Shown here: positions 1-59,966 of the stretch, in pieces
Position numbering within the stretch: position 1 is the first letter of the stretch
Layout: each line of letters opens with the position of its first letter
The notes under the pieces: model-generated
What the model was told of the DNA's origin: nothing
Seen by the model: the letters and a program-made list of their open reading frames with translations, nothing else
Databases searched by the model: none
Made by a program: the position numbers and the translations under genes
NCBI RefSeq assembly: GCF_000828085.3
Contig: NZ_JXCA02000027.1
Span: 431,040 to 491,005, forward strand
Direction of reading: 5' to 3'
Origin: Scytonema tolypothrichoides VB-61278
GTDB lineage: Bacteria; Cyanobacteriota; Cyanobacteriia; Cyanobacteriales; Nostocaceae
DNA length: 59,966 nt

Positions 1-1
1 A

Positions 2-82
2 CTATTTATAAGAATCAGTCAGTTGTGATTCTTCGCTTTCTAAGCCAATCAAGCGATAAATGAAATTTAAAACTTTCTTCAT
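2..82 (-). CDS. Possible 26-residue small protein
   Basis: A very short reading frame that starts ATG at 82 and stops TAG at 4-2. The start is preceded by a strong Shine-Dalgarno sequence (AAGGAG, 7 bases upstream on the minus strand), which is the main reason to list it. The peptide begins MKKVLNFIYRLIGLE and has an amphipathic, slightly basic N-terminal half followed by an acidic, polar tail (ESEESQLTDSYK). There is no signal peptide. I do not recognise the family. It lies at the window edge and is divergent from psbU. It could be a real small protein or a chance frame behind a good ribosome site. Confidence 0.4.
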   Translation of the reverse strand: MKKVLNFIYRLIGLESEESQLTDSYK

Positions 83-714
83 GGTCTACTCCTTAATTTT
101 TTTCTTGGTGTCTTGATACATATACATTCAACATGTCTGCTTGCGTTTCCAGAAAAAAACTATCTTTTTATTGGAAGTCCTAAAATATTCCAGTCGTTAA
201 TATCAACAAAATGTTAAAAAATATTGACAAAAGGGACATTTCTTTTATCTAGCTCTCTAGTAACGCCCTAGTACACCATATTCGTCTGCACAGAAACTCA
301 GTTAGAGTGAGAGTAAGTACTTTTGTCACTGAAAATAATTTTTAGCAAAAGTCTGGTCAAGCTCGGCGTCGGTAAGAATTGTGGATATTAATCGCTGTAT
401 ATTAGTTTCTGATACTGCTGTGTTGATTAAGCTGTCGGCTATCAGCCTTCAGCAGTTCTGAGTACAAAGTACCGAGTGCAGCAAACTGCCTGCGGAGTCG
501 TAGAGATAGCAGCCCTGCAAGCGTTTACGGCAAGCCCAACGGGCTTTACGGCAAAATCGCCTTTCGCAGAACACTTCTGTCTACAATTCTTCTCCACCCT
601 TGGAGAGTGTCCGTGGCGTCTGGTGCACTTCCTACTCAGAACTTTCTGCACACTGAGTGCTTTTAGCTTAAGGCTTTTATTTCATTTTGAGTGGATGAAA
701 AGAGGTAAAAAATC
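83..714. other. psbU upstream region with palindromic repeats
   Basis: A 630-base stretch without a convincing gene. The left half is AT-rich and should hold the promoters of the small minus-strand frame and of psbU. Around 470-570 it carries GC-richer short palindromic repeat sequence (for example AAGCCCAACGGGCTTTACGGC), typical of Nostocales intergenic repeats. Reading frames through this part are repeat-derived and are not called. Confidence 0.5.
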
Positions 715-1146
715 GTGAAAGCATTGGTGCGTTTATTAACAGTCTTTAGTTTGTTGTTAGGATGCTTAGGATGGCTGGGAACAACTCAAACAGCGAAAGC
801 AGCTGATTTCAACTTAACTGCTTTTCGTTCAGTTCCAGTTCTGGCAGCTGCAAGTCTCCGCAACCCTGCAGATGAAAAACTAGCAGAGGTTTATGGTAAA
901 AAAATTGATTTGAATAATACCAACGTGCGAGCTTTTCAAAAGTATCCAGGACTATATCCTACCCTCGCAGGGAAGATCATAAAAAATGCTCCTTACCAAA
1001 AAGTTGAGGATGTGTTGGATATTGCCGGATTGAGCGAACGTCAGAAACAAGTTCTGCAAGCTAACCTAGACCACTTTACCGTGTCAGAAGTTGTACCTGC
1101 CTTCACAGAAGGAGACGATCGCTTCAATAACGGTATCTACAGATAA
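715..1146 (+). CDS. psbU: Photosystem II extrinsic protein PsbU
   Basis: PsbU is the 12 kDa extrinsic subunit on the lumenal face of photosystem II. It stabilises the oxygen-evolving Mn cluster together with PsbO and PsbV. The 143-residue product has a signal peptide (hydrophobic [13 protein letters not shown], cleavage near TAKA-ADF) for transport to the thylakoid lumen. The mature part has the family's helix-hairpin-helix-like core, including [20 protein letters not shown] and the conserved acidic C-terminus ending FNNGIYR. Start is GTG at 715, with AGAGGT 9 bases upstream. Length and motifs match the family over the whole protein. Confidence 0.95.
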
Positions 1147-1441
1147 TCGCATTTGCAGATCATCAACCTGCTATGTGACCCACTCCTTTTTGGGAGTGGA
1201 AATTAATTTATTCCAGAAGAGGGACAATGAGGATAAGAGGACAAAGGGAATTTCCCTACTTCTCGTACTCCACGGCAGTCCCCTCAACGGGGGGGAACCC
1301 CCCTTCGGGTATGCCTGCGGCACGCCCTCCGGTCTAACGCCAGTCACCTACGGCGGGAAAACGCCTCATGCGTGCTGGTCTCACCGCACGGCGCTGCCTC
1401 CTCTCTCCCTCCACTGTTACCCACTCCCCACACCCCCTGCT
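1147..1441. repeat. GC-rich palindromic repeats before nadB
   Basis: Between psbU and nadB the frame of nadB stays open, but the sequence is repeat-like: proline/cysteine-rich if translated, with GGGGGGAACCCCCC and CGCCTCATGCGTGCTGG-type palindromic blocks and a pyrimidine-rich CTCCCTCC tract. It resembles dispersed cyanobacterial intergenic repeats and not protein-coding sequence. It probably separates or attenuates the two genes. Confidence 0.5.
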
Positions 1442-3112
1442 TTGCCTCAAACAGATATTAAAAGCCAATTTGATGTTATTGTTGTCGGTGCTGGTGCTGC
1501 TGGACTATATACAGCGCTGTGCATGCCTGCCGAGTTGCAAGTCGGCTTGATTACCAAAGAAACAGTTTCTCTCTCAGCTAGTGATTGGGCGCAGGGTGGA
1601 ATTGCTGCGGCGATCGCCCCAGAAGATTCTCCTTCTCTACATATTGAAGATACAATCCAAGCGGGCGTCGGTTTGTGCGATCGCCCTGCTGTGGAATTTC
1701 TCGCAAAACTTGCTCCCAGCTGCATTCAATCCCTTGTCAACTTGGGGGTCGCTTTTGATCGTCATGACAGCCGTTTGGCTTTAACCTTAGAAGCTGCTCA
1801 TTCCCGCCACCGCGTTCTTCACGCTGCAGACACAACAGGTAGAGAAGTCACCACCACTCTCACAGCTCAAGTCCTGCGACGCCAAAATATTCAAGTCATT
1901 CAACAAGCCTTGGCTTTGAGTCTATGGCTAGAACCAGAGACACGCAGATGTCAAGGTATTAGCTTGTTTTATCAAGGTCATGTCAGATGGGTCAGAGCAA
2001 ATGCTGTGATTTTGGCAACAGGTGGAGGCGGTCAGGTGTTTGCCCAAAGCACAAACCCTGCTGTCAGTACGGGTGATGGCGTGGCGATCGCATGGCGTGC
2101 TGGCGCAATTCTCCGGGATTTAGAATTTGTCCAGTTCCACCCCACCGCTTTAACAAAACCTGGTCGCTTTCTCATCAGTGAAGCTGTGCGGGGCGAAGGG
2201 GCGCACCTTGTTGATAACAACGGACGGCGTTTCGCTTTTGATTATCACCCAGCAGGTGAACTTGCCCCCAGAGATGTGGTCAGTCGTGCAATTTTTAGCC
2301 ATTTACAACGCACTTCAACTGATCCAGCAACTGCTCATGTGTGGTTAGATATGCGCCCTATCCCTGCTGAAAAAATCCGCCACCGCTTTCCCAACATCAT
2401 CAAAGTTTGTCAACATTGGGGTGTGGATGTCTTTTCACAACCTATTCCCGTGGCCCCTGCTGCTCATTACTGGATGGGTGGTATTGTCACCGATTTGATG
2501 AACCAGACAAACATTCCTGGTTTATACGCAGTGGGAGAAACTGCAAGTACTGGGGTACATGGAGCAAATCGCCTTGCAAGTAATTCCCTGCTGGAATGTA
2601 TTGTCTTTGGGGCACAAATGGCACATCTTCAGATTCAACACAGTCGCCTGTCAGATTTCCCAGAACTACCTATGCAAGAGTTTCACGCCGATGTCGGCGA
2701 ATGGCAATCTCAGCAAGAATATTTAGAAGTGCTGCGAGATAAAATACCACGTCTTGTTTGGCAAAGTGCTGGTATTTGTCGAGAGCAATCAGGTTTGGAT
2801 GCCGCGATCGCAACTCTTGAGTCTTGGCAGCAAGATTATACCTCTTTGCCTGTGAGTCAATTTTTGCTGTCTTTACGTCCCACACAGTCAGCTCGTTTAG
2901 AGATACCTGACGTTGAACGCCAATTACGACTGTGGGCAGAAACTCGCAATTTACTGGATGTCGCTTTTTTAATTCTAAAAAGTGCTGCTTTTAGAACCGA
3001 AAGCCGGGGAGGACATTACCGGCTAGATTACCCTCAACTAGATCCTGACTGGCAAGTCCACACGCTTGTACAACAAAACAACTGGTGGAAATCCCCAGTG
3101 TTGAGCGAGTAA
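1442..3112 (+). CDS. nadB: L-aspartate oxidase NadB
   Basis: NadB oxidises L-aspartate to iminoaspartate with FAD, the first step of NAD synthesis; NadA then condenses the product with DHAP. The N-terminus has the Rossmann FAD motif VVGAGAAGLYTALC. It is followed by SASDWAQGGIAAA, the fumarate-reductase-type HPTAL active-site loop, RGEGAHLVD and the late FAD motif GANRLASNSLLECIVFG. With a TTG start at 1442 the product is 556 residues, normal for the family. The frame is open back to 1091, but the extra 117 codons are repeat-derived and overlap psbU, so this start was preferred; no ATG is available nearby. The C-terminal helical domain is complete. Confidence 0.93.
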   Translation: MPQTDIKSQFDVIVVGAGAAGLYTALCMPAELQVGLITKETVSLSASDWAQGGIAAAIAPEDSPSLHIEDTIQAGVGLCDRPAVEFLAKLAPSCIQSLVNLGVAFDRHDSRLALTLEAAHSRHRVLHAADTTGREVTTTLTAQVLRRQNIQVIQQALALSLWLEPETRRCQGISLFYQGHVRWVRANAVILATGGGGQVFAQSTNPAVSTGDGVAIAWRAGAILRDLEFVQFHPTALTKPGRFLISEAVRGEGAHLVDNNGRRFAFDYHPAGELAPRDVVSRAIFSHLQRTSTDPATAHVWLDMRPIPAEKIRHRFPNIIKVCQHWGVDVFSQPIPVAPAAHYWMGGIVTDLMNQTNIPGLYAVGETASTGVHGANRLASNSLLECIVFGAQMAHLQIQHSRLSDFPELPMQEFHADVGEWQSQQEYLEVLRDKIPRLVWQSAGICREQSGLDAAIATLESWQQDYTSLPVSQFLLSLRPTQSARLEIPDVERQLRLWAETRNLLDVAFLILKSAAFRTESRGGHYRLDYPQLDPDWQVHTLVQQNNWWKSPVLSE

Positions 3113-3117
3113 ACTAG

Positions 3118-3147
3118 CCCACCCTCAGCCAACAAAGCTAGGGTGGG
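3118..3147. terminator. Bidirectional terminator between nadB and VKOR gene
   Basis: An inverted repeat with 8-base arms (CCCACCCT / AGGGTGGG) lies between the convergent 3' ends of nadB and the VKOR gene. No long T run follows, so it may act as a simple hairpin terminator. Confidence 0.55.
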
Positions 3148-3166
3148 TTACCTCACCAACTGGAAA

Positions 3167-4132
3167 CTATTTAAAAGCGCCAGGAAAATTCTTAAAATTG
3201 CGGGGACCTTGATAGCCAGAAACTTGAGCTAATTTTTCTAATGACTGTACGTTGGGATATTGTTTACCGTTAATTTCCCAAGTAGGATAGCCTTGAATAC
3301 CAGCTGCTTTGCACAAATCTGGACGGCTGTCTTTACCTTGGGGATCACATTCAATTTTCTGAATTTCTGGATACGCCTCTTTGCCAAACAGTTGCTTTTG
3401 TTCGTGACAATGAGGACACCACCAAGCTATGTATTCCTTAGCACCAATTTTGGTTAAGTGACGCGCCAACTCAATTTCTGCCTCACCAGAAGTTGTGGTG
3501 ATTGGCCAACCAACACCAACTTTTGGGTCTCCGGTTGGTGTTAAGCTAACTCCACCTGAGCCAGTGTTAGCACTAGGGTTATTTACATTGGCATAAATCC
3601 CTAAAGTCCCAATGAGCGTCACCATGCCAACAATAATGGCAGTAAAGAAAATTTGCCCAATATCGTCCCATGTGCGACCAATGATAGTCAAGACTAAGAG
3701 GCTTAGGGAGAAAAGAGCCGAACCAAGACAGTACAGACAAAGTGCTTTAATTGTGAAAAACAGCAGATACATTAAGTAGCCACTGAAGATAGACATGGCG
3801 ATCGCACCCGCCAAAAGCAACAACCATGTCCAATTTTCCAGCTTTGTCCGGGTAGGTTTATTTTTCGCTGGGTCAACTGCCAAAGGAGCCAAGGCGAAGG
3901 TCGCCATACTAGCGTAAGCGAGAAAGCCAAACAAAGCTAGAGGCAGTCCCAAAACTGTAGCATAGGGGCTAGAAAGTACTACATCACAGCTGTTGGTGGG
4001 GCAAGCGGCAGATCCTTGTGTCAACTTAACAACGGTTAGATAAGCTGTTGTTAATGCGCCACAAGATGCGATCGCGGCAATTAATATCCGCGACCATTTA
4101 TGAATCCAAGGAATAGAACGACGGCGACTCAT
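3167..4132 (-). CDS. VKOR-thioredoxin fusion, thylakoid/periplasmic disulfide oxidase
   Basis: A vitamin K epoxide reductase domain fused to a C-terminal thioredoxin-like domain, as in cyanobacteria and the plant plastid protein LTO1. It oxidises cysteines of exported proteins and passes electrons to quinone; plant LTO1 is needed for photosystem II assembly. Four to five membrane helices occupy roughly residues 14-185. The loop cysteines are CPTNSC (44-49) and the quinone-side pair is CLYC near residue 133. A soluble domain with WWCPHC near 241 and a cis-proline segment GIQGYPTW follows. Start taken as ATG at 4132 (MSRRR); a TTG three codons earlier is less likely. It is convergent with nadB. 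Confidence 0.9.
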   Translation of the reverse strand: MSRRRSIPWIHKWSRILIAAIASCGALTTAYLTVVKLTQGSAACPTNSCDVVLSSPYATVLGLPLALFGFLAYASMATFALAPLAVDPAKNKPTRTKLENWTWLLLLAGAIAMSIFSGYLMYLLFFTIKALCLYCLGSALFSLSLLVLTIIGRTWDDIGQIFFTAIIVGMVTLIGTLGIYANVNNPSANTGSGGVSLTPTGDPKVGVGWPITTTSGEAEIELARHLTKIGAKEYIAWWCPHCHEQKQLFGKEAYPEIQKIECDPQGKDSRPDLCKAAGIQGYPTWEINGKQYPNVQSLEKLAQVSGYQGPRNFKNFPGAFK

Positions 4133-4278
4133 AAACTGCAATAAAAAATTGGGAATGAGAGACTAGGAATTGGGAACGGGGAATTGGAAATGATTAGCTG
4201 TTAGTTGTTAGTTTTTTGACTCATGACTTTCCACTAACCACTACACTTATTCCCCATTCCCTACTCCCCATTCCTCAG

Positions 4279-5127
4279 TTACGAGTGTAGCTTGAGCTCA
4301 GAAATTGATTTTGTTTCACCTTTAGAGTTCCAACCTTTACGTGCAGCTTCTACAAACTGACTGACTCGATTTGGGTCTATCGGTTGCTCACGACGACCGT
4401 GGCGTTTCAAAGCACTGGAAACAATGACACCATCTGCGGCCTGTATCAGTGTAGCAATGTTTTCCAAACTTGCTCCACTACCAATAAACACTGGAGTGCC
4501 GTTAGCAGCAGAAGATGCCAATTCCAAATCTTCTGGGTTTGTAGGATGACCCGTCGCCCAGCCAGATATAATCACCGCATCTGCCAAACCGCGATCAATG
4601 GTGTCTTGCACTGCTGTGGTGAGATTCACAGCACTCAAGGGACGAGCGTGCTTAACCAACACATCAGCAAAAATTTTGACATCGCTGCCTAACTCCCGCC
4701 GATAGCGTAGGAGTTCATAAGCTTCTCCTTCAATAATGCCCTGGTCGGTTGCCATAACACCTGTGAGGACATTAACGCGGATGAATTGTGCTTTGACACA
4801 GCTGGCGATCGCCATTGCACTTCTAGCGTCGTTCCGTAAAACATTTATGCCTACAGGCAGCGTTACCATATTTTGTATCCGCTGTACCAACATAGTCATG
4901 GCACTCACAACCGCTGGATCGACCTGGTTTTTGGGAAACGGCGCGTCGAAGAAATTTTCTACAATAATACCGTCAACCCCTCCACTTGCCAGGGCTGTTG
5001 CTTCTTGTTCGGCACGGTCAACCACTGCTTTGAGGCTACCTCCCCAACGGGGCGAAGTAGGTAATGGTAGTAGGTGAACTACGCCTATAATTGGTGTTCG
5101 GGTTTGAAATAGCTGATATAAGTCCAC
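4279..5127 (-). CDS. btpA: BtpA/SgcQ family protein, photosystem I biogenesis
   Basis: The 282-residue protein matches the BtpA family across its length: GVVHLLPLPTSPRWGG at the N-terminus, GVDGIIVENFFDAPF, the strand-loop RVNVLTGVMATDQGIIEG, and GTPVFIGSGASLENIATL near the C-terminus, as expected for a TIM-barrel protein. In Synechocystis, BtpA is a peripheral thylakoid protein that stabilises photosystem I reaction-centre proteins, especially at low temperature; its biochemical activity is not settled. Start is GTG at 5127. No close operon partner is visible, with 146 bases to the VKOR gene downstream. Confidence 0.9.
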   Translation of the reverse strand: MDLYQLFQTRTPIIGVVHLLPLPTSPRWGGSLKAVVDRAEQEATALASGGVDGIIVENFFDAPFPKNQVDPAVVSAMTMLVQRIQNMVTLPVGINVLRNDARSAMAIASCVKAQFIRVNVLTGVMATDQGIIEGEAYELLRYRRELGSDVKIFADVLVKHARPLSAVNLTTAVQDTIDRGLADAVIISGWATGHPTNPEDLELASSAANGTPVFIGSGASLENIATLIQAADGVIVSSALKRHGRREQPIDPNRVSQFVEAARKGWNSKGETKSISELKLHS

Positions 5128-5968
5128 GTCTTTAACCCGCTTTGCGGAGTCATCAGTCCTGAGTCATTCATCATTTGTTATTATTACTGGTGACTATTGA
5201 CTATTGACTGATTATTCACTACTAATTAATTAAGTTTGCTTTTTATCACGATTTGTTTCAACTAGCTCTTAAACAATTTTATTTGTGATTTGCACAACTC
5301 TCACATTTTCGACAACTTGCCAGTACTATTTTCTTTGATTTTGGATTTGGAATCGCCTACCTCCTCCTTAAGATGGGATTTGGTGCCAAAGTTTCCATAA
5401 GATATGTTAAGATAGTATTGAGAAATTAAGAGGAGCGTGCCACTCACCAGACGCGAGGCAGCTTTTCGTGGATAAGGCATCTCGCCTATCACTTCTTTCA
5501 GGCATTGCCTGAGTAGAGGGGTAGCATTACCGTTATGCAGGCGTTATAACGCGCTATTTTCCTTAGGGTAGCGACTTTTCAAAAAGCGCCACACACAGTT
5601 GGTTTTGGCGAGATGAATAATTGCGATCATTAAACCTGACCAATGTCCAAATCGAGAGTGGCTTCCCAACAGGTAAATTAACAACACACACATTGCGGTA
5701 ATGTAAAATACCAAAAGGCAGTTTATTAACAAAGATTAACGACTAGTGTCAAAGTTATCAAAGCTCTGCTTATTTTCCCTTGACCAACAGATTAATAGAG
5801 CTATCATAGCATGAACTCTATCTTGCTCATGGTCGTAGCTAAGGGGTCTATATGACTAGAAAGTCATAGCAAAATCAAGAGGTTTCGACCTGAGTCAGGG
5901 GGTTTTAAGCCAAAAACTAGCCCAATAACCGTTGAAGTACATGAAAAAACCTAAAGATTTTTGTGAAT
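5128..5968. other. Long intergenic region before rimO
   Basis: About 840 bases with no gene I can support. It contains TGACTATTGACTATTGACTG heptamer-like direct repeats near 5190, a short repeat block near 5450-5530, and two weak minus-strand frames. The second of these (5544-5732) encodes a hydrophobic N-terminus followed by a basic segment ending FLKSRYPKENSAL. It might be a remnant of a transposase or membrane gene, but I could not place it. The rimO promoter should lie in the last 150 bases. Confidence 0.4.
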
Positions 5969-7288
5969 ATGGGTGACAAGCCAACAATTGCAATTTCTCA
6001 CTTAGGCTGTGAGAAAAACAGAGTAGATACAGAACATATGCTCGGACTGCTAGTAGAAGCAGGTTACGGCGTAGATTCTAATGAAGAGTTAGCAGAATAC
6101 GTTATAGTTAATACATGTAGTTTTATTGAAGCGGCAAGACAAGAATCTGTTAGAACTCTAGTAGAACTGGCAGAGGCAGATAAAAAAATCGTGATCACAG
6201 GCTGTATGGCGCAGCACTTCCAAGAACAGTTGTTGGAAGAGTTGCCTGAGGCAGTAGCAGTTGTAGGAAGCGGGGATTATCACAAAATAGTAGATGTTAT
6301 TCAGCAAGTAGAACAAGGTAAGCGGGTTAAGCTCGTTAGTTCACAGCCAACCTACATTGCTGATGAGACCACACCCCGTTATCGCACCACAACAGAAGGA
6401 GTGGCTTACCTGCGAGTTGCCGAAGGTTGTGATTACCGATGTGCTTTTTGCATTATTCCTCACCTGCGGGGGAACCAGCGATCGCGTACCATAGAATCAA
6501 TAGTTACTGAAGCAGAACAGCTAGCAAGCCAAGGTGTACAAGAAATCATTTTGATTTCCCAAATTACCACCAATTACGGTATTGATATTTATGGCAAGCC
6601 GAAATTAGCTGAATTACTCCGGGAGTTGGGGAAAGTTAAAGTGCCATGGATTCGTATACACTATGCCTATCCAACGGGACTGACCCCAGATGTAATAGCA
6701 GCAATTGGTGAGACATCAAACGTCTTACCTTACCTGGATTTACCCTTGCAGCATTCCCATCCAGACATTCTCCGCGCTATGAATCGTCCCTGGCAAGGAC
6801 GGGTGAATGATGGGATTATTGAACGCATAAAAGAGACATTACCAGAAGCTGTGCTGCGAACGACGTTGATTGTCGGTTTTCCAGGAGAAACAGAGGAACA
6901 TTTTGAGCATCTGTCGCAGTTTATCCAGCGTCATGAATTTGACCATGTGGGTGTGTTCACCTTTTCAAAAGAAGAAGGAACACCTGCCTACAACCTACCA
7001 AATCAGCTGCCTCAATTCGTTATGGATGAGCGGCGGAACGTAATCATGGAACTGCAACAGCCGATTTCTTTGAAGAAAAATCAACTTGAAATTGGCAAAA
7101 TCGTTGATGTTCTGATTGAACAAGAAAATCCTGTCACAGGACAGTTAATTGGTCGTTCTGGCAGGTTTTCCCCAGAAGTAGACGGGCAGGTATTTGTTCA
7201 GGGAGAAGCACGGTTAGGAACCATCGTACCAGTAGCTATCCAAAAAGCTGATGCTTACGACCTTTATGGTCAAGTTGTCACCAACTAA
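5969..7288 (+). CDS. rimO: Ribosomal protein S12 methylthiotransferase RimO
   Basis: A radical-SAM enzyme that adds a methylthio group to the conserved aspartate of ribosomal protein S12. The order of domains is right for the family. An N-terminal UPF0004 domain carries three cysteines for one Fe-S cluster ([30 protein letters not shown]). The radical-SAM core has [20 protein letters not shown], and a C-terminal TRAM domain binds the substrate. SHLGCEKN and the IPHLRG context favour RimO over MiaB. ATG at 5969 (MGDKP) was preferred to an in-frame GTG two codons upstream. Length of 439 residues is normal. Confidence 0.94.
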
Positions 7289-7472
7289 GTTGTCATTTGT
7301 TCCCCAGCCGTTGCCAAGGCAGGTTTCCAACAGTCGGGCGAGTGACCTTCGCTCGCAAAACGCACGCGACTTTGAACAAAAGACGTGTCCAACGCATACC
7401 GGAAGGGTTCTTTGTCTTTTGACAAATCACAAATGACTGATCGAAAAAGTAAATGAAAACACAGGAGAGTTG

Positions 7473-9014
7473 ATGAATCTTTCGTTTTTAGATTTAGGAA
7501 TTTCACAAGAGTGTGTTCAGCAATTAGAAAAACTAGGCTTTAGCGCACCAACAAACATCCAAGCGCAAGCAATTCCACATCTGTTATCAGGTCGTGATGT
7601 CGTAGGTCAATCCCAAACTGGAACGGGAAAAACAGCAGCATTTTCCCTGCCAATTATAGATCAGGTGGATGTGACTCAAAAAGCTGTCCAAGCTTTGGTT
7701 CTAACACCAACTCGTGAATTAGCTATTCAAGTTCACGACGCGATCAATCACTTCATTGGAAACCAAGATTTGCGGGTTTTAGCAATCTACGGTGGTCAAT
7801 CGATAGATCGTCAAATTTTACAACTCAAACGCGGCGTTCACATGGTCGTAGGTACGCCAGGCCGAGTGATAGACTTGCTGGATAGAGGTTGTTTGAAGCT
7901 GGATCGGGTGAAATGGTTTGTGTTAGATGAAGCCGATGAAATGTTAAGCATGGGCTTTATCGATGACGTAGAGAAAATTCTCTCTCAAGCCCCCAAAGAA
8001 CGCCAGACAGCTCTATTCTCGGCAACAATGCCTCCCTCAATTCGTCAGTTGGTGAACAAGTTCTTAAATTCGCCAGTAACAGTAACCGTTGAGCAACCAA
8101 AAGCTGCTCCGAACAAAATTAATCAGGTGGCTTATCTTGTACCGCGCCACTGGACAAAAGCCAAAGCATTACAGCCCATTCTCGAAATGGAAGACCCAGA
8201 ATCGGCTTTAATCTTTGTTCGCACCAGACGGACAGCAGCAGAACTCACCAATCAACTGCAAGCAGCTGGTCACAGTGTTGATGAGTATCACGGTGACTTG
8301 TCGCAACAAGCACGGGAACGGTTATTGACACGGTTCCGCAATCGTCAAGTACGCTGGGTAGTGGCAACAGATATTGCAGCACGAGGTTTGGACGTTGACC
8401 AGTTGTCTCACGTCATTAACTTTGACTTACCCGATAGTGTAGAAACATACGTTCACCGGATTGGTCGTACTGGTCGAGCTGGTAAAGAAGGCACAGCAAT
8501 TTCTCTCGTGCAGCCCTTTGAACGACGCAAGCAGCAAGTGTTTGAACGCCATAATCGGCAGACTTGGCAAGTACTGTCCATTCCTACACGGGCACAAATT
8601 GAGGCCCGGCAAATAGAAAAATTGCAAACTCAGGTGGCAGAAGCATTGGCAGGTGAGCGTTTAGCTTCATTTTTACCAATGGTGAGCGAGTTGAGTGAAA
8701 AATACGATCCTCAGGCGATCGCTGCAGCAGCACTGCAAATTGCTTACGACCAAACCCGTCCAGCTTGGCTGCAAGCAGAACCTGATATTACAGAAGAAGA
8801 TCTCGTACCGCCAACTCCTAAACCCAGACTGCGGTCAAATCGTCGCGGCGAATCTTCTGGGGAACGTACCCGTTCTTCTTGGTCTTCATTCGACAACAAC
8901 ACAGAAGGAGAAAAACGTGGTACTCCCAAGCCCAAACTCCGGACAGGACGTCGTGAGACTTCAGTATCTCCAAAAAAGCTAGGTTCTAGTGCAGCTAGGG
9001 AAACAGCTTCCTAA
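7473..9014 (+). CDS. crhR: DEAD-box RNA helicase, CrhR type
   Basis: An ATP-dependent RNA helicase that unwinds or anneals RNA. All core motifs are present in order: Q motif (FSAPTNIQAQAIP), Walker A SQTGTGKT, PTRELA, GG, TPGR, DEAD, SAT, then HRIGRTGRAG in the second RecA domain. The region after residue 370, with EKLQTQVAEALAGERLASFLP and YDPQAIAAAALQ, is characteristic of cyanobacterial CrhR, whose Synechocystis member is cold- and redox-regulated. A basic, serine/arginine-rich low-complexity tail (residues about 440-514) probably contacts RNA. Start ATG at 7473 with AGGAGA 5 bases upstream; a TTG directly before it is ignored. Confidence 0.88.
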   Translation: MNLSFLDLGISQECVQQLEKLGFSAPTNIQAQAIPHLLSGRDVVGQSQTGTGKTAAFSLPIIDQVDVTQKAVQALVLTPTRELAIQVHDAINHFIGNQDLRVLAIYGGQSIDRQILQLKRGVHMVVGTPGRVIDLLDRGCLKLDRVKWFVLDEADEMLSMGFIDDVEKILSQAPKERQTALFSATMPPSIRQLVNKFLNSPVTVTVEQPKAAPNKINQVAYLVPRHWTKAKALQPILEMEDPESALIFVRTRRTAAELTNQLQAAGHSVDEYHGDLSQQARERLLTRFRNRQVRWVVATDIAARGLDVDQLSHVINFDLPDSVETYVHRIGRTGRAGKEGTAISLVQPFERRKQQVFERHNRQTWQVLSIPTRAQIEARQIEKLQTQVAEALAGERLASFLPMVSELSEKYDPQAIAAAALQIAYDQTRPAWLQAEPDITEEDLVPPTPKPRLRSNRRGESSGERTRSSWSSFDNNTEGEKRGTPKPKLRTGRRETSVSPKKLGSSAARETAS

Positions 9015-9123
9015 GTTCTAATGATGAGTCAGAAGTTATGAGTTCCTGACTTTTGACTACTGGCTTTTAGTTCAGGAAAAGGTTGATAAATCTATCAATC
9101 TAGACAACTTAATCACTCAAAAT

Positions 9124-9167
9124 CAGCCCAATGTGCCAGGATGGTTTGTATTGATTGGGCTGTTTTT
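9124..9167 (+). terminator. Rho-independent terminator after crhR
   Basis: A stem formed by CAGCCCAAT and ATTGGGCTG encloses a loop of about 20 bases and is followed directly by TTTTT. It lies about 110 bases after the helicase stop, so it most likely ends that transcript. Confidence 0.7.
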
Positions 9168-9367
9168 GCATTGGTCAACGCAAGAGATACCAAATCCTTT
9201 TTTTCAACTGGGGTTTTTCTGAAAAAAGTAGACTCGTAGGCCATCCTTACAGTGTAGATTTGTGACGTGGGACGCTGATAAGCTATTAAGCAAAGTAGGT
9301 AAATTGTTGCAATTAACTTGTTGATGCCCTACTTGAGCGTCTTTAAGCCCTTAAGTTAAATTCATCC

Positions 9368-10045
9368 ATGTCATATCAAACAAATCTTGACTGGAAAATA
9401 CCACCACAATCTCCACCACAGCGAATTTTAATTGTGGAAGATGACCCGGTTATGCGATTGGGCTTAGAGCAATTCTTTGAAGAATACCCTGAATACCAAA
9501 TTGTGGGAATAGCGGCTGATGGTTACACAGGAGTTGAAGCTGCTATCAAACTCCAGCCGGATTTGGTGATTATGGATATTGGTCTTCCTCAGTTAGATGG
9601 AATTGCCGCAACCAAGCAAATTAAGACCAATTTACAGAATGTACGGGTCGTCATGCTGACTTCCCATAATAATGAAACAGAAATGATTGCTGCCTTAGCT
9701 AGTGGCGCTGATGCTTGTTGTATCAAGGGTACGAGTTTAGAGCAGTTATCAGTAGCCATGAGTGCTGCTCAAACAGGGGCGACTTACTTAGACCCTTTGA
9801 TTGCTCGGAGAGTCATCGAACATCTCAAACCCCCAGCTTCTACCAAGAATACGAGTCAACTTTCATCACGAGAGCTAGAAGTTCTGAAACTTATAGTTGA
9901 AGGTCGAAGTAACCCGGAAATTGCGGCTGAACTCTACATGAGCGTGAGTACCGTCAAAACTCATATCCGGAATATCATGAATAAACTTGCTGTTAATGAC
10001 CGAGTTCAGGCAGCTGTGGTTGCACTACGTAATGGGCTGGTATAA
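9368..10045 (+). CDS. NarL/LuxR-family response regulator
   Basis: A two-component response regulator of 225 residues. The receiver domain spans about residues 19-135, with the acidic pair ED (24-25), the phospho-acceptor aspartate D70 in VIMDIGLP, a switch threonine in MLTS and a conserved lysine in CIKGTS. A LuxR-type helix-turn-helix follows (LSSRELEVLKLIVEGRSNPE, then STVKTHIRNIMNKL), so it binds DNA as a phosphorylated dimer. The facing histidine kinase gene is the obvious candidate partner but is on the opposite strand. The regulator has 350 bases of its own upstream sequence. Confidence 0.9.
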   Translation: MSYQTNLDWKIPPQSPPQRILIVEDDPVMRLGLEQFFEEYPEYQIVGIAADGYTGVEAAIKLQPDLVIMDIGLPQLDGIAATKQIKTNLQNVRVVMLTSHNNETEMIAALASGADACCIKGTSLEQLSVAMSAAQTGATYLDPLIARRVIEHLKPPASTKNTSQLSSRELEVLKLIVEGRSNPEIAAELYMSVSTVKTHIRNIMNKLAVNDRVQAAVVALRNGLV

Positions 10046-10076
10046 GCAATTCAAAATTCAAAATTCCCTACCTCAC

Positions 10077-10198
10077 ATCTTGCACCAGTTGCGTTATTGC
10101 AATTTTTGTAGGGTGGGCACTGCCTAGAGTTCACTCAAAACCTTCTTTTTACGTTGACAGCAGTGCCCACCCGTAGCTTATTGAGAATGGTGCAAGAT
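10077..10198. mobile_element. MITE-like nested palindrome between regulator and kinase
   Basis: A 122-base element with perfect 11-base terminal inverted repeats (ATCTTGCACCA / TGGTGCAAGAT) and an internal perfect 13-base inverted repeat (GGGTGGGCACTGC at 10111-10123, GCAGTGCCCACCC at 10160-10172). It has no coding capacity. It fills the gap between two convergent genes and stops one base before the kinase stop codon, so it may serve as their shared terminator. The same terminal sequence occurs at 20896 and 21041. Confidence 0.7.
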
Positions 10199-10199
10199 C

Positions 10200-11525
10200 T
10201 CAGCTACTCCTCATTTCCCCTAACAAAGGCAGCGTAAACCAGAAGGTTGAACCAACTCCCGGTTGACTTGTCACCCCAATCTTGCCACCATGAACTGTAA
10301 CAATTTGCTGACACACGTACATCCCTAAACCTAGACCAGGCATGAAACGCCCGTTTTCACCACGTGTATACAGTTCAAACACTCTACTACACTGCTGTTT
10401 GCTCATCCCCACCCCATTATCCTGGACACGACAGAGGATTTTTTTGCCTTTAGCGATCGCATCCAGTGTTAGAGTAATCTCGTGGGGATTGTGTTTAAGA
10501 GCATTAGAAATCAGGTTACTGAACACCCGCCCTAGCTGAATAGCATCGGCGTTGACAAGAGGCAAATCCACTTGCACCAAATTGTTGACAATGACACGAT
10601 TTTGAGTTATGTAAGGTTCCAAATCATTGAGGACTGATGTCACTACAGTACTGAGTTGCACTGGCTCACAGTGGAGGATCACCCCACGCACTTCCAAAGA
10701 GTAAGCTTGTTGCAATGAGTTTAGGAGATTGATTTGACGTGAGTTGCCCTCTAGCAAACGCTCCAGCACACTCGCAGTAATACTTACTTGCGAATCTGAC
10801 TTTTTCAATAAGTTATTTAGAACAATAGCATTGCCCATCAGCGGCGTGCGGAGGTCATGGGAAATGGCGTGTAAAAAAACTCGCAATTCTCGCCGCGATT
10901 CAAATTCAGCTCGTTGCAAACGTTCGTGCAAGTAAACGCCTACATTACAAATAAAACAAAACAAAAATAAGTACAAGAATAATATGATGACATCGAATGA
11001 ATTCCCTTTTGTTTGGGTCAAGACACCTGGTTGATTGACCACCCACCAGTAAACCAACGTACTCAGCTGTGCCATTAAATGCAGCCACCAGCAAACGGGA
11101 ATGACAGTTGTCAGCGCGAGGAACATTAAAGTCCAGCTACCAGCATTTAGTGACACAATACTGTTGACTGAGCATATGCATAGGAAAAACACTGCTGGAT
11201 AGCGATGACCAAATTTGGTTCTATGGACTATTAGGCAGGAGAGTAAGAGCGACATTTGAATCAAATCCCCTATCACCCAGGAAGCTTCTCGCTGTTTGAG
11301 ATAGAACCAGCCGTAAAAGTCGAAGACAGTACAAGCGCACAAGCAAGCTAATGCCCCCCACAAGAAGAAGCGAATACGCCGCCACATAAACTTGTTTCGC
11401 CAAGCTTTGTATTCTGCTGGCTCTTTAGGAGAAATCAATTGCAGAACTTTTGTCAGCAAAAGGTCAATGAATGAATTTAGGGTAGCTTTGCCCGTGAATA
11501 GCAACTTGCTGGCTTGAGGTGCCAT
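10200..11525 (-). CDS. Membrane sensor histidine kinase
   Basis: A sensor kinase with about six hydrophobic helices in the first 220 residues and no recognisable extracytoplasmic sensor domain, so it probably senses within the membrane. The kinase core is complete: phosphorylated histidine in AISHDLRTPL, N box NLISNALKHN, G1 VQDNGVGM, and G2 GLGLGMYVCQQI. Start taken as ATG at 11525 (MAPQASK); a longer cysteine-rich extension is possible but has no ribosome site. It is convergent with the LuxR-type regulator, separated only by the palindromic element, which suggests but does not prove a pair. Confidence 0.88.
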   Translation of the reverse strand: MAPQASKLLFTGKATLNSFIDLLLTKVLQLISPKEPAEYKAWRNKFMWRRIRFFLWGALACLCACTVFDFYGWFYLKQREASWVIGDLIQMSLLLSCLIVHRTKFGHRYPAVFFLCICSVNSIVSLNAGSWTLMFLALTTVIPVCWWLHLMAQLSTLVYWWVVNQPGVLTQTKGNSFDVIILFLYLFLFCFICNVGVYLHERLQRAEFESRRELRVFLHAISHDLRTPLMGNAIVLNNLLKKSDSQVSITASVLERLLEGNSRQINLLNSLQQAYSLEVRGVILHCEPVQLSTVVTSVLNDLEPYITQNRVIVNNLVQVDLPLVNADAIQLGRVFSNLISNALKHNPHEITLTLDAIAKGKKILCRVQDNGVGMSKQQCSRVFELYTRGENGRFMPGLGLGMYVCQQIVTVHGGKIGVTSQPGVGSTFWFTLPLLGEMRSS

Positions 11526-11813
11526 AAAACACGAAGGATAGTGATTTGTCCTCAGTTTATGAGTTACACAACAGACCACTCAAGGCAAAAGCCTCAAGGG
11601 ATGAGTTGGCAATAGCCTCAAAACTACCATCTATTGAGATTTGACACTATCGTCCGGTCGGTCATTTCAAATTGTCCTGTTGGTGAACCGACTAACCGAT
11701 GTGATATACCACTGCCGAAGTTTACATTGATGCCAGTCCTAGAAACTTCTCACAACTGACAAGTTGTGTCAGTGATATTTGTCTCATCTAAGTTTCAACA
11801 AGCAATAGAAAAT

Positions 11814-13142
11814 ATGAAACTTCTTCAGACAACGGCTGCATCAGTCGCTTTGGCAACCACTTTTGTTCTCAGTATGACAGGCACAGTAGAAGCTGCAACA
11901 CTGGTTGGAGTCAGCAATTCTATTCCATCCCTAAGTGCTACGGTAGGTAGTACATACAACACTGTTTCACCCGACTTAGCCAGTCAACTGCAAGCGACAC
12001 TAGACAAGACTGTACAGGAAACTGGCATTCCTGGCGCAGTCGTAGGAATAGTCAGCCCTCAAGGGACATGGTATGGTGCAAGCGGTCTCTCTAACCGGGA
12101 AACTGGAACGCCGATGCAGCTAGATAACCTGTTCTTCACTGGTAGCATTAAGAAGACATTTACAGCAGCAACTTTGCTCAAGCTACAGGAACAAGGCAAG
12201 CTGAGTCTGGACGATACTCTTGGTAAATGGCTGCCTGAGATTGCCAGTAAAATTCCTGATGGTAGCAACATCACAATTCGTCAACTTCTCAATGGTAGTG
12301 CTGGGATATACGATTTCACACAAGATGTGGATCCAGAAATAGCAAAAGACCCATCGATACTTTTAAGCAGAAATTGGCAACCGGAAGATTTGATCGCCTA
12401 CGCTTACGGCAAACCACGCTACACCGGCAGGACGTGTTCCTCGGTGTGGTGTTACACCAACACTAGCTCTCTGATTGCTGAACAAATTGTAGAAAAAGCC
12501 ACAGGCTCAACTTACAGCAGCGTTCTTCGCAATCAGGTTCTCGAACCGTTGGGAATGAACCATACTTTTGTTGCAACAGAAGAGGAAATTCCTGCTCAAT
12601 TGGTTCGAGGTTATACAGATATTAACGGAGATGGCAATCTTACTGATGTCACTGATTACGATCTGGCAATTGTAAGAGCTGCTGGTGGCAATGTTACCTC
12701 CAATGCACAAGATCTCATCCGGTTTTCTCAAGGGCTTTTTGGCGGCGAATTGCTCAAAGGCGAATCCCTCAATCAGATGCTTACCTTTGTTGATACTGGT
12801 AATACTCCTGTTGCTCCTGGTAGGGAAGCACAGGGGCTGACATACGGACTAGGTGTGCAGAACATTTTTCCCACCCCTTGGGGGAACATGTGGGGTAAGG
12901 GTGGCACCGTTCTTGGAAATGAAGTTGAGATGCAGTACTTTCCCGATAGCGGTATTACTGCTGTGGCTTTGGTAAACGGAGTGAATGTTCCAGTGGCTCC
13001 AATTGACGTTTTATATACTAGTCTGGATACTTTGTTTGCTCAAGGACAGGGAAACTCACAGTCAGTACCAGAGTCAAGTGCTACAGGTGGATTGATCGCA
13101 CTTGGTGCAGTAGGACTGTTGTTCGTGCGGAAGCAGCGGTGA
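11814..13142 (+). CDS. Secreted serine hydrolase (class C beta-lactamase fold) with PEP-CTERM-like tail
   Basis: A penicillin-binding-protein-like hydrolase of the class C beta-lactamase / D-alanyl-D-alanine carboxypeptidase family. It has a signal peptide (cleavage near TVEA-ATL), the SxxK nucleophile motif in FFTGSIKKTF, and a Tyr-x-Asn motif in CYTNTSS. Near residue 265 it carries DINGDGNLTDVTDYD, a calcium-binding loop like that of dockerins or EF hands, unusual in this family. The C-terminus (VPESS, hydrophobic GGLIALGAVGLLFV, then RKQR) has the form of a PEP-CTERM sorting signal, so the protein may be processed by an exosortase and held at the envelope. Substrate unknown. The stop overlaps the next gene's GTG. 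Confidence 0.85.
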   Translation: MKLLQTTAASVALATTFVLSMTGTVEAATLVGVSNSIPSLSATVGSTYNTVSPDLASQLQATLDKTVQETGIPGAVVGIVSPQGTWYGASGLSNRETGTPMQLDNLFFTGSIKKTFTAATLLKLQEQGKLSLDDTLGKWLPEIASKIPDGSNITIRQLLNGSAGIYDFTQDVDPEIAKDPSILLSRNWQPEDLIAYAYGKPRYTGRTCSSVWCYTNTSSLIAEQIVEKATGSTYSSVLRNQVLEPLGMNHTFVATEEEIPAQLVRGYTDINGDGNLTDVTDYDLAIVRAAGGNVTSNAQDLIRFSQGLFGGELLKGESLNQMLTFVDTGNTPVAPGREAQGLTYGLGVQNIFPTPWGNMWGKGGTVLGNEVEMQYFPDSGITAVALVNGVNVPVAPIDVLYTSLDTLFAQGQGNSQSVPESSATGGLIALGAVGLLFVRKQR

Positions 13143-13390
13143 AGAATATGAACAGTAAAATTTTCTTCAAAGCAAGCTTATCCTTTATAGCAACGCCTTT
13201 GGTGTTCCTCGTAGCAAAACTTACCTTCGCAACGTCACTAAATCATCAACATGGGTCTAAACTAGAGCATACCCATAACAGTCGCAACACAGTACTGATA
13301 GATCGAATTCGAGTGGCGATCGCCGGACACGATAAAGACTTATTCGCTCGCTATCCAGCACAAGGGACACCAGAAATCAGCGTACAATGA
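13139..13390 (+). CDS. Small exported protein of unknown function
   Basis: An 83-residue frame whose GTG start overlaps the stop of the serine hydrolase by four bases (GTGA), so translation is probably coupled; ATG at 13148 is an alternative start. A hydrophobic segment near residues 9-32 looks like a signal peptide or anchor. The remaining part is polar with several histidines (NHQHGSKLEHTHN), which could bind a metal. I do not recognise it. Its position suggests a role connected with the hydrolase. Confidence 0.5.
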   Translation: MKNMNSKIFFKASLSFIATPLVFLVAKLTFATSLNHQHGSKLEHTHNSRNTVLIDRIRVAIAGHDKDLFARYPAQGTPEISVQ

Positions 13391-13520
13391 TGCTTCCTAT
13401 ATTGACCTATCAGTTATAAAAGGTAAACGACGCTAACAAGAGTGAGGCAGGCAAAATGTCTGCCACTATTTTTGTCATCAAAGATTATGATTCAAATAGC
13501 CCTGCACTTCCTAAAATGCT

Positions 13521-14111
13521 ATGACCGTAACCACCGCCAAACGCTTTACTATAGCTGAATATGAACGTTTAGCAGAACTTGGTTTCTTTCGTGAAGATGA
13601 AAGAGTTGAGCTAATTAACGGAGAAATTATCTCAATGGTATCGAAAGGTAGACCACATTCTGTTTGCGAAACTCGTTTAGAACGAGAGTTATATAAGCTT
13701 GTAGGGGAACGTGTTATTCTGCGAGGACAACAACCAATTATTATTCCTAACTATAACGAACCTGAACCAGATAGAGTTATTGCACAAAATCGAGATGATG
13801 ATTATCTGGGCGCTCATCCCAGTCCCACCGATATATTACTGTTAATTGAGATTGCTGATTCCTCTTTAAAATACGACCAAGAGGTGAAATTACCGATTTA
13901 TGCTCAAGCGGGTGTTTCTAATTATTGGATATTTAATTTAGTAGATAGCTGCCTGGAATGCTACAGCGAATCTTATCAAGACTTGCAAGGTAAATTTGGT
14001 TATCGTAGAAAGTTAATTTTTCTGCCGAATGAATCAGTTAATCTGCCGTTTTTACCTAATTTATCTCTAGATTTATCAAAGGTTTTCCCCCAGCAAGTTG
14101 CCAGAGACTAG
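13521..14111 (+). CDS. Uma2 family (DUF820) putative endonuclease
   Basis: A Uma2-family protein, very abundant in cyanobacteria, with a PD-(D/E)XK nuclease fold. The typical sequence is present: MTVTTAKRFTIAEYERLAEL, RVELINGEI, a Glu-Pro-Asp segment (EPEPDRVI), LLLIEIADSSLKYDQEVKLP and YAQAGVSNYWIFNL. The acidic residues and the lysine of KYDQEVK are the likely metal-binding site. The biological role of the family is not established. The 3' end overlaps the convergent next gene by 36 bases. Confidence 0.85.
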   Translation: MTVTTAKRFTIAEYERLAELGFFREDERVELINGEIISMVSKGRPHSVCETRLERELYKLVGERVILRGQQPIIIPNYNEPEPDRVIAQNRDDDYLGAHPSPTDILLLIEIADSSLKYDQEVKLPIYAQAGVSNYWIFNLVDSCLECYSESYQDLQGKFGYRRKLIFLPNESVNLPFLPNLSLDLSKVFPQQVARD

Positions 14112-14705
14112 ACTAACTAAAATACCTAAAATTCTATCTACAGGGGGAACAGCATACTCAGTCAAGTCGATAATGACATTTTGAGCTTCTAATTTGAGAA
14201 ATCTCCAAAGACTTCCAGTTGTAACTGCACCGTAGATACTAGAAATAGCGCTAGAAATGGGATAGTCTTGTTGTTGATTGAATCGTTGAGCCGCAACCAT
14301 TTCAGCAATACATTGTCCCAGTCCAGCATTTAAGTCATCTTTTTTTGCTTCTACAATAACTGCAACAGGTGCTGAAATCAGGATTTGTTCAGGTGAACGA
14401 CTGATGACAAAATCACAAACTCCATTGAGTCCTAACGATTGATCAACGGTAAAATCAATCCCAGAGAATAAGCTAATTTCTCGCTGCAATATTTCTCTTA
14501 CCTCAATCAAAATAGGGCAAATAATCATTTCTGACCTTGCCTTCTCCGTGCCAAGAGCGATCGCCAAAGGTAAGCTTTTTTCTAAAAATTGAGCAAGATA
14601 AGCGCTAGGAGAAATGGGTTGATATTCACAGAGAAATGTTCCTTGTGTGAGAGTTAACTTAAAATCTTGCGAGACTTTTCGTAGGCTAAAATCGCTATAA
14701 GCCAT
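14076..14705 (-). CDS. Conserved hypothetical protein with a probable PD-(D/E)XK nuclease fold
   Basis: A 209-residue cyanobacterial protein without signal peptide or membrane segment. The sequence GVCDFVISRSPEQ followed by VAVIVEAKKDDLNAGLGQC has the Asp ... Glu-x-Lys pattern of the PD-(D/E)XK fold (catalytic D near 100, EAKK near 120). The QCIAEMVAAQRFN helix after it is also typical of that fold. I infer a nuclease-like domain; target unknown. It overlaps the 3' end of the Uma2 gene on the other strand. Confidence 0.65.
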   Translation of the reverse strand: MAYSDFSLRKVSQDFKLTLTQGTFLCEYQPISPSAYLAQFLEKSLPLAIALGTEKARSEMIICPILIEVREILQREISLFSGIDFTVDQSLGLNGVCDFVISRSPEQILISAPVAVIVEAKKDDLNAGLGQCIAEMVAAQRFNQQQDYPISSAISSIYGAVTTGSLWRFLKLEAQNVIIDLTEYAVPPVDRILGILVSLVSGNLLGENL

Positions 14706-14724
14706 AAGCTACCACACCTTTAAT

Positions 14725-16110
14725 TTAATCTCCCTGCAAAATCAAATCCTCCATCGCCAGCTGTAAATCCTTCGTTAAATCAGCAACCGCTTGCCTTGCA
14801 CCTTGACGACTCACCTTATAAGCTGGGTAGCGTTCAGAAACAGATATCGGCTCACCTATCGTTATTTTTACACTTTGCTTGCCAAGTGTTGGACGCCCCG
14901 AGAAATTTCCGCCTCTAATTTGAGTCACCATATTCCATATCAGTAAGGTTGTCTCAGCAAAGCGTTCTGCTGTGGGTTTTTCTCGTATGTATTTACCTGT
15001 GACAGCAACGAAACTTTCCACAAGCCTCATATGCCACATCCGCAAATTCACTTCTTCGGCGATGTGGTTACCCAAAGCACGTTCTAAAGGTGACAGTGCT
15101 TTGACATCTTTAAATTCTTCACGAAAAATATAATTCCAGCCAGCCTGTTCTACGCGACGACATCGATCATTGAAATTCCCTTTGGGTTGTAAGTCAAAAT
15201 ACTGTTCTGCAACACGTAACACGACATCTAATAAAGCATGGAGACGAAATGCCAACAGTTCATTGACATCTTTTGCTTCCTCTTGAGTGGGCAGTTTTTG
15301 ATGATAGAACCGCGTGTAAAACTTTTCCATCAAACACAGTAAATGTTCGCCTAAACGAAACAACCGTGGATAGAGAGAGTCAAAACTGCTGTTTTCTGAG
15401 TGGCTTTCTATGCTTACAGTTAAACCGCTAGTCGCTTCTAATTCACTCAAAAGGTTGGCGATCGCATCCCAAGGATCCGAGACGTAACTATATTTCATCC
15501 CAACTGGTACAATAAAAACCTGCTCATGTCGATTTTCCCTGTGCAAATCTTCAGCACACCAAAACCCGAGTTGAGCAATACCAGGTTCCAATGGGTTGAC
15601 AATTTCTGAAAGACCATTTGTCGCCCCTTCTGGTGCAGCTGCCATTGGGTACTGACCATTGGCAAACAAATCACGCGCTGATCGTAACCCCGTCCAATCT
15701 GCCTTACCTCGCATGATCGGCGTACCACCCAAGCGCGAAGCCACCCAGCCAATGTAAGAACCGGCCCATAAAGGAATTCCCCGGTCATAGATAAAATGAG
15801 CGTGAATCGGAGGCTGTAGCACTACACCCTTGTGTCGTGCTACCTTTGGCAAAATGTGGGAAAGCAAGTAGACCAAACAAAGTGGGTCTTCTGCCTTGGG
15901 ATGGCGAAATGCGATTAAAAAACGGATTTTGCGATCCTGAAACTGGCGATAAAGATCCAGCAAAACTTCTGGGTTGTCTGCTTCAATATGACTAATTGCT
16001 GTTCGCCAGTGTATTAAGCTAGGTAGGAACAACTGGCAGACTCTTAAAAACCAAGGGTCAAGCGCTGGAGGGATAAATTCTAGGGGTGGCTGTGCTTCTT
16101 GAAACGACAT
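14725..16110 (-). CDS. 1-acyl-glycerol-phosphate acyltransferase-like protein (PlsC fold)
   Basis: A 461-residue protein with an acyltransferase domain in its first half. FRHPKAEDP has the His-x4-Asp catalytic form of PlsC-type acyltransferases and AAPEGATNG corresponds to the phosphate-binding EGT motif. The second half, about 200 residues, is helical and specific to this cyanobacterial subfamily. It probably acylates a lipid or lysophospholipid at the membrane; the exact substrate is not visible. Start chosen as ATG at 16110 (MSFQEAQ). It ends about 20 bases from the next gene on the same strand, so these two may be cotranscribed. Confidence 0.75.
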   Translation of the reverse strand: MSFQEAQPPLEFIPPALDPWFLRVCQLFLPSLIHWRTAISHIEADNPEVLLDLYRQFQDRKIRFLIAFRHPKAEDPLCLVYLLSHILPKVARHKGVVLQPPIHAHFIYDRGIPLWAGSYIGWVASRLGGTPIMRGKADWTGLRSARDLFANGQYPMAAAPEGATNGLSEIVNPLEPGIAQLGFWCAEDLHRENRHEQVFIVPVGMKYSYVSDPWDAIANLLSELEATSGLTVSIESHSENSSFDSLYPRLFRLGEHLLCLMEKFYTRFYHQKLPTQEEAKDVNELLAFRLHALLDVVLRVAEQYFDLQPKGNFNDRCRRVEQAGWNYIFREEFKDVKALSPLERALGNHIAEEVNLRMWHMRLVESFVAVTGKYIREKPTAERFAETTLLIWNMVTQIRGGNFSGRPTLGKQSVKITIGEPISVSERYPAYKVSRQGARQAVADLTKDLQLAMEDLILQGD

Positions 16111-16171
16111 CAGGTAAATTTGTTTTCTCCAGAAGCTGCAAGCCTTCATTTTAAACTGTAACTTACGAAAT

Positions 16172-16430
16172 CAGTGAACAGTGAACAGTGAACAGTGACC
16201 AGTGAACAAGGGGTGGACGAGTCCGTTTCCTACTGCGGGACTTGATAACCCTTCGGGGAGAACCTCCGGTTCCGCTGCGCTTTAGCCCTTTGGGCGTGCG
16301 CAAAGCGCATACGCAGTCGCCTACGGAGGAGCCAGTACTCCAGGAGGGTCTCCCTCCGTAGGTATCTGGCGTTGGAGACCCTCCTGCAGCGCTGTCTCAC
16401 TGATAACTGGTAACTGGTAACTGGTAACTG
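16172..16430. repeat. Heptamer repeats and palindromic block upstream of proS
   Basis: Five CAGTGAA-type heptamers (16172-16206) begin the region and about four TAACTGG heptamers (16404-16430) end it. Between them lie GC-rich palindromic repeats, including a perfect 12-base inverted repeat AGGAGGGTCTCC / GGAGACCCTCCT (16342-16353 and 16374-16385). These are short tandemly repeated sequences of the kind common in Nostocales. They are not a CRISPR array: the units are contiguous, with no spacers. Confidence 0.8.
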
Positions 16431-16468
16431 TTAAATAGAGATTATCGAATTTGGAAAGGGGACAAACG

Positions 16469-18280
16469 ATGCGACTGTCACAAATGTTATTTCTCACACT
16501 CAGGGACGATCCAGCAGATGCTGAAATTCCCAGTCATAAACTTTTACTTCGTGCAGGATACATTCGTCGCATCGGTAGCGGTGTCTATGCTTATCTTCCG
16601 TTAATGTGGCGGGTACTGCAAAAAGTCTCCCAAATTGTCCGCGAAGAAATGAACGCTGCAGGTGGACAAGAATGTCTCTTACCTCAACTCCAACCCGCTG
16701 ACTTATGGAAGGAGTCTGGACGCTGGGACACCTACACTAAAGCTGAGGGTATCATGTTCGCCCTCAAAGACCGTCGCGACCAAGAACAAGCCCTAGGACC
16801 AACTCACGAGGAAGTCATTACAGCAGTTGCTCGTGATATGATTCGTTCCTACCGTCAGCTACCACAGCTCCTCTACCAAATTCAAACAAAGTTCCGCGAT
16901 GAAATTCGTCCTCGTTTTGGTTTGATGCGCGGACGAGAATTCATCATGAAAGATGCCTACTCCTTCAACGTAGATGAAGAAAGTCTAGAAAAAACATATC
17001 AGGATATGCACATCGCCTACAGTAATATACTGCGGCGATCTGGTTTGGCTTTTCGTGCTGTGCAAGCTGATTCTGGTGCAATCGGTGGTTCTGCTTCTCA
17101 AGAATTTATGGTCTTAGCGGAAGCAGGCGAAGATGAAGTCCTCTACACTAAAGATGGACAATACGCGGCTAACGTGGAAAAAGCGATTTCTTTACCACCG
17201 GACGCCCAACCCTCTGCATTTACCAATTACGAAAAACGAGAAACACCAGGGACGGAAACAATTGAGAAAGTCTGTGAATTTTTGAAATGTTCCCCCACCC
17301 AAGTTGTGAAAAACGTTCTTTACGAAACAATTTTTGATAATGGAACATCAGTATTAGTGCTGGTGAGTATCCGAGGCGACCAGGAAGTTAATGATGTCAA
17401 ATTACAAAATGAGTTGACAAAGTTAGCTCCCAAGTACAACGCGAAAACGGTGATTAAACTTGCAGTACCAGATACAGAAGCTCAAGGGAAATGGGCAAGT
17501 AAGCCTTTGCCCCTTGGCTATATTGCTCCTGATGTTGCAGATGATTACATTAAGTCTGTCAAGGATATCGCACCTGGCTTTTTACGTTTGGTCGATAAAA
17601 CAGCAGCTGATTTAAAAAACTTTGTCACGGGTGCAAATGAATCTGGTTACCACGTCGTAGGAGCAAATTGGGATGAGCAATTGAAGTTACCAGAGTTAAC
17701 CGTGGATGTGCGGAAAGCCAGACCAGGGGATCGCGCGAACCACAACCCAGAGCAAACCTTAGAAAGTGCTCGTGGAATTGAGGTAGGTCACATTTTCCAA
17801 TTAGGCACTAAATATTCCATAGCAATGGGTGCAACTTATACCAACGAACAAGGTGAAGAGAAACCTTTACTTATGGGTTGTTATGGTGTGGGTGTCTCAC
17901 GCTTGGCTCAAGCTGCTGTAGAGCAATCTTACGACCAAGATGGAATTATTTGGCCGGTGGCGATCGCACCTTATCACGCGATTGTTACAATTCCTAACAT
18001 CAACGACGCCCAACAAGTGGAAATCGCTGAGAAACTCTACGCCCAACTCAATCAAGCCGGAGTTGAAACCTTGCTTGATGACCGCAATGAACGGGCAGGA
18101 GTAAAATTCAAAGATGCTGATTTGATTGGGATTCCTTACAGAATTGTCACTGGACGAGCGATCGCCAATGGCAAAGTCGAAGTTGTGGAACGAAAAAGTC
18201 GCAATTCACACGAAATTGCGATCGCTGACGTTGTATCTACATTAAAGCAGTGGATTCAATCAGTGAACAGTGAACAGTGA
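16469..18280 (+). CDS. proS: Prolyl-tRNA synthetase
   Basis: Class II aminoacyl-tRNA synthetase that charges tRNA-Pro. Motif 1 region ([16 protein letters not shown]), motif 2 ([19 protein letters not shown]) and motif 3 ([17 protein letters not shown]) are present. Between motifs 2 and 3 lies the YbaK-like editing insertion (residues about 220-395) of the bacterial ProS type, and the C-terminal anticodon-binding domain follows. ATG at 16469 (MRLSQML) has GGAAAGGGG upstream and was preferred to the TTG at 16451. The last residues (VNSEQ and the stop) are encoded by CAGTGAA heptamer repeat sequence. Confidence 0.96.
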
Positions 18281-18342
18281 ACAGTTATCAAGCAACTGAT
18301 AACTGATAACTGATAACTGATAACTGATAACTGACAACTGAC
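18261..18342. repeat. Tandem heptamers overlapping the proS 3' end
   Basis: Three and a half CAGTGAA units (18261-18285) run through the proS stop codon, and seven AACTGAT/AACTGAC units follow (18294-18342) up to the next gene. The first set is the same heptamer found upstream of proS. Confidence 0.85.
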
Positions 18343-18353
18343 AAAACGAAAAC

Positions 18354-19166
18354 ATGGAATTCTTCGCACTCCTTGTATCTGGCTTGTTAGGGTTAGTGAC
18401 TCCGGTAGGACTGGTGGTTGATCAGACTGCTGAAAATGCTATTCGTTCTCAGTTGACTCAAGTTGAACAATTGCAAGTGCGAGTTGACAACGCCCCTACT
18501 CATCAATTGCTGCAAGGTAAAGTGGCAAAGGTGCGTGTTGCTGGGCGTTCTTTGCAACTCAAGAAGTGGCAAGATATTCGCATTGCCGCTTTAGAATTGG
18601 AAACTGATGCAATTGAATTAGAACCGCGCAGTCTGGGAAAAAAACGACCATTATTCAAACGACCTTTACAAGCTGGTGTCCGTTTGGTGTTAACTCAACA
18701 GGATATTAATAAACTCATACAATCACCTCAATTCATGGTGATGTTGCAAAAGCTAAAAATTAACACAGGCGATTCTTCAAACACAGGGCATAATTCTGTT
18801 TATCATTTTACCAATCCAAATGTAAAATTTTTAGCCGACAACCGCTTGAGTGCTCAAGTAGAATTACAGGATAGAAGTCTGGATAAGCCCTTGTTAATTA
18901 AGGTGGAGTCAGGATTTCGTATTGTTGGTGGCAAAAATATCCAGTTACTTAACCCAATTGTGGCAGCCAATGGTGAGGAGGTTCCACCTCAATTTGTCAA
19001 TGCTGTTGTGAACAATCTCAACAAACGATTGGATTTAGGCAATCTGGAAGGTGACGGTCTACAAGTGCGAATCCTAAAATTGAATATGAAACCAGAAGAG
19101 TTAGAGATTGCCGCATTTTTGCGAGTAGAGCCATCTTCTAGGTTTTTGGAAACCCCTAGTTTATAA
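18354..19166 (+). CDS. DUF2993 (LmeA-like) phospholipid-binding envelope protein
   Basis: A 270-residue protein of the DUF2993 family. It starts with a hydrophobic segment and QTAENAIRSQLTQVEQLQVRV, and continues with the characteristic strand-rich core (RIAALELETDAIELEPRSL) and the C-terminal GDGLQVRILKLNM. The mycobacterial member LmeA binds phospholipids in the periplasm; cyanobacterial members are not characterised. A role in lipid or envelope maintenance is inferred. It is followed after 67 bases by a GerMN protein on the same strand. Confidence 0.75.
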   Translation: MEFFALLVSGLLGLVTPVGLVVDQTAENAIRSQLTQVEQLQVRVDNAPTHQLLQGKVAKVRVAGRSLQLKKWQDIRIAALELETDAIELEPRSLGKKRPLFKRPLQAGVRLVLTQQDINKLIQSPQFMVMLQKLKINTGDSSNTGHNSVYHFTNPNVKFLADNRLSAQVELQDRSLDKPLLIKVESGFRIVGGKNIQLLNPIVAANGEEVPPQFVNAVVNNLNKRLDLGNLEGDGLQVRILKLNMKPEELEIAAFLRVEPSSRFLETPSL

Positions 19167-19233
19167 GTATCGTCGTAACCCATCGGCTTCTCCTCATACA
19201 AATACTATTTCAGCCTAAAGGTAGGTTTTCAAT

Positions 19234-19875
19234 ATGAAAGAACAGCAAGGATCTCATCGTATCTCTCCAGGTATTATTGCAGCTATTTCAGCAGCGGTGA
19301 TTGCAGTGGCTGGTGGTGTAGCTTTTTTTGCCAGCAAACCCCCCGATAAGAATATTTCTAGTAATCCTCCTATTAACCCCCCTGTACAAATCCCTGTTCC
19401 AGCAGTAACTCAACCTCCAGCATCAACAAACCAGTTAGGTGTTGAGCAAAAAGCTGAAGTTTTTTGGCTGCAAGATACAGGTAGTGGGCTTAAGTTGGTT
19501 CCGCAAACAGTTCAAGTCAAAGCTCTTGGGAATTCGCCTAACCAAATTTTAGAAGGAGCTTTCCAACAGTTATTAGCTGGAACTACAGAAAACACAGAGA
19601 TTACTACAATTCCACCAGGAACAAAACTACTGGGTGTTAAGACAGCAAGTGATGGTATCCACGTCAATTTATCACAAGAATTTGAAAGTGGAGGTGGAAG
19701 TTCTTCTATGATGGGTCGCGTGGGACAAGTTGTCTACACTGCTACTGGTATAGATAAGAATGCTAAAGTGTACATTGAGGTAAACGGGAAACCTTTAGAA
19801 GTTTTAGGCGGCGAAGGTCTGGAGTTAGAACAGCCATTGACACGTGAAAGCTTTAATAAAAATTATTCACTTTAG
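19234..19875 (+). CDS. GerMN-domain exported protein
   Basis: A 213-residue protein with one N-terminal membrane anchor (residues about 13-31), a proline-rich linker (NPPINPPVQIPVPAVTQPP) and a GerMN domain (about 75-200). Recognisable positions are AEVFWLQDT, the LEGAFQQLLAG helix, IPPGTKLLGVKTASDGIHVN and VGQVVYTATGI. GerMN domains occur in envelope proteins, first known from spore germination; in a non-sporulating cyanobacterium a cell-wall or periplasmic role is likely. Ribosome site AGGTAGG lies 10 bases upstream. Confidence 0.8.
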   Translation: MKEQQGSHRISPGIIAAISAAVIAVAGGVAFFASKPPDKNISSNPPINPPVQIPVPAVTQPPASTNQLGVEQKAEVFWLQDTGSGLKLVPQTVQVKALGNSPNQILEGAFQQLLAGTTENTEITTIPPGTKLLGVKTASDGIHVNLSQEFESGGGSSSMMGRVGQVVYTATGIDKNAKVYIEVNGKPLEVLGGEGLELEQPLTRESFNKNYSL

Positions 19876-19888
19876 GTCAGGTAAAGGG

Positions 19889-19920
19889 TTTCATCTTCCG
19901 GTTTAAACCGGGGGATGAAA
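19889..19920. repeat. Near-perfect hairpin, terminator or IS200/IS605-type end
   Basis: TTTCATC-TT-CCGGTTT pairs with AAACCGG-GG-GATGAAA, a 14-pair stem interrupted by one internal mismatch pair. A second small hairpin (GACGG...CCGTC) follows. The GGGGATGAAAGCCC part resembles subterminal hairpins of IS200/IS605 elements and a related sequence recurs near 21078-21125. It may also terminate the GerMN transcript. Confidence 0.5.
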
Positions 19921-20107
19921 GCCCTGGACGGATTTTAACCCGTCGTGTCCTCATTTGCTGCGCTGATTTTCAATAAAATTCTTAATTTATATCTTGCACC
20001 TCAGTCTAGAAACGCCTTGAACTCTAGTTCAAGGCTTATAGCATAAGTCCGTTAAAACTCAATACGATTCAGTTAAGAGGTAAACCTAACGAGGGTGCGA
20101 AAAAGTA

Positions 20108-20347
20108 TCAATTTGTCTGTCGCCCGATAGCTTGAAAGATTAGCGCGAATCCGATCCAGCCAAGAATAACACTTAAAATTGCCGTAACGACGTTAAGTTC
20201 GATAGACGGCCATAACACAACAGGCGGTCTGAGATTGGTGAGATTGGGATCATTGAGAAAACCATATGACGTACCTGTTGACACTCTCCGGGCTAAAGCC
20301 ACGGAGATTCTCCCATCTAGCCCAATCCCCCGTGGAACTGTATTCAT
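20108..20347 (-). CDS. Doubtful small membrane protein
   Basis: A 79-residue frame with one clear hydrophobic helix near its C-terminus (VVTAILSVILGWIGFALIF). The first third is encoded by hairpin-containing sequence (CTCCGGGCTAAAGCCACGGAG, 20285-20305) that looks like an insertion-sequence end, so the true start may be later or the frame may be a fusion made by an insertion. I do not recognise it. Confidence 0.3.
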   Translation of the reverse strand: MNTVPRGIGLDGRISVALARRVSTGTSYGFLNDPNLTNLRPPVVLWPSIELNVVTAILSVILGWIGFALIFQAIGRQTN

Positions 20348-20391
20348 GGAGTTGCCCCCTACCGTTTCTGGAACTACCTCACGGTAGTGTT

Positions 20392-20508
20392 ATACCATTT
20401 CACGAAATTCTTGATACAAATGATTAGTCTCTAATTCTTTCTCCCCTGCTCCCCTGCTCCCCTGCTCCTCTGCTGCCTATTTGTATCAACCTTAAAGTGA
20501 AACGGTAT
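20392..20508. mobile_element. MITE-like element with CCCCTGCT core
   Basis: A 117-base imperfect palindrome. The outer arms ATACCATTTCAC / GTGAAACGGTAT match at 11 of 12 positions and the inner arms TTGATACAAAT / ATTTGTATCAA (20411-20421, 20479-20489) are perfect. The loop is a CCCCTGCTCCCCTGCT tandem. TTA/TA stands at both outer borders, as in the elements at 48831 and 54068. No coding capacity. Confidence 0.7.
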
Positions 20509-20753
20509 TAGGGGAGAGTCGAAACTCTGGGGACTGCCAATACCCCATACTATCTATCAGCTACGACCATTACAGTCTTTACCTCTGGCAAGATTTCGCG
20601 TAGCTTTCTATAGATAGATAGATAGAACTTCAGTGGTTGCTTTTTTCTCGCTATTAGCAACTTGTTTTTAAGCCTCAACTAGAACATCCAGTTGAGTAAT
20701 CAGGAACATCCTGTTCCGATTACTATACCCGCTATTGTGGTATATTTTCCAGA

Positions 20754-21005
20754 CCTAAACCCAAGAGCTATATAACTTTCCAAATCCCGGAACACGAAAA
20801 AGATATCTTGCTTGAGTACTGTGAGCAAGAAGACAGAACTCAATCTGACGTACTAACAGAGCTAGTACGTTCACTAAAGAAAAAGCTTGGCTCAGATCTT
20901 GCACCTTTCCGTATAAACCTGGGCATAGTTAAAAGCAGCAGAATAAAGTTACATTACTTTTCTTGGCTTTTTTCGCTATATAAAAGACTTTTGGTTTCAT
21001 ACTGA
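20754..21005 (+). pseudogene. Remnant of a ribbon-helix-helix (CopG-like) regulator
   Basis: In frame from 20754 the sequence reads ITFQIPEHEKDILLEYC, then EQEDRTQSDVLTELVRSLKK, the form of small cyanobacterial RHH DNA-binding proteins. No ATG or GTG precedes it in frame, so the 5' end appears lost. The 3' end runs straight into the MITE that starts at 20896, which replaces the natural C-terminus with unrelated residues. A TTG at 20808 could still start a short product, but I treat it as broken. Confidence 0.6.
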
Positions 21006-21041
21006 GTGACAAAATACCATCATTTTTTATTGGTGCAAGAT
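20896..21041. mobile_element. MITE-like element ending in ATCTTGCACC
   Basis: A 146-base stretch bounded by perfect 10-base inverted repeats, ATCTTGCACC and GGTGCAAGAT. These are the same ends as in the 10077-10198 element, though the interior differs. It sits at the 3' end of the RHH remnant. Confidence 0.6.
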
Positions 21042-21059
21042 GTGAGTTGGCGGGAAATG

Positions 21060-21150
21060 AATTTCCCGGGTCGTCTTTCATCCCCGGTCTAAAGAACGGA
21101 GTTCGGCACTATGTGCCTGCTCCTGGGGGGCTTTCAGTCTCCCGCGCGAA
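21060..21150. mobile_element. Probable end fragment of an IS200/IS605-type element
   Basis: GC-rich sequence with CTTTCATCCCCGGTCTAAAG and GGGGGGCTTTCAG, similar to the hairpin block at 19889. It contains no transposase. It directly abuts the point where the AraC-type gene stops, so it probably marks the insertion or deletion that truncated that gene. Confidence 0.4.
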
Positions 21151-21684
21151 TCACCGTAACCCGCCGGAGTCGTGCGATATCTTCGGTTCAAACGCACAGT
21201 ATTGTCGAAGCAAGTGAATGGTAAACACTTGCATCAACGATTCAGCGTAAAGCTGTCCACCCATGCTAGACGTGTCAAGTTCTGTCTGAAACAGGCGGGC
21301 GATCGCTTCAATCTGTGGATCACAAGCACTGACTGTACTAAGCAACTCAACCTTGTTTGCGTCGAGTCCACCCACTTGTTGAGCTGTTCGACTCAAAAAC
21401 AGTGGGTCAATCACAAACATCAGCGACTCATCAATACTCTCCCATGCCCAAAGCCCTGTTACTTTGGCAGGACAAATCCAAAAATCTCCTTTAGCTTGAG
21501 GTTTTTCAGATTCTTGTTCACCAATGCGAGTCATTTTTTGTTGATTACCATCGCTCAACAGAAGGCAAAGAAGATGATGGGAATGCCCAGGAAATTCTAG
21601 CTCATGCGGTGCTGAGATATGACGTTCAATGGTCATGCCTGGTAGTTGCAGAGTGCAGCGTTCGGAAACCCATGTGTCCTTCAT
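21151..21684 (-). pseudogene. AraC-family regulator truncated before its DNA-binding domain
   Basis: The 177-residue product corresponds to the N-terminal ligand-sensing part of a cyanobacterial AraC-family activator: MKDTWVSERCTLQLPGMTIE, then HSHHLLCLLLSDGNQ and FWICPAKVTGLWAWE. It ends HLLRQYCAFEPKISHDSGGL, where the family normally continues into two helix-turn-helix motifs. These are absent and mobile-element sequence follows. Without the HTH it cannot act as an activator. It starts 27 bases after the EgtD-like gene, so it may once have been cotranscribed with it. Confidence 0.75.
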
Positions 21685-21711
21685 AAACAGGCTAAATAGA
21701 TTAGGTTGGTT

Positions 21712-22713
21712 TTAAACCTTTTGACAAAAATAAATTCCCTCCTCTTGATTTGCAGCTTCCCAGTAATCCAATATCTTAATGTCATAACTGTTGAGTACTA
21801 CCTCAAGTGAATGAGTCGTATAACGGTATGAAAAAAATAATTGTACTTTATCTCCGTTTTTCCACTGTATCAACTGGTCATCCAATTTTAAACTCACATC
21901 TTTTTCGACTTCAAAGTCAGCATGAATCCTTTTTAAATCCTGATTTTTTTTATCGTCTTCTATAGAAAATTTAATAGTTCCATCTTCTTGATTGATTCCA
22001 GCATCCATTAAAACTGTTATTAACCAATCTTTAGTTAATTCATTATCGTATTGTGGCAGTACTTTTTGAATGCCTTGAACGTAATCGTTTCCAGGGGATA
22101 AATTTGCACTCATGAGCAATATATCTCCCGTTTGCAGAAAATTATTTAAAACAGGTAAAATTTCATCTGGATAAAAGTTGGGAATCATACCAAAAAATGT
22201 TATTATCTTTTTTTCACCTTCTTTTTTATGATTAAGATGAAGTATTAAATCGTCAGAATGAGGTAAATCACAAACAATCGGCTGCACGGATATTTTAGGG
22301 TAAGATGCCCTGACTTTTTGAGCAGCGATTAAAGAAAGAGACAAACTGACATCGACGGGATAATAAACTAATTGTCTCTCAGGACTCCAGAGATATGACA
22401 CTAAGAGATTATCTTTCGTGCCTCCACCACAACCTAATCCAATTAACTGTAAACTGAAATTGTTCTCCAGAATCTCTGCAGTTTTTTGAAAACATTTTTC
22501 ATAGGCATCGACACAATCATCACTGTTTCTCGAAGGAGAATAATGTTCATGAATCCTCAACCATTTCTGACTTTGTTTGACGCTGTCATAATGAAACTTA
22601 TGATTAATGTGTTTTGAGAAAAAGCCTGCTAAATAATCTTGATAAACTTTATCTGGAAATTGACTAGGATGTACATATACTTGTTCAAATCCCTGAGATA
22701 TGGTAGATGTCAT
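21712..22713 (-). CDS. EgtD-like SAM-dependent methyltransferase
   Basis: A 333-residue methyltransferase of the histidine-specific (EgtD-type) family. The SAM-binding part is LQLIGLGCGGGTKDNLLVSY; YYPVDVSLSLSLIAAQKV and the motif TFFGMIPNFYPDEILP (cf. GNF in EgtD) follow, then GDILLMSANLSPGND and a Tyr-Asp-Asn near the substrate site. EgtD trimethylates histidine for ergothioneine, but no egtB or other ergothioneine gene is next to it, so the substrate may differ. The start has AAGGAAA 6 bases upstream. It is transcribed away from folK and toward the AraC remnant. Confidence 0.7.
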   Translation of the reverse strand: MTSTISQGFEQVYVHPSQFPDKVYQDYLAGFFSKHINHKFHYDSVKQSQKWLRIHEHYSPSRNSDDCVDAYEKCFQKTAEILENNFSLQLIGLGCGGGTKDNLLVSYLWSPERQLVYYPVDVSLSLSLIAAQKVRASYPKISVQPIVCDLPHSDDLILHLNHKKEGEKKIITFFGMIPNFYPDEILPVLNNFLQTGDILLMSANLSPGNDYVQGIQKVLPQYDNELTKDWLITVLMDAGINQEDGTIKFSIEDDKKNQDLKRIHADFEVEKDVSLKLDDQLIQWKNGDKVQLFFSYRYTTHSLEVVLNSYDIKILDYWEAANQEEGIYFCQKV

Positions 22714-22868
22714 ATAAGTTTCCTTACCGCTGATGGCTGATGAAATAGGATAATTGAGCTTGTAGTAATGAATTCTATGGTACTTGAAACAGAGCTTTTT
22801 TACCCATCGGCTTTTTGCTGTGGGAATATCAAATAAGCCTATAATGTTAAACTATTCAAAAACTTGCA

Positions 22869-23354
22869 ATGACACAGCATTCAGTTAGTGCGATCGCTCT
22901 CGGAAGTAACCTTGGTAACTCCCAAGCCATATTAGAAGCTGCCCTAGAAAAACTGGATCAAACTCCAGATATTACAGTAAAATCACATTCATCCTGGTAT
23001 AGAACAAAACCCATAGGACCATCACAACCAGATTATCTCAATGGCTGTGCCCTATTAGAGGTGCAGTTAAGTCCTGAGAAATTATTAGAGACTCTGCTGG
23101 CAATTGAACAAGAGTTTGGTAGAGTACGTCAAGAACGTTGGGGACCAAGGACCTTAGATTTGGATGTGCTTCTGTTTGATGAGTTAATTCTAGAAACGCC
23201 TGATTTGCAAATCCCTCATCCACGGATGACAGAAAGAGCCTTTGTTTTGGTACCATTAGCTGAAATTGCTCCTGATTGGATAGAACCCGTCTCAGGGATG
23301 AGTATCTCCCAACTCGTTCAAAAGGTTGATTGTTCTGGAGTCACTCAAAACTGA
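22869..23354 (+). CDS. folK: HPPK, 6-hydroxymethyl-dihydropterin pyrophosphokinase
   Basis: FolK transfers pyrophosphate from ATP to 6-hydroxymethyl-7,8-dihydropterin, the step before dihydropteroate synthase in folate synthesis. The 161 residues contain the family signatures IALGSNLGN, SSWYRTKPIGPSQPDYLNG, the signature RWGPRTLDLDVLLFD and the HPRMTERAFVLVPL segment. It is complete. It lies on the opposite strand among a group of minus-strand genes, and its last 63 bases overlap the 3' end of the MurL-like gene. Confidence 0.95.
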   Translation: MTQHSVSAIALGSNLGNSQAILEAALEKLDQTPDITVKSHSSWYRTKPIGPSQPDYLNGCALLEVQLSPEKLLETLLAIEQEFGRVRQERWGPRTLDLDVLLFDELILETPDLQIPHPRMTERAFVLVPLAEIAPDWIEPVSGMSISQLVQKVDCSGVTQN

Positions 23355-24731
23355 ATTTAGCTTCTGTGCATGTTGCTTAGGAATATTTTTGGGAGCTGAT
23401 ATCATCAGGAGAGATTCATCAAACTCAATATTGGGGATGTGGGCAAGAACACCCAAAGGTTGATCGTTCTTGAGACGTCGTTCTTTGCATTTGGCTAATG
23501 CCATCAAAGTTTCACGCTTTTCGCCAACACACTCAAATGGTTTCTCAGTGGTTGGATCAAACAGACGTCTCCAAACTTCTTCAAGTGTGCTTAGGCTGAA
23601 TAAGTCTTTACCAACAACTTGCACAGCAAAACGGTAATCTGTTGCTGCTTCAATCAAAGCGTATGAAAAAGCACATTTGGGACATTGGCAACACCAGCGA
23701 CACGATCCTGGTGCCCACTGCGCCTCGTTACATGAGGTAAGGACATTCAGGAGACTTTTATCCCAAAGAGATAACTGGTGAACCGTAGCAATTGAGTACA
23801 CTTCTTCACAAATGCTGACATAGCGAAATGGCAAACCCTTGCGTTCCAAAAAACTGTTGAAACGTTCTATGTAAGCAGTTCCCTTAGCACTTTGATGATT
23901 GACTTCGCGTCCCTCATATGTTGCATTTGATTCATTGGAACTTTTATCATTTGCTAAGACGAGGAACCGATGACCCTGCTGTGCTGCAATTACCATCATA
24001 ATAAACAGCGCATTAGTAATTGTTGGATCGTTGCGAACTCCCTTGTAACGAAAATGTTCAGCTGGATCTTCCCTTGGATGGGTTAGTATTTCCCAAAGGC
24101 GGGTTCGATTTCGTATGTCATCAAATACTGGAAACTTTTCTTGCCAATTGTTCCCTAGTATGCCTCCGGCATGATGTAGAGTGAAGGCTTCCATAGGAAG
24201 GTTAGCTTGCTGCATCCACTCGAACCCAAAAGTACTTTCTTTACCTCCACTGACTGCAAGGAGGTAAGTATCGTTAACTGATGGTAACCAATCATTCTCT
24301 ATCTCTATGCCACTTTGAGAAAACTCAATTCGAGGCATTTTATCCCAACCCCATTTCTCTAAATAAAACTTTTGCTGGAGATACCAGTAAATGTCCTCAT
24401 TCCACCAATCTGATTCCCACGCCAGACAACTATACCAACAGACTTGTACAATTTCAGGGGTACAGATTTCACAAAGGCGATAAATTTCAGCCATTGCAAT
24501 CCCAATCAAGACAGATGGGTGGGGTTTCTCTGTATTTTTAAATTCGAGTGGAAATTCGATTTCATAAAAATGCTTCCAGTTGTCGATCAGAAATGGAAAA
24601 ATTAATTTAGAACTGTTCCACTCAGGCGCTTCAGAACAAATGACAGAACAGGTTGGGGATTCTCCTGTAGCCATGTACTGTATACGCAACTCGTGATATC
24701 GACTTTTGAATTGTTCAAAAATTGAGGACAT
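23292..24731 (-). CDS. MurL-like PP-loop ATP-dependent enzyme
   Basis: A 479-residue protein with a PP-loop in LLAVSGGKESTFGFEW (near 165), which binds ATP for adenylation. The later motifs LANDKSSNESNA, EVNHQSAKGTAYIERFNSFL, TSCNEAQW and CRWCCQCPKCAFSY have the order and spacing I expect of MurL. In Xanthomonas MurL epimerises the terminal L-glutamate of UDP-MurNAc-L-Ala-L-Glu. The four to five clustered cysteines probably bind a metal. Cyanobacteria make D-glutamate with MurI, so another substrate is plausible. No ribosome site is evident. The gene lies between the DHPS-like and EgtD-like genes, on the same strand, with folK opposed. Confidence 0.6.
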   Translation of the reverse strand: MSSIFEQFKSRYHELRIQYMATGESPTCSVICSEAPEWNSSKLIFPFLIDNWKHFYEIEFPLEFKNTEKPHPSVLIGIAMAEIYRLCEICTPEIVQVCWYSCLAWESDWWNEDIYWYLQQKFYLEKWGWDKMPRIEFSQSGIEIENDWLPSVNDTYLLAVSGGKESTFGFEWMQQANLPMEAFTLHHAGGILGNNWQEKFPVFDDIRNRTRLWEILTHPREDPAEHFRYKGVRNDPTITNALFIMMVIAAQQGHRFLVLANDKSSNESNATYEGREVNHQSAKGTAYIERFNSFLERKGLPFRYVSICEEVYSIATVHQLSLWDKSLLNVLTSCNEAQWAPGSCRWCCQCPKCAFSYALIEAATDYRFAVQVVGKDLFSLSTLEEVWRRLFDPTTEKPFECVGEKRETLMALAKCKERRLKNDQPLGVLAHIPNIEFDESLLMISAPKNIPKQHAQKLNSVLSDSRTINLLNELGDTHP

Positions 24732-24942
24732 GACTAAAAAAGAACTCAGAGCACAGTTGTCAAAACTCAGAATTAATTATAAACACAGGTTGATATCCTT
24801 ACAATTGTCTACAACTGGGTTTTCGTGATGTTACAAACCCCAGATAGCCACTCCAAAGTCGTGGCGCTACGCTTTTTAATGGGGATTTTGCTGTTGCCTG
24901 TTGCCCGTTCCCCGTTCCCCGTTCCCTCTTAATCCCAACACT

Positions 24943-25830
24943 TTAAAAGAAACTAAGAGTATCTAAAACAGCTTTAGTTTTAGGAACTTCATGAGTTCTA
25001 AAAAGGTCTGTTTTTCCTAATGCGGCAAGAACAGCGAAAAAAGGTTCAGCACTTCTGACTTCTTCACCAAAACATTCAAAAGCATGGGGTAGGGCATGGC
25101 AAACTGGAAAACCTAATTTCCTGAGTCGAAAAGTATTTAAAAACGTTCTCATTTGATAACGAATACGAAGAGAACTGTCTTGGAGATTTTTGTAATAAAA
25201 CCCTAACCCTGGATCGACAAAAATTTTTCTGATGTCATATTTAGTTGCTGTGTCTATTTCCTTGGCGAAATAATCGTACATTAAATCTGTTGGATCATCC
25301 CCAAAATCAAAATCACCAACTTCTCTAACATTTTTTCCTTGAACATAACAGATAATTACCCCTGCATCAAACTCAGAGACAGCTTGGTAAATTTCTTCAC
25401 TTTTTTCTGGTCCTGTTAAGTTAATGACATTTGCCCCAACCCGCAAACATTCTCTCGCAACTTCAGGATAATAAGTTTCAATTGAAGTCAAAATACCTTC
25501 TTGATTCAAAGCTTCAAGAACAGGCAGAATTTGACTTTGTTGTCTAACGTCTTCAACTCTCTCTGCTTTTTCCAAAGTTGACTCAGCGCCAATATCTACG
25601 ATATCAGCACCTTGAGCGTTTAACACTAATCCACGACGAATAGCTTGTTCTGAACTTAAACATACACTTTCTCTATACCAAGAATCACTAGAAAGATTAA
25701 TGACTCCTAAAATGGCTTTTTTTGAATTGAAATTGAAATTTTTATTTCCTATTGTGAACTCTTCTACTTTTGCATTTAAGGCGTCTTTATAGTGTTCATG
25801 AATTGCGTATAAGTCTTCAAGAGTAAGCAT
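24943..25830 (-). CDS. Dihydropteroate-synthase-like pterin-binding protein, divergent
   Basis: A 295-residue TIM-barrel protein related to FolP. The pterin-side motifs are recognisable: ILGVINLSSDSWYR (family GxLNxTPDSF), ADIVDIGAEST, FVDPGLGF and, at the end, LFRTHEV (family RVHDV). Residues needed for pABA binding in FolP are not: the STRPG loop reads STLEK, and the SRKSF lysine segment is replaced by VCHALPHAF. The SVDT aspartate is glutamate (SIETYY). So it probably binds a pterin but is unlikely to make dihydropteroate. It is followed on the same strand by the MurL-like gene after 211 bases. Confidence 0.65.
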   Translation of the reverse strand: MLTLEDLYAIHEHYKDALNAKVEEFTIGNKNFNFNSKKAILGVINLSSDSWYRESVCLSSEQAIRRGLVLNAQGADIVDIGAESTLEKAERVEDVRQQSQILPVLEALNQEGILTSIETYYPEVARECLRVGANVINLTGPEKSEEIYQAVSEFDAGVIICYVQGKNVREVGDFDFGDDPTDLMYDYFAKEIDTATKYDIRKIFVDPGLGFYYKNLQDSSLRIRYQMRTFLNTFRLRKLGFPVCHALPHAFECFGEEVRSAEPFFAVLAALGKTDLFRTHEVPKTKAVLDTLSFF

Positions 25831-25920
25831 ATTTCAAATCCGTTAACAAAAAATAGCAATTGTCAAAGAGCAGCCTGTCTAACGAGCTGCACTCATCTAT
25901 ACTATGGCAATAGCGCGAGA

Positions 25921-26640
25921 CTACAAACTCCAGCCCCCCGAGACTTCCAATATTTGTCCTGTGATGTAATCAGCATCGGGACTGATAAAAAACCAAACAG
26001 CATTGCTTATTTCTTCCAAAGTTGCTGCGCGTTTGGCAGGTAGTTTTGGGATCATCTCCTCTACGTCAAAAGAATTCTCAGCTATTCCCGGGGATACCAC
26101 ATTGGCAGTAATGTTGTTCTTAATGATCTCCTGGGCCAAGGACTTTGTATAGATGATGACACCAGTTTTAGCAATGACATAAGCTGTATTCGTCCGACGT
26201 GCTACCACATTCTGGGCACTAGCGCAAGCAAAATTGACAATGCGCCCCCAATTGGCTGCCTTCAGATAGGGAAGTGCTGCTTGAGTAATATAGAAAGTGG
26301 TATTAAGGTTGGAATCAAGAACTTCATGCCACTCCTGTGTAGATATTTGGCTGGTGAGTTTTCCTAAATAGTTGCCCACGTTATTGACGACTACAGATAA
26401 GCCTCCCAGATTCTCGGCTGCCCGTTCTACCAAAGACTTAGCTTGATCGGGATTGGTAACATCTGCTTGGAGGGCGATCGCTTTGACTCCATGAGTCGCT
26501 GCTTCCTCACTTGCTTTACTTGCTGCTTCTCCACTGCGGTTATAGTGAAATGCGACATCAAATCCTTGAGTGGCTAGTTTGAGGGCGATCGCCCGTCCAA
26601 TTCCCCCCGATGATCCAGTCACGAGTGCTTTTTTTAGCAT
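25921..26640 (-). CDS. Short-chain dehydrogenase/reductase
   Basis: A classical SDR of 239 residues: NAD(P)-binding motif TGSSGGIGRA, NNVG in place of NNAG, an active-site serine in CASAQ, and Tyr-x-x-x-Lys in AYVIAKTG. The ANVVSPG and ISPDADYITGQILEVSGGWS segments are standard. HYNRSG after the second strand suggests NADPH. FabG-like and pteridine-reductase-like enzymes have this form; the neighbouring DHPS-like gene makes a pterin or pterin-like substrate worth considering, but that is inference. Its ATG overlaps the NUDIX stop by 7 bases (ATGCTAA), so the two are translated together. Confidence 0.8.
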   Translation of the reverse strand: MLKKALVTGSSGGIGRAIALKLATQGFDVAFHYNRSGEAASKASEEAATHGVKAIALQADVTNPDQAKSLVERAAENLGGLSVVVNNVGNYLGKLTSQISTQEWHEVLDSNLNTTFYITQAALPYLKAANWGRIVNFACASAQNVVARRTNTAYVIAKTGVIIYTKSLAQEIIKNNITANVVSPGIAENSFDVEEMIPKLPAKRAATLEEISNAVWFFISPDADYITGQILEVSGGWSL

Positions 26641-27116
26641 TGTTCTTGAACTTTATTGTGATATAGTTTGTCGATTTGCTTTTGTACATAGTCCGAAATC
26701 AATACGCGGGTGTAGGTATTGAGGGGATACTCTGTTGCCCGTTGGGGAGTCACCCATGCCCATTCCTCAATTTCTTCGTTGGGTGTGATGGTTTCGCCTT
26801 TCGAGAATGCATAGTAGTTAACCATAATGAAATGGGCTTCCCGCACAAACTGTGAATCTAGCACCGCTTCTTGTAGCAACCCAAAGCGTACATCTGTCAA
26901 CTCTAAACCCACTTCTTCTCGAAACTCTCTTTTGACTGCGGCTTCTAGCGTTTCGCCCCATTCCACTTTACCTCCCGGTACACCCCATGTGCCCCGCCAC
27001 TTAGTCGTTTTGACAATTAAGACTTGTCCATGAGGATTAACAGCAAGTGCCCCTACAGTCGTTAAGGGGAACTGCTTCTGCACAGATATTTGTCCAATTG
27101 GCGTTTGATTTTGCAT
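26634..27116 (-). CDS. NUDIX hydrolase
   Basis: A 160-residue NUDIX hydrolase. The NUDIX box begins GGKVEWGETLEAAVKREF and ends REEVGLEL, with all consensus acidic residues. Enzymes of this family cleave nucleoside diphosphate compounds; some cleave dihydroneopterin triphosphate in folate synthesis, and the context with an SDR, a DHPS-like protein and folK makes that possible. Start taken as ATG at 27116, with AGGT upstream; GTG one codon earlier is the alternative. It is the first gene of the minus-strand NUDIX-SDR pair. Confidence 0.85.
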   Translation of the reverse strand: MQNQTPIGQISVQKQFPLTTVGALAVNPHGQVLIVKTTKWRGTWGVPGGKVEWGETLEAAVKREFREEVGLELTDVRFGLLQEAVLDSQFVREAHFIMVNYYAFSKGETITPNEEIEEWAWVTPQRATEYPLNTYTRVLISDYVQKQIDKLYHNKVQEQC

Positions 27117-27365
27117 CACTTTACCTGCTAACCATCTAGAATAACATCTAGGCTTTACGGATTGACAGAAAGCTTTTTATGTGCATAGTTGCCCACTTTC
27201 TGTTTGAGGTGTTCCAGATATAAAGTAAAGACTAAGACAGAAGTCTATTCTGTTTTTTTAGTACATTTGCACCAATACGAGTTCAGTTTAATACTGCATA
27301 AGGGCGGATTTCGCCGTGGGATTATTTTGTATTCTGCGTTCTGCATTCTGATTTCTTCTCAAGAA

Positions 27366-27734
27366 TTACTGGGTATTTAAGATGCGAAAATTACGGGCTT
27401 GCTGTTCTAACCTGGAGGCTAGTCGATCGCAAACCCTGTTACACAATTCAAAAATCATCTCATCTTCAACTCGGTAATAGGCACAGGTTCCTTCACTGCG
27501 ACGACTAAGGATTCCTGCTTGCCACATGACCTTCAAATGTTTTGATACATTAGCCTGAGAAGTCTGTGTTGCCTCTACCAATTCTTGCACGCATTTTTCT
27601 TCATCTCGCAGCAAATGCAACAGCCGTAGGCGCATGGGTTCACTCAAGAGGCTGAAGTATTCAGCCACTTGTTGCACGACTTCTGGCGGTACAGGCAACG
27701 CTTGTTTCATCAGGGCAGACCCGTAAGGACTCAT
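27366..27734 (-). CDS. ArsR-family regulator
   Basis: A 122-residue winged-helix repressor of the ArsR/SmtB type. The domain runs FSLLSEPMRLRLLHLLRDEE, then the recognition helix region SQANVSKHLKVMWQAGIL and the wing RRSEGTCAYYRVED. Cysteines occur in EEKCVQEL, in GTCAYY and as a pair in LCNRVC. There is no classical CVC metal site, so a thiol or persulfide sensor of the BigR/SqrR kind is as plausible as a metal sensor. It is 40 bases downstream of accB on the same strand. Operator not identified. Confidence 0.85.
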   Translation of the reverse strand: MSPYGSALMKQALPVPPEVVQQVAEYFSLLSEPMRLRLLHLLRDEEKCVQELVEATQTSQANVSKHLKVMWQAGILSRRSEGTCAYYRVEDEMIFELCNRVCDRLASRLEQQARNFRILNTQ

Positions 27735-27774
27735 TAAAAAATTAACAACTAGGCATCGATATATAGATTAATAC

Positions 27775-28326
27775 TTAATCTGGGTTAATTCGCATCAAAG
27801 GTTGACCATATTCTACTGGTTGACCGTTTTGTACGAGAATTTCTATCACTTGTCCGGATACTTCGGCTTCGATTTCATTCATGAGTTTCATGGCTTCTAT
27901 GATACATACTGTTTGACCGCTCTTAATGCGATCGCCCACTTGCACAAATGGTGCTTCGCCTGGACTTGGCGAACGATAAAACGTTCCTACCATTGGGGAA
28001 GGGATTTCCACAAACTTCTGTTCTATGACAGAGGAACCAGCTGGTGGTGACTGTACGCCAAGAGTATTGCTGTCAGTGGGGCGATTTGGAGAGGTTACCG
28101 TTACTGTTTGAGGCGACATCACTAAGGGAATAGGCGGTGGAACTGGTGTGTTCGGTGTACCAACCGCCCCTAACGCCGCTTGAGGTGGTGCTGACAACAT
28201 TGGAGGAACGCTTACAGCCTTACGAACTGTGAGTTCAAAATCGTCACTTTTGAGGGTGACTTCTGCAATGTCGGTTTGTGCAATGGTTGTCAACAGTTGG
28301 CGGATTTCATTAAAGTCCAATGGCAC
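27775..28326 (-). CDS. accB: Biotin carboxyl carrier protein of acetyl-CoA carboxylase
   Basis: BCCP carries the biotin that moves carboxyl groups between the two half-reactions of acetyl-CoA carboxylase, the first step of fatty acid synthesis. An N-terminal segment ([20 protein letters not shown]) and a long Pro/Ala-rich linker precede the biotinyl domain, with the modified lysine in [16 protein letters not shown] at 28326, with AAGGAA 5 bases upstream, gives 183 residues and the standard N-terminus; a TTG seven codons earlier is unlikely. It follows efp by 130 bases, an arrangement also seen in other cyanobacteria. Confidence 0.95.
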
Positions 28327-28458
28327 AGCTTTCCTTACCTCATGCAATTAGGTCGTAGATAGACTTTATCTTTTGAAATGAATTTGTATAGTCAGGCAGG
28401 GATGGAAATCCCTGTCATAGATGAAAATCAGGATTTGCATCTAGAGGTGAGAAGAAAG

Positions 28459-29016
28459 TTACTCCCTGCCAAGGTATTTATCGTCACGGGTGTCTATACG
28501 GATGCGTTCTCCTTGAGAAATAAACAAAGGAACCATCACTATTGCTCCCGTTTCCAAAGTTGCAGGCTTAGAACCACCAGTAGCAGTGTCACCTTTAACA
28601 CCTGGATCTGTTTGCACAATTTCCAATACTACGGAGTTAGGCAGTTCGACTTCTAGGACTTGGTCGCCCCAGCGAACAACATTGGCTTCCATACCTTCTT
28701 TGAGGTATTTTACGCGATCGCCAATCTGTGAGGCGCTCAATCTGCCTTCTTCATATGTTTCCATATCCATAAAGACGTATTCGTCACCTTCTTTATAGGT
28801 ATGCTGCATTGTGCTTTTTTCCAGGTTAGCTTGGGGAACTGTTTCACCTGCGCGGAACGTTTTTTCCATCACGTTCCCACTTTGAACATTTTTCAGTTTC
28901 GTTCGCACAAAAGCAGAACCTTTCCCTGGCTTAACGTGGAGGAATTCTACCACTCGCCAGACGGACCCATCTAATACTATCGAAACACCTGGTCGAAAGT
29001 CGTTGCTGGAGATCAT
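28459..29016 (-). CDS. efp: Elongation factor P
   Basis: EF-P relieves ribosome stalling at consecutive prolines. The 185-residue protein has the three beta-barrel domains. It starts [17 protein letters not shown] and has the loop [15 protein letters not shown], whose lysine position corresponds to the modified residue in other bacteria. It ends [20 protein letters not shown] followed by DKYLGR. It is intact and lies upstream of accB. Confidence 0.97.
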
Positions 29017-29165
29017 GAAGTTTTTAAAATTTTGGGAGACAATCGGGATTTATTTTAACCTCCAATAGGAGTGATTAGTTATTTCTTTGCTCATTAGTTA
29101 TTAGTACTTATTAAAAAAAGTATGAACCATACTGCCGGGTGCAGAAAGTTCCTTCGCTAATAGGA

Positions 29166-29260
29166 CAGGACTTACACCAGAACAACGTAACTATAGTCCG
29201 CAGCGACAGTTATTGTGACCAAACCGTATCTCGTGCAAAAACGCTGCTTTGTAAGTCCTG
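29166..29260. repeat. Inverted repeat CAGGACTTAC ... GTAAGTCCTG
   Basis: Perfect 10-base arms 75 bases apart, followed by further short GC-rich repeats to about 29340. This is typical dispersed intergenic repeat sequence with no coding capacity. Confidence 0.6.
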
Positions 29261-29352
29261 CGGACACGCTTGCGCTTACGCCCTTGGCGTGCGCAGTGTA
29301 AGGGCGTTGCTCCCAAAGCAACAGACGAATAGCGGCGTCTCGCAACACGACA

Positions 29353-29445
29353 TTAGCTGCTGCGGCTGAAAAATATAGCAGCAATGATAATTAACCCTAA
29401 AAGCACCAAAGGAACCCAAAGGTTAGAAATGTCTGACAGACTCAT
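29353..29445 (-). CDS. Possible 30-residue single-helix membrane protein
   Basis: A short frame from ATG at 29445 to TAA at 29353. The peptide begins MSLSDISNLW, has one membrane helix (VPLVLLGLIIIAAIFF) and ends SRSS, the size and shape of small photosynthetic or respiratory complex subunits. I do not recognise it as any named one. The upstream region is AT-rich with only a weak ribosome site. The frame is surrounded by repeats, so a functional gene is plausible but unproven. Confidence 0.4.
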   Translation of the reverse strand: MSLSDISNLWVPLVLLGLIIIAAIFFSRSS

Positions 29446-29573
29446 AAAATAAAAAATGAAAATTAAAAAAAATTACCTATATTATGTAAGCACCTACAAA
29501 ATACTACAACGAAACATCTAAACTGGCTGACTCCAGAGTGCTGACACCAAAAATCATTTCTTCCCAGATATTT

Positions 29574-30558
29574 TCACTCTCCGGTGACAGCTTTTAGTGC
29601 AACTTCTACAGCCTGCTGTTTTTGAGGATCTGCCCCTTGGGCGTATTCTAAAGGAAATGGCACGTTGATATCCGGTGTGACACCCTTCCCTTCTAACCTG
29701 TGTTTGTCATTAAGTAACACATCCGATATTGCCAAGTAAAGCACACTGCCATCTTGCATCAGAAAAGGACTACCAGCAACTACTGCTCCCGCAGTCTTGG
29801 AACCGACTAGAGATCCAATGTTATATTGCTGAAAGCCAAACGCCAGAATTTCTTTACCACTCCTAGTTCCCTCATTCACCACCATAATCACTGGTTTTTT
29901 CCATTGAAATCTTCTTATAGTGCGACTACCATCGCGCCGAATAATGGTCATGTCGGGAATTTTTGCAGTGAAGAGGCCCAGATACGTAGGAGACGCACCA
30001 CCCCAACCATCACGCAGATCCAAAACTAATCCATCAACGTCTTTGAAGGAACCAGTTATGAGGTCAGACTCAAGCTGTTGCTGATATTGCTCACCTGCAT
30101 AAGACCAAATATGAACATAACCGATCTTCTTACGCTCCTGCTCAATCACCTCTCGACTGGCTTTTTGGGCATCAAGAAACATAGTAGTGGCATCTAACAT
30201 CTTGGGAGTAACAGCAACTTGTTTACGGCTGTTGGGAGCAGTCGTCCGTTGAATTAATAAATTCACTTTTTGACCTGCTTTACCCGCAAAAGACTGTATC
30301 TGCTGGTATGAACGACCATCAACACTAAGCAGTTGATCGCCTGTCTTTAAACCTGCTTGTGCTGCTGGACTTCCATCCAGAACAGCACTGACAAAGGTCT
30401 TGCCATTCAAATTTTAGTGAAAATACCAATGCCGTTGTATTCGATTTTGCCCGGGTTGGGAGCAGTGGTGAACCAAACCACAGCACGAGCAAAACTGAAA
30501 TGCTAACCACGATTGCGACAGCTAAATTGTTACCTATCGAAAGTCTAAATATTCTCAT
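29574..30558 (-). pseudogene. S41 family (CtpA-like) peptidase gene, frameshifted and shortened
   Basis: The gene is spread over three frames. From 30558 a membrane anchor or signal (LAVAIVVSISVLLVLWFGSP) is read in one frame. Then NPGKIEYNGIGIFTKI, the usual start of the PDZ region, is in a second frame near 30405-30450. The rest (NGKTFVSAVLDGSPAAQAGL through KTAGAVVAGSPF) is in a third. The segment normally between anchor and PDZ is missing. The serine nucleophile region (NEGTRSGKEI) and lysine segment survive in the last part. A functional full-length protease cannot be made. It lies 170 bases downstream of the anti-sigma gene. Confidence 0.75.
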
Positions 30559-30727
30559 AAAGTGATGGGGTTTCAGCCGCTTTCTTTGTCATTAGAGATA
30601 ATCTCAGGAATCCCCACTTTCCAGCCTCCGATAAAAGGTGATAGGTGGGGAAAATATCCAGTTAGTTGGCTCAATTAAACCAAACGATCACTGCAAGTGG
30701 AAAGTAGTTCTGAAAAACCTCAAGGAT

Positions 30728-31900
30728 TTATTGCATACTGCGGGCGATCGCCACTAATTCATCTCGACTGAGGTCATTGGTTGTAGCAATTTGAAATAGC
30801 ACGTTCCCGGATTTCCACTGAATCTGTCGTAACGGAGCATTTTGATTCCATCGCATCCCAGAGATAGCATCTTGATCAACAATTGATTCCCAAGCTCCCT
30901 CGACATACTCACCAGTTAAATTGCCAATTTGAACCGACTCTATTTTCGCACTCGCACCCACTGGACTCTTATCTACTTGTTGCAAGGCTGGGTCTTTCGA
31001 CCCGAACAGTGTTTTTGGCTGTGGGGGGAACCAGCCAATACTCATCGTGATGCCCTTCGATTTGTACTTTGCTAAAGGCATCTCAAGGGTTGGACCAATT
31101 ACTTTTTCTCCATCAAGGCGTTTCTGAGAAATTACGATCTTTGCATTGTTTTGAGAGTTTTTATAGCCAAACACCACCACATTTGGAAAAGGAGATCCTA
31201 CTTCCTTCTCGAGAACATAGTCAGTAGGTATGAAAGTAGGTTCTTTCAAGTCAAAACCTCTTTCAATTTCCATTTCTCTGACTGTGGTCGTTGTTCGCAT
31301 CTCCATTTCCATTTTTCGCTCCACCATTTTTACTTCTCGCATCGTTCGTTTCTGCTCTTCAGTCAGAGGTGGGCGTTTTCCTGTCCTCGTTTCAGTTGTA
31401 CCAACCTGGTCGCTGCTAGTGCGGCTGAAATTCTCAAAGATTGCTTGTGCTAGAGAACGCAATGAAGGTGTTGATATGACTACGACTGATGAAATAGCAA
31501 GCAAAGCCATTGCAGCTATAGAAAATCGGTGAATAGGACGAGAACGTAACACAGCTAGCTTCATAGTTCTGGTTCCTTGTATAAGTAAGTTTAGAGATGG
31601 AGAAAAGTGCGACCTGTTTTGCCGAGTTTCTGGCAACTCCTCAGTTTTCTGACTTGGGAAAACTGAGGATGCATCCACTACATTCGCTCCCAGCAATCGT
31701 GTTTCTAGTTCGGCTGCAAAAGCAGAGTCTGGCTGGACTTCATCACAGACAGCGACTAGCATTGCCGCTAAGTCCGTTTCAGATTGTGATAAGCTCGGTG
31801 GTGCAGAAACACTTTCTCCAGCAAGTTGAGCAGTGAGGAATGTGTCTAAGTCCTCAGCTATCTGCATTTCGTGACTTTTTGGGTGGTTCTCAGGTGTCAT
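30728..31900 (-). CDS. Putative membrane anti-sigma factor
   Basis: A 390-residue protein encoded just after an ECF sigma factor, overlapping it by 4 bases (ATGA), the normal arrangement of a sigma/anti-sigma pair. The N-terminal 125 residues should be cytoplasmic and hold the sigma-binding part; there is no HxxxCxxC zinc motif. One membrane helix follows (FSIAAMALLAISSVVVIS, about 127-144). Then comes a charged Met/Glu/Arg-rich stretch and an extracytoplasmic domain (FIPTDYVLEKEV onward) like the DUF4367 domains of such regulators. Family assignment is by context and layout; the signal is unknown. Confidence 0.65.
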   Translation of the reverse strand: MTPENHPKSHEMQIAEDLDTFLTAQLAGESVSAPPSLSQSETDLAAMLVAVCDEVQPDSAFAAELETRLLGANVVDASSVFPSQKTEELPETRQNRSHFSPSLNLLIQGTRTMKLAVLRSRPIHRFSIAAMALLAISSVVVISTPSLRSLAQAIFENFSRTSSDQVGTTETRTGKRPPLTEEQKRTMREVKMVERKMEMEMRTTTTVREMEIERGFDLKEPTFIPTDYVLEKEVGSPFPNVVVFGYKNSQNNAKIVISQKRLDGEKVIGPTLEMPLAKYKSKGITMSIGWFPPQPKTLFGSKDPALQQVDKSPVGASAKIESVQIGNLTGEYVEGAWESIVDQDAISGMRWNQNAPLRQIQWKSGNVLFQIATTNDLSRDELVAIARSMQ

Positions 31901-32499
31901 TGCTCTTCTCCTTTGGCATGAGGAGCCAGGTGTTGTTGCAAATCAGCTATAGCTCGATGAATCAGCATTTTCACTGCTGCCTCGCTCTTTCCCATCACCT
32001 GACCAACTTCAGCAGTACTCAAGCCCCCAAAGATTCTTAGGGCAATGGCTTCAGCTCGATCTGGAGTCAGAATAGTCTTGACACATTGAGCAATTTGCTC
32101 TAGTTGCAACTGTCGGTCAATTTCTTCCTCTATCGAGGGAGAGGGAGACGATCGCTGGTCAACAACTGTTAATGGCAGTGTTTTCCGGTTGTGACGAAAG
32201 TGATCGGCTGCTTTCCTCCGGGCTATGCCCATAAGCCAAGCAGCAAACGATCCACGACCTTGGTAACTGGTCATCGACTCCTTTGCCGCCAGAAACGTTT
32301 GAGTCGTCAAATCTTGAGCATGGTGTACATCTCCAACTCGCATGAAAAAGTAGCTGTAGACATTTTTCAAGTGACGGCGATAGAGTTCGGCGAAAGCAGA
32401 AGGATTGTGTTTGGCATCCATTGCCAAAATGTTGTCTGGTTTTGTCCCAACCTCCGAATGGAGACGCTGCCTGGGAATAGAAAATTGAGGATTATTCAT
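31897..32499 (-). CDS. ECF-type RNA polymerase sigma factor
   Basis: A sigma-70 family extracytoplasmic-function sigma factor. Region 2 includes FAELYRRHLKNVYSYFFMRV, DLTTQTFLAA and SFAAWLMGIARRKAADHFR. Region 4 includes LTPDRAEAIALRIFGGLSTA and VGQVMGKSEAAVKMLIHRAI, the promoter -35-binding helix-turn-helix. Start chosen at ATG 32499 (MNNPQFS), with AGGA 8 bases upstream; an upstream ATG at 32547 lacks a ribosome site. It is probably held inactive by the membrane protein encoded next. Confidence 0.88.
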   Translation of the reverse strand: MNNPQFSIPRQRLHSEVGTKPDNILAMDAKHNPSAFAELYRRHLKNVYSYFFMRVGDVHHAQDLTTQTFLAAKESMTSYQGRGSFAAWLMGIARRKAADHFRHNRKTLPLTVVDQRSSPSPSIEEEIDRQLQLEQIAQCVKTILTPDRAEAIALRIFGGLSTAEVGQVMGKSEAAVKMLIHRAIADLQQHLAPHAKGEEQ

Positions 32500-32814
32500 C
32501 CAGGATGTCCTACATAATGATGTAGATGCGTGTTGAACACGCTTCATATAATCAGTCGTAGTAGGACCCTAATTCGTAACAGGTAAAACGCTAAACATAC
32601 CGCCTAAAGTTCAAAAACTATTGGATGAACAGCGCATTAAGCTAGCGAGTGCTGGTGTGAGTCACCATTGGGTAATTTCATGGTTTCTGAGATGCCCTAA
32701 GACAAAAAAGCCTAATACAAGAAAGATATTATCAGGCGATCGCCCCACTCACCTTCCAACCTCTATTCCCTGGTAAAATCAAAACTTGAGGACTGTGAAA
32801 GGGAGATAATCAGG

Positions 32815-33537
32815 TTGCCTACACTTGGTGTAAACATTGACCACATCGCCACGATTCGCCAAGCACGGCGGACTGTAGAACCAGATCCTGTGGCGGCGGC
32901 GGTACTGGCAGAGTTAGCAGGTGCAGATGGCATTACGGCGCATCTGCGGGAAGATAGGCGACATATTCAAGAACGAGATGTGCGGCTGTTGCGGCAAACG
33001 GTGAGAACGCATCTTAATTTAGAAATGGCGGCGACAGATGAAATGGTTGCCATTGCCCTAGATATCAAACCTGATTACGTTACTTTAGTACCTGAGAAGC
33101 GGGAAGAAGTCACCACAGAAGGCGGACTGGATATTGCTGGTCAAATTGATAGAATAGGACAAGTTGTTGATAAATTGCAAAGCGCTGATATTCCTGTCAG
33201 TTTGTTTATCGACGCTGAACCAGCACAAATTGAAGCTTCTGTCAAGGTGCAAGCTAAATTTATTGAGCTACACACCGGGCGATATGCTGAGGCTAAGAAT
33301 GAAACCAGTCGTGAGCAAGAATTAGCCTTCCTGTCTAAAGGGTGTGAGCAAGCGATAAATGCAGGACTGCGAGTGAATGCTGGGCATGGACTCACCTACT
33401 GGAACGTCTACCCTGTGGCTAATCTACCAGGCATGGAAGAACTAAATATTGGGCACACGATCGTTAGTCGCGCAGCACTTGTTGGTATGGAAAGAGCAGT
33501 TCGTGAGATGAAATTAGCGATGCGAGGTCAACTGTAG
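32815..33537 (+). CDS. pdxJ: Pyridoxine 5'-phosphate synthase PdxJ
   Basis: PdxJ condenses 3-amino-2-oxopropyl phosphate with 1-deoxyxylulose 5-phosphate to pyridoxine 5'-phosphate. The 240-residue TIM barrel has the family motifs [41 protein letters not shown] and [12 protein letters not shown]. The start is TTG at 32815, with GGGAG 7 bases upstream; no other start would keep the conserved N-terminus. It is a single gene with its own promoter region. Confidence 0.96.
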
Positions 33538-33640
33538 CAACTGTCAGCATCAGACTAAAAAATTTTGGGGTTCGACTGCGTAAATCTAGAAAGTCTTTGG
33601 TATGTTCAAGACAGAGATTATTCTTTGACGGTACTTTATT

Positions 33641-34333
33641 ATGAGCGCAACACAGTCGAACAATACTCCGGTTTGGGTACAAGATAGAGACACAGTGATT
33701 GCACATAGTCCTGACGCCCAGTGGCGCTATCAAACTCCCCCAGATTACTCTCGCTCAAAAGAAAATCTTGCAAAACAAAGTACATACAACCACGTTGAAG
33801 GTTCACTAGAAGGGATTGTCCAAAACTTAGTCAGAACCTTTGAGATGGAAGCATCGTTCAAAACCAATCCACAGCAGTGGTTATCAGTTGTGAACGAACA
33901 GTTTCGTATGAGTAGTAATGGTGGTCCTGTTTATACAGCGTCAGATGTGGTAGAGGCTGGCACTTATAATTTATTTATTGGTGATACAGAAGAATACAAG
34001 GCTTCTGAGGAAAATTTTGAATCATCAGCCAATCTTTTCCATACAGCATTTCCTCAAGGATTCTGGTGGGAAGTGCTTGAGGTTTTCTCTGGTCCACCAA
34101 ATGTTACATTTAAATGGCGACATTGGGGAACTTTTAGCGGTTCATATAAGGACTATACACCTACAGGAGACACAGTAGAAGTCATCGGTATCAGCTTGGC
34201 GCGTGTGACTGATGATTTGAAAGTTCTTTCCATAGAACACTACTTTGACAACAGTCTCTTTCTCAAAAAGCTAACAGGCGGTGGAAAACAAACTGTCCAA
34301 CAGCAAGAAGGTGGTTGTCCCTTCCATTCCTAA
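33641..34333 (+). CDS. SnoaL-like / plant pathogen-related-like protein
   Basis: A 230-residue soluble protein. The N-terminal part (WVQDRDTVIAHSPDAQWRY) and the NTF2/SnoaL-like middle (LVRTFEMEASFKTNPQQW, GTYNLFIGDT, FKWRHWGTFSG) resemble plant pathogen-related proteins and their cyanobacterial homologues. The fold forms a ligand-binding cone, but no catalytic function is known for this group. The C-terminus ends GGCPFHS. It is monocistronic as far as can be seen. Confidence 0.65.
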   Translation: MSATQSNNTPVWVQDRDTVIAHSPDAQWRYQTPPDYSRSKENLAKQSTYNHVEGSLEGIVQNLVRTFEMEASFKTNPQQWLSVVNEQFRMSSNGGPVYTASDVVEAGTYNLFIGDTEEYKASEENFESSANLFHTAFPQGFWWEVLEVFSGPPNVTFKWRHWGTFSGSYKDYTPTGDTVEVIGISLARVTDDLKVLSIEHYFDNSLFLKKLTGGGKQTVQQQEGGCPFHS

Positions 34334-34420
34334 ATAAGGTACTTTATATTTTAGTTATTGTGTAGGACACAGTGCTATCCTCTATGTCCTACACAATAGC
34401 TAGATTAACAAAGGATGAAC

Positions 34421-34750
34421 ATGCAAACATACTATTACGTTTTGGCAAGTCAACGGTTTCTCCTGGAAGAAGAACCGATGGAGGAAGTTCTGAAGGAACG
34501 CACTCGTTACTACCACGAACAAGAAAAAGAAATTGATTTTTGGGTAGTTAAACAACCAGCTTTTCTGGAAGCACCCCAAATGTCACAAGTGAAGGCAAAA
34601 TGTCCTCAACCAGCAGTAGCGATTATTTCTACTAATCCCCAATTTATTACCTGGTTGAAACTTCGATTAGAATATATCCTAACAGGCGAATTTCAAGCTC
34701 CTTCTCCAGAAATTCCTGATGCTTTGGCATCTCTGGCTGCCGTATCTTAA
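34421..34750 (+). CDS. ycf54: Ycf54, factor of Mg-protoporphyrin IX monomethylester cyclase
   Basis: Ycf54 (DUF2488) is needed for stability and activity of the oxidative cyclase AcsF, which closes ring E in chlorophyll synthesis. The 109-residue protein reads TYYYVLASQRFLLEEEP, then YYHEQEKEIDFWVVKQPAFL, CPQPAVAIISTNPQFITWLK and LRLEYIL, all strongly conserved in the family. ATG at 34421 was chosen because AAAGG is well placed before it; an ATG two codons earlier is possible. Confidence 0.92.
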   Translation: MQTYYYVLASQRFLLEEEPMEEVLKERTRYYHEQEKEIDFWVVKQPAFLEAPQMSQVKAKCPQPAVAIISTNPQFITWLKLRLEYILTGEFQAPSPEIPDALASLAAVS

Positions 34751-34928
34751 TGTATGGTTATTAGTCATTAGTCATTAGTTATTAGTCATCAGGAGGCAGT
34801 GCGTTGCAAACAGAAGTGCCGTGCGGGGTTCTCCTCTGAGTGTGCAACCTGCCGTTCATTAATCCTTGGGCTATAGACTATTGACTAATAGCTAAATATA
34901 ATATTTTGAGAAAAATCAATAAAAATTT

Positions 34929-35621
34929 ATGTCTAAGACTGTTGTTCAAAAATTTCAGATAACAAATACTTTAGTCAGTAGTTTAATCTTAGGTATTGTC
35001 GGGTTGAGTAGTGGCATAAATTCTGCTAATGCTCAACAAGACATTGCTGTCTGTCAACCTCCTAATTCCGGTGAGTATCTTTTGTTGGTCAGTAGTCCCA
35101 CAGCAGAGAATCAGAAGCAATTACGTCAAGCTTTACCATCCAATACTAACGCAAGGACTTGTAGATATCTCAAAAATACAGTCACACGAATTGGTGGATT
35201 TAACAACATAGATGATGCTAATAGTTGGGCGAGGTATATCAAGAATATAGTGGGATTATCTGCTATTGTTACCACTCGACCGTCACAAGTGGCACAGAAA
35301 CCCTCTACGGTGACACAGACGGTGGCACAGAAACCGCCTAGTCAGACAGTAAGCTATAAACCTGAACGTTTGGGAGAGGGTTTGGCTGTATTAGTAGACT
35401 ACTATAACCGCCCAGAAATGGCGAACAAAGTACGAGAAGTTGTTAGGGGAGACGTAGGTTTTGTTTCCTACGGAGAACGTCCTTATTTGCTGGCTGTTTA
35501 TACGAGGAATCAAAAAGAAGCATACAGCACACTGCAAAAGTTGAGCGAACGAGGTTTTTTTGCCGTAGTTGTAGATAGTCGCAAAGTGATGCTACTGCGC
35601 TCATCTGTGCGTTTGCAGTAG
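34929..35621 (+). CDS. Exported hypothetical protein with two SPOR-like modules
   Basis: A 230-residue protein with a signal peptide (hydrophobic SLILGIVGLSSG, cleavage near ANA-QQD). Two similar alpha/beta modules follow: residues about 45-115 (GEYLLLVSSPTAENQKQLRQ ... IGGFNNIDDANSWARYI) and about 150-228 (GEGLAVLVDYYNRPEMANKV ... LSERGFFAVVV), joined by a Gln/Thr/Pro-rich linker. The pattern is like peptidoglycan-binding SPOR domains, but that is inference. Envelope location is likely. Confidence 0.6.
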   Translation: MSKTVVQKFQITNTLVSSLILGIVGLSSGINSANAQQDIAVCQPPNSGEYLLLVSSPTAENQKQLRQALPSNTNARTCRYLKNTVTRIGGFNNIDDANSWARYIKNIVGLSAIVTTRPSQVAQKPSTVTQTVAQKPPSQTVSYKPERLGEGLAVLVDYYNRPEMANKVREVVRGDVGFVSYGERPYLLAVYTRNQKEAYSTLQKLSERGFFAVVVDSRKVMLLRSSVRLQ

Positions 35622-35655
35622 CCCTCAGCAAAATACAGTCAGGTTTTTTGATTGA

Positions 35656-36129
35656 TTATGGACTGACAACCAACACGCCGGTTGACTTAGCCAACCACGA
35701 GATAGTTATACCCAAAGCTGATCCAACAATCACCTGGACAGGTGTGTGTCCCAGTAATTCTTTGAGGCGATCGCCATCAAACTCTGGGTGTTCGTGAAAC
35801 AATTCATCAATCATCTGATTAAGGATACGGGCTTGCTTTCCAGCAGCTTGACGAACTCCAGCAGCGTCATACATGACTATTATGGCAAAAACCATTGCCA
35901 CTGCAAATTCTGAAGAAGCCCAACCAAGAGTTTGCCCGACTCCTGTTGCAAGAGCAGTTACTAGTGCAGAATGAGCACTAGGCATACCTCCAGTTGTTAC
36001 TAAAACATTTATATTCAGTTTGCGATTCTTGAGTAGCTCGATGACAAGCTTTAATGCTTGAGCCATCAAACAAGCTCCTACAGCAACCCACAACACTCGG
36101 TTGTTGAATATGTCGCCTATGTCCTGCAT
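35656..36129 (-). CDS. Divergent PAP2 family protein (DUF212)
   Basis: A 157-residue membrane protein with four hydrophobic helices. GGMPSAHSALVTALATGVG and VMYDAAGVRQAAGKQA are diagnostic of the DUF212 group, distantly related to PAP2 phosphatases. The conserved SAH histidine and the R/K residues suggest a phosphatase-like site on a lipid phosphate. It is downstream of crtE on the same strand after 127 bases, so an isoprenoid diphosphate substrate is possible but not shown. Confidence 0.85.
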   Translation of the reverse strand: MQDIGDIFNNRVLWVAVGACLMAQALKLVIELLKNRKLNINVLVTTGGMPSAHSALVTALATGVGQTLGWASSEFAVAMVFAIIVMYDAAGVRQAAGKQARILNQMIDELFHEHPEFDGDRLKELLGHTPVQVIVGSALGITISWLAKSTGVLVVSP

Positions 36130-36256
36130 GCTATTTTGATAAGATGGGGAGTTATGAGTTGTGAATGATGAATTCTCAACAGAGATATGATTTATGAATG
36201 ATAAATTATATAATGTAAAGTTCCCCTGCTTGTATCATTCATCATTCATTGTTAGT

Positions 36257-37183
36257 TTAATTTTTACGACTGGTGATAAAGTGTGCTAATTCCTTTAAGG
36301 GCAAGGCTTTATCTCCAAAAGGTTCTAGTTCTGCACAAGCATCGTCTACAAGTTGTTGAGCCTTTTGTTTTGATTCTTCGAGTCCCCAAAGACTAGGATA
36401 CGTCACTTTTTGAGCCTGTTGATCTTTTCCAGCAGTTTTGCCTAATTCCTCGTCGGTTTGAGTGATATCTAAAATGTCATCAATAATTTGGAAGGCAAGT
36501 CCAATGTTTTGGGAATAGCGAGACAGTCGCTGCACATCTTCTGATGATGCTCCTGCTATTATGCCACCACAGACAACACAAGCTTCTAAAAGAGCACCGG
36601 TTTTGTGCCTATGAATGAAATTCAACGTTTCTAAGGAAATATCTGTCTTTCCTTCTGATTCTAAATCAAGCACTTGACCACCAACCAAGCCTGTCGCTCC
36701 TGTGGCATGACCCAAACGAGCAATGACCTGTGTGACTCGCTCTAGTGGTACATTATGAGTATGAGTGACTACATATTCAAACGCATAAGCTAATAAGCCA
36801 TCCCCAGCCAAAATCGCAATGTCGTCACCATAAACTTTGTGATTTGTCAACTTACCGCGACGGTAATCATCATTATCCATTGCTGGTAAGTCGTCGTGAA
36901 TGAGCGACATTGTGTGGATCATCTCCACAGCACAAGCGGTTGCCATTGCCATATCAATGGTACCACCCATCATCTCACAGGTAGCAAGGCAAAGAATAGG
37001 ACGCAAACGTTTACCTCCAGCCATGAGCGAGTAGCGCATTGCTTCGTAAATCTTTTCTGGATAACGGATGGAAATAGATTTATCCAAAGCAGCTTCACAA
37101 ATCTTTTGTCGCTCTTTGAGATAAGCTCGTAAGTCAAATTTGACTTCCTCTGGAGTTTTTTGAATGTTATCAGCTGCTACCAT
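36257..37183 (-). CDS. crtE: Geranylgeranyl diphosphate synthase CrtE
   Basis: A trans-prenyl diphosphate synthase. It supplies C20 diphosphate for carotenoids, the chlorophyll phytyl chain and quinones. The first aspartate-rich motif is [15 protein letters not shown] and the second is [35 protein letters not shown] and [13 protein letters not shown] are also typical. ATG at 37183 (MVAADN), with AAGGA 8 bases upstream, was preferred over an upstream start. The gene follows folD on the same strand. Confidence 0.93.
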
Positions 37184-37416
37184 TCCTAACTTCCTTAATG
37201 TTCTGTTATACACGTAACAATTTTACGGGAAAGAGTCACCCCCTACATTCCATTCAAAATTCAAAGTTCAAAATTCAAAATGAAGAATGATTTTTTGGAA
37301 TTTTTAACTTTGGATTTGAGCGTGTTCGTTCATTGAGCAGCTCCTTTGCAGGAGCATCTTAGGTGATTTGCCATTAGCCATTTGTTATATTTTTGCCAAA
37401 TGAGTATGGACTATTC

Positions 37417-38295
37417 CTAAGTATGGGAGCGTTGGCTATAGCTATTCACCGTATTTTGTAGCAACATAGCTACAGTCATCGGACCAACACCACCGGGAAC
37501 TGGTGTGATAAATTCCGCAATACCAGCAATGGACTCAAAGTGGACATCACCAACCAGACGACTCTCACCGCTTGATGAGGTCACACGATTTATTCCCACA
37601 TCTACCACAACAGCGCCCGGTTTCACCATGTCAGCAGTAATGAGTCCTGGACGACCTGCTGCTGCAATTAGAATATCAGCATTTGTGGTGATGGACTGCA
37701 AAGAGTGCGATCGCGAATGAGCCACACTCACAGTCGCATCTGCCTCTAGCAGCATCAAAGCCAGTGGTTTACCCACCAAAATACTGCGTCCTACGACCAC
37801 CGCATGCTTTCCCCTCAAAGGAATTGCGTATTCCTGCAACAGCCGCATAACTCCAGCTGGAGTGCAGCTACGTAAACCAGGTTCTCCTCGCACCAGTCGC
37901 CCTAAATTAATTGGGTGCAGTCCGTCGGCATCTTTCTCTGGAACTATTTGATGCAAAAGCGTCACAGCATCCAAGTGGTTGGGTAAGGGTAATTGCACGA
38001 GAATGCCATCCACCCTTTCATCATTATTGAGCGCAGCAATCACTTGTTCTAACTCTGCTTGAGTCGTTTCTGTGGGAAAATGCTTGCCAAAAGAGTCAAT
38101 ACCAACTTTCTGACAAGCTCGTTCTTTCCCGCGTACGTAAGCCGCTGACGCTGGGTTATCGCCCACCATCAGCACTGCTAAACCTGGCGGGCGTCCGATT
38201 GGTGGTTGTAATTCTTTAATGGCAGCAGAAAGTTCTTGCTGAATTTTGTTAGCTAAAGCTTTACCATCAAGAAGTTTGGCTGTTTTTGTTTCCAT
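37417..38295 (-). CDS. folD: Methylenetetrahydrofolate dehydrogenase/cyclohydrolase FolD
   Basis: A bifunctional one-carbon enzyme that interconverts methylene-, methenyl- and formyl-tetrahydrofolate with NADP. The signatures are [69 protein letters not shown] and [16 protein letters not shown]. The 292-residue length is normal. It precedes crtE on the same strand, with about 230 bases of short A/T-rich repeats between them. Confidence 0.96.
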
Positions 38296-38667
38296 TCAAA
38301 TTCAAAACAAGTGCGCTACGGCTTGGCGTTGCTGTCTCATGCTTTCCTTGCAAGCAGCAAAACCACATTCATTATCTTCTCAGATTGGTTGTCTAAGAAG
38401 ACTTTAGAAATCAGAATTAGTCAATGTTCCTTGTAAAAATTAGGAACTGTACAAATTAACCATAATGTGCTATTGAAAATTTGGTTGTTTAAAGCCTTAG
38501 GGATGCGAAACTGTTTGACCTTTTATTAAGTAATCGTCATGAACTGCGTACACCAATAACGCATGAAAAAATTCTCTCTCACTCCCTCACCCTCTCCCTC
38601 CCTCACTCCTTATTTTCAAGCTAGCTTGTAAAGTAAAGTAGGAGGCGAAAAGTATCAAAAAGCAGTT
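38296..38667. other. Intergenic region between divergent folD and trkA-type genes
   Basis: About 370 bases without a gene. It must hold both promoters. Near 38575-38605 it has a CTCCCTCACCCTCTCCCTCC pyrimidine tract. No clear operator or riboswitch is seen. Confidence 0.5.
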
Positions 38668-39345
38668 ATGTACGTGCTAATTGGTGGGGCAGGTTTGGTA
38701 GGGCTGAGTTTGGCACAGAAATTGGTAGAACTAGGGCATACCGTAGCTGTGATTGACATTGAGCGTAATGCTTGTCGCTATGCCCGCGAACGCGTGGGAG
38801 TAATGGCTTTTGAAGGCAGTGCTGTCAGTACAGAAGTGTTGTTAGAAGCTGGAATTCGTAAAGCTGACGCTTTGGCAGCTATGCTACGAAGCGATGCTTT
38901 GAACTTAGCAATGGTAACTCTTGCCAAGCACTATGGTGTTCCTCATATTCTGTCTCGAATGCGCCATCCCGATTTTGTGGAACCCCTGCGTTTAGCTGGA
39001 GCCAATCATATCATCAGTACCGTAGATTTGGCAGTTTCAACAATGGTGAATGCCATTGAGTATCCGCAAGTCGAATCGATGATGCATTTTGAACAGGGAC
39101 AGATTGAGGTTTTAAAACTTTCTATTCCAAACAATTGCTATGTTGTCGGTCGTAGTGTAGCCGAAATTGCTCAGGATTCCCGGTTTCCCACTGGCTCTCT
39201 CATTATTGGCTATCAGCCTCATCCTCACGAGGATTTAACTATTCCTAACGGTAGTACAGTACTGGAACCCGATTCAACTGTGCTGATTGTGACTAAACCA
39301 GGCTCGTTACATCAAGTGATTGATTTTATTGAAGGTTGTAAATGA
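38668..39345 (+). CDS. TrkA-type NAD-binding (RCK) regulatory protein
   Basis: A 225-residue soluble protein with an RCK_N/TrkA-N Rossmann domain (YVLIGGAGLVGLSLAQKLVE, with VIDIERNACRYARE after the second strand) and an RCK_C domain from about residue 145 (EVLKLSIPNNCYVVGRSVAE ... VLEPDSTVLIVTKPG). Such proteins gate K+ channels or transporters in response to nucleotides. No channel gene is adjacent; the closest transport gene is the Na+/H+ antiporter 0.6 kb away on the other strand. Nine bases separate it from the DUF3124 gene. Confidence 0.85.
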   Translation: MYVLIGGAGLVGLSLAQKLVELGHTVAVIDIERNACRYARERVGVMAFEGSAVSTEVLLEAGIRKADALAAMLRSDALNLAMVTLAKHYGVPHILSRMRHPDFVEPLRLAGANHIISTVDLAVSTMVNAIEYPQVESMMHFEQGQIEVLKLSIPNNCYVVGRSVAEIAQDSRFPTGSLIIGYQPHPHEDLTIPNGSTVLEPDSTVLIVTKPGSLHQVIDFIEGCK

Positions 39346-39354
39346 TTTGTTCTA

Positions 39355-39927
39355 ATGAAGCTATATCCACTTTTTTATTCAGCGATGGCTCTTATTGTAC
39401 TGACATCCTGCACATCACCACAGAGTCCACCGCACCCGCAAGCTGATACTAAAGGGGCAAATCAATCTCAAAAGGTGGTCACTTTAGATAAAAATTTCAA
39501 GGCAGTGATGGGTCAAACTATCTATGTCCCTGTCTACTCCCACATCTATCATGGGGATAATAAAAAAATTTTCGATTTAGCCGCGACTCTCAGTATTCGT
39601 AATACTGATTTGACCAACCCGATCATCATTACTTCTGTGCGCTACTATGACTCCAATGGAAAACTACTTAAACAGTATTTAGAGCGCCCCATTCAACTTA
39701 CTGCCCTGGCTTCTACGGATTTTGTTGTAGATAGAACTGACACTAGTGGAGGTTCAGGGGCTAACTTTATTGTGGAGTGGGTAGCACAAACAAAAGTTTT
39801 TCAGCCTGTGGTTGAAGCAGTTATGATTGGTACTGACTTCCAACAAGGAATTTCCTGGATCAGTCCTGGCAAGGTTATTAAAAGTCAAAGTAATGACAAG
39901 CGCTCATCTTCTGTGCAGGGTTCTTGA
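39355..39927 (+). CDS. DUF3124 lipoprotein
   Basis: A 190-residue lipoprotein with a lipobox (IVLTSC, Cys19). The mature domain begins after a short Pro/Gln-rich linker and shows IYVPVYSHIYHGD, LAATLSIRNTDLTNPIIITS and FVVDRTDTSGGSGANFIVEW, the DUF3124 pattern. Function unknown. It is 9 bases after the TrkA-type gene, so both are probably on one transcript; the 3' end is convergent with the antiporter gene after 7 bases. Confidence 0.8.
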   Translation: MKLYPLFYSAMALIVLTSCTSPQSPPHPQADTKGANQSQKVVTLDKNFKAVMGQTIYVPVYSHIYHGDNKKIFDLAATLSIRNTDLTNPIIITSVRYYDSNGKLLKQYLERPIQLTALASTDFVVDRTDTSGGSGANFIVEWVAQTKVFQPVVEAVMIGTDFQQGISWISPGKVIKSQSNDKRSSSVQGS

Positions 39928-39934
39928 AGAGCTA

Positions 39935-41488
39935 CTAATCATCATCTAGTTTCAGCAATTGCTCGTCAATCTTTTGTATCCGCCCTTGGACAATTTCTTC
40001 TGAGAGGATTCGCTTACGCATTGCCTCGCTAAGTGCTGCTTTCTCCGCTAGCAATAAACGGCGGCGAATAGCATCAAGTTTTCTGCGATTGCCTGTGTTT
40101 TCGTCAAATTCATCTGGACGGCGATTATAAAATTCCCGTAGTGTTCTTTCTGCTGCTGCCACTTGTACCTGATACGCAGAACGCATCTCCTCATAGACAG
40201 ATTTTGGCAACACCCCTGACTTCAAAAGGCTGTCTAATTCATCTTGTGCTGCTTTACCCGCCATCAGCTGGGCTTGCAATTCTTCAACCTGCTGCTGAAC
40301 CTCTGAAAATTTAGATAATTTTAAGCGTTTTACCAGCCAGGGCAAGCTTAACCCCTGACCCACTAATGACACTAGCACACTGCCGAAGACTATAGTGATG
40401 AGACTTTCTCGCCCTGGTAGTGTGGTGGGTAAGCTTAACGCCAAAGCCATTGAAAGTGAACCTTTGATGTTACCTAAAAAGAGTAAATGTTGCCAGCGCA
40501 GTGGAATTGGGCGGTCAAACCAACGTAATATAGCTAACAGTGGATAGACCGTAAGAACTCGTCCGACTTGATAAGCCAAAACTGCAAGTAGAATTGCAGG
40601 TAAAGTCCTCCAGAGCGTTATCGGGTTTATTTCTACACCAATCAGCAGAAAAATAAAGGTGTTGACAGTAAAACTGGCATATTCCCAGAAACTCAACAAG
40701 GTGATGCGACTAGAAGCGGAAGTATTACCAGAAAGCCCAAAATTCCCGAAAATTAATCCAGCGACAACGACAGCCACAGCACCTGAGACACCTAGAAATT
40801 GCCCAGCCTGAAAAGTTCCTAATGCAACTGCAACAGTTAGTAACAGACTGCTAAGGGGATCATCTAAACGGGTAAATATAGGTATGCTCAAGTAGCCCAA
40901 GACTAATCCCACAAGGCAGCCTCCTAGGGCGATAAATAGCAGCTGTTGGATTCCCTGCAGTAACGTGAGCGAACCTGTCGAATAGATTTGCAAAATCAGA
41001 TTGAACGAAACTAGGGCAGCGGCATCATTGAATAAAGTTTCTCCTTCAACGATGGTGGAAAGCCGGGAGGGCACAGGTATCTCCTTAAAGACGGCAATCA
41101 TTGAAACCGTATCAGTGTTTGCCAGAATGGCTCCTACAAATAGAGCAGGTATCCAAGTCAGTCCTAGCCCAAATTTCAACACAACAGCAATAATAGCACT
41201 GGAAAACACAGCCCCTGGACCAGCTAGGAGGGCAATTGGTTTAAACGTGCTTCGTAGGCGGCTGATATCTGTATTGATCCCAGCATCAAATATTAAAATC
41301 GGCAGGAAAAGATTCAAAACAAGAGTTGGATCTAAACCAATACGACGAGAAAATAGCTCAGTGATTGGCAAACCTGCCAACACTAAACCTGTAACGTAAG
41401 GAACACGAAGCCGCCGCGTTAGCAGGGCAACACCGGTGGCTAGAAGCAGGAGAATGATTGAAACAGTGACTAATTCAGCAACATTCAC
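39935..41488 (-). CDS. CPA1-type Na+/H+ antiporter
   Basis: A 517-residue sodium/proton antiporter with about 12 membrane helices in the first 400 residues. Diagnostic motifs are LNLFLPILIFDAGINTD, GAILANTDTVSMIAVFKEIP and EGETLFNDAAALVSFN (the Asn-Asp ion-binding pair). A charged, helical cytoplasmic C-terminus (about 405-517) with a coiled-coil-like segment (VQQQVEELQAQLMAGKAAQD) probably regulates activity. It serves Na+ tolerance and pH homeostasis. The 3' end nearly touches that of the DUF3124 gene. Confidence 0.9.
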   Translation of the reverse strand: MNVAELVTVSIILLLLATGVALLTRRLRVPYVTGLVLAGLPITELFSRRIGLDPTLVLNLFLPILIFDAGINTDISRLRSTFKPIALLAGPGAVFSSAIIAVVLKFGLGLTWIPALFVGAILANTDTVSMIAVFKEIPVPSRLSTIVEGETLFNDAAALVSFNLILQIYSTGSLTLLQGIQQLLFIALGGCLVGLVLGYLSIPIFTRLDDPLSSLLLTVAVALGTFQAGQFLGVSGAVAVVVAGLIFGNFGLSGNTSASSRITLLSFWEYASFTVNTFIFLLIGVEINPITLWRTLPAILLAVLAYQVGRVLTVYPLLAILRWFDRPIPLRWQHLLFLGNIKGSLSMALALSLPTTLPGRESLITIVFGSVLVSLVGQGLSLPWLVKRLKLSKFSEVQQQVEELQAQLMAGKAAQDELDSLLKSGVLPKSVYEEMRSAYQVQVAAAERTLREFYNRRPDEFDENTGNRRKLDAIRRRLLLAEKAALSEAMRKRILSEEIVQGRIQKIDEQLLKLDDD

Positions 41489-41728
41489 TTTTTTTGCTTA
41501 ACCCTTAGTCAGGAAAGAATTGAAAATGGCGAGCTTACAATCTTAAACCCAATCGTACATAGAATTTAGAATAAATTCTGACCAGAGCTTCAAAGTCTTT
41601 GGCTCCGCTTTGGAGTTCTTTGTTGAGTGTTTTTGATACCAAAAAACAAAGTGTTGATAGTTACTCTCTAAATGAAAATTGTCACAAGCCAAGCACTGAT
41701 GCCAAAATTGGCTCAATAGACATTGATT

Positions 41729-42139
41729 ATGCAAAAAGTGAAAAATTTAAACTTCTCGTTCTCATATAATCACAACAGTGTTGTCGTACTCACACGCTCG
41801 GGATTAACCCTTTTCCTTGTAGTAGGACTACTCAGTTGTGGTAACTTAGGGTATTTGGGCATAAATGCCATAGGAGCCAACATCACCCAAATTCAGGACT
41901 TGAAAGCACAACAAGAGGATGGTAAAACACTTTACGTACAAGGTAAGGTAGAAAAGCGAGTTCCGCTTCTCAATCGATACGCGTATCAAATTAATGATTC
42001 CACAGGAAAAATTTGGGTTGTCACCAATCAAACTGGTCTACGCCAGGGAGTACAAGTGGTGATTAAGGGTAAAGTTCGCTATCAGAGTATTCCTTTAGGG
42101 GACAAAGAATATGGGGAAGTTTATATAGATGAACAGTAA
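41729..42139 (+). CDS. Small exported OB-fold-like protein
   Basis: A 136-residue protein with one N-terminal hydrophobic segment (LTLFLVVGLLSCGNLGYLG), an anchor or possible lipobox around LLSC. A beta-rich domain follows: KTLYVQGKVEKRVPLLNRYA, YQINDSTGKIWVVTN, GVQVVIKGKVRY. This resembles OB-fold BOF-type domains. Start taken as ATG at 41729. Function not known. Confidence 0.55.
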   Translation: MQKVKNLNFSFSYNHNSVVVLTRSGLTLFLVVGLLSCGNLGYLGINAIGANITQIQDLKAQQEDGKTLYVQGKVEKRVPLLNRYAYQINDSTGKIWVVTNQTGLRQGVQVVIKGKVRYQSIPLGDKEYGEVYIDEQ

Positions 42140-42234
42140 TAATTAAAACATTGAAAAAGAGATGCTCTGGAAGCTTCTAGCTCAAAGAAGCTTCCAGCAA
42201 AACCGAGTTAATCACTAACTGATCAATTAGGCAA

Positions 42235-42492
42235 TCAACCTGAGATCACAGCTACTACCAAAAACACACCCATCACAAAGCGGTAAAAAATAAAAATTAA
42301 AGTGCTGTGTTTTTCTAAATAACGTAGGAGTCCCCAAATTGCTACGAAGGCGGAAATACTGGCAGAGATTAAGCCGATAAGAAGTGTCAACAAACCAGTC
42401 GCACTCAGCCCTCCTTTGAAAAGGGTGTACAATTCCACAGCCCCAGCCAAAACCACTGCTGGTAAGCCCAACAAAAAAAATTTGGCGGCGAC
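42235..42492 (-). pseudogene. uppP: C-terminal remnant of undecaprenyl-diphosphatase
   Basis: The sequence corresponds only to the last three helices of UppP/BacA: AAKFFLLGLPAVVLAGAVEL, LIGLISASISAFVAIWGLLR and YLEKHSTLIFIFYRFVMGVF. The catalytic N-terminal two thirds, including the Glu-rich and PGTSRSG motifs, are absent and no start codon precedes the conserved part. One codon seems lost in AKF(S)FLLG. It is a gene fragment and cannot act as the phosphatase. Confidence 0.7.
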
Positions 42493-42847
42493 TTTTTCGG
42501 CAATTGTGACACAGTTAAAAGTTTATTTTTTCTTTACAATTTTTTGTACCTATCTGCTGTAATCTACAAAGTCATCATTCATGAACGTTGCTTTAGAGAC
42601 AATTGAGACAGACTTGAGATAGAGAAAGAAACAACTTTTCAAGTTGTTGACTCTAATGATTGCCTGCCTTTTCATAAAGCAACAACTCTGGTTTCAACGC
42701 AGGGTTATTTTTTGTGTTCCAAGTCACTAGGCAATTGATTAACAAATAGTAGAGAATACAAAACTGTGCGGGTTGTTGAGAAGGAAATAACCCTGATTTT
42801 GAATAGACCAAGTGAATGAAAGTGTTAGAAATTAGGAGAAAAAACTT

Positions 42848-43189
42848 ATGGGTTGGTTACAACGACTTTTTGGTTTAGAAAAGCCTGCAGATGCTCAAGT
42901 AGATCCTGTAGCAGTAGAGTCTACTCCAGATGGCGGAGACATTCCTCCAGAGCGATTGGGGTTAAATGGAGAATATGACCAGAGTGGTCTAGCAAAGCGG
43001 GTTGCTCTAGCTTTTGACGAAGACTCCTCTTTTGATGATATTGACAGCTTGTGGGTAGCACAAACAGGCAGCACGGTTGTTCTCAAAGGATCTGTTCCCG
43101 ATCAAGATACTCTCGATCAACTGGTACAGATTGCTTCGGGTGTGACTGGTGCAACAGACGTACAGACTGATCAAGTTAGTGTTGGTTAG
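42848..43189 (+). CDS. BON-domain protein
   Basis: A 113-residue protein. It begins MGWLQRLFGLEKP, a possible amphipathic membrane-contact helix, and after a polar linker has one BON domain (about residues 52-110: VALAFDEDSS, SLWVAQTGSTVVLKGSVPDQ, ASGVTGATDVQTDQV). BON domains bind phospholipids or other ligands. There is no signal peptide, so it is probably cytoplasmic. AGGAG lies 9 bases upstream of the ATG. It is followed by a small lipoprotein gene after 40 bases. Confidence 0.8.
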   Translation: MGWLQRLFGLEKPADAQVDPVAVESTPDGGDIPPERLGLNGEYDQSGLAKRVALAFDEDSSFDDIDSLWVAQTGSTVVLKGSVPDQDTLDQLVQIASGVTGATDVQTDQVSVG

Positions 43190-43229
43190 ATAGCGTTTCA
43201 CTTCTAAATTTCGGCAAAAAGAACAAGCT

Positions 43230-43616
43230 ATGAAACATCCCCTGCGACATCGATGGACAATTTCCATCGCATTGTTGACTATTTTAGCCCTTTCAGGTTG
43301 TGGGAAAAAAGCTGACGAGTCAACCAATACCTCTCCATCTGGCGAATCTGGCGCGTCTACATCTACAACGGCTCCGTCTGGTGGGGCTACTACCTCAACA
43401 GAGGGAACACTTTCAGCGTCAGCTCAGAAGTTAGGTGTTAAGCCCGAAGGAGAAACCACTTGTCCCAGTAATGCTCCTGTGAAGGGCAAGGTGACGAAGA
43501 AGCGGGGCAACATATATCATGCTCCCAAGACACCTGATTATGAAAAGGTTAAGCCAGATATCTGCTTTGCGGATGTAGCGACAGCTGGAAAGGCTGGCTT
43601 TAGCGCTCCCAAGTAG
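43230..43616 (+). CDS. Small lipoprotein of unknown function
   Basis: A 128-residue protein with a lipoprotein signal peptide (ALLTILALSGC, Cys near 24). A Ser/Thr/Gly/Ala-rich linker and a short C-terminal domain (CPSNAPVKGKVTKKRGNIYH, DICFADVATAGKAGFSAPK) follow. The GNIYH...PDICF pattern resembles the C-terminal part of many cyanobacterial hypothetical proteins. Probably attached to the outer or plasma membrane. Confidence 0.65.
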   Translation: MKHPLRHRWTISIALLTILALSGCGKKADESTNTSPSGESGASTSTTAPSGGATTSTEGTLSASAQKLGVKPEGETTCPSNAPVKGKVTKKRGNIYHAPKTPDYEKVKPDICFADVATAGKAGFSAPK

Positions 43617-43715
43617 TATTGGTAAATAAGATATGAAGCCCTTGTTGTCCAAGGGCTTTATTCAAAGGAGTAAAAGATAGAACCTAAAAGTCATAGATGA
43701 TAAACAAGAACTCAT

Positions 43716-44150
43716 ATGGCAACTGAAGTGGCGATCGCCATTCTTTACCAAAAAGACAAGTTTCTCATGCAGTTGCGGGATAATAATCCAAATATTCTCT
43801 ATCCCGGTCACTGGGCACTATTTGGTGGACACATCGAACTGGGTGAAACCCCAGAGGTTGCGGTACAACGGGAAATTTTAGAAGAAATTGGCTACACTCT
43901 ACCATCAACGTTTTCCAAGTTTGGCTGTTATCCGGATGAAAGAGTCTTTCGTCATGTCTTCTGTGCACCACTCACAGTAGAATTAAATCAACTAGTTCTC
44001 AACGAAGGTTGGGATATGGGTTTAATCACACCAGAAGACATTCGTCTAGGTGCTAGTTATTCAACTGCGTCAACAGACGTACGACCTCTCGGACCTGTGC
44101 ATCAGAGAATTCTGTTAGATTTTATGGATACAGACGGTTCATCTAACTAA
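43716..44150 (+). CDS. NUDIX hydrolase
   Basis: A 144-residue NUDIX protein. The box GGHIELGETPEVAVQREI continues LEEIGYTL, with all consensus residues. LMQLRDNNPNILYPGHWAL before it is typical of a subgroup near the mannosyl-hydrolase/MutT border. The substrate cannot be read from the sequence. It ends 13 bases before the AI-2E family gene and is probably cotranscribed. Confidence 0.82.
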   Translation: MATEVAIAILYQKDKFLMQLRDNNPNILYPGHWALFGGHIELGETPEVAVQREILEEIGYTLPSTFSKFGCYPDERVFRHVFCAPLTVELNQLVLNEGWDMGLITPEDIRLGASYSTASTDVRPLGPVHQRILLDFMDTDGSSN

Positions 44151-44163
44151 TAACTAATAACTA

Positions 44164-45270
44164 ATGACTAACTACAAACTACCGCAATGGTTAAGTTTGA
44201 GCCTAGCATTTCCCCTTGCTGTACTTAACGGTTGGGTATTGCTTCTGGTTGTGCGGTATTTTCAACCTTTAGTCAGTATTTTTGTAGCCGCCAGTTTACT
44301 GGCTTTTGTTTTAGACTATCCAATTCGGTTTTTCCAGAAACAACGGGTAAACCGCAACTTAGCTGTGGGAGGTGTGTTGTTACTAGCTTTAGTACTTGTC
44401 GTGGCTTTAACTCTCACTTTAGTTCCCTTAATTCTGCAACAGCTTAACGAACTAGCTAATTTTTTACCAAGTTGGATTGATTCTGGAACGCAACAACTTC
44501 AAGCTTTCCAAAACTGGGCTGCAACCCAACAGCTTCCCGTGAATTTGAGGGGCATATTAACTCAACTGTTAGACAGATTCTCCAATCAACTTCAGTCGTT
44601 AACTGGTCAAATTCTTGGTTTTGCGGTGGATACCATTGGTAGTGTGTTCAACGTGCTGCTGACTGTCGTGTTGACAATCTACTTAGTTTTAAATGGAGAA
44701 CGTCTTTGGGATGGCATTTTTCAGTGGTTTCCGCCTCATGTTGGTTCGCAAGTACGACAATTGCTGCGTGAAGACTTTCAAAATTACTTTATTGGTCAAG
44801 CAACATTGGGTGCTTTGCTAGCGCTTATTCTGATACTTGTCTTTTTGGCGCTGCGAGTGCCTTTGGCTTTATTGTTTGGTCTGGTGATTGGATTTTTTTC
44901 TTTATTCCCCTTTGGTACAGGTATAGGTATTGCTATAGTCAGTCTGTTGGTGGGATTGCAAAATTTTTGGTTAGGGATTGAAGTCTTAGCCATTGCAGTG
45001 ATGATTGACCAAGTGAATAGTAATTTCGTTGCTCCCCGTCTTTTGGGGAATTTGACTGGTTTAAATCCCGTGTGGGTGGTCATTTCTTTGTTATTGGGAA
45101 CGAAAGTGGGAGGACTGCTGGGTTTGTTGGTTGCTATACCCATCGCCAGTTTTATCAAAGACGTGGCAGACAGCTGGCGTATTGGAGGATTTAGTGTACC
45201 GCCTACGGCGCATAACCCCAGTGATAGCGTTTGTGATCAACAAACTTCAAACGTTGTCCTAGAGCGTTGA
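44164..45270 (+). CDS. AI-2E/PerM family transporter
   Basis: A 368-residue membrane protein of the AI-2E (PerM) family with eight expected helices. It has a characteristic large loop between helices 3 and 4 (about residues 95-160) and the C-terminal pattern ALLFGLVIGFFSLFPFGTGI, then MIDQVNSNFVAPRLLGNLTG and LLGTKVGGLLGLLVAIPIAS. Some members export autoinducer 2 or act as antiporters; the substrate here is unknown. A bidirectional terminator lies 25 bases downstream. Confidence 0.85.
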   Translation: MTNYKLPQWLSLSLAFPLAVLNGWVLLLVVRYFQPLVSIFVAASLLAFVLDYPIRFFQKQRVNRNLAVGGVLLLALVLVVALTLTLVPLILQQLNELANFLPSWIDSGTQQLQAFQNWAATQQLPVNLRGILTQLLDRFSNQLQSLTGQILGFAVDTIGSVFNVLLTVVLTIYLVLNGERLWDGIFQWFPPHVGSQVRQLLREDFQNYFIGQATLGALLALILILVFLALRVPLALLFGLVIGFFSLFPFGTGIGIAIVSLLVGLQNFWLGIEVLAIAVMIDQVNSNFVAPRLLGNLTGLNPVWVVISLLLGTKVGGLLGLLVAIPIASFIKDVADSWRIGGFSVPPTAHNPSDSVCDQQTSNVVLER

Positions 45271-45294
45271 TATTGTAAACAATTATTGCCTCAT

Positions 45295-45323
45295 AAAAAA
45301 AGCCTGGAAAACCAGGCTTTTTT
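45295..45323. terminator. Strong bidirectional Rho-independent terminator
   Basis: A perfect stem AAAAAGCCTGG / CCAGGCTTTTT with an AAAA loop. It gives T runs on both strands and serves the convergent AI-2E and di-heme peroxidase-like genes. Confidence 0.92.
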
Positions 45324-45346
45324 CAATTAGGAACTACATAACTTCC

Positions 45347-47635
45347 TCAAGAGGTTGCCAAGAAGTTCGGCAGAGGATTACCACCGTTACGACCGACAGC
45401 TGGGATTTCTAACAAAGAATCCGTAGCTTGCGTCACACCGTCATTGGTTTTGACGTTGGGGTCGATGGTGACGGAGTTTTGGTTTCCTGGATGTCCGTTA
45501 GGAACGAACAGTTGCGGGTGGTCGAAGGGCGCTTTTTGATTGCGGACTCGTTCATCAGTCAGCCCTTTCATAAAGGCAACCAGCCCCTGTTTTTCCTCTG
45601 GCGTCAGGTTCAGCACCGGAAGTCCGCCAAAGTCCCCGCCTCGATTGTAAAAATCAACCACTTGCTCCAGAGTTGCCTGACCACCATTGTGGAAGTAAGG
45701 AGCAGTGAGTTCTATATTGCGGAGTCCGGGTGCTTTGAAGGCTCCGTCTGCAATCACCGTTTCAGTAGAACTTAGCGGTGGATTGAGGGTTGGGGGAGCT
45801 TCGCCGAGAAGCTGCTGAAATTTCCCTTGCTGAGCCAGCCGTACCTCAGAGAGTGAGTTGTCTAAGGCGTCATTACCACCCAAACCGGGGTCTTCGCTGG
45901 AAGGTCTGACACCAATGCTGAAGAAGCCAGTGTCTTCAGCAGGTCTTGGAGGGAACGGTGCACGTCCGATTCGTCCCCTTTGAGCGACGGTACTCACTGA
46001 AGCGGCGGTCAATTCCGCTCCTGCGTGACAGCCAATGCACAGACCTTTGTTCTGGAAAACGTTCCACCCCTGCTGCTGCTGGGCAGTCAGAGCGCTAGTG
46101 TTGCCGGCTAAGAACTTGTCAAATGGTGTATCAGCAGACACAAGTGTTGATTCGTACGCCTGAACTGCTAACCCAAAGAACAGCGAGAAGTTATACTCCG
46201 GTAGCGTGTATTCGATAGTGCTCAAGCGGTTCTTCGGCTTGCGCAAGAAGGTTCGCGCGCCGGTTTGTGGATCAACTCGGATGATGATATTTGATCGCCA
46301 CCACTCCGGTTTGAAGGCGTCCTGGATCAACGCCTCGTAGGACTTTCTCAGACCTTGTCTGGGCGAATTACGCGACGATCTGCTTAAAGGACCTAAAACG
46401 CTGTCATCATAAGCGACAATCTGCTTGCCAAGGGGCTGCAGGGCAAGTAGCTTTTTACCTAGCTTCCTACCGATCCTTCTTAAAGGCGTAGGACTTGATG
46501 CCGAAGCTTGTTGGCTTGAGGAGTCAGCATTTGTTAATGGCTGCGAATCAGGGTTATTCTCAACAGTCCGACCTTGTGCGTCGGTCACCGTTACTGTGTC
46601 GTTTGTTTCGGACTCCGCAACCCTCAACGGTGCGAAAGGCCCGATGGGTGGGTTTTCAAACGCCGTCTCCAAAGCACTAAGCGGCGGTTCCACCGCCTGT
46701 GAAGCCAGAGACGAATTCTTGAGACTGACTGCCACATCTTCAAGCTGCCTCGGGCTGGTTGCTTTCAAAATAAAAGCATTGGGGTTTCTCAATCCTAAAG
46801 AATCCACCCCGTTGAAGGTGTTCTGAGCTCGTCCGTCCCAGAAGTTGCGAAAGTTGAACACTGCGTTGATCACCGTCGGTGAATGGCGGGGCGTCACTTG
46901 ACGTACGTTTGTGCCATTCACATTGAAAACTTCATCCTTCAAAGGCGTCACTATGTCCTTGTCACTGCCAGGATTGACGTCAACGAATCTTGACCTGAAG
47001 ACCCCTTGAGAGCCAGCGACGTCATTAGTGTCGGACAGAACGCTCGATGATCTATTATTCGGGTCTGCCAGCTTATGGAATGGGTAATCTAGTGCTGTTA
47101 GCTGGTAGTTCGGACCACGTCCTGGAGTGAAAGCCGTCTCCAAAAGACCTGGGCTGATCTGGTTTTTAGATCTGTTATCTGCTCCAGCATGAAAGTGACA
47201 ACTGGCACAGGACTGGATGCCGTCGCTGCCAAGCTGCATATCCCAGAAAAGAGACTTTCCTAGGGCGATCGCCGCTACCTTGTCCTTGATAAAATCCCCC
47301 AGATTATCTGGTTCTGGAACCTTTACCTGACTCAGCGGAGGCGGCGCAGTTACCTGTGCCGATACAGTATGTCCGGCTAGGATTGCAGCCATCACTAGTG
47401 CAGCAATTGTCGTGCCTCTTATTATTTTTATGCTCCTAAAAGATTTCCATACCAGTTGGAACAGTCCACCTAGCATTTCTATTGCAAAAATAACAAGAGT
47501 TTGTGTTCTTTGAAAGAGCCTTGATAGCCAATGCATCAAGGCATAAGTAGAACTACTTTGCGTTCCTCTACGTGCTTGAGTTGTATTTTTAATATTCTCT
47601 AACTCAGAGCAACTACTATTTTTACCATTAGTCAT
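45347..47635 (-). CDS. Di-heme cytochrome c peroxidase/MauG-like protein
   Basis: A 762-residue periplasmic or lumenal protein with one N-terminal signal/anchor (TTIAALVMAAILAGHTVSA, about 75-93). Two heme c sites are present: CASCH in SDGIQSCASCHFHAGADN and CIGCH in NKGLCIGCHAGAEL. Family segments include AIALGKSLFWDMQLG, RNFWDGRAQNTFNG and LRNIELTAPYFHNGG. It is longer than typical bacterial peroxidases (about 350); the extra part lies mostly between the two hemes (about 340-470). It probably reduces peroxide or oxidises a partner protein. The sodC gene lies divergently 293 bases away. Confidence 0.85.
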   Translation of the reverse strand: MTNGKNSSCSELENIKNTTQARRGTQSSSTYALMHWLSRLFQRTQTLVIFAIEMLGGLFQLVWKSFRSIKIIRGTTIAALVMAAILAGHTVSAQVTAPPPLSQVKVPEPDNLGDFIKDKVAAIALGKSLFWDMQLGSDGIQSCASCHFHAGADNRSKNQISPGLLETAFTPGRGPNYQLTALDYPFHKLADPNNRSSSVLSDTNDVAGSQGVFRSRFVDVNPGSDKDIVTPLKDEVFNVNGTNVRQVTPRHSPTVINAVFNFRNFWDGRAQNTFNGVDSLGLRNPNAFILKATSPRQLEDVAVSLKNSSLASQAVEPPLSALETAFENPPIGPFAPLRVAESETNDTVTVTDAQGRTVENNPDSQPLTNADSSSQQASASSPTPLRRIGRKLGKKLLALQPLGKQIVAYDDSVLGPLSRSSRNSPRQGLRKSYEALIQDAFKPEWWRSNIIIRVDPQTGARTFLRKPKNRLSTIEYTLPEYNFSLFFGLAVQAYESTLVSADTPFDKFLAGNTSALTAQQQQGWNVFQNKGLCIGCHAGAELTAASVSTVAQRGRIGRAPFPPRPAEDTGFFSIGVRPSSEDPGLGGNDALDNSLSEVRLAQQGKFQQLLGEAPPTLNPPLSSTETVIADGAFKAPGLRNIELTAPYFHNGGQATLEQVVDFYNRGGDFGGLPVLNLTPEEKQGLVAFMKGLTDERVRNQKAPFDHPQLFVPNGHPGNQNSVTIDPNVKTNDGVTQATDSLLEIPAVGRNGGNPLPNFLATS

Positions 47636-47928
47636 GGCTTATTTATGTTTCAATTTTTCTGGTTTTGTTCGCAAAAATTTGTATTAGCTTATGCTAACTT
47701 TTATGCCAAAATATGCTGCTCCACAACCAGTATAATTTAAGATATTTGATTCAAAATTAAAGCTATATTAAATTTTACATAAAGCTGATTTGTCTCAGTA
47801 CTTGTTTGACTTTATATATCTTGTATACTTTGTTAATTCATAATTCCAAAAATACTCTCGACTCGACTGAGACACGTGCAGATGTAGGATCTAAATCAAG
47901 TTATCTGTTATTAGCGTAGGAGGTCATA

Positions 47929-48546
47929 GTGATTAAGTTTTCACTCAAAAAATCTCTGTTTATTTTTGCAGTTTCTGTTTGCTTGGTGCTGATTTACACA
48001 TTAACCTTTGGACAACCTAGCATAGCGCAGAGTCCCATAGAAGCACGAGTTGAGCTTACGGGTACAAACATTACTGGCACCCTCTTCTTAACACAGCGAA
48101 ACAATGGCTTAGTACGGATTCAAGGTAATATTCAAAGCGATCCAGCAACGCTAACTCCCGGTTTGCACGGACTCCACATTCATTCTGCAGGCGTGTGCGA
48201 AGCAGGTGTCCAACCTGCTTTTAGCACCACAGGTGGACACTTTGATCCTGGCCCTTTTGGTTCGGAACTTCCTGTAGAGGCAAACCATCCATATCATCTA
48301 GGTGACTTGCCAAACCTAGTGGTGGATGAGCAGGGACACGCAACATACAATGTGCTAACTAGTCGAGTCACTCTCACTGAAAGTCCGGTGAGTGTGTTTG
48401 ACGAAAATGGTAGTGCAATCATTATTCACTTATTACCAGACCAGCAAAAAGCGAACGGAACAGCAGCAGAAGCAGGTGGTGGACGCTTAGCCTGTGGAAT
48501 CATAAGTCATGATTATGGACAAGAGCAATCAAACGATCAGGTTTGA
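47929..48546 (+). CDS. sodC: Cu/Zn superoxide dismutase
   Basis: SodC converts superoxide to peroxide and oxygen outside the cytoplasm. The 205-residue protein has a signal peptide (FAVSVCLVLIYTLTFG, cleavage near SIAQ). The metal-ligand pattern is GLHGLHIHSAGVC, then GGHFDPGPFG, NHPYHLGDLPNL and SAIIIHLLPDQQ, ending GGGRLACGII with the disulfide-partner cysteine. The start is GTG at 47929 with a perfect AGGAGG 6 bases upstream. Cu/Zn enzymes are less common than Fe/Mn types in cyanobacteria. The di-heme peroxidase-like gene is divergent from it. Confidence 0.93.
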   Translation: MIKFSLKKSLFIFAVSVCLVLIYTLTFGQPSIAQSPIEARVELTGTNITGTLFLTQRNNGLVRIQGNIQSDPATLTPGLHGLHIHSAGVCEAGVQPAFSTTGGHFDPGPFGSELPVEANHPYHLGDLPNLVVDEQGHATYNVLTSRVTLTESPVSVFDENGSAIIIHLLPDQQKANGTAAEAGGGRLACGIISHDYGQEQSNDQV

Positions 48547-48830
48547 TTGCGCTTGCTGATGTGGAGTAACAAATTATTTGTCGTTATTAACGTTTTTAAT
48601 GTTGCTTAATATAATGCCTGTATAGTCAGCCTGTATCAGGGATTCGCCTAATAGATAACACATTGCTTTTTGGTTTTCTTGCTTTTTAAGTCTTTAAAAG
48701 AGCATCATGTAGAACATACTCTAGCTGAAAACAACATCTACTCAACACCTTAACAACATTTCTTTGATAACAAGACAAATAATTTGTTACCCAACAACTC
48801 ATATTGGAAGTACGGCTGTCTGAGTAGTTA

Positions 48831-48955
48831 TATCAAGTCCGGTTAATTAGTTATTATTAAACGATCTGTGCAAAAACCGGAAAACCCGCTCAAGAGCCCC
48901 CCTGCCCCCCTGCTCCCCTGCTGCCTTAATGATAAGTCTTTATCCGGACATGATA
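48831..48955. mobile_element. MITE-like element, copy A
   Basis: A 125-base element with imperfect terminal inverted repeats TATCAAGTCCGG / CCGGACATGATA and a CCCCCCTGCTCCCCTGCTGCC core. TTA stands on both sides, fitting a short target duplication. An inverted copy of the same length lies at 54068-54192. No coding capacity. Confidence 0.85.
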
Positions 48956-48957
48956 TT

Positions 48958-49074
48958 ACAGCCGTTTTCTCTAAGGTGGGCATTGCTCATTAATATCTCA
49001 AATGTCTATGACATCGGCTTTTGTTCGCAATGCCTACCCTACGATTTGTGGTCTATTCATATGAAAACCGCTGT
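48958..49074. mobile_element. Second palindromic element next to copy A
   Basis: A 117-base nested palindrome. Outer arms ACAGCCGTTTTC / GAAAACCGCTGT match at 11 of 12 positions and the inner arms GGTGGGCATTGC / GCAATGCCTACC are nearly perfect. The inner stem resembles that of the 10077-10198 element (GGTGGGCACTGC). It follows copy A after two bases and lies upstream of the ABC transporter operon, so it may influence its expression. Confidence 0.6.
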
Positions 49075-49153
49075 AAATTATTGCGGCAATATCGAATCCC
49101 GCATATGACTAAAATCAGAAGATAATTACAGAAAACCAGCTTGTAAGTTACTC

Positions 49154-49903
49154 ATGCCGCAGGACAACCAAATTGCTGTCGAATTCGACAATGTCACCTT
49201 TAGCCGGAATAATCGACCTTTGGTATCAAGCCTCAATTTTACTATCCATCGGGGAGAGGCACTGATACTACTTGGACGTAGTGGTAGTGGCAAAACTACG
49301 ACAATGAAATTAATCAATCGCCTATTTATACCTACACAAGGCGATGTACTATTTGATGGTATTCCCACAACTCAGTGGGATGAAATTAGACTTAGGCGTA
49401 AAATTGGCTATGTCATTCAAGAAACAGGTTTATTTCCCCATTTTACAGTGGAACGTAATGTCGGTTTAGTTCCATCTTTACAAGGTTGGAAACCCAGACA
49501 GATTGAAATGCGAGTTCGTGAATTGTTGGATTTAGTGGGTTTAGAACCAGAAAAATTTGCTCAAAGATATCCACATGAACTTTCAGGAGGGCAAAGACAA
49601 CGAGTAGGTGTCGCAAGGGCGCTAGCCGCAGATCCGCCAGTGTTGTTGATGGATGAACCTTTTGGCGCACTTGACCCAATCACGCGCTTAGAATTGCAAC
49701 AAGAATTTAAACGGTTACAGCAGGAACTGGGTAAGACAGTTGTGTTTGTCACTCATGATATCCAAGAAGCATTTCTGTTGGCATCAAGAATTGGGTTAAT
49801 GGATGGAGGAAAATTAGTAGTGTTGGGTACACCACAGGAATTTCTACGTTCTCAACACCCAGAAGCACTCGCATTTCTGCAATGTCTCAAACCAGTCTTA
49901 TGA
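49154..49903 (+). CDS. Osmoprotectant ABC transporter ATPase (OpuCA-like)
   Basis: The ATP-binding subunit of a quaternary-amine (glycine betaine/choline type) importer. It has Walker A LLGRSGSGKTTT, Q-loop GYVIQETGLFPHFTV, ABC signature LSGGQRQRVGVARAL, Walker B VLLMDEPFGALDP and the switch histidine in FVTHDIQEAF. There is no CBS domain after the ATPase domain, so it is the short form (249 residues). Its stop overlaps the ATG of the permease by 4 bases (ATGA). Confidence 0.9.
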   Translation: MPQDNQIAVEFDNVTFSRNNRPLVSSLNFTIHRGEALILLGRSGSGKTTTMKLINRLFIPTQGDVLFDGIPTTQWDEIRLRRKIGYVIQETGLFPHFTVERNVGLVPSLQGWKPRQIEMRVRELLDLVGLEPEKFAQRYPHELSGGQRQRVGVARALAADPPVLLMDEPFGALDPITRLELQQEFKRLQQELGKTVVFVTHDIQEAFLLASRIGLMDGGKLVVLGTPQEFLRSQHPEALAFLQCLKPVL

Positions 49904-50541
49904 ACATCAACAACTTCTTCTTGATAAAATATGCTTCGCAAATCTTGGAACGTAGCTTGGAACATTTGCTGTTAGTAGCAATTTCTATTGGGATTGCGAC
50001 TGTGATAGGTATTCCACTTGGTATACTTATTACTCGCCAGCAGAATCTGCGGGCACCGATTCTCGGTATCGCAAATATTATGCAAACTGTTCCCAGCTTA
50101 GCACTGTTTGGCTTGCTTATCCCCATACCTGTGATCGGCGGAATTGGAACAGTCCCCGCAGCTGTTGCCCTAATTTTATATTCTCTCTTACCACTTGTCC
50201 GGAATACTTATACAGGTATTACTGGTGTTGATCCAGCCATCATAGAAGCTGGGCGGGGTATGGGAATGACTGATAGACAACTGTTGCTTCAAGTGGAGAT
50301 TCCTTTGGCGTTGAGTGTTATCCTAGCAGGGGTACGGGTGGCAACAGTTATTGCAATTGGGATTGCAACTATAGCTGCAGCAATTGGTGCTGGTGGTTTA
50401 GGAGAGTTGATTTTTCGTGGTATTGTAACGGTTAATAATCAGTTAATTTTAGCTGGTGCGATTCCTGCAGCAGTTATTGCTTTGCTTGCTGATTTTACTA
50501 TTGGCTGGTTGGAAGCAAAATTTAAAGTGACTAAAAAATAG
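49900..50541 (+). CDS. Osmoprotectant ABC transporter permease (OpuCB-like)
   Basis: The membrane subunit of the same transporter, 213 residues with about six helices. IGIATVIGIPLGILITRQ, IMQTVPSLALFGLLIPI and the EAGRGMGMTDRQLLLQVEIP loop (EAA motif that couples to the ATPase) are typical of OpuB/OpuC permeases. Start taken at ATG 49900, coupled to the ATPase stop. The binding-protein gene follows after 39 bases. Confidence 0.9.
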   Translation: MNINNFFLIKYASQILERSLEHLLLVAISIGIATVIGIPLGILITRQQNLRAPILGIANIMQTVPSLALFGLLIPIPVIGGIGTVPAAVALILYSLLPLVRNTYTGITGVDPAIIEAGRGMGMTDRQLLLQVEIPLALSVILAGVRVATVIAIGIATIAAAIGAGGLGELIFRGIVTVNNQLILAGAIPAAVIALLADFTIGWLEAKFKVTKK

Positions 50542-50580
50542 AACCAATTATAGTTAAGCAATAGTGAAGAAGATAAATAG

Positions 50581-51471
50581 ATGAAAAAAAAAATCACCTT
50601 TTTCCTTGTAACTTTTGCTTTGGTAATAGGGATTGTCAGCTGTCAGTTTAACACAAGTGGTGGTGATATTGTTGTTGCTTCCAAAGGTTTTACTGAGCAA
50701 GCTATTTTAAGCGAACTCTTAGCACAGCAAATCGAAGCAACAACGAATTTAAAAGTTGAACGGCGCGACTTGCTTGGTACTTTTGTCTGTCATCAAGCGA
50801 TAACTGCTGGCAAAATTGATGCTTATGTTGAGTATACGGGTACGGCTTTCACTGCTGTTTTAAAACAAAAAGTAATTAACGATCCAAAAAAGGTTTATCA
50901 ACGCTTAAAACAAGCTTATGCCCAGCAATTTAATTTGGAAGTGATGAAATCTTTGGGTTTTGAAAATACATTTGCGATGATTATAAGCGGTGAAGAGGCA
51001 AGACGTTATAATATTCAAACTCTCTCTGAAGCTGCTCAATATACACCTCAGTGGCGCGCTGGTTTTGGTTACGAATTTATGGACAGGGAAGATGGTTTCC
51101 CTGGATTGTCTAAAACCTACGGTTTACGGTTTGCCCGCTCTCCTCGCATCATGGATTTGGGATTGATATACCGTGCGCTTTTACAAAAGCAAGTAAATAT
51201 GATTAATGGAAATTCCACTGATGGGCAAATATCTCGCTTAGGTTTAGTTGTACTAAAAGATGATAAACAGTATTTTCCACCTTATGAAGCAACTCCAATA
51301 GTACGGAAAGAAACATTGCAAAAGTATCCGGAAGTTAGGAAGGCGATCGCCCAACTTGTCGGAAAAATTTCAGCTGACCAAATGCGGCAGTTAAACTATT
51401 TAGTTGAAGGCGAATTACGCGATGTTAAGGAAGTTGTCAGCGAGTTTCGCAAAGCTAAGGGTTTAGCCTAA
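50581..51471 (+). CDS. Osmoprotectant-binding lipoprotein (OpuCC/ProX-like)
   Basis: The substrate-binding subunit, 296 residues, with a lipobox (LVIGIVSC, Cys21). The domain starts DIVVASKGFTEQAILSELLA and contains GKIDAYVEYTGTAFTAVLKQ, which are typical of OpuAC-type binding proteins for quaternary amines such as glycine betaine or choline. NMINGNSTDGQISRLGLVVL and KDDKQYFPPYEATPIVRKE are in the second lobe. Ligand specificity cannot be read with certainty. It is the last gene of the operon. Confidence 0.9.
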   Translation: MKKKITFFLVTFALVIGIVSCQFNTSGGDIVVASKGFTEQAILSELLAQQIEATTNLKVERRDLLGTFVCHQAITAGKIDAYVEYTGTAFTAVLKQKVINDPKKVYQRLKQAYAQQFNLEVMKSLGFENTFAMIISGEEARRYNIQTLSEAAQYTPQWRAGFGYEFMDREDGFPGLSKTYGLRFARSPRIMDLGLIYRALLQKQVNMINGNSTDGQISRLGLVVLKDDKQYFPPYEATPIVRKETLQKYPEVRKAIAQLVGKISADQMRQLNYLVEGELRDVKEVVSEFRKAKGLA

Positions 51472-51477
51472 AGACAG

Positions 51478-51569
51478 GCGATACGCACACCGGCGTCTTT
51501 TGCTATGATTGCGATCGCCCAAAGGGCAGACGCTAGCCCCGAAGGGGGCGCTTCGCAAACGCGTATCGC
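51478..51569. repeat. GC-rich palindromic repeat bounded by GCGATACGC
   Basis: A 92-base block with perfect 9-base ends (GCGATACGC / GCGTATCGC), a HIP1 site and the GCCCCGAAGGGGGC palindrome inside. The GCGATACGC end and the GGGCAGACGC part are related to the repeat found twice in the ggt pseudogene. Confidence 0.7.
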
Positions 51570-51681
51570 TAACCGGACTGAGGTGTGTTACGGGTATCAA
51601 AAAATAAAGGAATGCCTGCCGCAGACACCCTCCAATCACCATTTCCTCCTATTTTTCGACCAAAATACAAGGACTCTGCCA

Positions 51682-52863
51682 TCATTGAGCTTGAAACTTC
51701 AAACTCAGCTTTGCCTGATGATGACTATGTGTTTGTTTTCCAATCGGTTTATCAAATAAACCATTGAGATTATTGCCTGCTATATCTTCTAGTCGAGGAT
51801 CCACAAATAAGGTGTACAAACCTGGCATCCAAGGGCGCGTTGGAGTAAAGGTCCATATCTTCTCATCGTTGAGCAGATCAACCGTCCCTTTTACCCGGTT
51901 GCTGTCGTCATCTTCAACGTGGTTCAAGGTGACTAACGATACATGGTCAAGAGGTTTAGGAAACGAAATCAGTAACGGTTCTTGAGTGTCTGCCTTTGGT
52001 GCAATAACCGTCCAATTTTCGATAGCAGGTGGAATTATATCCTCGAATACCACAGTGAACTGCTTTAAGAAACTGGATTGTAAAGGTCGTCCTTGTGCAT
52101 CTAGCCAGTTTCGATCAATCACCAAACGATATGTTTCGCCTACTGTCAATGCCCTTCCCATGTTTACATGAGCCTTAAGACCTTTTTTGACTCGTCCTGG
52201 ATCAAACAGTAGGGTAAGACGAGTTGCTGTGGAATCCCACAGTTCTTCTCCTGTATCAAGAAACACACTATCAATCTCTTGCTCATGAGAATCGAACAGA
52301 TGGATATGTTGCAATGCGCTACCTCGTCGCATTTCACTAGAAAAGTAGAGATAAAACCGCAGTAAATTCTCTGGCAGATGGTCAGATGAAGGATAAACTC
52401 GCACAATTTGAGCTGGCGGTATGTCTAATTTCGGAATACAAAATTCATTTGTGATTACAGCGGTTACTTGCTCGTCTGTGATCATTTGTATCTGGTTAGA
52501 TAAGAGAGTTTGCAAACGCCCTAGGCGAAATATAGCCGTGTAGCACTGTCCCTCTTGTAAAGGATATCGAGGATAGAAGACAACACCTTTTTGATTAACT
52601 GTGTAATTGCCATACATCGGCGGCATCTTTTCATTCTCCACACCTTCTTTACCACTGACAACTACAGGAAATATTGTGAACCAATCTGCCTGCAGTAAAG
52701 ATGTCTGGTTAAGTTGCTGCTGAATTGTCTTTGGAATATTATTCACTCTAAAGCACCAAGTATTTTTCGATCCAAATTCCTGGTTAAGATGTATCTCCAA
52801 CTTAGTTTTTTTGAAAGATATGTTTACTCTCTCTGTATCTGGTGTAATTGACTTGTGGTGCAT
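51682..52863 (-). CDS. SbsA Ig-like domain protein, unknown function
   Basis: A 393-residue protein with at least two bacterial Ig-like (SbsA/Big_5) domains: PPAQIVRVYPSSDHLPENLL ... FYLYFSSEMRRGSAL near 155-195, and IPPAIENWTVIAPKADTQEP ... GLYTLFVDPRLEDIAGNNL near 285-375. Such domains usually occur in secreted surface proteins, yet no signal peptide or membrane segment is visible here. The middle (WLDAQGRPLQSSF) also follows the Ig-like pattern. It lies 112 bases downstream of the predicted propeller gene on the same strand, and the two were probably one unit. Function unknown. Confidence 0.6.
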   Translation of the reverse strand: MHHKSITPDTERVNISFKKTKLEIHLNQEFGSKNTWCFRVNNIPKTIQQQLNQTSLLQADWFTIFPVVVSGKEGVENEKMPPMYGNYTVNQKGVVFYPRYPLQEGQCYTAIFRLGRLQTLLSNQIQMITDEQVTAVITNEFCIPKLDIPPAQIVRVYPSSDHLPENLLRFYLYFSSEMRRGSALQHIHLFDSHEQEIDSVFLDTGEELWDSTATRLTLLFDPGRVKKGLKAHVNMGRALTVGETYRLVIDRNWLDAQGRPLQSSFLKQFTVVFEDIIPPAIENWTVIAPKADTQEPLLISFPKPLDHVSLVTLNHVEDDDSNRVKGTVDLLNDEKIWTFTPTRPWMPGLYTLFVDPRLEDIAGNNLNGLFDKPIGKQTHSHHQAKLSLKFQAQ

Positions 52864-52975
52864 TAAGTAAGGTGGTGAAGAATAGTCAGTTCAAAAGTGA
52901 GAAAATAGAAAAATTAAGGAGTAATTATTGCCATAGCTGAAAACTACATTATTACTCCCATGCTATGCTAGAGTT

Positions 52976-54297
52976 TTATTTGATCAAGTCTTGATACCCC
53001 TCGTCTGTTTTGAGAATCTTGTGAGCTTGACGAAGGAAGTTTTGCTGAAACGGATCATTTTCTGGATATGCATAATCAGCAAAATCGTATTCATTGATAA
53101 AATCGCTCAGTCTGAAATAGAAGCCCTTTCTAAAGGATAGCAAATCGAGCCTACCTGTATCCAGGTTGCGCCGAATCGCTAAGAAAAACTGTTTATCCTG
53201 ATTATCAATATGCATGACTCCTGCCAAAGGAGCGGACGAGACAGGGACACCTGCCGTGACCTGATACGGAACTTGAACTGGTGTACTCAAACCCTCTTTT
53301 AAATTGCTTTCGGCAATATCCTTTAGTTTGAGAATAACGCTGCTCCTGGTTTTATTACTAACTAAGATATAATCTTCAACACCATCTGCTTCAAAAGCAC
53401 TGAACTTGAGCATATCGATGGGAGTATTGCCATAACCTAGCTCACCAATGGTCTTACCTCTAACATGGGCACCGTCTTGTAGTTCATCAATAGGAATTGT
53501 AACCAACGGGGTACAAGTATATGCTGCAAGCAGGTGAGGTTGATCATTTAAATTCACTACTGAGAGTGTACGGATTGGTGCTCTAGTTTCATTCTGGTTG
53601 TGTACAGCATGGTAAATTTCTATGCTGCTAGTTTTGGCGTTACTGTTAAATGGGTAAGAAATCCGATATAACGTAGATGCAAATTCGGCATTCGACAACC
53701 CTGCAACATAAATTTCCCCGTCAGCATATTCAATGTCAGTGATTACCAAAGTTCGTGCAGAAATTTTTTTGTGCCAAAAGCTGACGCCAACATCTGGGAG
53801 ATTATTAAGGGTGATCTCAGAGTACTTGATGCCATCCAATTCAACGGGGCGAATTTCCCCTGCTTGATTCACAACCAGGATGACTGGGATTGCTTGTTTG
53901 CCATGACCGCGAGTCACACCAATGTAAGCTTCCGATGAACGCGGATGCACTACCAGATCATTCACAGTTATCTGGTCTACGGATACGCCTAAAAAACTGG
54001 CGATTCTTAGATCCAGCTCATCTATATTGAATGCTTGGGATTCACTTGCTGGCTTCACATCCTCTAATATCATGTCCGGATAAAGACTTATCATTAAGGC
54101 AGCAGGGGAGCAGGGGAGCAGGGGGGCAGGGGAGCGGGTTTTCCGGTTTTTGCACAGATCGTTTAATAATAACTAATTAACCGGACTTGATATAACTCAA
54201 GTGCAAAGACTTTACCACTATAGGAATCACCGACGAATAAAACATTATTCGATCCGAACGTTAAAACACTGATTGACTCTATTGCTGGTGCAGTCAT
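52976..54297 (-). pseudogene. Predicted propeller-like protein gene split by a MITE
   Basis: The original gene starts at ATG 54297 (AAGGAG upstream) and reads MTAPAIESISVLTFGSNNVL ... GKVFALEL, then meets MITE copy B at codon 35. The rest resumes at 54064 (EDVKPASESQAFNIDELDLR) and runs to 52976. Deleting the 125-base element plus one TTA restores one frame of 397 residues. The long part has repeating strand segments (VTDIEYADGEIYVAGLSNAE, LLAAYTCTPLVTIPIDEL), suggesting a beta-propeller; I do not know the family. An ATG inside the MITE (54094) could still start a 372-residue product lacking the N-terminus. Confidence 0.7.
54068..54192. mobile_element. MITE-like element, copy B, inside a gene
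   Basis: An inverted copy of the 48831-48955 element, again 125 bases, with the same ends and a CCCCTGC-type core (on the other strand). TTA (read on the minus strand) occurs on both sides and is counted once in the uninterrupted gene. It introduces a stop codon and a frameshift into the propeller-like gene and supplies an ATG to the downstream part. Confidence 0.88.
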
Positions 54298-54330
54298 GAT
54301 AGGTACAATCTCCTTTTTTCATATGTTATC

Positions 54331-54555
54331 TTGTTAACGATCGCCCGTGCATTAGTTGCTCAACCTAGATTCTTACTTGCAGACGAACCCACAGCATCAT
54401 TAGATAGCAAAACAGGTCGATATGTTGTAGATATCATCCAGCGTCTCGCAAAAGAAGAAGGCTGTTCAGTTTTACTTATCACTCACGACAACCGCATCTT
54501 AGATATAGCAGATCGCATTGTGCATATGGAAGATGGGCGAATACAAAGACAGTAA
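54331..54555 (+). pseudogene. C-terminal fragment of a DevA-like ABC ATPase
   Basis: Only the last third of an ABC ATPase of the DevA/MacB type remains: TIARALVAQPRFLLADEPTA (after the signature motif), SLDSKTG, then LLITHDNRILDIADRIVHME. Walker A, Q-loop and most of the signature are absent. In heterocystous cyanobacteria DevBCA exports heterocyst glycolipids, and related paralogues are numerous; this fragment is probably from one of those. It cannot be functional. Confidence 0.75.
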
Positions 54556-54601
54556 ATTAGAGAAAATTGACATCAAAGCTAGTGCAAACGGAGAGTAACT
54601 T

Positions 54602-55622
54602 ATGCAAGGTTTGAGTGAATTCATCAACAAGACAATACAAGAGTGGAAAGTACCAGGATTGGCGATCGCCATTATTAAAGATAGCCAAATAATTTTTTGT
54701 GAAGGCTTCGGTTTGCGAGATGTAGAAAACAACTTAAAAGTCACTCAAAAAACACTCTTTGCTGTTGCTTCATGTACTAAAGCATTTACCACAATGGCGA
54801 TGGGCATTTTAGCAGACAGGGGAAAATTAGACTGGGATAAACCTGTCAGAAATTATTTGCCCACTTTTAAACTTTATGACTCTTATGCAACTGAACATAT
54901 GACACCCCGTGATCTCGTGACTCATCGGTCTGGCTTACCGCGTCACGACTTCGCTTGGTATGGTTCTGTGTTTACCCGTCAAGAAATATTTGAGCGTTTA
55001 CAATATCTTCAACCCACTCAGGAATTGCGGACAACTTTTCAATATCAAAATTTGATGTACATGACTGCTGGCTATTTAGTTGGTGAAATTGCACAAAGCA
55101 GTTGGGAAGATTTTGTTCAACAGGAAATTTTCAATCCTTTAGGGATTAAAAATAGCCATTTTGCTGTTTTTAAATCACAAAAAAGTGATGATTTTGCATT
55201 TCCTTATAAACAGAAAGATGAAGAAGTTAATAAAATTCCTTTTCGGAATATGGATACCATTGGACCTGCGGGTTCTATGAATTCCAACATCACTGATATG
55301 GCTCAATGGCTTTTACTTCATCCAAAGATATTGTATTTCCCCGAATGACTGAACAAGCATGATGGTAACAAGTTTTTTGTAACATTTTTTGGGAGAAGAT
55401 GAACTCTTGGAGCAAATCATTAAAAGTTATTTACGATAAAATCATTTAGTTGCTTCATAACCTGCTCAGCCAGATTACGAATTAGTTCCTGATAAAGACA
55501 TGGAATTTAATGTTAAGAGTTTACCAGGATTTAGTATGAAATTTATCAAAGATAATTCTGATATTCTTACACAAGCAGAGATAACTCAACCGCGTGGTAT
55601 ATTTACAGCGAATAAAAAATAA
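54602..55622 (+). pseudogene. Serine hydrolase (class C beta-lactamase fold) with internal deletion
   Basis: An intact frame to 55348 gives the N-terminal 248 residues of a beta-lactamase-fold hydrolase. It has the nucleophile motif SCTK in FAVASCTKAFTTMAMGIL, the tyrosine motif in TFQYQNLMYMTAGYLVGEI, and GPAGSMNSNITDMAQWLL. It then ends early. After a degenerate stretch, the C-terminal DUF3471-like part reappears (PDYELVPDKDMEFNVKSLPG ... PRGIFTANKK, 55470-55622). Roughly 150 residues between are lost or damaged. No signal peptide is seen. Confidence 0.72.
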
Positions 55623-56373
55623 TTTGGAGATATAAAATACGTGTTTTTAACCGATGCACGCGCTTTGCAGGCTTTTTGTTTTCTCTGTGTTTCTCTGTAG
55701 TGCTGTTTAACAGCCAGAAATCTGCGTCAGCATTTATTGTCCCACCTTTACGCACGAAAAAGGCGATGGTTGTTTCGGCTCATCCCCTGGCGAGTGAAGC
55801 GGGAGTTGCGATGTTACGCAAAGGAGGAAATGCTGTTGATGCAGCTGTCGCTACTACTTTTGCTATTTCTGTAGTAGAACCTTTTTCACCAGGAATCGGT
55901 GGTGGTGGGTTCCTGCTATTGCATCAGTCGAAAACTGGCGAAATGAAGGCGTTGGATTTTCGCGAACGCGCACCGCTGAAAGCCACAAAAAATATGTATT
56001 TGGATCCTCAGGGTAAGGTACGTCCAAATCTCAGTGTGAACGGTTATTTGGCAGCAGCGACACCAGGGACGGTTGCGGGACTGTACGAAGTTCATCGTCG
56101 TTATGGTAAGCTGCCTTGGCAAGAAGTGGTGCAACCGGCAATAACTCTCGCTAAAGATCGCTTTATCCTCAGTCAACAGCAGACTTGGCGTTCCATAAAA
56201 GTGTACGAGGATCGCAAGCAGGTTATTCTGAATAATCCAGCAGCGCGAGCAATTTTTACTCGCAACGGTGAATTTTTCGATCCTGGGGAAAGGTTGGTAC
56301 AGAGAGATTTAGGAGGACCTTTGGCAGAAATTGCTCAAAACCCCGAAAGTTTCTACACCGGAAATATTGCTCG

Positions 56374-56409
56374 TGCGATTGCGCAAAGCGCAGACGCCAA
56401 GGGCGTATC
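56374..56409 (+). repeat. Short palindromic repeat in ggt, copy 1
   Basis: A 36-base sequence (core GCGCAAAGCG then CAGACGCCAAGGGCGTATC) that is identical, as reverse complement, to 57162-57197. It adds about 29 bases compared with the expected ggt reading (RAIAQ-DMAKNGG) and causes the frameshift. Confidence 0.8.
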
Positions 56410-57161
56410 ACCTCCGACATGGCAAAAAACGGTGGTTTGATAACTCGTGAGGGTCTGAAATCTTACAAACCAATCTGGCGAACTCCAATTTGTGGTAACT
56501 TCCGCAAAGCTAAAATTTGCTCAATGCCACCTCCTTCATCTGGAGGAGTTCACCTATTACAGATTCTAAATATTATTGGTGACACAGATTTAAAATCTTT
56601 GGGATGACACCACCCCGACGCCTTACACTTGATGGTGGAAGCAATGAAAATCGCCTACGCTGATCGTTCGCAACTTTTAGGCGATCCAGATTTTGTCAAA
56701 CTCCCCGTAGCACAACTTCTCAGCCTAGCCTACGCCAAAAAACGGCGTCAAGAAATCAATATGGAAAGCGCTAAACCTTCAAGTGAGGTTAAGCCAGCAG
56801 CTCAAAAAATCCTAGAGCAATTTACATCACATTCAGTTTACCCTCAATTATTGCAGCATCTCATCCCCCAGCAGAGTCTGGGCAAGCACAGAGGAAGAAA
56901 TAGCCTTCCTCTCCCTGCACGCAAGCAGAAGTTGCGAGTGGGGTTTTACGCTACTCGATATGAATCACCTGAAAGCAGCCACTTAACTGTTATAGATGAA
57001 CAACGCAATGCTGTTAGCTTAACTTTCACAGTTAATTATGGTTTTGGTTCTGGAGTCGTGGCGCCAGGAACTGGTATTCTAATGAATGATGAGATGGATG
57101 ATTTTGCTGCTGCGCCTGGAGTACCGAATGCATTTGGACTTGTGGGTAGTGAAGCCAATGC

Positions 57162-57197
57162 GATACGCCCTTGGCGTCTGCGCTTTGCGCAATCGCA
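57162..57197 (-). repeat. Short palindromic repeat in ggt, copy 2
   Basis: An inverted, identical copy of the 36-base repeat at 56374-56409. It appears to interrupt a GCGATCGC octamer and encodes the foreign residues RPWRLRFAQ. A nearby TATC duplication (57214-57222) appears to restore the frame. Confidence 0.75.
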
Positions 57198-57612
57198 TCC
57201 CGCAAAACACCCCTATCTATCTAGCATGACTCCCACAATTGTCACTGAAAATGGTCGCCTCCGGATGGCAGTGGGTGCGCCGGGTGGCGGTACCATCATC
57301 ACCCAAGTGTTGCAAGTTATCTTGAATGTACTAGAATACAATATGGATGCTGGCGCGGCTGTTTCAGTACCCCGCATACATCATCAGTCGTTAGCTGATG
57401 AATTAAGAGTCGAACCTCTCGGTTTGGAAGCTCTTACTTTTGCCAACTTGCAGCGTCGGGGACACAAAATGAAACAAACGCAGCCCTGGGGTAATATTAA
57501 CTCGATTGTCGTAACACCAGATGGAACTTTAGAAGGCGCAGCTGATCCGCGTGGTGAAGGTTCACCTAGGGGTTTGTAAAAAATGAAAAACTTTTCTATC
57601 TTCTGTTTTGAG

Positions 57613-57864
57613 TTATGACTCCACGGAAGTCTTGGAGGACAAAAACTCGTTTGCTCTTGCAGTTGGTATCAAAGTCCAACCTTCTTTTGAGAGTTTTTGA
57701 AAAGTCGCCCAACCCTTAGAACCTCCTGGTATTTTGTAATCTGGAACTGCATATTGCCCGAAGGCTGTGTAAGGACGCCAAGGTTCATTTGGTGAGGTTT
57801 GCAGGTGCAAAACTTTTTCCTCACTGTCACCAAACTTTGATAACCAGCACATTCTTCTATGCAT
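57613..57864 (-). CDS. Small soluble protein of unknown function
   Basis: An 83-residue frame with a good ribosome site (TAGGAG, 8 bases before the ATG). The sequence is polar, with tryptophans and aromatic residues (MHRRMCWLSKFGD, PNEPWRPYTAFGQYAVPDYK, GGSKGWATFQKLSKEGWTLI), and looks like a small folded domain. There is no signal peptide. I do not recognise it. It appears intact although it lies among pseudogenes. Confidence 0.6.
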   Translation of the reverse strand: MHRRMCWLSKFGDSEEKVLHLQTSPNEPWRPYTAFGQYAVPDYKIPGGSKGWATFQKLSKEGWTLIPTARANEFLSSKTSVES

Positions 57865-58128
57865 GGCAAACTCCTAATGATGTTAGTTTTTAAGCATAGT
57901 TACAGATATTTGTCAATATGTAAATCGCCCTTTTGGAGTAATTTTTGTATTTTTCACACCTATTAACCTCAATACAAGTCACAGAACTCAAAGTGAATGT
58001 AAGGCTTAGACGCCTTATAGACAAAAGTCTACGGAAAAAACGCAGCAACAAGGTTGCGTTTTGCCAATGCTATCCTATGGTTCACAAAAATTGATGTATT
58101 TTTGAGTACTTTTTTTGATAGTTATCCG

Positions 58129-58710
58129 TTATATGGATGGGGCATATAATTTATCACTGACAATGTCGCGAATTTGGTCGACTAGTTGGTCGTACATGGA
58201 AGAAGACAAGATTGGTTGTGATCCTTGTAACGATATTGGTTGATCTAAGTCAATCCATGACTTACAGCCACCATATTTGGCGTGATAGGGAAGTTCCTGC
58301 TGTTGCGGGAGCTTGTAAGTCCGCAGCAGGAGAATGTACAATGGCTGACGCGGTTTCCATTTGAGGCGATCGCTAATAAAGTACTCGTTCCAAATATGGA
58401 ATGGAAGTAGAGCATTAACCACTGACTCCTCACTCACTGGAAATATATCTGTAATCTCAGCCCAACTGTTGATACCAACTGTTTCTGGATGCCAACCAGG
58501 TGTTACTGGAATGACCAAATTAGCATACTCGGGTTTGAGCAAGAAAGGCTGTTGATGTTCAAACGTTGGGTAAAGCAAAATCTGCTTGTGGTTAACCTCA
58601 AAGCGTCCATTGCGTTCATGAATACCACCCTTGCGGAGGAGCATGATTGTTTTGCCTGTTTCTAAGGCATTGATGGCAACTGCCCATTCTTTGAGTGCAT
58701 GATTCGTCAT
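58129..58710 (-). CDS. DUF1802 family protein
   Basis: A 193-residue soluble protein of DUF1802. MTNHALKEWAVAINALETGK, TIMLLRKGGIHERNGRF, FLLKPEYANLVIPVTPGWHP and WNEYFISDRLKWKPRQPLYI are family positions. Function unknown. Start chosen at ATG 58710 (MTNHAL); a longer form with seven extra residues is possible. It is divergent from the aldo/keto reductase. Confidence 0.75.
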   Translation of the reverse strand: MTNHALKEWAVAINALETGKTIMLLRKGGIHERNGRFEVNHKQILLYPTFEHQQPFLLKPEYANLVIPVTPGWHPETVGINSWAEITDIFPVSEESVVNALLPFHIWNEYFISDRLKWKPRQPLYILLLRTYKLPQQQELPYHAKYGGCKSWIDLDQPISLQGSQPILSSSMYDQLVDQIRDIVSDKLYAPSI

Positions 58711-58821
58711 AATTCGTTCTTTTATAAGCATCTACTTTAACTCTGATTTAATTTGACGCCAAGACAGATACACTATGTGACTGTCTAGAGAAATGAATTA
58801 ACCAATAGATAAGGAATAATA

Positions 58822-59737
58822 ATGGAAAAGCGAACTCTGGGTACATCCGATGTCAAAATTACGCCTATTCTCATGGGAACATGGCAAGCTGGTAAAAAAA
58901 TGTGGGTGGGAATTGAAGACGCTGACTCAATCAAAGCAATACGAGCAGGATTTGAAGCTGGTATTACAACAGTTGATACTGCTGAGGTTTATGGTGACGG
59001 ACACTCAGAACAAATTGTTGCTCAAGCTTTATCTGATGTTCGGGATCATGTGGAGTATGCCACGAAAGTTTTTGCTAACCATCTCAAGTACAACCAGGTG
59101 ATTGAGGCTTGTAATCATTCTTTGAAAAACCTCAAAACTGACTACATAGACTTATACCAAATTCATTGGCCTGCTGGATCTTTCAATTCTGAAGTTGTTC
59201 CAATTGAGGAGACAATGAACGCTTTTAACCACCTCAAAGAGCAAGGGAAAATTCGGGCAATTGGTGTTTCTAATTTTTCTCGTGCCCAGTTAGAAGAAGC
59301 ATCTCAGTACGGGCGTATTGATAGCTTGCAGCCTCCCTATTCCTTATTCTGGCGGTATGTAGAAAAAGATGCAATGCCTTATTGCATTGAAAACAATAAG
59401 TAAGTAGGCACGATTAAACCGAACTATGTTAACTTATGTAAAGCGCCAAAAACCTTTTAAAAATAAGCTTTTAAGCGATTTACATTTCTTAATTTAGTTG
59501 TGTTTTTTAGCGCCCACCTACTTATTGCGATCATTGCTTATTCACCTCTAGCTCAAGGATTGTTGACAGGAAAATTTGAAGCTGGTCACAAATTTGACCC
59601 ACAAGATAACCGCGCCAAGAATAAGCTATTTCAGGAAGAAAATTTTGAACGAGCTCAACAAGCTTTGGAAAAGTTGCACCCGATTGCAGAACGTTACAAC
59701 TGTACTCCAGACCTATTGAAAGCCTGGAAGTTTTTAT
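58822..59737 (+). pseudogene. Aldo/keto reductase gene interrupted by a MITE and truncated
   Basis: The first part (to 59396) is a normal aldo/keto reductase N-terminus: MEKRTLGTSDVKITPILMGT, the catalytic aspartate/tyrosine segment DTAEVYGDGHSE, the lysine in YATKVF and the histidine in DLYQIHWP. At ENN the frame meets a 124-base MITE and stops. It resumes after it as AIIAYSPLAQGLLTGKFEAG. Removing the element and one TA restores ENNIAIIAYSPLA. The 3' end is also lost: after NCTP the sequence no longer matches the family and an IS1-type element begins near 59738. The cofactor-binding C-terminus is missing. Confidence 0.85.
59399..59522. mobile_element. MITE with TA target duplication in the aldo/keto reductase
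   Basis: A 124-base element with imperfect ends AGTAAGTAGGCACG and (reverse strand) AGTAGGTGGGCGC, flanked by TA on both sides inside the reconstructed target CAATATTG. The TA duplication is typical of elements mobilised by IS630/Tc1-mariner transposases. No coding capacity. Confidence 0.85.
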
Positions 59738-59966
59738 GGCGTTGTATAAATGCGGGATGAATCAGCTAAATACAGGTATTTCTCTATACTTAAAATAATG
59801 AACTAATAATCGAATTGAATGTTTAAGCATATCTACTGATTTGGAATAGCATAATGTTTTTCGTTCGCGAAGCGTGCCGTTAGGCATTGTAATCGTGCCA
59901 GATAATGACGTAAACGTGTATTTTCGCCTTCTACTCTTGTCATATATGTTTTACTGATGATGTGGT
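59738..59966 (-). pseudogene. IS1-family transposase (InsB) fragment, incomplete at window edge
   Basis: Read on the minus strand from the window edge, MTRVEGENTRLRHYLARL is the conserved end of the IS1-family transposase InsB. After a 25-base palindromic insertion (59862-59886) the family sequence resumes in another frame as CYSKSVDMLKHSIRLLVHYF, ending REIPVFS with TGA at 59764-59762. The insertion shifts the frame, so this copy is inactive. The likely element end is GGCGTTGTATAAATGCGGG, from 59738. The remainder lies outside the window. Confidence 0.75.
59862..59886. repeat. Short palindromic repeat inside the IS1 transposase
   Basis: The 25 bases CGTTCGCGAAGCGTGCCG plus TTAGGCA form a repeat of the kind dispersed in Nostocales genomes. 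They interrupt the transposase between ARL and the CYSKS segment. Confidence 0.65.

Follow-up and report, generated by a model that had tools for sequence, protein, structure and literature searches.

Several described enzymes resemble the products of the locus reported here. FolM and PTR1 share the signature TGX3RXG, and FolQ of folate synthesis is a Nudix enzyme (PMC1971073). A trimethoprim-resistant insert bears a short-chain dehydrogenase that may or may not be related to TmpR (PMC5112248). MurL consumes ATP and yields AMP, which its discoverers read as adenylation of the substrate (PMC5808125), and in EgtD, the histidine N-alpha-methyltransferase, Asn166, Tyr206 and Ser284 hold the amine and carboxylate of the amino acid (PMC8593015). 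The literature matches listed contained nothing on the origin of TmpR. We also searched the open-licence literature of PubMed Central, by titles and openings of abstracts, where other wording could escape, and found no description of such a cluster or of its DHPS-like pterin gene. Within that literature, the claim of a preliminary description that no described pathway has this combination of genes therefore stands.

The window analyzed here is a stretch of 59,966 nucleotides from the 7.9-Mb genome of Scytonema tolypothrichoides VB-61278. It contains the six open reading frames of Table 1, on the strands given in the preliminary description. The overlap behind the proposed coupling of NUDIX and SDR was verified as well: plus-strand positions 26634-26640 are ttagcat, or ATGCTAA in the sense of the two genes, with the stop of the first and the start of the second in these seven bases. 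folK and the MurL-like gene converge, and their 3' ends share 63 bp. The families had been called by motif, and profile models upheld the calls at the family level, with DHPSL, the EgtD-like protein and the MurL-like protein well under the cut-offs of the named equivalogs.

Table 1. Genes of the cluster, with positions in the window
Feature	Position	Strand	Basis
NUDIX hydrolase	26634..27116 (ATG) or 27119 (GTG)	-	ORF; Nudix box by eye; Pfam NUDIX 84 bits
SDR, TmpR (dihydropteridine/dihydrofolate reductase) family, predicted pterin reductase	25921..26640	-	NF012208 385.7 bits
DHPSL (DHPS-like), cluster marker	24943..25830	-	Pterin_bind 103.3 bits; residue table; AlphaFold2 model
MurL-like PP-loop ATP enzyme, accessory	23292..24731	-	NF041275 84.4 bits; predicted carboxylate adenylation
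folK (HPPK)	22869..23354	+	TIGR01498 152 bits, cut-off 54.1
EgtD-like SAM methyltransferase, accessory	21712..22713	-	Pfam Methyltransf_33 78.6 bits; residue table

The same genome carries a normal folP at another site, adjoining what we take to be the gene for triose-phosphate isomerase, and a separate match above the EgtD cut-off. DHPSL and the EgtD-like gene are therefore additional paralogues. A third Pterin_bind protein, with a 1187-aa open frame and the size of MetH, is presumably MetH. Since the folK of the window is the sole HPPK match found in the genome, it would supply folate and the cluster alike. One HPPK match per genome was also the rule in 12 of the 15 genomes checked; in G042, G093 and G130 there was more than one, some of them fragmentary.

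DHPSL is a DHPS relative with a changed pocket. It scores 112.7 bits against the DHPS model TIGR01496, under the cut-off of 162.6; its AlphaFold2 model (pLDDT 90.5) has the TIM-barrel fold of DHPS, and all 50 of the matches listed were DHPS or Sul proteins. We compiled residue tables from an alignment (A3) of 50 sequences of a larger set, with L102, L093 and fragments left out. We take N22, T62, D96, N115, D185, R255 and H257 (E. coli FolP numbering) to be the residues with which FolP binds pterin and pyrophosphate. They are identical or conservatively replaced in 50/50 DHPSL sequences, with Asn22, Thr/Ser62, Arg255 and His257 retained throughout. The loop-2 Arg63 and the pair Lys221-Ser222, by contrast, are kept in 0/50; Lys221 and Arg63 are present in E. 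coli FolP and in the FolP of the window genome itself. In Sul2 the pABA contact pair is Lys213-Ser214, and by analogy Lys221-Ser222 would have the same role. The matching Lys-Ser is missing from all 50 DHPSL, which have Ala-Glu instead. The Glu at the position of the Ser that meets the pABA carboxylate is conserved, suggesting a cationic or amine group on the partner that DHPSL uses. On the pterin side DHPSL should thus resemble DHPS; it passes the fold and pterin tests and fails the pABA-site test, and we do not assign it as DHPS.

DHPSL also differs from FolP and Sul1-3 in its score under the TIGR01496 cut-off and in usually having a normal FolP beside it in the genome. A normal folP accompanies DHPSL in 22 of 25 rows; none was visible in the other three (G018, G130 and G200), which leaves room for a folate role of DHPSL there. 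Its nearest relatives by sequence include Sul3 chains. A PHROGs scan of three window proteins matched DHPSL to one family of unknown function.

The SDR has TmpR as its best family and exceeds the cut-off of that model (325), which strengthens a link to pterins first drawn from motifs. The PTR1/FolM signature is missing; the window protein has TGSSGGIG in its place. NUDIX reaches the general domain model and scores 20.5 bits against the model of NudB, the dihydroneopterin triphosphate pyrophosphatase (NF006961, cut-off 103). It is possibly a dihydroneopterin-triphosphate or related pyrophosphohydrolase. A role in defence was considered and rejected: a PADLOC scan of five window proteins matched NUDIX alone (PDC-S07, 47.9 bits). 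By its family, the product of folK is 6-hydroxymethyl-7,8-dihydropterin pyrophosphate (DHPP), which would be the pyrophosphate substrate common to folate synthesis and the cluster.

The EgtD-like protein shares family Methyltransf_33 with EgtD and scores 67.6 bits against TIGR03438, under the cut-off of 290.9. We aligned 25 EgtD-like sequences with 10 cyanobacterial EgtD above the family cut-off using MAFFT, matching columns to the numbering by motif. The Asn166, Tyr206 and Ser284 columns are retained in 25/25. At Glu282 and Met252, presumably the positions of histidine specificity, EgtD-like proteins differ from EgtD: the former column is Phe in 25/25, and the latter is Met in 0/25. We predict an N-methyltransferase whose substrate would be an amino-acid-type group other than histidine, its side group probably being hydrophobic or aromatic.

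The MurL-like protein had no Pfam match by HMM and no PDB sequence match up to E 0.1. The MurL model matched at residues 130-419, but far under its cut-off of 700. The PP-loop reads SGGKES in 6/8 and GGGKES in 2/8 aligned sequences. Unlike MurL, the close relatives that we found sit in pterin clusters. The enzyme may activate a carboxylate by adenylation, for epimerization or for amide formation.

We then scanned the collection genome_contigs with the DHPSL alignment and obtained 67 loci; genomes very close to that of the window may be missing from this collection. Forty loci are cyanobacterial, 26 belong to other bacteria (mostly Verrucomicrobia, with some Proteobacteria, a myxococcote and Entotheonella) and one is a remote clostridial match (L131, 29% identity), which was excluded from the locus counts. 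Carriers include Trichodesmium, Richelia, Dolichospermum and Prochloron, and the DHPSL of Brasilonema bromeliae is 97% identical to that of the window. Partners were counted by tblastn in up to 10 kb on each side of DHPSL, and many of the contigs are short. Among the 40 cyanobacterial loci, SDR is present in 39, always within about 1.3 kb of DHPSL, folK in 31 and NUDIX in 29. The nine loci where folK was not seen include L096, which lacks it in 20.9 kb of DNA with 10 kb on both sides. A full-length EgtD-like gene occurs in 18 loci, and an alternative 390-aa methyltransferase, MT390, in 9. MurL-like genes are found in 8/40, with pieces in three more (L069, L090 and L096), a QueD-type PTPS in 12/40, a FolB-like gene in 14/40 and an FAD oxidoreductase in 9/40, with pieces in two others (L079 and L091). 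These pieces, like a 34-residue EgtD-like remnant in L091, were excluded as incomplete; the MurL-like frame of L065 (395 aa, shorter than the others) was counted, and MT390 of L130 aligns as two pieces. Family calls for these neighbors rest on the copies tested: one for QueD (TIGR03367, 99.6 bits against a cut-off of 89.25), one for HAD, two for MT390 and two for the FAD protein. The names SurE and FolB are our presumption from the sequences.

Full EgtD-like and MT390 genes exclude one another in each locus, as do long MurL-like and PTPS genes. All nine MT390 loci have a phosphatase, either SurE-like (5) or HAD (4). Gene order and strand vary widely among loci. At the same chromosomal place in Brasilonema angustatum (L089), MT390 and HAD genes come after NUDIX-SDR-DHPSL, where the window has its MurL-like and EgtD-like genes, so that cassettes vary at one site within this genus. 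In Trichodesmium (L068 and L069) there are two tandem SDR-DHPSL pairs, one for each DHPSL subtype. These results divide the six genes that the preliminary description had joined in one pterin cluster. DHPSL, SDR, NUDIX and folK recur together and are its core; the EgtD-like gene and the MurL-like gene belong to it as interchangeable accessories. The separation in close relatives that would have spoken against the cluster was seen for these two, which the B. angustatum locus lacks; it was not seen for the other four.

Outside the cyanobacteria, folK was found in 0/26 loci within up to 10 kb on each side. An EgtD-like gene lies within 6.5 kb of DHPSL in 7/26, all without folK, which agrees in part with the suggestion that the genes might cluster with no folK as anchor. 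On the other side, 16/26 have none of the eleven partner types in up to 10 kb on each side, and these many partnerless loci count against a fixed operon there. In L125 and L127 the EgtD-like gene is followed by a TmpR-like SDR, with a weaker SDR match in L119; for the SDR of L127, TmpR is the best family at 201 bits, under the cut-off of 325. A gammaproteobacterial contig (L095) has DHPSL, EgtD-like, FolB-like and NUDIX genes together. When genes were called a second time in these loci, we found EgtD-like genes, SDR in three loci and genes that we take from their sequences to be of the cytochrome-oxidase type and unrelated.

We also examined 148 genomes drawn from the order to which the window genome belongs. 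DHPSL (at least 52% identity) is present in 15 of them, spread over eight of the families drawn, and was found in none of the seven other drawn genomes from the family of the window. The SDR was counted at E up to 1e-70 and occurs in 16 genomes, 14 with DHPSL and 2 without; in all 14 genomes bearing both, the two genes are no more than about 300 bp apart (Fisher p 1e-16 for co-occurrence, uncorrected for kinship). Every one of the 7/148 genomes with the EgtD-like gene is a DHPSL carrier. MurL-like genes (at least 70% identity) occur in three genomes, all carriers and adjoining DHPSL, and ten more have just 24-30% relatives. The distributions of the two are therefore nested and not unrelated, as had been raised against a common pathway. 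NUDIX (E up to 1e-40) is found in 22 genomes, 10 with DHPSL and 12 without. In two genomes the NUDIX-SDR pair occurs without DHPSL; the folK of G104 is on a different contig from the pair, and that of G121 is at a distance of about 630 kb. DHFR_1 matches are present in 23/148 genomes, absent from the window genome, and mostly missing regardless of DHPSL.

The type of methyltransferase follows the subtype of DHPSL. We built a quick tree of 63 DHPSL rows, including the clostridial one, and 2 FolP rows, in which 25 rows were labeled EgtD-like and 9 MT390; L088 has an EgtD-like gene but was left unlabeled, and the two tandem copies of L069 both received the EgtD-like label of their locus. The labels need 2 changes on this tree, compared with a mean of 8.0-8.1 in shuffles, 0/500 of which were as low. 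One of the two is the first Trichodesmium tandem copy, which bears the label of its neighbor. Position 220 of DHPSL, in the pocket loop, is His in 20/20 EgtD-linked sequences and Thr/Ser in 8/8 MT390-linked ones, and position 191 is Tyr in 20/20 and Gly/Ala in 8/8, respectively. Since the MT390 rows form one clade, the match is essentially one coupled switch and not many independent events. It is compatible with both enzymes acting on the same molecule, without being proof of it.

Taken together, these data describe a real, recurrent gene cluster, which very probably encodes a pterin pathway. With a probability of roughly 60%, we read it as a dedicated pathway branching from folate synthesis at DHPP. 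NUDIX, with FolB-like and QueD-like proteins where present, would shape the pterin supply, and HPPK would produce DHPP. Judging from its residues, DHPSL may then bind DHPP in the manner of DHPS, expel pyrophosphate to give a pterin-methyl cation, and join this to a nucleophile other than pABA, of cationic or amine character. The TmpR-type SDR would reduce the dihydropterin ring, and the methyltransferase matched to the DHPSL subtype may decorate the partner, in the window by N-methylation through the EgtD-like enzyme. The MurL-like enzyme could adenylate a carboxylate, leading to an epimer or an amide. We infer this order of reactions, and the end product would be a pterin conjugate, occurring in two or more chemical variants depending on the species. 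We give about even odds to a more specific proposal: in cyanobacteria, Verrucomicrobia and some Proteobacteria, a repurposed DHPS-family enzyme couples DHPP to an amine partner and yields an undescribed tetrahydropterin conjugate (cofactor, photoprotectant or signal) with at least two methylation variants, in carriers such as Trichodesmium, Richelia, Dolichospermum, Prochloron and Moorena. Outside the cyanobacteria, with so many loci partnerless and folK in none, DHPSL may need no partner or have its partners elsewhere in the genome.

The TmpR family of the SDR, the absence of a DHFR_1 match in the window genome, the nearness of Sul3 chains and the three rows with no visible folP would also suit a second or back-up branch of folate synthesis, in which DHPSL is Sul-like and the SDR substitutes for dihydrofolate reductase. 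We consider this unlikely, and as a full account we rejected it on the residues of DHPSL, which lacks the Sul2-type Lys-Ser in every sequence. Most rows have a normal folP, DHFR_1 is scarce across the order whether or not DHPSL occurs, and we know of no place for the methyltransferases and the PP-loop enzyme in folate synthesis. Similarly improbable in our judgment is that DHPSL is no coupling enzyme at all, but a non-catalytic or regulatory pterin binder or a pterin-dependent methyl-transfer enzyme. The Pterin_bind superfamily includes methyltransferases too, and the universal loss of Lys221 and Arg63 could be read this way. A plain binder should not need the invariant Asn22, Thr/Ser62, Arg255 and His257, given the role with pyrophosphate that we presume for them, and the clustering of DHPSL with HPPK in most cyanobacterial loci points to the pyrophosphate as substrate.

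That unrelated housekeeping genes lie near folK by chance, with no joint pathway, is very improbable. folK is a housekeeping gene near most cyanobacterial loci, and order and strand are highly variable; yet despite this variation the set recurs across many genera, the NUDIX-SDR pair of G104 and G121 is found far from folK or on another contig, and Brasilonema exchanges cassettes at one place. We rejected chance on these neighborhoods and on the co-occurrence of DHPSL, SDR and EgtD-like genes.

A dedicated pterin pathway would have several consequences. DHPSL, a changed relative of the folate enzyme targeted by sulfa drugs, is easily miscalled a second folP in annotation. With its short list of genes, the cluster would allow a search for the pterin in deletion mutants by mass spectrometry. 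If the reading is correct, DHPSL would extend the DHPS family to a new partner, and in ecologically important cyanobacteria the DHPP of folate synthesis would also feed a branch to a second pterin end product.

In Trichodesmium (loci L068 and L069), a single cluster carries two tandem copies of the pair formed by the SDR gene and the gene for the DHPS-like protein. Each subtype of that protein, EgtD-linked and MT390-linked, is represented once in these tandem pairs, and pieces of the MurL-like gene are also present in the L069 cluster.

We did not find a normal folP, the ordinary dihydropteroate synthase gene, in the assemblies of three genomes that carry the DHPS-like gene (G018, G130, and G200), where gaps in the drafts and real loss are alike possible. 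DHFR_1 had no match in the Scytonema genome, and only 23 of the 148 genomes drawn from the same order gave one.

Within the window, the ORF next to the EgtD-like gene looks like an AraC-type regulator reduced to its sensor portion, with the DNA-binding half missing; a search of Pfam and NCBIfam profiles returned no matches to it up to an E value of 0.001.

Additional features of the window
Feature	Position	Strand	Location	Basis
177-aa ORF	21151-21684	-	adjoins EgtD-like gene	
Short repeats, cccgttcc kind	24900-24930		between MurL-like and DHPS-like genes	read from sequence

At two loci, L061 (genome G104) and L062 (genome G121), a NUDIX-SDR pair like that of the window occurs without the DHPS-like gene and without folK close by. 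This suggests that the pair may have a separate role of its own.
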